NCBI GenBank assembly: GCA_030592145.1
Contig: JAUVKJ010000031.1
Location: forward strand, 1-10,603
Direction of reading: 5' to 3'
Source: Bacteroides sp.
GTDB lineage: Bacteria > Bacteroidota > Bacteroidia > Bacteroidales > SM23-62
DNA: 10,603 nt
A model generated the notes under the pieces. That model made no database searches, had not been told where the DNA came from, and worked only from the letters and a program-made list of their open reading frames with translations. Positions within the stretch are counted from its first letter, which is position 1. The number at the start of each line of letters is the position of its first letter. This document shows, in pieces, positions 1 to 10,603 of the stretch. The translations under genes were made by a program, and so were the position numbers.

Positions 1-2311
1 CTTCCGGTGAAGCCAGCATTGGGTGGTGCATATCCCGGCGATAGGCAAGCTCGTCCAGCACGTTCAGGTATTTATCCAGGACAAGCACCGAGCCTTGCCT
101 GTCGCCCATTGGGGGCATATCCCGCACTTTAACGAGAGAACGGGAATCATGCACCAGGTAAAATCCCCTGAGTGTTTCCGGATCAGATGTAAAAACCAGG
201 TATTCTCCCGGGAAAAAAAGGCGGTGGCCGTTTATGATTCTCCCGGCGGAAACGATTTCCCCATTCTCCGCATCCCGGTTGGCCAGTCTCAGATCCGACA
301 GGTCAAATGTTTTCAGGACGGGATTGAACACTTCTATAAAATCCGGGCAATAGGGCAACGGGTTGAACAGGATCTCCGATATCAGGATCTCAGATCTTTG
401 CGGTTGCACGGGAAGTGCAAAACGGATCTTCAGTCCGGGCGACAAGGGATTGCCTGCACAATCATTAATCTCCCGGCGTACTTCCAGGTAATATTCCCTG
501 CCCGGGGTGAATTCTCTTCCGTATTGCAGGATGAGTTCCCTGTTACAGGGTTCCAGGAGAATCACCGAGTCGGGTGCATTCATTCCACCGTCAATATGCC
601 AGGCATTCTCCTGCAGTACGGATTCTCTTTCCATAGCTTCGCTGAACTCTATCACCAGCTTTTGAGAATCAGGCAGATAGACAGATCCTACCGAGGGGGG
701 ACTCCTGTCGGGATTGTTCCCCCGGACTGCATTTTCCATTCCGGGGGTCCCTCCCAGACTGCCTGTGCTGGTCGTCCAGTTATCGGCTCCGTGGCAGGGA
801 CGGTCAGTGTCTATCCGCTCCAATGACCAGCCCCCCTCCGCATAGTACTCACCGGAATGCAAGGCCGAAGAATATTTCATCCAGTCGATCAGGACGGAAT
901 CCGGATCCCGCACCAGCAACACTACCCCCTCGTTTGACAGCATGGTCCGGGAAGTCAGTATATCAAAGGTATGGATCGCTTCCGGGTACTGTTCCTTCAT
1001 ACCTTTATAGCATAAAAGCAGGTATCCGCCATGAGGAAGCTTGAAGTCCGGCAGTACCAGTGTTTTAGTACCCGCCTGCAGGGTCCATCCAGCCATCCTC
1101 ACCGGGTGTCCGCTCCGGTTATACAATTCGATGTATTCATATCCGGGCAGATTAATTTCCGGTACCGGATCGTACATGATCTCGTTAAATATTATATCCC
1201 CGCGACGGGGCCTGAAAAAGATAAAATCTTTCTCCAGGGTACCTGAAGTATTGCCCTTTTTGTCCGTGATCCGTTTTGCCTGGAGGATTTGCGGGATCCC
1301 GGAAAGAAATGGATAGCCAAATACCAGGTCAACAGTACTTTCCGACACAGAAAGGATGGTATCGGGCAGGATTTCCCCGGGCAGGATGATAAACCGGTCG
1401 CCTGACAAAGCATTCTGCATGTCGATAGATTCCGAGAAGAATATCCGGAGGGTGAATGCATCAGGCACCTCTATCGCAATAATTGAAGGTGGCAGGGTAT
1501 CCCTTAAAAAGATACCGCTGATACAGAGGTCATCAAACCACAGCTTCCTGTCCTGCCTGGATGAAAAGCGGTAATAGATACCGAAATGTACCGGGCTGAT
1601 ACGGCCGGTATCCTGTCCCTCTCCAATTAGCTCCCACACCGGCGGGGTGCCGGATTTCCTCTCAGGACCGGGCATGACCGGTGCAGTATCAGGCATGAAG
1701 GGTGCAGTGCCGGAAAAAACCTGCCATTCTTCGTCAGATTTCCTTACATTAACGGGAACGGCCAATCCGGTACCGCGGTATATCAGCCATTTCCCGCCAG
1801 GCTCCCGTTCGACACGGATCAGCGCGGGACCGGTACCGATCTCTTCCTGCCAGTTCAGGTCTGTTTCGGCCAGGATCTCTGCATGGCCCTTCTCTGTTTT
1901 CCACAATTTCAGGATGTCATCCGAGCCGCTGAAATTTACTCCCAGTACAATGGCCCCGGCTTCCCCGCCAGGCATCATCTGCTGTTCATCCCGGTCTGAA
2001 AGGAGAAAGACTGCCCATTTATTGGATGAGGATGGAGGATAGGCATGCCGGAGCGCAAACTGCCAGGAAGTTGTTTCCCCGTCAATCACCAGGCTGTCGA
2101 AAGGAAAAGAGATCCTGTCGTCCGAGCTTACCGAATCGTCAAGCCGGTGCCATAATGAAAATCTTCCGCAGAGAGCATCCCTGTCCGATATTCCCCATGC
2201 CGAGTCCCGGCTTTGAACCCACTGTTCCAGGGTCTCTGACTCAAAGTCGAAACAAAGCTGGGCCTGAATATGTGCAGAAAAAAATAAAAAAAATAAAATC
2301 AGCCTTTTCAT
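1..2311 (-). CDS. Exported lamin-tail-domain (LTD) protein, C-terminus beyond window
   Basis: An uninterrupted minus-strand frame runs from ATG at 2311-2309 to the left edge, giving 770 codons without a stop; the true C-terminus lies outside. Residues 1-18 (MKRLILFFLFFSAHIQAQ) form a signal peptide with cleavage likely after Ala17. Residues about 20-270 form a beta-rich N-terminal region starting CFDFESETLEQW, possibly a jelly-roll. Residues about 280-370 look like an Ig/SbsA-like domain (IDMQNALSGDRFIIL). Residues about 371-480 form a lamin-tail domain (GDIIFNEIMYDP, then YEYIELYNRS, then GWTLQAG). A second Ig-like domain spans about 535-635 (VIEFSEAMERESV), and a second lamin-tail domain begins near 641 (EILISEILFNPLP, then DFIEVFNP). 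Bacteroidota proteins of this build are secreted and often end in a type IX secretion or gliding-type C-terminal domain, which cannot be seen here. The specific role is unknown. Translation was done by hand, so small local misreadings are possible, but the open frame is clear. Confidence 0.88.
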   Translation of the reverse strand, partial: MKRLILFFLFFSAHIQAQLCFDFESETLEQWVQSRDSAWGISDRDALCGRFSLWHRLDDSVSSDDRISFPFDSLVIDGETTSWQFALRHAYPPSSSNKWAVFLLSDRDEQQMMPGGEAGAIVLGVNFSGSDDILKLWKTEKGHAEILAETDLNWQEEIGTGPALIRVEREPGGKWLIYRGTGLAVPVNVRKSDEEWQVFSGTAPFMPDTAPVMPGPERKSGTPPVWELIGEGQDTGRISPVHFGIYYRFSSRQDRKLWFDDLCISGIFLRDTLPPSIIAIEVPDAFTLRIFFSESIDMQNALSGDRFIILPGEILPDTILSVSESTVDLVFGYPFLSGIPQILQAKRITDKKGNTSGTLEKDFIFFRPRRGDIIFNEIMYDPVPEINLPGYEYIELYNRSGHPVRMAGWTLQAGTKTLVLPDFKLPHGGYLLLCYKGMKEQYPEAIHTFDILTSRTMLSNEGVVLLVRDPDSVLIDWMKYSSALHSGEYYAEGGWSLERIDTDRPCHGADNWTTSTGSLGGTPGMENAVRGNNPDRSPPSVGSVYLPDSQKLVIEFSEAMERESVLQENAWHIDGGMNAPDSVILLEPCNRELILQYGREFTPGREYYLEVRREINDCAGNPLSPGLKIRFALPVQPQRSEILISEILFNPLPYCPDFIEVFNPVLKTFDLSDLRLANRDAENGEIVSAGRIINGHRLFFPGEYLVFTSDPETLRGFYLVHDSRSLVKVRDMPPMGDRQGSVLVLDKYLNVLDELAYRRDMHHPMLASPE

Positions 2312-2389
2312 TTCAAAATATTATTTCAATTTTTGTAGAACTATTAATTTGATGTTTTTTTATGTATTATTCTTTTAAATTGTAAAATC
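2312..2389. promoter_or_regulatory. Divergent intergenic region between the LTD gene and asd
   Basis: This very AT-rich 78-bp gap separates two divergent start codons, so it must hold both promoters unless transcripts arise elsewhere. No unambiguous TTTG / TAnnTTTG pair (the Bacteroidota sigma consensus) stands out. Near matches such as TTAATTTG on the plus strand lack a correctly spaced -33 partner. Neither start has a Shine-Dalgarno, which is usual in this phylum. The function is inferred from gene orientation only. Confidence 0.4.
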
Positions 2390-3385
2390 ATGAAAGTTGC
2401 TGTTGTCGGTGCCACCGGACTTGTCGGAGGCGTAATGATGGAAGTACTGGAAGAAAGAAACTTCCCTGTTTCAACCCTTTATGCTGTTGCCTCAGAAAAA
2501 TCGGTAGGCAAAGAGGTTTTTTTCAAGGGGAAAAAACACAAGGTGATCGGAATGCAGGAGGCCATCGATAATAAACCAGATATAGCCATCTTCTCCGCGG
2601 GAGGCGGAATTTCAACACAGTGGGCTCCGGCCTTTGCCGAAGCCGGAACGGTGGTGATCGACAATTCCTCTGCCTGGAGAATGGATCCCACCAAGCGGCT
2701 TGTGGTTCCCGAGATTAATGCCGGGGTCATCGGTACAGACGATAAAATCATTGCCAACCCGAATTGCTCCACGATCCAGATGGTCCTGGTGCTTGCCCCG
2801 CTGCATGAGGCCTATACGATCAAACGCGTGGTGGTATCCACCTACCAGTCGGTAACCGGTACGGGTATTAAAGCCGTTCGGCAAATGCAGGATGAACGGG
2901 CCGGTGTGGAAGGTGAACGCGCCTACCCCCACCCTATAGACCGGAACTGCCTGCCGCACTGTGATGTATTCCTTGAAAACGGTTATACCAAGGAAGAGAT
3001 GAAAATGGTCAACGAGACACGCAAGATCCTGGATGACGATTCCATACAGTGTACTGCTACGGCAGTAAGGGTTCCCGTGGTGGGCGGCCATTCTGAATCC
3101 GTGAACCTGGAATTCGGGAAGGATTTTGAGCTGGCTGATATTCACAATCTGCTCTCCAATGCCCCGGGCATTGTGGTAGAGGATGATGTGCTCAACAACG
3201 TATACCCCATGCCCCGTTATGCAGAAGGCAAAGATGAGGTCTTTGTGGGCAGGATCCGCAGGGACGAATCCCGGGAAAAATGCCTGAACATGTGGATCGT
3301 TGCCGATAATCTTCGAAAGGGAGCGGCCACTAACGCCATTCAGATCGCCGAATACCTGGTGGAAAAGGGATTGGTCAGGGACTAA
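2390..3385 (+). CDS. asd: Aspartate-semialdehyde dehydrogenase
   Basis: This enzyme reduces aspartyl-4-phosphate to aspartate-4-semialdehyde with NADPH, the second step of the cytoplasmic pathway to lysine/diaminopimelate, threonine and methionine. The 331-residue length is normal. The N-terminal Rossmann motif is VVGATGLVGG (5-14). The catalytic cysteine is Cys126 in NPNCST, the active-site glutamine is Gln153 in TYQSVTGTG, and the substrate-binding Arg227 and catalytic-base His234 lie in RVPVVGGHSE with the usual seven-residue spacing. Arg97 in SSAWRMD fits the phosphate-binding arginine. The C-terminal GAATNAIQIAE (311-321) is the conserved dimer/nucleotide helix. The ATG at 2390 is followed immediately by the Rossmann strand, so no other start is likely; no Shine-Dalgarno is present. 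The gene stands alone, divergent from the LTD gene and convergent with hflX. Confidence 0.97.
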   Translation: MKVAVVGATGLVGGVMMEVLEERNFPVSTLYAVASEKSVGKEVFFKGKKHKVIGMQEAIDNKPDIAIFSAGGGISTQWAPAFAEAGTVVIDNSSAWRMDPTKRLVVPEINAGVIGTDDKIIANPNCSTIQMVLVLAPLHEAYTIKRVVVSTYQSVTGTGIKAVRQMQDERAGVEGERAYPHPIDRNCLPHCDVFLENGYTKEEMKMVNETRKILDDDSIQCTATAVRVPVVGGHSESVNLEFGKDFELADIHNLLSNAPGIVVEDDVLNNVYPMPRYAEGKDEVFVGRIRRDESREKCLNMWIVADNLRKGAATNAIQIAEYLVEKGLVRD

Positions 3386-3409
3386 GATTCCGGGGTAAGC
3401 CCGGCATAG

Positions 3410-3460
3410 ATTCCGGGTTCCTGGCCCCAATCTGATATCGGGGGCAGGCAAGCCCGGAAT
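3410..3460. repeat. GC-rich inverted repeat in the asd/hflX convergent gap
   Basis: ATTCCGGG at 3410-3417 pairs exactly with CCCGGAAT at 3453-3460. The inner sequence continues imperfectly: CTGGCCCC at 3421-3428 faces GGGGCAGG at 3441-3448, around a loop of about 12 bases. A further partial copy (GATTCCGGGG, 3386-3395) precedes it. It lies just after the asd stop and could end transcription from both convergent genes, but it lacks the T tract of an intrinsic terminator. It also resembles the dispersed REP-like hairpins of the ATTCCGGG...CCCGGAATGAC kind found between genes in many bacteria. Assignment to a family is inference. Confidence 0.6.
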
Positions 3461-3497
3461 GACAGAAGGCCAGGAATGACAGCAGGCCAGGAATGAC
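3456..3497. repeat. 17-bp direct repeat, about 2.5 copies
   Basis: GGAATGAC occurs at 3456, 3473 and 3490, exactly 17 bp apart. The first two units, GGAATGACAGAAGGCCA and GGAATGACAGCAGGCCA, differ at one base; the third diverges after GGAATGAC. The first unit overlaps the right arm of the hairpin at 3410-3460, so the tandem array seems to have grown from the end of that repeat by slippage. It lies between convergent genes and codes for nothing visible. Confidence 0.75.
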
Positions 3498-3514
3498 GGG
3501 AACCGTCCAGTGTC

Positions 3515-4708
3515 TCAGTACAAATAATCGTTGTATGGATAGCGTTGTGAATGGATCTCCTTAACCTTCTCGTAAAGAAGCTCTCTCATTTCCCGGATAT
3601 TGTCCTGTTTCTTCGCTGAAATGAAAACGCATTGCCCGTTGCTTTTCGCCATCCATGTTTTTTTCAGGTCTTCCAGGCTGACGTTTTCGAAGGTCGGGGG
3701 ACTCAGATCGTCATCCTCTTTCATCGTATAGCTAAAGGCATCGGTTTTGTTGAAGACGATGTAAGTGGGTTTGTTCCCCGCCTCTATTTCCAGCAGGGTC
3801 TGGTTTACGATTCCGATCTGTTCCTCGAAGTTGTGATGTGAAATATCCACGACATGCAGGAGTATATCTGATTCACGGAGCTCATCGAGGGTAGACTTGA
3901 ATGATTCTACCAGGGTATGTGGTAGTTTTCTTATAAACCCGACGGTATCGGAAAGAAGGAAGGGAAGGTTCCCGATAACCACTTTACGGACCGTAGTATC
4001 GAGGGTGGCAAACAGTTTGTTCTCCGCGAAGATATCGGATTTGCTCAGGACATTCATCAGGGTTGACTTCCCTACATTGGTATAGCCTACAAGCGCCACC
4101 CTGACCATCTTTCCCCGGTTTTTTCGCTGAACGGCCTTCTGCTTGTCGATCCGCTTCAGGTCTTTCTTTAGTTTTGCAATCTTGTCACGGATGATCCTCC
4201 GGTCCGTTTCGATCTCCGTTTCCCCGGGTCCCCGGAATCCTATTCCCCCGCGTTGTCTCTCCAGGTGGGTCCACATGCGCGTCAGCCGGGGAAGCAGATA
4301 TTCGTACTGGGCCAGTTCAACCTGTGTCTTTGAGTGGGCCGTCTGTGCCCTGCGTGCAAAAATATCCAGGATCAGGTTGGTGCGGTCCAGGATCCTGCAT
4401 TTGAGTTCCCTTTCGATGTTCCTGAGCTGTGATGGGCTCAGTTCATCATCGAAAATAACCAGGTCGGTCTCATTTTTAAGGACATACTCCCGGATCTCAG
4501 CCAGCTTTCCGCTTCCCACGAAAGTGCGCGGATCCGGGTAATCACGCCGCTGAATAAACATCTGTTCCGGCACAGCTCCGGCGGTTTCCGTTAGAAATGC
4601 AAGCTCCTGCAGGTACTCCTCTACCTCAGCCGCATCCTGGTACTGGTCAATGATGCCAATGAGGATGGCTGTTTCCGGCATGGATTCCGTTATGATGGGA
4701 TCGGGCAT
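3515..4708 (-). CDS. hflX: Ribosome-associated GTPase HflX
   Basis: HflX binds the 50S subunit and splits stalled or hibernating ribosomes using GTP. At 397 residues it is a normal family length. The N-terminal HflX domain covers about 14-125, with GSGKLAEI (66-72), LSPSQLRNIE (90-99) and the RILDRTNLILDIFARRAQT stretch (105-123). The glycine-rich linker GGIGFRGPGETEIETDRR is at 154-171, followed by a helical segment to about 200. The G domain has G1 GYTNVGKST (208-216), a switch I threonine region FATLDTTV (233-240), G3 DTVGF (254-258), G4 NKTD (320-323) and G5 SAKK (364-367). An acidic insert of about 35 residues separates G4 and G5. The ATG at 4708 is preferred over Met10 (4681) because a near-perfect Shine-Dalgarno precedes it. 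It lies 28 bp downstream of the lipoprotein gene, so the two are probably cotranscribed. Confidence 0.96.
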   Translation of the reverse strand: MPDPIITESMPETAILIGIIDQYQDAAEVEEYLQELAFLTETAGAVPEQMFIQRRDYPDPRTFVGSGKLAEIREYVLKNETDLVIFDDELSPSQLRNIERELKCRILDRTNLILDIFARRAQTAHSKTQVELAQYEYLLPRLTRMWTHLERQRGGIGFRGPGETEIETDRRIIRDKIAKLKKDLKRIDKQKAVQRKNRGKMVRVALVGYTNVGKSTLMNVLSKSDIFAENKLFATLDTTVRKVVIGNLPFLLSDTVGFIRKLPHTLVESFKSTLDELRESDILLHVVDISHHNFEEQIGIVNQTLLEIEAGNKPTYIVFNKTDAFSYTMKEDDDLSPPTFENVSLEDLKKTWMAKSNGQCVFISAKKQDNIREMRELLYEKVKEIHSQRYPYNDYLY

Positions 4709-4736
4709 ATATATCCCTCCTTAGAGAGGGCAAAGC
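4709..4736 (-). promoter_or_regulatory. Strong Shine-Dalgarno of hflX inside a small hairpin
   Basis: On the minus strand the 28-base gap reads TAAGGAGGGATATAT just before the hflX ATG, giving an AAGGAGG site at near-optimal spacing. Strong Shine-Dalgarno sites are uncommon in Bacteroidota. The upstream CCCTC pairs with GAGGG of the site across a six-base loop, so a short hairpin could hide it. Ribosomes finishing the upstream lipoprotein gene would open this hairpin, which would couple the two genes. The pairing is visible; the coupling is inference. Confidence 0.5.
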
Positions 4737-5909
4737 CTAGTAAATGTACTGACGGTTCTTGCTGATGCCCTCCCTGATGGCAGGCTTGAGTGTTTCGGTA
4801 CAATTGAAGAGCATCTCGAAATCGGTAGGGAAAGGGATTGCCTCGCGCTCGATCATCTTCTTTGCTTCCAAATCAAGTGCATCCAGGTCGCCCACTGCAC
4901 GGGCTGAATGATGCTCGAAAATATGTTCGGCCCCGATGGGTTCCTTGCGGATCAGCTTTTTAGGATTTTCCGAGATGATCTCTACATTCCCGTTGATCCT
5001 GACCGATTTGAACTGGTGTGTTTCAATAAGGGTGCACTGAAGTGTCTTGTAGCGCGGGATCTTAATATCGTTGCCGGCCGTATCTCTCATGACATTTCCA
5101 TTGGCATCGAGTACATAATCGAACCCGTCTTCAATTTTTTTCTTGTATAGTTCATCATTCTCCTTGGTATCGTCAGGAGAAAATATGATAGATTCAAGGT
5201 TAACAAATATGGTATAATCATACGCGATATCGTCGTTCAAATGCTTGAAATGGTATTCCACCCATTCGTTCTCGAATCCGCGTGTGTCGATCTCCAGCAG
5301 ATCCTGCTCCCAGTTGGGATCCAGGTTTATATGTGTCATGTTGTTCACCAGTACTACCACACGGCTGATCCCCTTGAACCTTGCTTCCTCAATCAGGGGC
5401 TCCAGGTCGGGATACATGCCCCCGGAATACTCCTGCGCTCTTGACATCTCCACAAATGCCTGGCGGTAGGCTTCCTTTGTACCCGATTTCATCAGGCTTT
5501 TTCCGCTGTGATAAAAATATTCCGCTGCCCTTCTCTTGGCAGAAATGATCTTTGCATCGTAATCAACGTATGGATAATCAATTATACGGCCATTCAGGTT
5601 CATGGGCAGAACGGTCCGAACCTGGGATTGCCTGTTCTTCATCCTTGTGTAAATTGAAAAAATCTCCTCGTAATTGTTGGGGTTATCTTCCCTTTCAAGA
5701 AATGTCACCCGCTCCAGGTTCTGTTCGTTGGCGATCTTGTATGCCCGATCGAGTGCCTGGATGTCCTTCGGACTGTCAGGGTCTTTGCGTATTTTTTTAA
5801 CTGCTCTTTGGATGGCCGCATCATAATTTCCCTTTTCCAGCATTTTCTTTGAGGATCCGCAGGAAGAGAGGATAAGGGCTGTGATCAGAAAGTAAACAAT
5901 TCGTTTCAT
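4737..5909 (-). CDS. Conserved Bacteroidota lipoprotein of unknown function
   Basis: This 390-residue protein starts with a lipoprotein signal (MKRIVYFLITALILSSCGSS); the lipobox LSSC puts the lipidated residue at Cys17, so it should be anchored in the inner or outer membrane facing the periplasm. Just after it, KKMLEKGNYDAAIQRAVKKI (21-40) and later helices resemble a TPR-like start in which a gene-dosage motif 'GNYDAAI' recurs in many Bacteroidota lipoproteins. The remainder is mixed alpha/beta with no catalytic motif I recognise; a typical segment is RVVVLVNNMTHINLDP around residues 183-198. The C-terminus is KNRQYIY. It is the first gene of a likely two-gene operon with hflX. I do not recognise a function. 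The CDS and its lipoprotein nature are secure; the TPR similarity is only a guess. Confidence 0.9.
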   Translation of the reverse strand: MKRIVYFLITALILSSCGSSKKMLEKGNYDAAIQRAVKKIRKDPDSPKDIQALDRAYKIANEQNLERVTFLEREDNPNNYEEIFSIYTRMKNRQSQVRTVLPMNLNGRIIDYPYVDYDAKIISAKRRAAEYFYHSGKSLMKSGTKEAYRQAFVEMSRAQEYSGGMYPDLEPLIEEARFKGISRVVVLVNNMTHINLDPNWEQDLLEIDTRGFENEWVEYHFKHLNDDIAYDYTIFVNLESIIFSPDDTKENDELYKKKIEDGFDYVLDANGNVMRDTAGNDIKIPRYKTLQCTLIETHQFKSVRINGNVEIISENPKKLIRKEPIGAEHIFEHHSARAVGDLDALDLEAKKMIEREAIPFPTDFEMLFNCTETLKPAIREGISKNRQYIY

Positions 5910-6057
5910 CAGTTTTAATTTTTGTTTTCAATGGTCTGATGTAACTCACGATGCTCCCAATTCATCGGGATCATGTTCGTTTCATAACTTATGTGTGTTA
6001 AAAAAAACCCTGGCATCAGGTCTGGGACTGCCAGGGTTTCCAGTATCTTATTTGGGA
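5910..6057. other. Gap between tonB and the lipoprotein gene
   Basis: The gap holds the tonB terminator on its right side. On the left it must contain the promoter for the lipoprotein-hflX pair, read leftwards. Upstream of the lipoprotein ATG the minus strand is A-rich (AAAACAAAAATTAAAACTG), as is common for unassisted Bacteroidota starts. No well-spaced promoter pair was found. No small ORF of interest is present. Confidence 0.4.
5999..6039 (-). terminator. Intrinsic terminator of tonB
   Basis: Read on the minus strand, AAACCCTGGCA (6039-6029) pairs perfectly over 11 bp with TGCCAGGGTTT (6015-6005) around a 13-base loop, and an unbroken run of eight T (6007-6000) begins at the foot of the stem. 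It sits 18 bp past the tonB stop codon. This is a textbook Rho-independent terminator and separates tonB from the lipoprotein-hflX operon. Confidence 0.93.
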
Positions 6058-6741
6058 TTACTGTAATACGAAATTGATTGGGAAGGTGAACTGTACCTTA
6101 ACTGATTTTCCCCTTTGCTTACCGGGGGCCCATTTAGGAGATGCCATCACAACGCGTACAGCTTCCTTGTCCAGGGCGGGATCCACACCCCGTACAACGA
6201 CACCGTCCACTACCTGTCCCTTGGAATTTACAGCAAACTGAACATATACCTTACCACTGATACCATTTTCAGCGGCTATTTCAGGATAACGGAGGTTCTT
6301 GGCGATCCATTGGCGGAATCCTTCCTGTCCCTTACCCTGGAAACTGGGCATATCTTCAACGATGAAGAATACTTCCTCCTCGGCAACTTCTTCTTCTTCA
6401 TCGAATTGGATGATCTCGATTTGCATATTCTGGTCCGATTCGACGTCTTCGATGATCAGTTCATCTTCGATATCAACATCATCTTCAACAATCATCAGCA
6501 CCTCGGTTACCTTGGGTGGCGGAGGGGGGGGAGGGGGTTTTACCTCCTGCTGCCTGGTGATGGGAATGATCTCTTCTTCAAGGTCCATGTCTGCCAGATT
6601 TCCCAGCGTATTTTCCATGTTCGGCTTGGTGCTCCATTCGAATGCAGCGAGCATTATTCCAAGAACAACGACAAGACCAATCTGTAGAAAGATTCCCCTT
6701 CTGCTCTCCAGGTCGGCTTTTTTTGATTTCTTAAGTTCCAT
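6058..6741 (-). CDS. tonB: TonB-family energy transducer
   Basis: TonB spans the periplasm and passes proton-motive force from ExbB/ExbD to outer-membrane TonB-dependent transporters such as SusC-type receptors. The 227-residue protein has a short basic cytoplasmic N-terminus (KKSKKADLESRR), one membrane helix at about 17-35, and eight consecutive prolines at 69-76. A strikingly acidic linker follows at about 84-130 (EDDVDIEDEL, DEEEEVAEEE). The C-terminal TonB domain covers about 131-227, with YPEIAAENGISGKVYVQF (152-169), GVDPALDKEAV (185-195) and PKWAPGKQRGKSV (202-214). These motifs and the spacing fit Bacteroidota TonB exactly. The acidic linker differs from the usual Pro/Lys-rich linker but is common in this phylum. 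No exbB or exbD is adjacent. Bacteroidota carry many TonB paralogues, so which system it serves is not known. Confidence 0.94.
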   Translation of the reverse strand: MELKKSKKADLESRRGIFLQIGLVVVLGIMLAAFEWSTKPNMENTLGNLADMDLEEEIIPITRQQEVKPPPPPPPPKVTEVLMIVEDDVDIEDELIIEDVESDQNMQIEIIQFDEEEEVAEEEVFFIVEDMPSFQGKGQEGFRQWIAKNLRYPEIAAENGISGKVYVQFAVNSKGQVVDGVVVRGVDPALDKEAVRVVMASPKWAPGKQRGKSVKVQFTFPINFVLQ

Positions 6742-6762
6742 GTCCGGTTTGGTTAAATCGCC

Positions 6763-6794
6763 TAAAATTAAGGAATAATCTCTTGAAATTCAAC
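6763..6794 (-). promoter_or_regulatory. Candidate Bacteroidota promoter of tonB
   Basis: Read leftwards, GTTG (6794-6791) is followed after exactly 20 bases by TAATTTTA (6770-6763), close to the Bacteroidota pattern TTTG-N19-21-TAnnTTTG. Transcription would begin about 15-20 bases before the tonB start. The same TTG-N20-TAATTTTA arrangement recurs upstream of the gene at 9971, which strengthens both. No mapped start supports it. Confidence 0.4.
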
Positions 6795-7034
6795 ACGCCT
6801 CTCACTTTTTTAATGATTTCAGCCTCTCCTTTTATTTTATGCGCGGTTTTACAACTCAAATACTATTGTAAATATTGCAAAAATCACGCCATACTGGAAT
6901 ACGGAAACCGCCACTTCATGCGACGACCTTACTTTCCTCCTATGCCCGACACACCTGCACTAACCCATCCCCTCCAGAGCTGTATGTAACAAATTCTCAT
7001 ATCTGTCGTTAAAATGTTATAAACCAAATAAAAC
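6795..7034. other. Gene-free stretch at the composition boundary
   Basis: Between the divergent tonB and the lipoprotein at 7035 lies a gap of about 290 bp including the tonB promoter. Neither strand holds a credible gene: short plus-strand frames here have no recognisable content. It contains pyrimidine-rich tracts and, around 6900-6990, a GC-richer patch. Local base composition changes from here on, becoming AT-rich. A promoter for the lipoprotein gene should lie close to 6990-7034, but no convincing pair is seen. Confidence 0.4.
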
Positions 7035-8015
7035 ATGAAAATGAAAAGTATGTCGGATAAAATAGTATGTTTTCTCGCCTTAAGCATTATTCTTATATCA
7101 TGCGAAAAGAAAAACACTGACCCGGATAAGAATACTGGCACTGCATTTATTATTGCCTGTGATTCAGTTGCATTCGAAAGTGTATTACGGGAGATCCCCA
7201 CTAATTATATCGAAGCAGCACGCAATAATCTTCATATTGCTTACCAGCACACCTCTCATGGTACACATGTATCATACGGCTTGTTTGGACTACCTGATTA
7301 TAAAACCGGCGATGAAACACTGTTTGCCATATCAAATAATAATCCTCAAAGCGGAAAACTTGATTTCAGGGATAAAGCCATAGCTTCATATGCTGAACCC
7401 GGCACTGATGCCGCTGACCTAAGCAGGAATGAAACTGCTTTCATACAGGCAACAAGGAATTATCTTGATGATCAGGATAACTCGGAAATTAATGTTGTAA
7501 TGTGGAGCTGGTGCAATATAGCAGGGCATTATGTTGCTGTTAATTACCTTCCGGGCATGCAAACACTTATCAATGAGTACGGCGAAGGTGGAAGTAAGAT
7601 TGGAACAGGGGCAGGTCAGAGACCAAATGCTGTAACATTTATTTTCATGACCGGTCATGCTAATAAGGATAATAATGTCGGAGATAAGAAACCAAAGAAC
7701 CAGGCAGATTTAATTATTGATTATTGCATGGAAAACAAGTTTTACTGCCTGGATTATTACGGTATTGACACACATGATATGGATGGTAATTACTGGGAAG
7801 ATGCCGGTGATGACGGGAATTCCTCAACGGGAGGTAATTTCTATTCAGTCTGGCAGAATAGTCATTCAGTGGGTAATGGCTTTTATGAGAACAGATCCTC
7901 TCCCGGAGGAACTGTTACCTACGGCGCACATAATTCCCAGCATATCACAGCAAACCGGAAAGCTTATGCAATGTGGTATATCCTGGCGAGAATAGCAGGA
8001 TGGGACGGCAGTTGA
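7035..8015 (+). CDS. Lipoprotein with SGNH-hydrolase-like motifs
   Basis: This 326-residue protein has a lipoprotein signal peptide ending in the lipobox LISC, with lipidation at Cys23, so it is anchored in the periplasm or on the surface. The mature part carries a chain of conserved-looking blocks: HIAYQHTSHGTHV (67-79), NVVMWSWCN (153-161), FIFMTGHAN (203-210), YYGIDTHDMDG (241-251) and a C-terminal block from AHNSQH (298-303) to ARIAGWDG (318-325). I recall this block order from uncharacterised secreted bacterial proteins with an SGNH/GDSL-like fold, in which a late Asp/His pair would complete the active site; the usual GDS serine motif is not evident, and His/Ser of HTSHG could take its place. 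A polysaccharide esterase role is speculative. Met1, Met3 or Met6 could be the start; all give a working signal. Codon use is AT-richer than in the genes to its left. Confidence 0.82.
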   Translation: MKMKSMSDKIVCFLALSIILISCEKKNTDPDKNTGTAFIIACDSVAFESVLREIPTNYIEAARNNLHIAYQHTSHGTHVSYGLFGLPDYKTGDETLFAISNNNPQSGKLDFRDKAIASYAEPGTDAADLSRNETAFIQATRNYLDDQDNSEINVVMWSWCNIAGHYVAVNYLPGMQTLINEYGEGGSKIGTGAGQRPNAVTFIFMTGHANKDNNVGDKKPKNQADLIIDYCMENKFYCLDYYGIDTHDMDGNYWEDAGDDGNSSTGGNFYSVWQNSHSVGNGFYENRSSPGGTVTYGAHNSQHITANRKAYAMWYILARIAGWDGS

Positions 8016-8042
8016 TATGTTCAAATCCGGCCGTTAAGTTTA

Positions 8043-8071
8043 TTGTATTTTTATGTGCCATCTTAGTCTTG
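8043..8071 (+). promoter_or_regulatory. Possible promoter of the nucleotidyltransferase gene
   Basis: TTG at 8043-8045 is followed after 18 bases by TAGTCTTG (8064-8071), one mismatch from the Bacteroidota -7 element TAnnTTTG. The start codon lies 28 bases further on. AAAAGGAC near 8082-8089 is a weak ribosome-binding site. The spacing is one base short of ideal, so this is a weak call. Confidence 0.3.
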
Positions 8072-8098
8072 AAAAAGCTTTAAAAGGACTTCTGGTAA

Positions 8099-8362
8099 AT
8101 GGATCAAACAACAATAAATGAGATCATTCATTATCTTAAAGAATCACTTATTAATAGTGGTATTAAGGTTGATTCAATTGCGTTATTCGGTTCTGCATTA
8201 TCAGGAGATATGCATGATGAGAGTGATCTGGATCTAATAACAATATCAGAAGCTTTCAGGGATAAAGATATATTTGAACGCTCCAAATTAATGTACATAA
8301 ACCGGCTTTCCATGTATATGTCTATTTTTAGTGTACACACTATGTACATAGAATTATTTTAA
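8099..8362 (+). pseudogene. Truncated MNT-type nucleotidyltransferase (MntA-like antitoxin remnant)
   Basis: The first 65 residues match the minimal nucleotidyltransferase family: LFGSALSGDMHDESDLDLITIS (29-50) carries the GS motif (Gly31, Ser32) and the paired aspartates Asp43 and Asp45 of DLD, and the continuation EAFRDKDIFERSKLM is typical of Bacteroidota MntA-like proteins. In MNT-HEPN toxin-antitoxin pairs such a protein AMPylates and silences the HEPN RNase. After Met65 family similarity stops abruptly; a full protein would go on for roughly 35-70 more residues with the third catalytic aspartate. Instead residues 65-87 (YINRL, MYMS, VHTMYIELF) are simply the translation of TGTACAT repeats at 8291-8350. 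No HEPN gene follows. It is best read as a broken gene, although a short product could still be made. Confidence 0.72.
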
Positions 8363-8431
8363 TGTACATAAATCCTTGCTTTATGCACATAGTTTGTTAA
8401 GTTTGTACATGATTAATCATATTATGTACAA
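8291..8431. promoter_or_regulatory. Phased TGTACA operator-like array upstream of fic
   Basis: Eight short palindromic sites lie in 141 bp: ATGTACAT (8291-8298), TGTATA (8313-8318), GTGTACAC (8331-8338), CTATGTACATAG (8340-8351, a perfect 12-bp palindrome), ATGTACAT (8362-8369), ATGCACAT (8383-8390), TTGTACAT (8403-8410) and ATGTACAA (8424-8431). Six keep an exact TGTACA core and two have one changed base. Centre-to-centre distances are 21, 19, 11, 20, 21, 20 and 21 bp, so the sites fall on nearly the same face of the helix. The last two are mirror images flanking another perfect palindrome, ATGATTAATCAT (8409-8420). The array ends 12 bases before the fic ATG. This is the form expected of an operator bound cooperatively by a dimeric regulator; the regulator is not proven. 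Confidence 0.75.
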
Positions 8432-8443
8432 CAATATTTGATT

Positions 8444-9541
8444 ATGGCTAAGAATGATCCGGCAATCCCATACAATATCTTGCCAAAACTGCCTCCGAAA
8501 TTTGATTTGGAAACAAAGCTAATTATGAGAAAACTGGCCGGTGCCAGAGCTGCCTTAGCTGAAATGAAAGGAATAGGTGAAATTATACCAAATCAAGCCA
8601 TGCTTATTAACACGCTAATAATGCGAGAGGCAAAAGATAGTTCGGAAATTGAAAACATCGTTACAACCCAGGATGAACTGTACATTGCTTTTGCAACAAA
8701 ACAGAAAAATATCAATTCATTGATTAAAGAAGTTTTGAATTACAGGGAGGCATTATGGTTTGGATTCAATTTGATTAGAAAAAGGGAAATATTAACAACC
8801 AACGATATAACCAGTATACAGCAAAAAATAATTGAGAATAAGGCTGGTATTCGAACACAGCCCGGAACACAGTTAAAAAATACAGCAACCGGCAAAGTGA
8901 TATATACTCCGCCAGAAGGGGAAGATATAATACGTAATTTGTTGAAGAACCTTGAGGACTACATCAATATTGATAATGATGACATAGATCCCCTTATTAA
9001 AATAGCTGTGATTCATTATCAATTTGAATCCATACACCCCTATTATGATGGGAATGGAAGAGCAGGAAGGATTATCAATATTCTTTACCTGGTGATGAAA
9101 GGATTACTTGACATTCCAATTTTGTATCTAAGTTCCTATATCATCAAGAAGAAAAAGGACTATTATCGATTACTTTCTGAAATCAGGGATAAAGACAATT
9201 GGGAGGAATGGATCAATTATATCCTTCATGGAATTGAAGAAACAGCTAATCAAACAACAATCCTTATCAAGAAGATTAAAGAGTTATTGGAAGAAACTAT
9301 TGAAAAAGTAAAAACTGAATTGCCCTCTGTTTATTCAAAGGATTTGGTGGAAACCCTTTTTGAACAACCCTATTGCAGGGTTGCTTCAATAGTTGAGAAA
9401 GGTTTGTATGAAAGAAGAACAGCCATGAAATATTTACGAGAACTCGAAAGGATTGGTGTACTTAAAGCGGTCCCCAGAGGAAACCAAATATTATTCCTTA
9501 ATATAAGGCTGTACGATTTACTTAAACAAGACTATATTTAG
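8444..9541 (+). CDS. Fic-domain AMP-transferase with inhibitory helix and winged-helix C-terminus
   Basis: Fic enzymes transfer AMP (or another nucleotide part) from a nucleotide to hydroxyl side chains of target proteins. Here the 365-residue protein has the Fic motif HPYYDGNGRAGR at 198-209, with catalytic His198, Asp202, Asn204, Arg206 and Arg209; Tyr200 replaces the usual Phe. An N-terminal inhibitory motif SSEIEN (66-71, form [ST]xxxE[GN]) places Glu70 to block ATP binding, which makes it a class II, self-inhibited Fic like the Bacteroides and Shewanella enzymes. The N-terminal region IPYNILPKLPPKFDLETKLI is typical of that class. Residues about 296-361 (KDLVETLFEQPYCRVASIV to FLNIRLYDLL) form a winged helix-turn-helix likely to bind DNA. 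The ATG at 8444 is chosen over an in-frame TTG at 8438 because family homology begins with AKNDPAIPYN. It is probably regulated through the TGTACA array directly upstream. Confidence 0.94.
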   Translation: MAKNDPAIPYNILPKLPPKFDLETKLIMRKLAGARAALAEMKGIGEIIPNQAMLINTLIMREAKDSSEIENIVTTQDELYIAFATKQKNINSLIKEVLNYREALWFGFNLIRKREILTTNDITSIQQKIIENKAGIRTQPGTQLKNTATGKVIYTPPEGEDIIRNLLKNLEDYINIDNDDIDPLIKIAVIHYQFESIHPYYDGNGRAGRIINILYLVMKGLLDIPILYLSSYIIKKKKDYYRLLSEIRDKDNWEEWINYILHGIEETANQTTILIKKIKELLEETIEKVKTELPSVYSKDLVETLFEQPYCRVASIVEKGLYERRTAMKYLRELERIGVLKAVPRGNQILFLNIRLYDLLKQDYI

Positions 9542-9567
9542 ATACTATCTGAAGAGTAAAAAATATA

Positions 9568-9588
9568 ACCACTCCTTGAAAGAGTGGT
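9568..9588. terminator. Hairpin after fic, possible terminator
   Basis: ACCACTC (9568-9574) pairs perfectly with GAGTGGT (9582-9588) around the loop CTTGAAA. It lies 27 bases after the fic stop. No T tract follows on the plus strand; on the minus strand the foot runs into TTATATTTTTTACTC, so it might serve leftward transcription better. Its terminator role is uncertain. Confidence 0.4.
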
Positions 9589-9661
9589 CGAGAATGATCA
9601 TTGGTGGAGGCAAGGAAACAATTATCGAACCACCTTGAACAGGATATTCAACTACTTATAA
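9569..9661 (+). pseudogene. Possible 3' remnant of an unidentified gene
   Basis: In the frame ending at TAA 9659-9661 the translation reads ENDHWWRQGNNYRTTLNRIF then NYL, which has the look of a real protein C-terminus rather than random AT-rich translation. The frame opens only at 9569 after a stop and contains no ATG. The WxxQGxxYxTxLN pattern loosely recalls the ends of small antitoxin-like DNA-binding proteins (BrnA type W/F-x-x-QG-x-x-YQT-x-x-N), but I cannot place it. It would suit a broken small gene beside fic. Chance cannot be excluded at this length. Confidence 0.22.
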
Positions 9662-9667
9662 ATTTTG

Positions 9668-9688
9668 AATCGAATTTCAAATTCGATT
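9668..9688. repeat. Perfect 10-bp inverted repeat around one base
   Basis: AATCGAATTT at 9668-9677 and AAATTCGATT at 9679-9688 are exact reverse complements with a single C between them. The symmetry resumes beyond one mismatch (T9665-T9666 against A9690-A9691). The single-base centre makes a stable RNA hairpin unlikely at full length, so a binding site for a dimeric protein is more natural than a terminator. It is 126 bases downstream of the fic stop. Confidence 0.7.
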
Positions 9689-9856
9689 GAAGATTTATCA
9701 AAAAATGGAATAATTTTTCATTTATAGATTTCTCCATTAATTATTGATAAAGGCTTAAAAAATTATACTACTTGTTTTAGTCTTTGTTTTGAAAGTTTTC
9801 CCGTTGTTTTCCCAAAATGTAAATATTCACATGGGTAAAAAACCGGATCGAAACAC

Positions 9857-9887
9857 TTGACAATGAATAGGAAATAACGTAATTTTA
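9857..9887 (+). promoter_or_regulatory. Candidate Bacteroidota promoter of the VCBS-repeat gene
   Basis: TTG (9857-9859) is followed after 20 bases by TAATTTTA (9880-9887), the same -7 octamer and the same spacing as the candidate tonB promoter at 6763-6794. Transcription would begin near 9894, giving a leader of about 75 bases that includes the palindrome at 9925-9939. Confidence 0.4.
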
Positions 9888-9924
9888 TTACTTATTAGCT
9901 GAGCTTGGCTGAGAGTTACTCTTC

Positions 9925-9939
9925 TGTAACCTGGTTACA
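9925..9939. promoter_or_regulatory. Perfect palindrome in the leader of the VCBS-repeat gene
   Basis: TGTAACCTGGTTACA is two perfect 7-bp half-sites around a central T, ending 31 bases before the ATG at 9971, and overlaps a further palindrome TACATGTA (9936-9943). Position and symmetry fit an operator for a dimeric regulator acting downstream of the proposed start site. A GntR or similar regulator would be a guess; no regulator gene for it is visible here. Confidence 0.5.
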
Positions 9940-9970
9940 TGTATTTAATGTGATTGTAATACCCCACAAT

Positions 9971-10603
9971 ATGAAAACTTTTACACCTAAAATTCACATT
10001 GCTGTATCCTTGCTAATGTCTTTTGGTCATCTGACCGGGCAGGTTGCAGAAGATCCTATTACAAATATCTATAAGGTAGGCGGCTCTTCAGAGATATATA
10101 TTGCCTATTCAACTACCGGAAACAATTTCACCAAACAGGGAGTGCTGGATGTTCCGGAAAATCTGAATGATATTACCAAAAAGGAGGATGCTCAACAGTT
10201 CAAATTTATGGAAATCAGAAAAACTGCCACAGCCACAGGCGATTTTAATGGTGATGGCACTGATGATGTCGTAACCTTGCGGGATAATACTTCGGGAGGG
10301 ATTAAAATAACAATTCCGCTCCTGGGAGAAGATTTAATTATGAATGGCCAGAAGGAATATCTCCTGGAGGAACTAAATACAATGAATTATGAGCGGTTGA
10401 GGATCTGTACGGGTTATTTCGATCAGGATCCTCAGAATGAGTTTGCAATTTGTTATGGTGGCAAGGGAGAGACAATCAGGCTCTTGCTTTTCGAAACAGA
10501 TTCAGACCTGAACATTATACTGCTCGATTCATATAATGAGATAGCCTATTGTGACTACCACTTCGATATCTCAGCCGGTGACATAGATGGCGATGGAATA
10601 GAT
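9971..10603 (+). CDS. Exported FG-GAP/VCBS-repeat protein, 5' part only
   Basis: The frame from ATG 9971 is open for 211 codons to the right edge. Residues 1-24 (MKTFTPKIHIAVSLLMSFGH through GQ) form a signal peptide with cleavage likely near Gly23-Gln24. The mature part holds calcium-loop sequences of the FG-GAP/VCBS beta-propeller type: DFNGDGTDDV (91-100) and DIDGDGID at the edge (204-211), with a degenerate one, YFDQDPQNEFAI, at about 149-160. Their spacing of roughly 55 residues matches propeller blades. Such proteins are secreted or cell-surface and bind ligands or polymers; what follows the propeller (for example an enzyme or RHS region) is out of view. It has its own promoter candidate and a palindrome in the leader, so it is likely transcribed separately from fic. 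The C-terminus is missing. Confidence 0.85.
   Translation, partial: MKTFTPKIHIAVSLLMSFGHLTGQVAEDPITNIYKVGGSSEIYIAYSTTGNNFTKQGVLDVPENLNDITKKEDAQQFKFMEIRKTATATGDFNGDGTDDVVTLRDNTSGGIKITIPLLGEDLIMNGQKEYLLEELNTMNYERLRICTGYFDQDPQNEFAICYGGKGETIRLLLFETDSDLNIILLDSYNEIAYCDYHFDISAGDIDGDGID

Follow-up and report, generated by a model that had tools for sequence, protein, structure and literature searches.

A phased row of TGTACA sites before a Sofic-type fic gene, a candidate operator array whose word follows the winged helix of the Fic protein

Autorepression by a Fic protein with a DNA-binding domain, acting on two boxes, and an operator of eight sites are both already known, the former from CccR of Yersinia pseudotuberculosis and the latter from ccdAB of the F plasmid. 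In the accessible text on CccR the DNA-binding domain is C-terminal, a dimer is needed for autorepression, the boxes are inverted and lie in the gene's own promoter region, and the DNA helices are 70.2 Å apart (PMC9755527); the eight sites of ccdAB are described in the accessible part of PMC3757116. SoFic of Shewanella (3eqx, 3zcn) and EcSofic (9vjc) share domain architecture, fold and PADLOC model with the protein studied here. The accessible text on EcSofic reports that cloning of the wild-type gene failed with a single lac operator before it and required three in tandem, and that a 47-aa antitoxin, AS1, is encoded downstream (PMC12249575). For SoFic, a 2023 paper states, in the part accessible to us, that DNA binding had not been demonstrated until then (PMC10628234), and the accessible text of PMC12249575 and PMC10628234 describes no operator array for Shewanella SoFic or EcSofic. 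Among titles and abstracts of the open-licence literature we found no report of a helically phased array of self-operator sites that recurs across phyla while its word changes.

The DNA that we analyzed (the window, 10,603 nucleotides) contains a gene predicted from its domain matches to encode a Fic AMPylase of the Sofic family of anti-phage toxins, with a winged helix at its C-terminus (Table 1). The protein has the Fic_N, Fic and SoFic-like_C architecture and matched the PADLOC SoFic model at 387 bits. Against the NCBIfam equivalog NF046030 it scored 448.2 bits, below the cut-off of 550, and is therefore a relative rather than an equivalog by the NCBI rule. A structure model was built from eight sequences, as the single-sequence model was poor (pLDDT 38.6). 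A sequence search with the protein found PDB entries 9tb0, 9tc4, 9tch, 9tcl and 9vjc; the first four are SoFic entries and may include a DNA complex. A pattern scan found no viral close relatives of the protein. Two features by which a CccR-like autorepressing protein may be known were found at this locus: the C-terminal winged helix and, directly upstream of the gene, specific sites that, by sequence, track the DNA-reading helix (see below).

Table 1. Features of the window with their coordinates
Feature	Position	Strand	Basis
Candidate operator array, eight TGTACA-like sites	8292..8430	.	motif counts, phasing, relatives' arrays
fic gene, Sofic type, 365 aa: Fic_N, Fic (HPYYDGNGR), SoFic-like_C	8444..9541	+	domain matches
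SoFic-like_C winged helix coding region, proposed array reader	9284..9511	+	SoFic-like_C match; model secondary structure
Recognition helix, residues 321-336	about 9404-9451	+	secondary structure of model

A motif scan placed exact TGTACA sites at 8292, 8332, 8343, 8363, 8404 and 8425, and sites with one mismatch at 8313 (TGTATA) and 8384 (TGCACA). The steps between these eight sites are 21, 19, 11, 20, 21, 20 and 21 bp, so that both the number of sites and the centre spacings given in an earlier note on this DNA were confirmed. The extent of 8291-8431 given there is right for the array but too wide by one base at each end, as the sites span 8292-8430. Its gap of 12 bases before fic is actually 13: position 8430 closes the last site, and the start codon consistent with the relatives is the ATG at 8444. 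Translation might begin earlier, at an in-frame TTG at 8438. A seventh exact TGTACA of the window lies at 8679, inside fic.

The earlier claim that this regularity exceeds chance in AT-rich DNA was borne out. The six exact sites in the 164-bp array region compare with a mean of 0.33 and a maximum of 4 in dinucleotide shuffles (at least six in 0/5000), and in 1000 shuffles of the same region none of the 64 six-base palindromes occurred more than five times. The helical coherence of the eight sites was R = 0.967, with a best period of about 10.2 bp; when eight sites were placed at random, 2/20000 trials did as well. Leaving out the two mismatched sites, which had been picked in the earlier note, gave R = 0.977 for the six exact ones. 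When one mismatch was allowed, TGTACA was in mild excess across the whole window (53 vs 37.4). The shuffles rule out chance or AT-richness as the origin of the array. Tandem duplication was likewise ruled out by the unlike spacers (mean mutual identity of 37% over the six spacers of 13-15 bases) together with the lack of a tandem repeat, Tandem Repeats Finder giving 0 rows. The array is a row of sites rather than a duplicated unit, in which the core is preceded by A at 6/8 sites and followed by T at 6/8. A search of the window for RNA elements gave 0 Rfam matches at the gathering threshold, and a scan of the fic strand before the gene found no sigma-70-like promoter by consensus, a consensus that does not cover Bacteroidota promoters. 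The array was seen on one contig (C65) of a 2.0-Mb, 346-contig assembly that is given as 72.8% complete.

SoFic-like loci were collected from the window's phylum, Bacteroidota, from the phylum of the L008 genome and from plasmids (12 regions); loci are given by our own labels (L numbers). A SoFic-like match was present in 103/395 genomes of the window's phylum and in 21/299 of the L008 phylum. The window's phylum held 106 places over the cut-off, from which 90 loci were taken and 16 left out (11 with an open frame of at least 340 aa). Ninety-nine anchored loci, less ten that were partial, broken or misanchored and seven that were redundant, gave 82, and less four from other phyla gave 78; these include L010, without a Fic domain, and L012, without a Pfam SoFic-like_C match. 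A second set was drawn from loci L103-L142, which after removal of five duplicates and eight partial loci left 27 and, with the four from other phyla just mentioned, made 31 further loci. One of these, L137 from a Persicobacter plasmid, belongs to Bacteroidota, so that loci of other phyla number 30. Among plasmids, 256 records encode a SoFic-like protein; Salmonella accounts for 161 of them, 178 are predicted to be conjugative, and the 12 plasmid regions used here were taken from these 256.

Exact six-base direct repeats were counted by distance between -180 and +10 of fic and compared with 200 dinucleotide shuffles. In the 78 loci of the window's phylum, repeats were enriched at 40-42 bp (96 vs 15.1 expected), 30-31 bp (39 vs 11.0) and 70-72 bp (64 vs 11.5), and the 31 further loci showed the same distances (55 vs 5.0, 15 vs 3.4 and 26 vs 3.9, respectively). 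Half-turn distances showed no excess in either set (16 vs 25.5 and 7 vs 8.3). Control stretches at -620 to -430 (76 loci) and +300 to +490 (109 loci) were flat at 30-31 and 40-42 bp; at 70-72 bp the coding control was mildly raised (21 vs 11.2, largest shuffle 22), which makes the 71-bp peak the least clean of the three. Tested singly, 32/78 and 18/31 loci reached p ≤ 0.05, against 1/76 and 4/109 in the controls; L004 and L010 failed this test though their arrays are plain by eye. Fic genes without a SoFic-like domain were near background, with 2/21 loci passing and 9 vs 4.4 repeats at 40-42 bp (largest shuffle 11), while 3/9 loci from the same draw that did match the domain, mostly weakly, passed. 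The same spacing rule therefore stands before SoFic-like genes of several phyla and is not peculiar to the window locus.

The earlier note had proposed to test homologous loci for a 20-21 bp periodicity. What the relatives have in common is repeats at 30-31, 40-42 and about 71 bp, whereas direct repeats at 19-21 bp were not raised in the window's phylum (20 vs 17.9) and were mildly raised in the other set (12 vs 5.7). This pattern arises because adjacent sites point in opposite ways, which is hidden in the window since TGTACA is its own reverse complement. In the class of loci with the word TCGACA (AKRQ, see below), adjacent exact copies of each locus's best word in minus-then-plus order were 19 bp apart in 13/18 pairs, and those in plus-then-minus order were 21 bp apart in 16/27 pairs and 11 bp in 4/27; the remaining pairs were offset variants or odd steps. 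In the GGGTAA class the minus-then-plus step was 21 bp (4 pairs) and the plus-then-minus step was 9 (2 pairs) or 19 bp (3 pairs), and the ACCTTAA, CATTAA and TGTAAAG classes showed two-turn steps. We read this as a fixed pair of sites, perhaps the seat of one dimer, joined to the next pair by one or two helical turns.

Among the first eight relatives that we examined, L004 and L010 had rows of TGTACA ahead of fic, and different repeated words were seen elsewhere. When the winged helices were aligned, loci proved to share a word if their recognition helices were alike: [E/D]RRT goes with TGTACA, AKRQ with TCGACA, VERKA with TGTACC, and YAENTA with CCTTAA or CATTAA. A usable repeated word was available for 90/109 loci, and across these the similarity of words was correlated with the identity of helices once Fic-core identity was accounted for (partial Mantel r = 0.303), a value reached in 0/2000 permutations (largest 0.132), the permutation being one that does not fully model descent. 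For pairs drawn across the two sets, a 5-mer was shared by 84/148 at a helix identity of at least 0.7, by 206/792 at 0.45-0.7 and by 119/761 below that, with Fic-core identity climbing along the same bins (means 0.55, 0.49 and 0.44).

The loci were then grouped by helix and scored for at least two exact copies of their class word (Table 2). This was the case for 72/89 classed loci, with 0 to 4 loci outside each class and 20/109 loci in no class; the counts are in-sample, because the words were chosen largely on the same loci. A fairer test is given by loci taken after the pairing had been noted, in which AKRQ scored 6/7. Ten new loci (L177-L186) gave 4/4 for SRITA, 1/2 for VERK/IERK and 1/1 for [E/D]RRT, and the three of them that fell in no class had none of ten tested words twice. 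The [E/D]RRT locus among them, L182, has a DRRT helix and carries TGTACA at -57, -46, -26 and -5; in a tree of Fic cores it groups with L041 and not with the window (support of 0.91 for the pair and 0.56 for the next node).

Table 2. Class words by recognition-helix class; counts are loci with at least two exact copies, on words chosen largely from the same loci
Helix class	Word	In class	In other classes
AKRQ	TGTCGA/TGTCGC/ATGTCG	21/27	4/82
GLGN	GGGTAA/GGGCAA	4/6	1/103
YAEN	CCTTAA/CATTAA/CGGTAA	14/14	4/95
SRxTA	TGTAAA/TGTATA/TATAGA	27/35	3/74
VERK	TGTACC	3/4	0/105
[Y/F]ERR	TGTACA	3/3	0/106

TGTACA arrays, for which the earlier note had proposed a scan of homologous Fic genes, were seen at four loci (the window, L004, L010 and L182), each of which has an [E/D]RRT helix. 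A general role of TGTACA as operator of Fic genes is ruled out, since most helix classes use other words, and for the same reason homologues without TGTACA enrichment, which had been named as a refutation, would mislead. There is strong support for the row being an operator array of fic, from a spacing rule kept in several phyla and a word that follows the gene's own helix. Its contrast with toxin-antitoxin loci, said in the earlier note to have one or two operator sites as a rule, was overstated, as the accessible text on ccdAB describes eight (PMC3757116).

The co-variation also bears on whether another protein, from the host or a mobile element, reads the array, which would then adjoin fic because both travel together. 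The upstream neighbor does vary between loci, and phased TGTACA rows occur away from Fic genes in viral contigs. However, the word changes together with the Fic protein's own recognition helix beyond what Fic-core identity accounts for, and in different phyla like helices come with like words; we consider a reader of this kind very improbable. The sites are very probably recognized by Sofic's own DNA-binding tail.

Sofic proteins are dimers in published structures. Our preferred reading, which we hold to be likely, is that 8292-8430 is the operator array of the Sofic fic gene, read by the winged helix of its own product for cooperative, helically phased autorepression. The winged helix at the Sofic C-terminus would bind the array before its own gene. 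Sites separated by one or two helical turns face the same side of the DNA, so that dimers could bridge neighbors and sit side by side along it. At 3.4 Å per base pair, 20-21 bp amount to 68-71 Å, near the CccR DNA-helix separation. The result would be a steep, cooperative repression of fic that is relieved when the concentration of Sofic drops, giving tight control of a one-gene toxin that seems to lack a partner antitoxin to read the DNA. Such an array, with its spacing kept across phyla and keyed to the protein's own winged helix, would be a directly testable answer to how a one-gene, auto-inhibited but leaky Sofic is silenced and released. It would also offer natural protein-DNA pairs from which the recognition code and the cooperativity could be derived, and Sofic loci could be annotated by such a signature.

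The locus differs from CccR in several respects, going by the accessible text of PMC9755527. CccR has two 10-bp boxes with 26 bp between them, compared with up to eight sites at 10- or 20-bp steps here; its boxes are 36 bp apart centre to centre, a step not seen here, so the geometry may differ. Its word is another one, and it is a secreted effector rather than a defence protein. With ccdAB, as far as the accessible text of PMC3757116 goes, the locus has in common a toxin module with numerous operator sites, on which protein lines up in chains or, in our case, would do so. In ccdAB the DNA is read by a separate antitoxin, and toxin and antitoxin alternate along the chain, whereas in the window the putative reader is fused to the toxin. 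For EcSofic the accessible text of PMC12249575 describes the 47-aa AS1 antitoxin; no ORF of that length follows fic here, the ORFs of at least 25 aa up to position 10000 being 25-29 aa long.

We also looked for the same words elsewhere. In the window's genome TGTACA pairs of array spacing occur at three places, two of them within the array and the third (L003) in a stretch covered by ORFs of 185 and 118 aa; in the L010 and L004 genomes such pairs stand before fic at 4/4 places. The pattern TCGACA-N12-14-TGTCGA occurs at 13 places in ten TCGACA-class genomes; going by coordinates, 11 of these adjoin fic. A reversed control pattern occurs at 15 places in the same genomes. A regulon beyond fic is unsupported, given that the L003 pair lies within ORFs and that 2/13 TCGACA places are away from fic compared with the 15 of the control.

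In viral contigs, TGTACA triples at 19-21 bp steps were found in 90 stretches. The 80 that were scanned contained no HPFx[D/E]GNGR ORF, and one had a weak match (19.7 bits) to the SoFic C-terminal profile. Several of 13 stretches inspected by eye consist of near-identical tandem units, and rows of near-identical units at 20-22 bp were seen in L234:2361-2452, L199, L260, L190 and others; some of these rows may be iterons or insertion-sequence ends. TGTACA rows away from Fic mean that word and spacing alone do not identify a Sofic array. Could the window array itself be a set of replication iterons or transposase sites at the end of an element? Such near-identical viral units, the 256 plasmid records with SoFic homologues and the arrays that bracket some genes would fit this. 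Yet the window spacers are unlike and form no tandem repeat, in the non-palindromic classes each site is oriented opposite to its neighbor, and the three window ORFs that were scanned (fic, 8099 and 7035) match no replication or transposase family. We regard this origin as extremely improbable. Iterons proper would be near-identical direct repeats, each about 20 bp long, next to a replication gene; the array does not have this form, with 37% spacer identity, no tandem repeat and no replication gene among the three scanned ORFs.

Some arrays of the TCGACA class lie just past the fic stop codon. They are found on both sides of the gene in L014, L020, L023 and L024, and downstream only in L016 and L018; a pool of 56 loci contained 28 downstream repeats at 40-42 bp vs 8.6 expected, with p ≤ 0.05 in 9/56 loci. 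In the window, no copy of its own word occurs within 300 bp after fic. A simple promoter operator gives no explanation for the downstream arrays. We therefore also weighed whether the array is mainly a parking or sensing platform, on which bound Sofic is held in one activity state until loss of DNA or of occupancy during phage attack alters toxin activity, repression being secondary. Besides the genes with arrays on both sides, such a role would suit the accessible reports that DNA stimulates CbFic2, a Fic enzyme that also has a C-terminal HTH (PMC10628234), and that the C-terminal domain of EcSofic moves upon ATP binding and must contact the AMPylase domain for toxicity (PMC12249575). Against it stands L010, in which array and winged helix are kept without a catalytic domain, so that the pair must be useful, or at least persistent, without AMPylation. 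We think a platform of this kind decidedly unlikely as the main role.

L010:2001-2603 (Splendidivirga corallicola) is an uninterrupted 201-aa ORF that keeps Fic_N and SoFic-like_C, with the catalytic domain missing in frame; from this domain content the protein is a natural toxin-less, repressor-like form. Its array has eight TGTACA sites, five of them exact, at steps of 21, 19, 11, 19, 21, 20 and 21 bp, and when set in register with that of the window, 42/48 site bases and 47/90 spacer bases are identical. The same genome also holds a second SoFic-like_C protein, in an open frame of 377 aa (L145).

Returning to autorepression by Sofic's own winged helix, a speculative extension, which we rate as rather unlikely, is that the lining-up of Sofic dimers on the array sets the activity of the toxin and not only its expression. 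The array could then serve as an antitoxin made of DNA, or sense the loss of DNA in phage infection, with two-ended arrays caging the gene; a short recognition code would let protein and array drift to new words while the 10/20-bp geometry stays fixed.

Upstream of the array, a 326-aa ORF at 7035-8015 had no Pfam or NCBIfam match at E 0.01. It is followed by a nucleotidyltransferase-like ORF (8099-8362) that matches NTP_transf_2 and, partially and below the cut-off, MntA-type antitoxins. MntA-type antitoxins are not known to partner Fic proteins. The last codons of this ORF overlap the first array sites, so that it looks cut short where the fic cassette begins.
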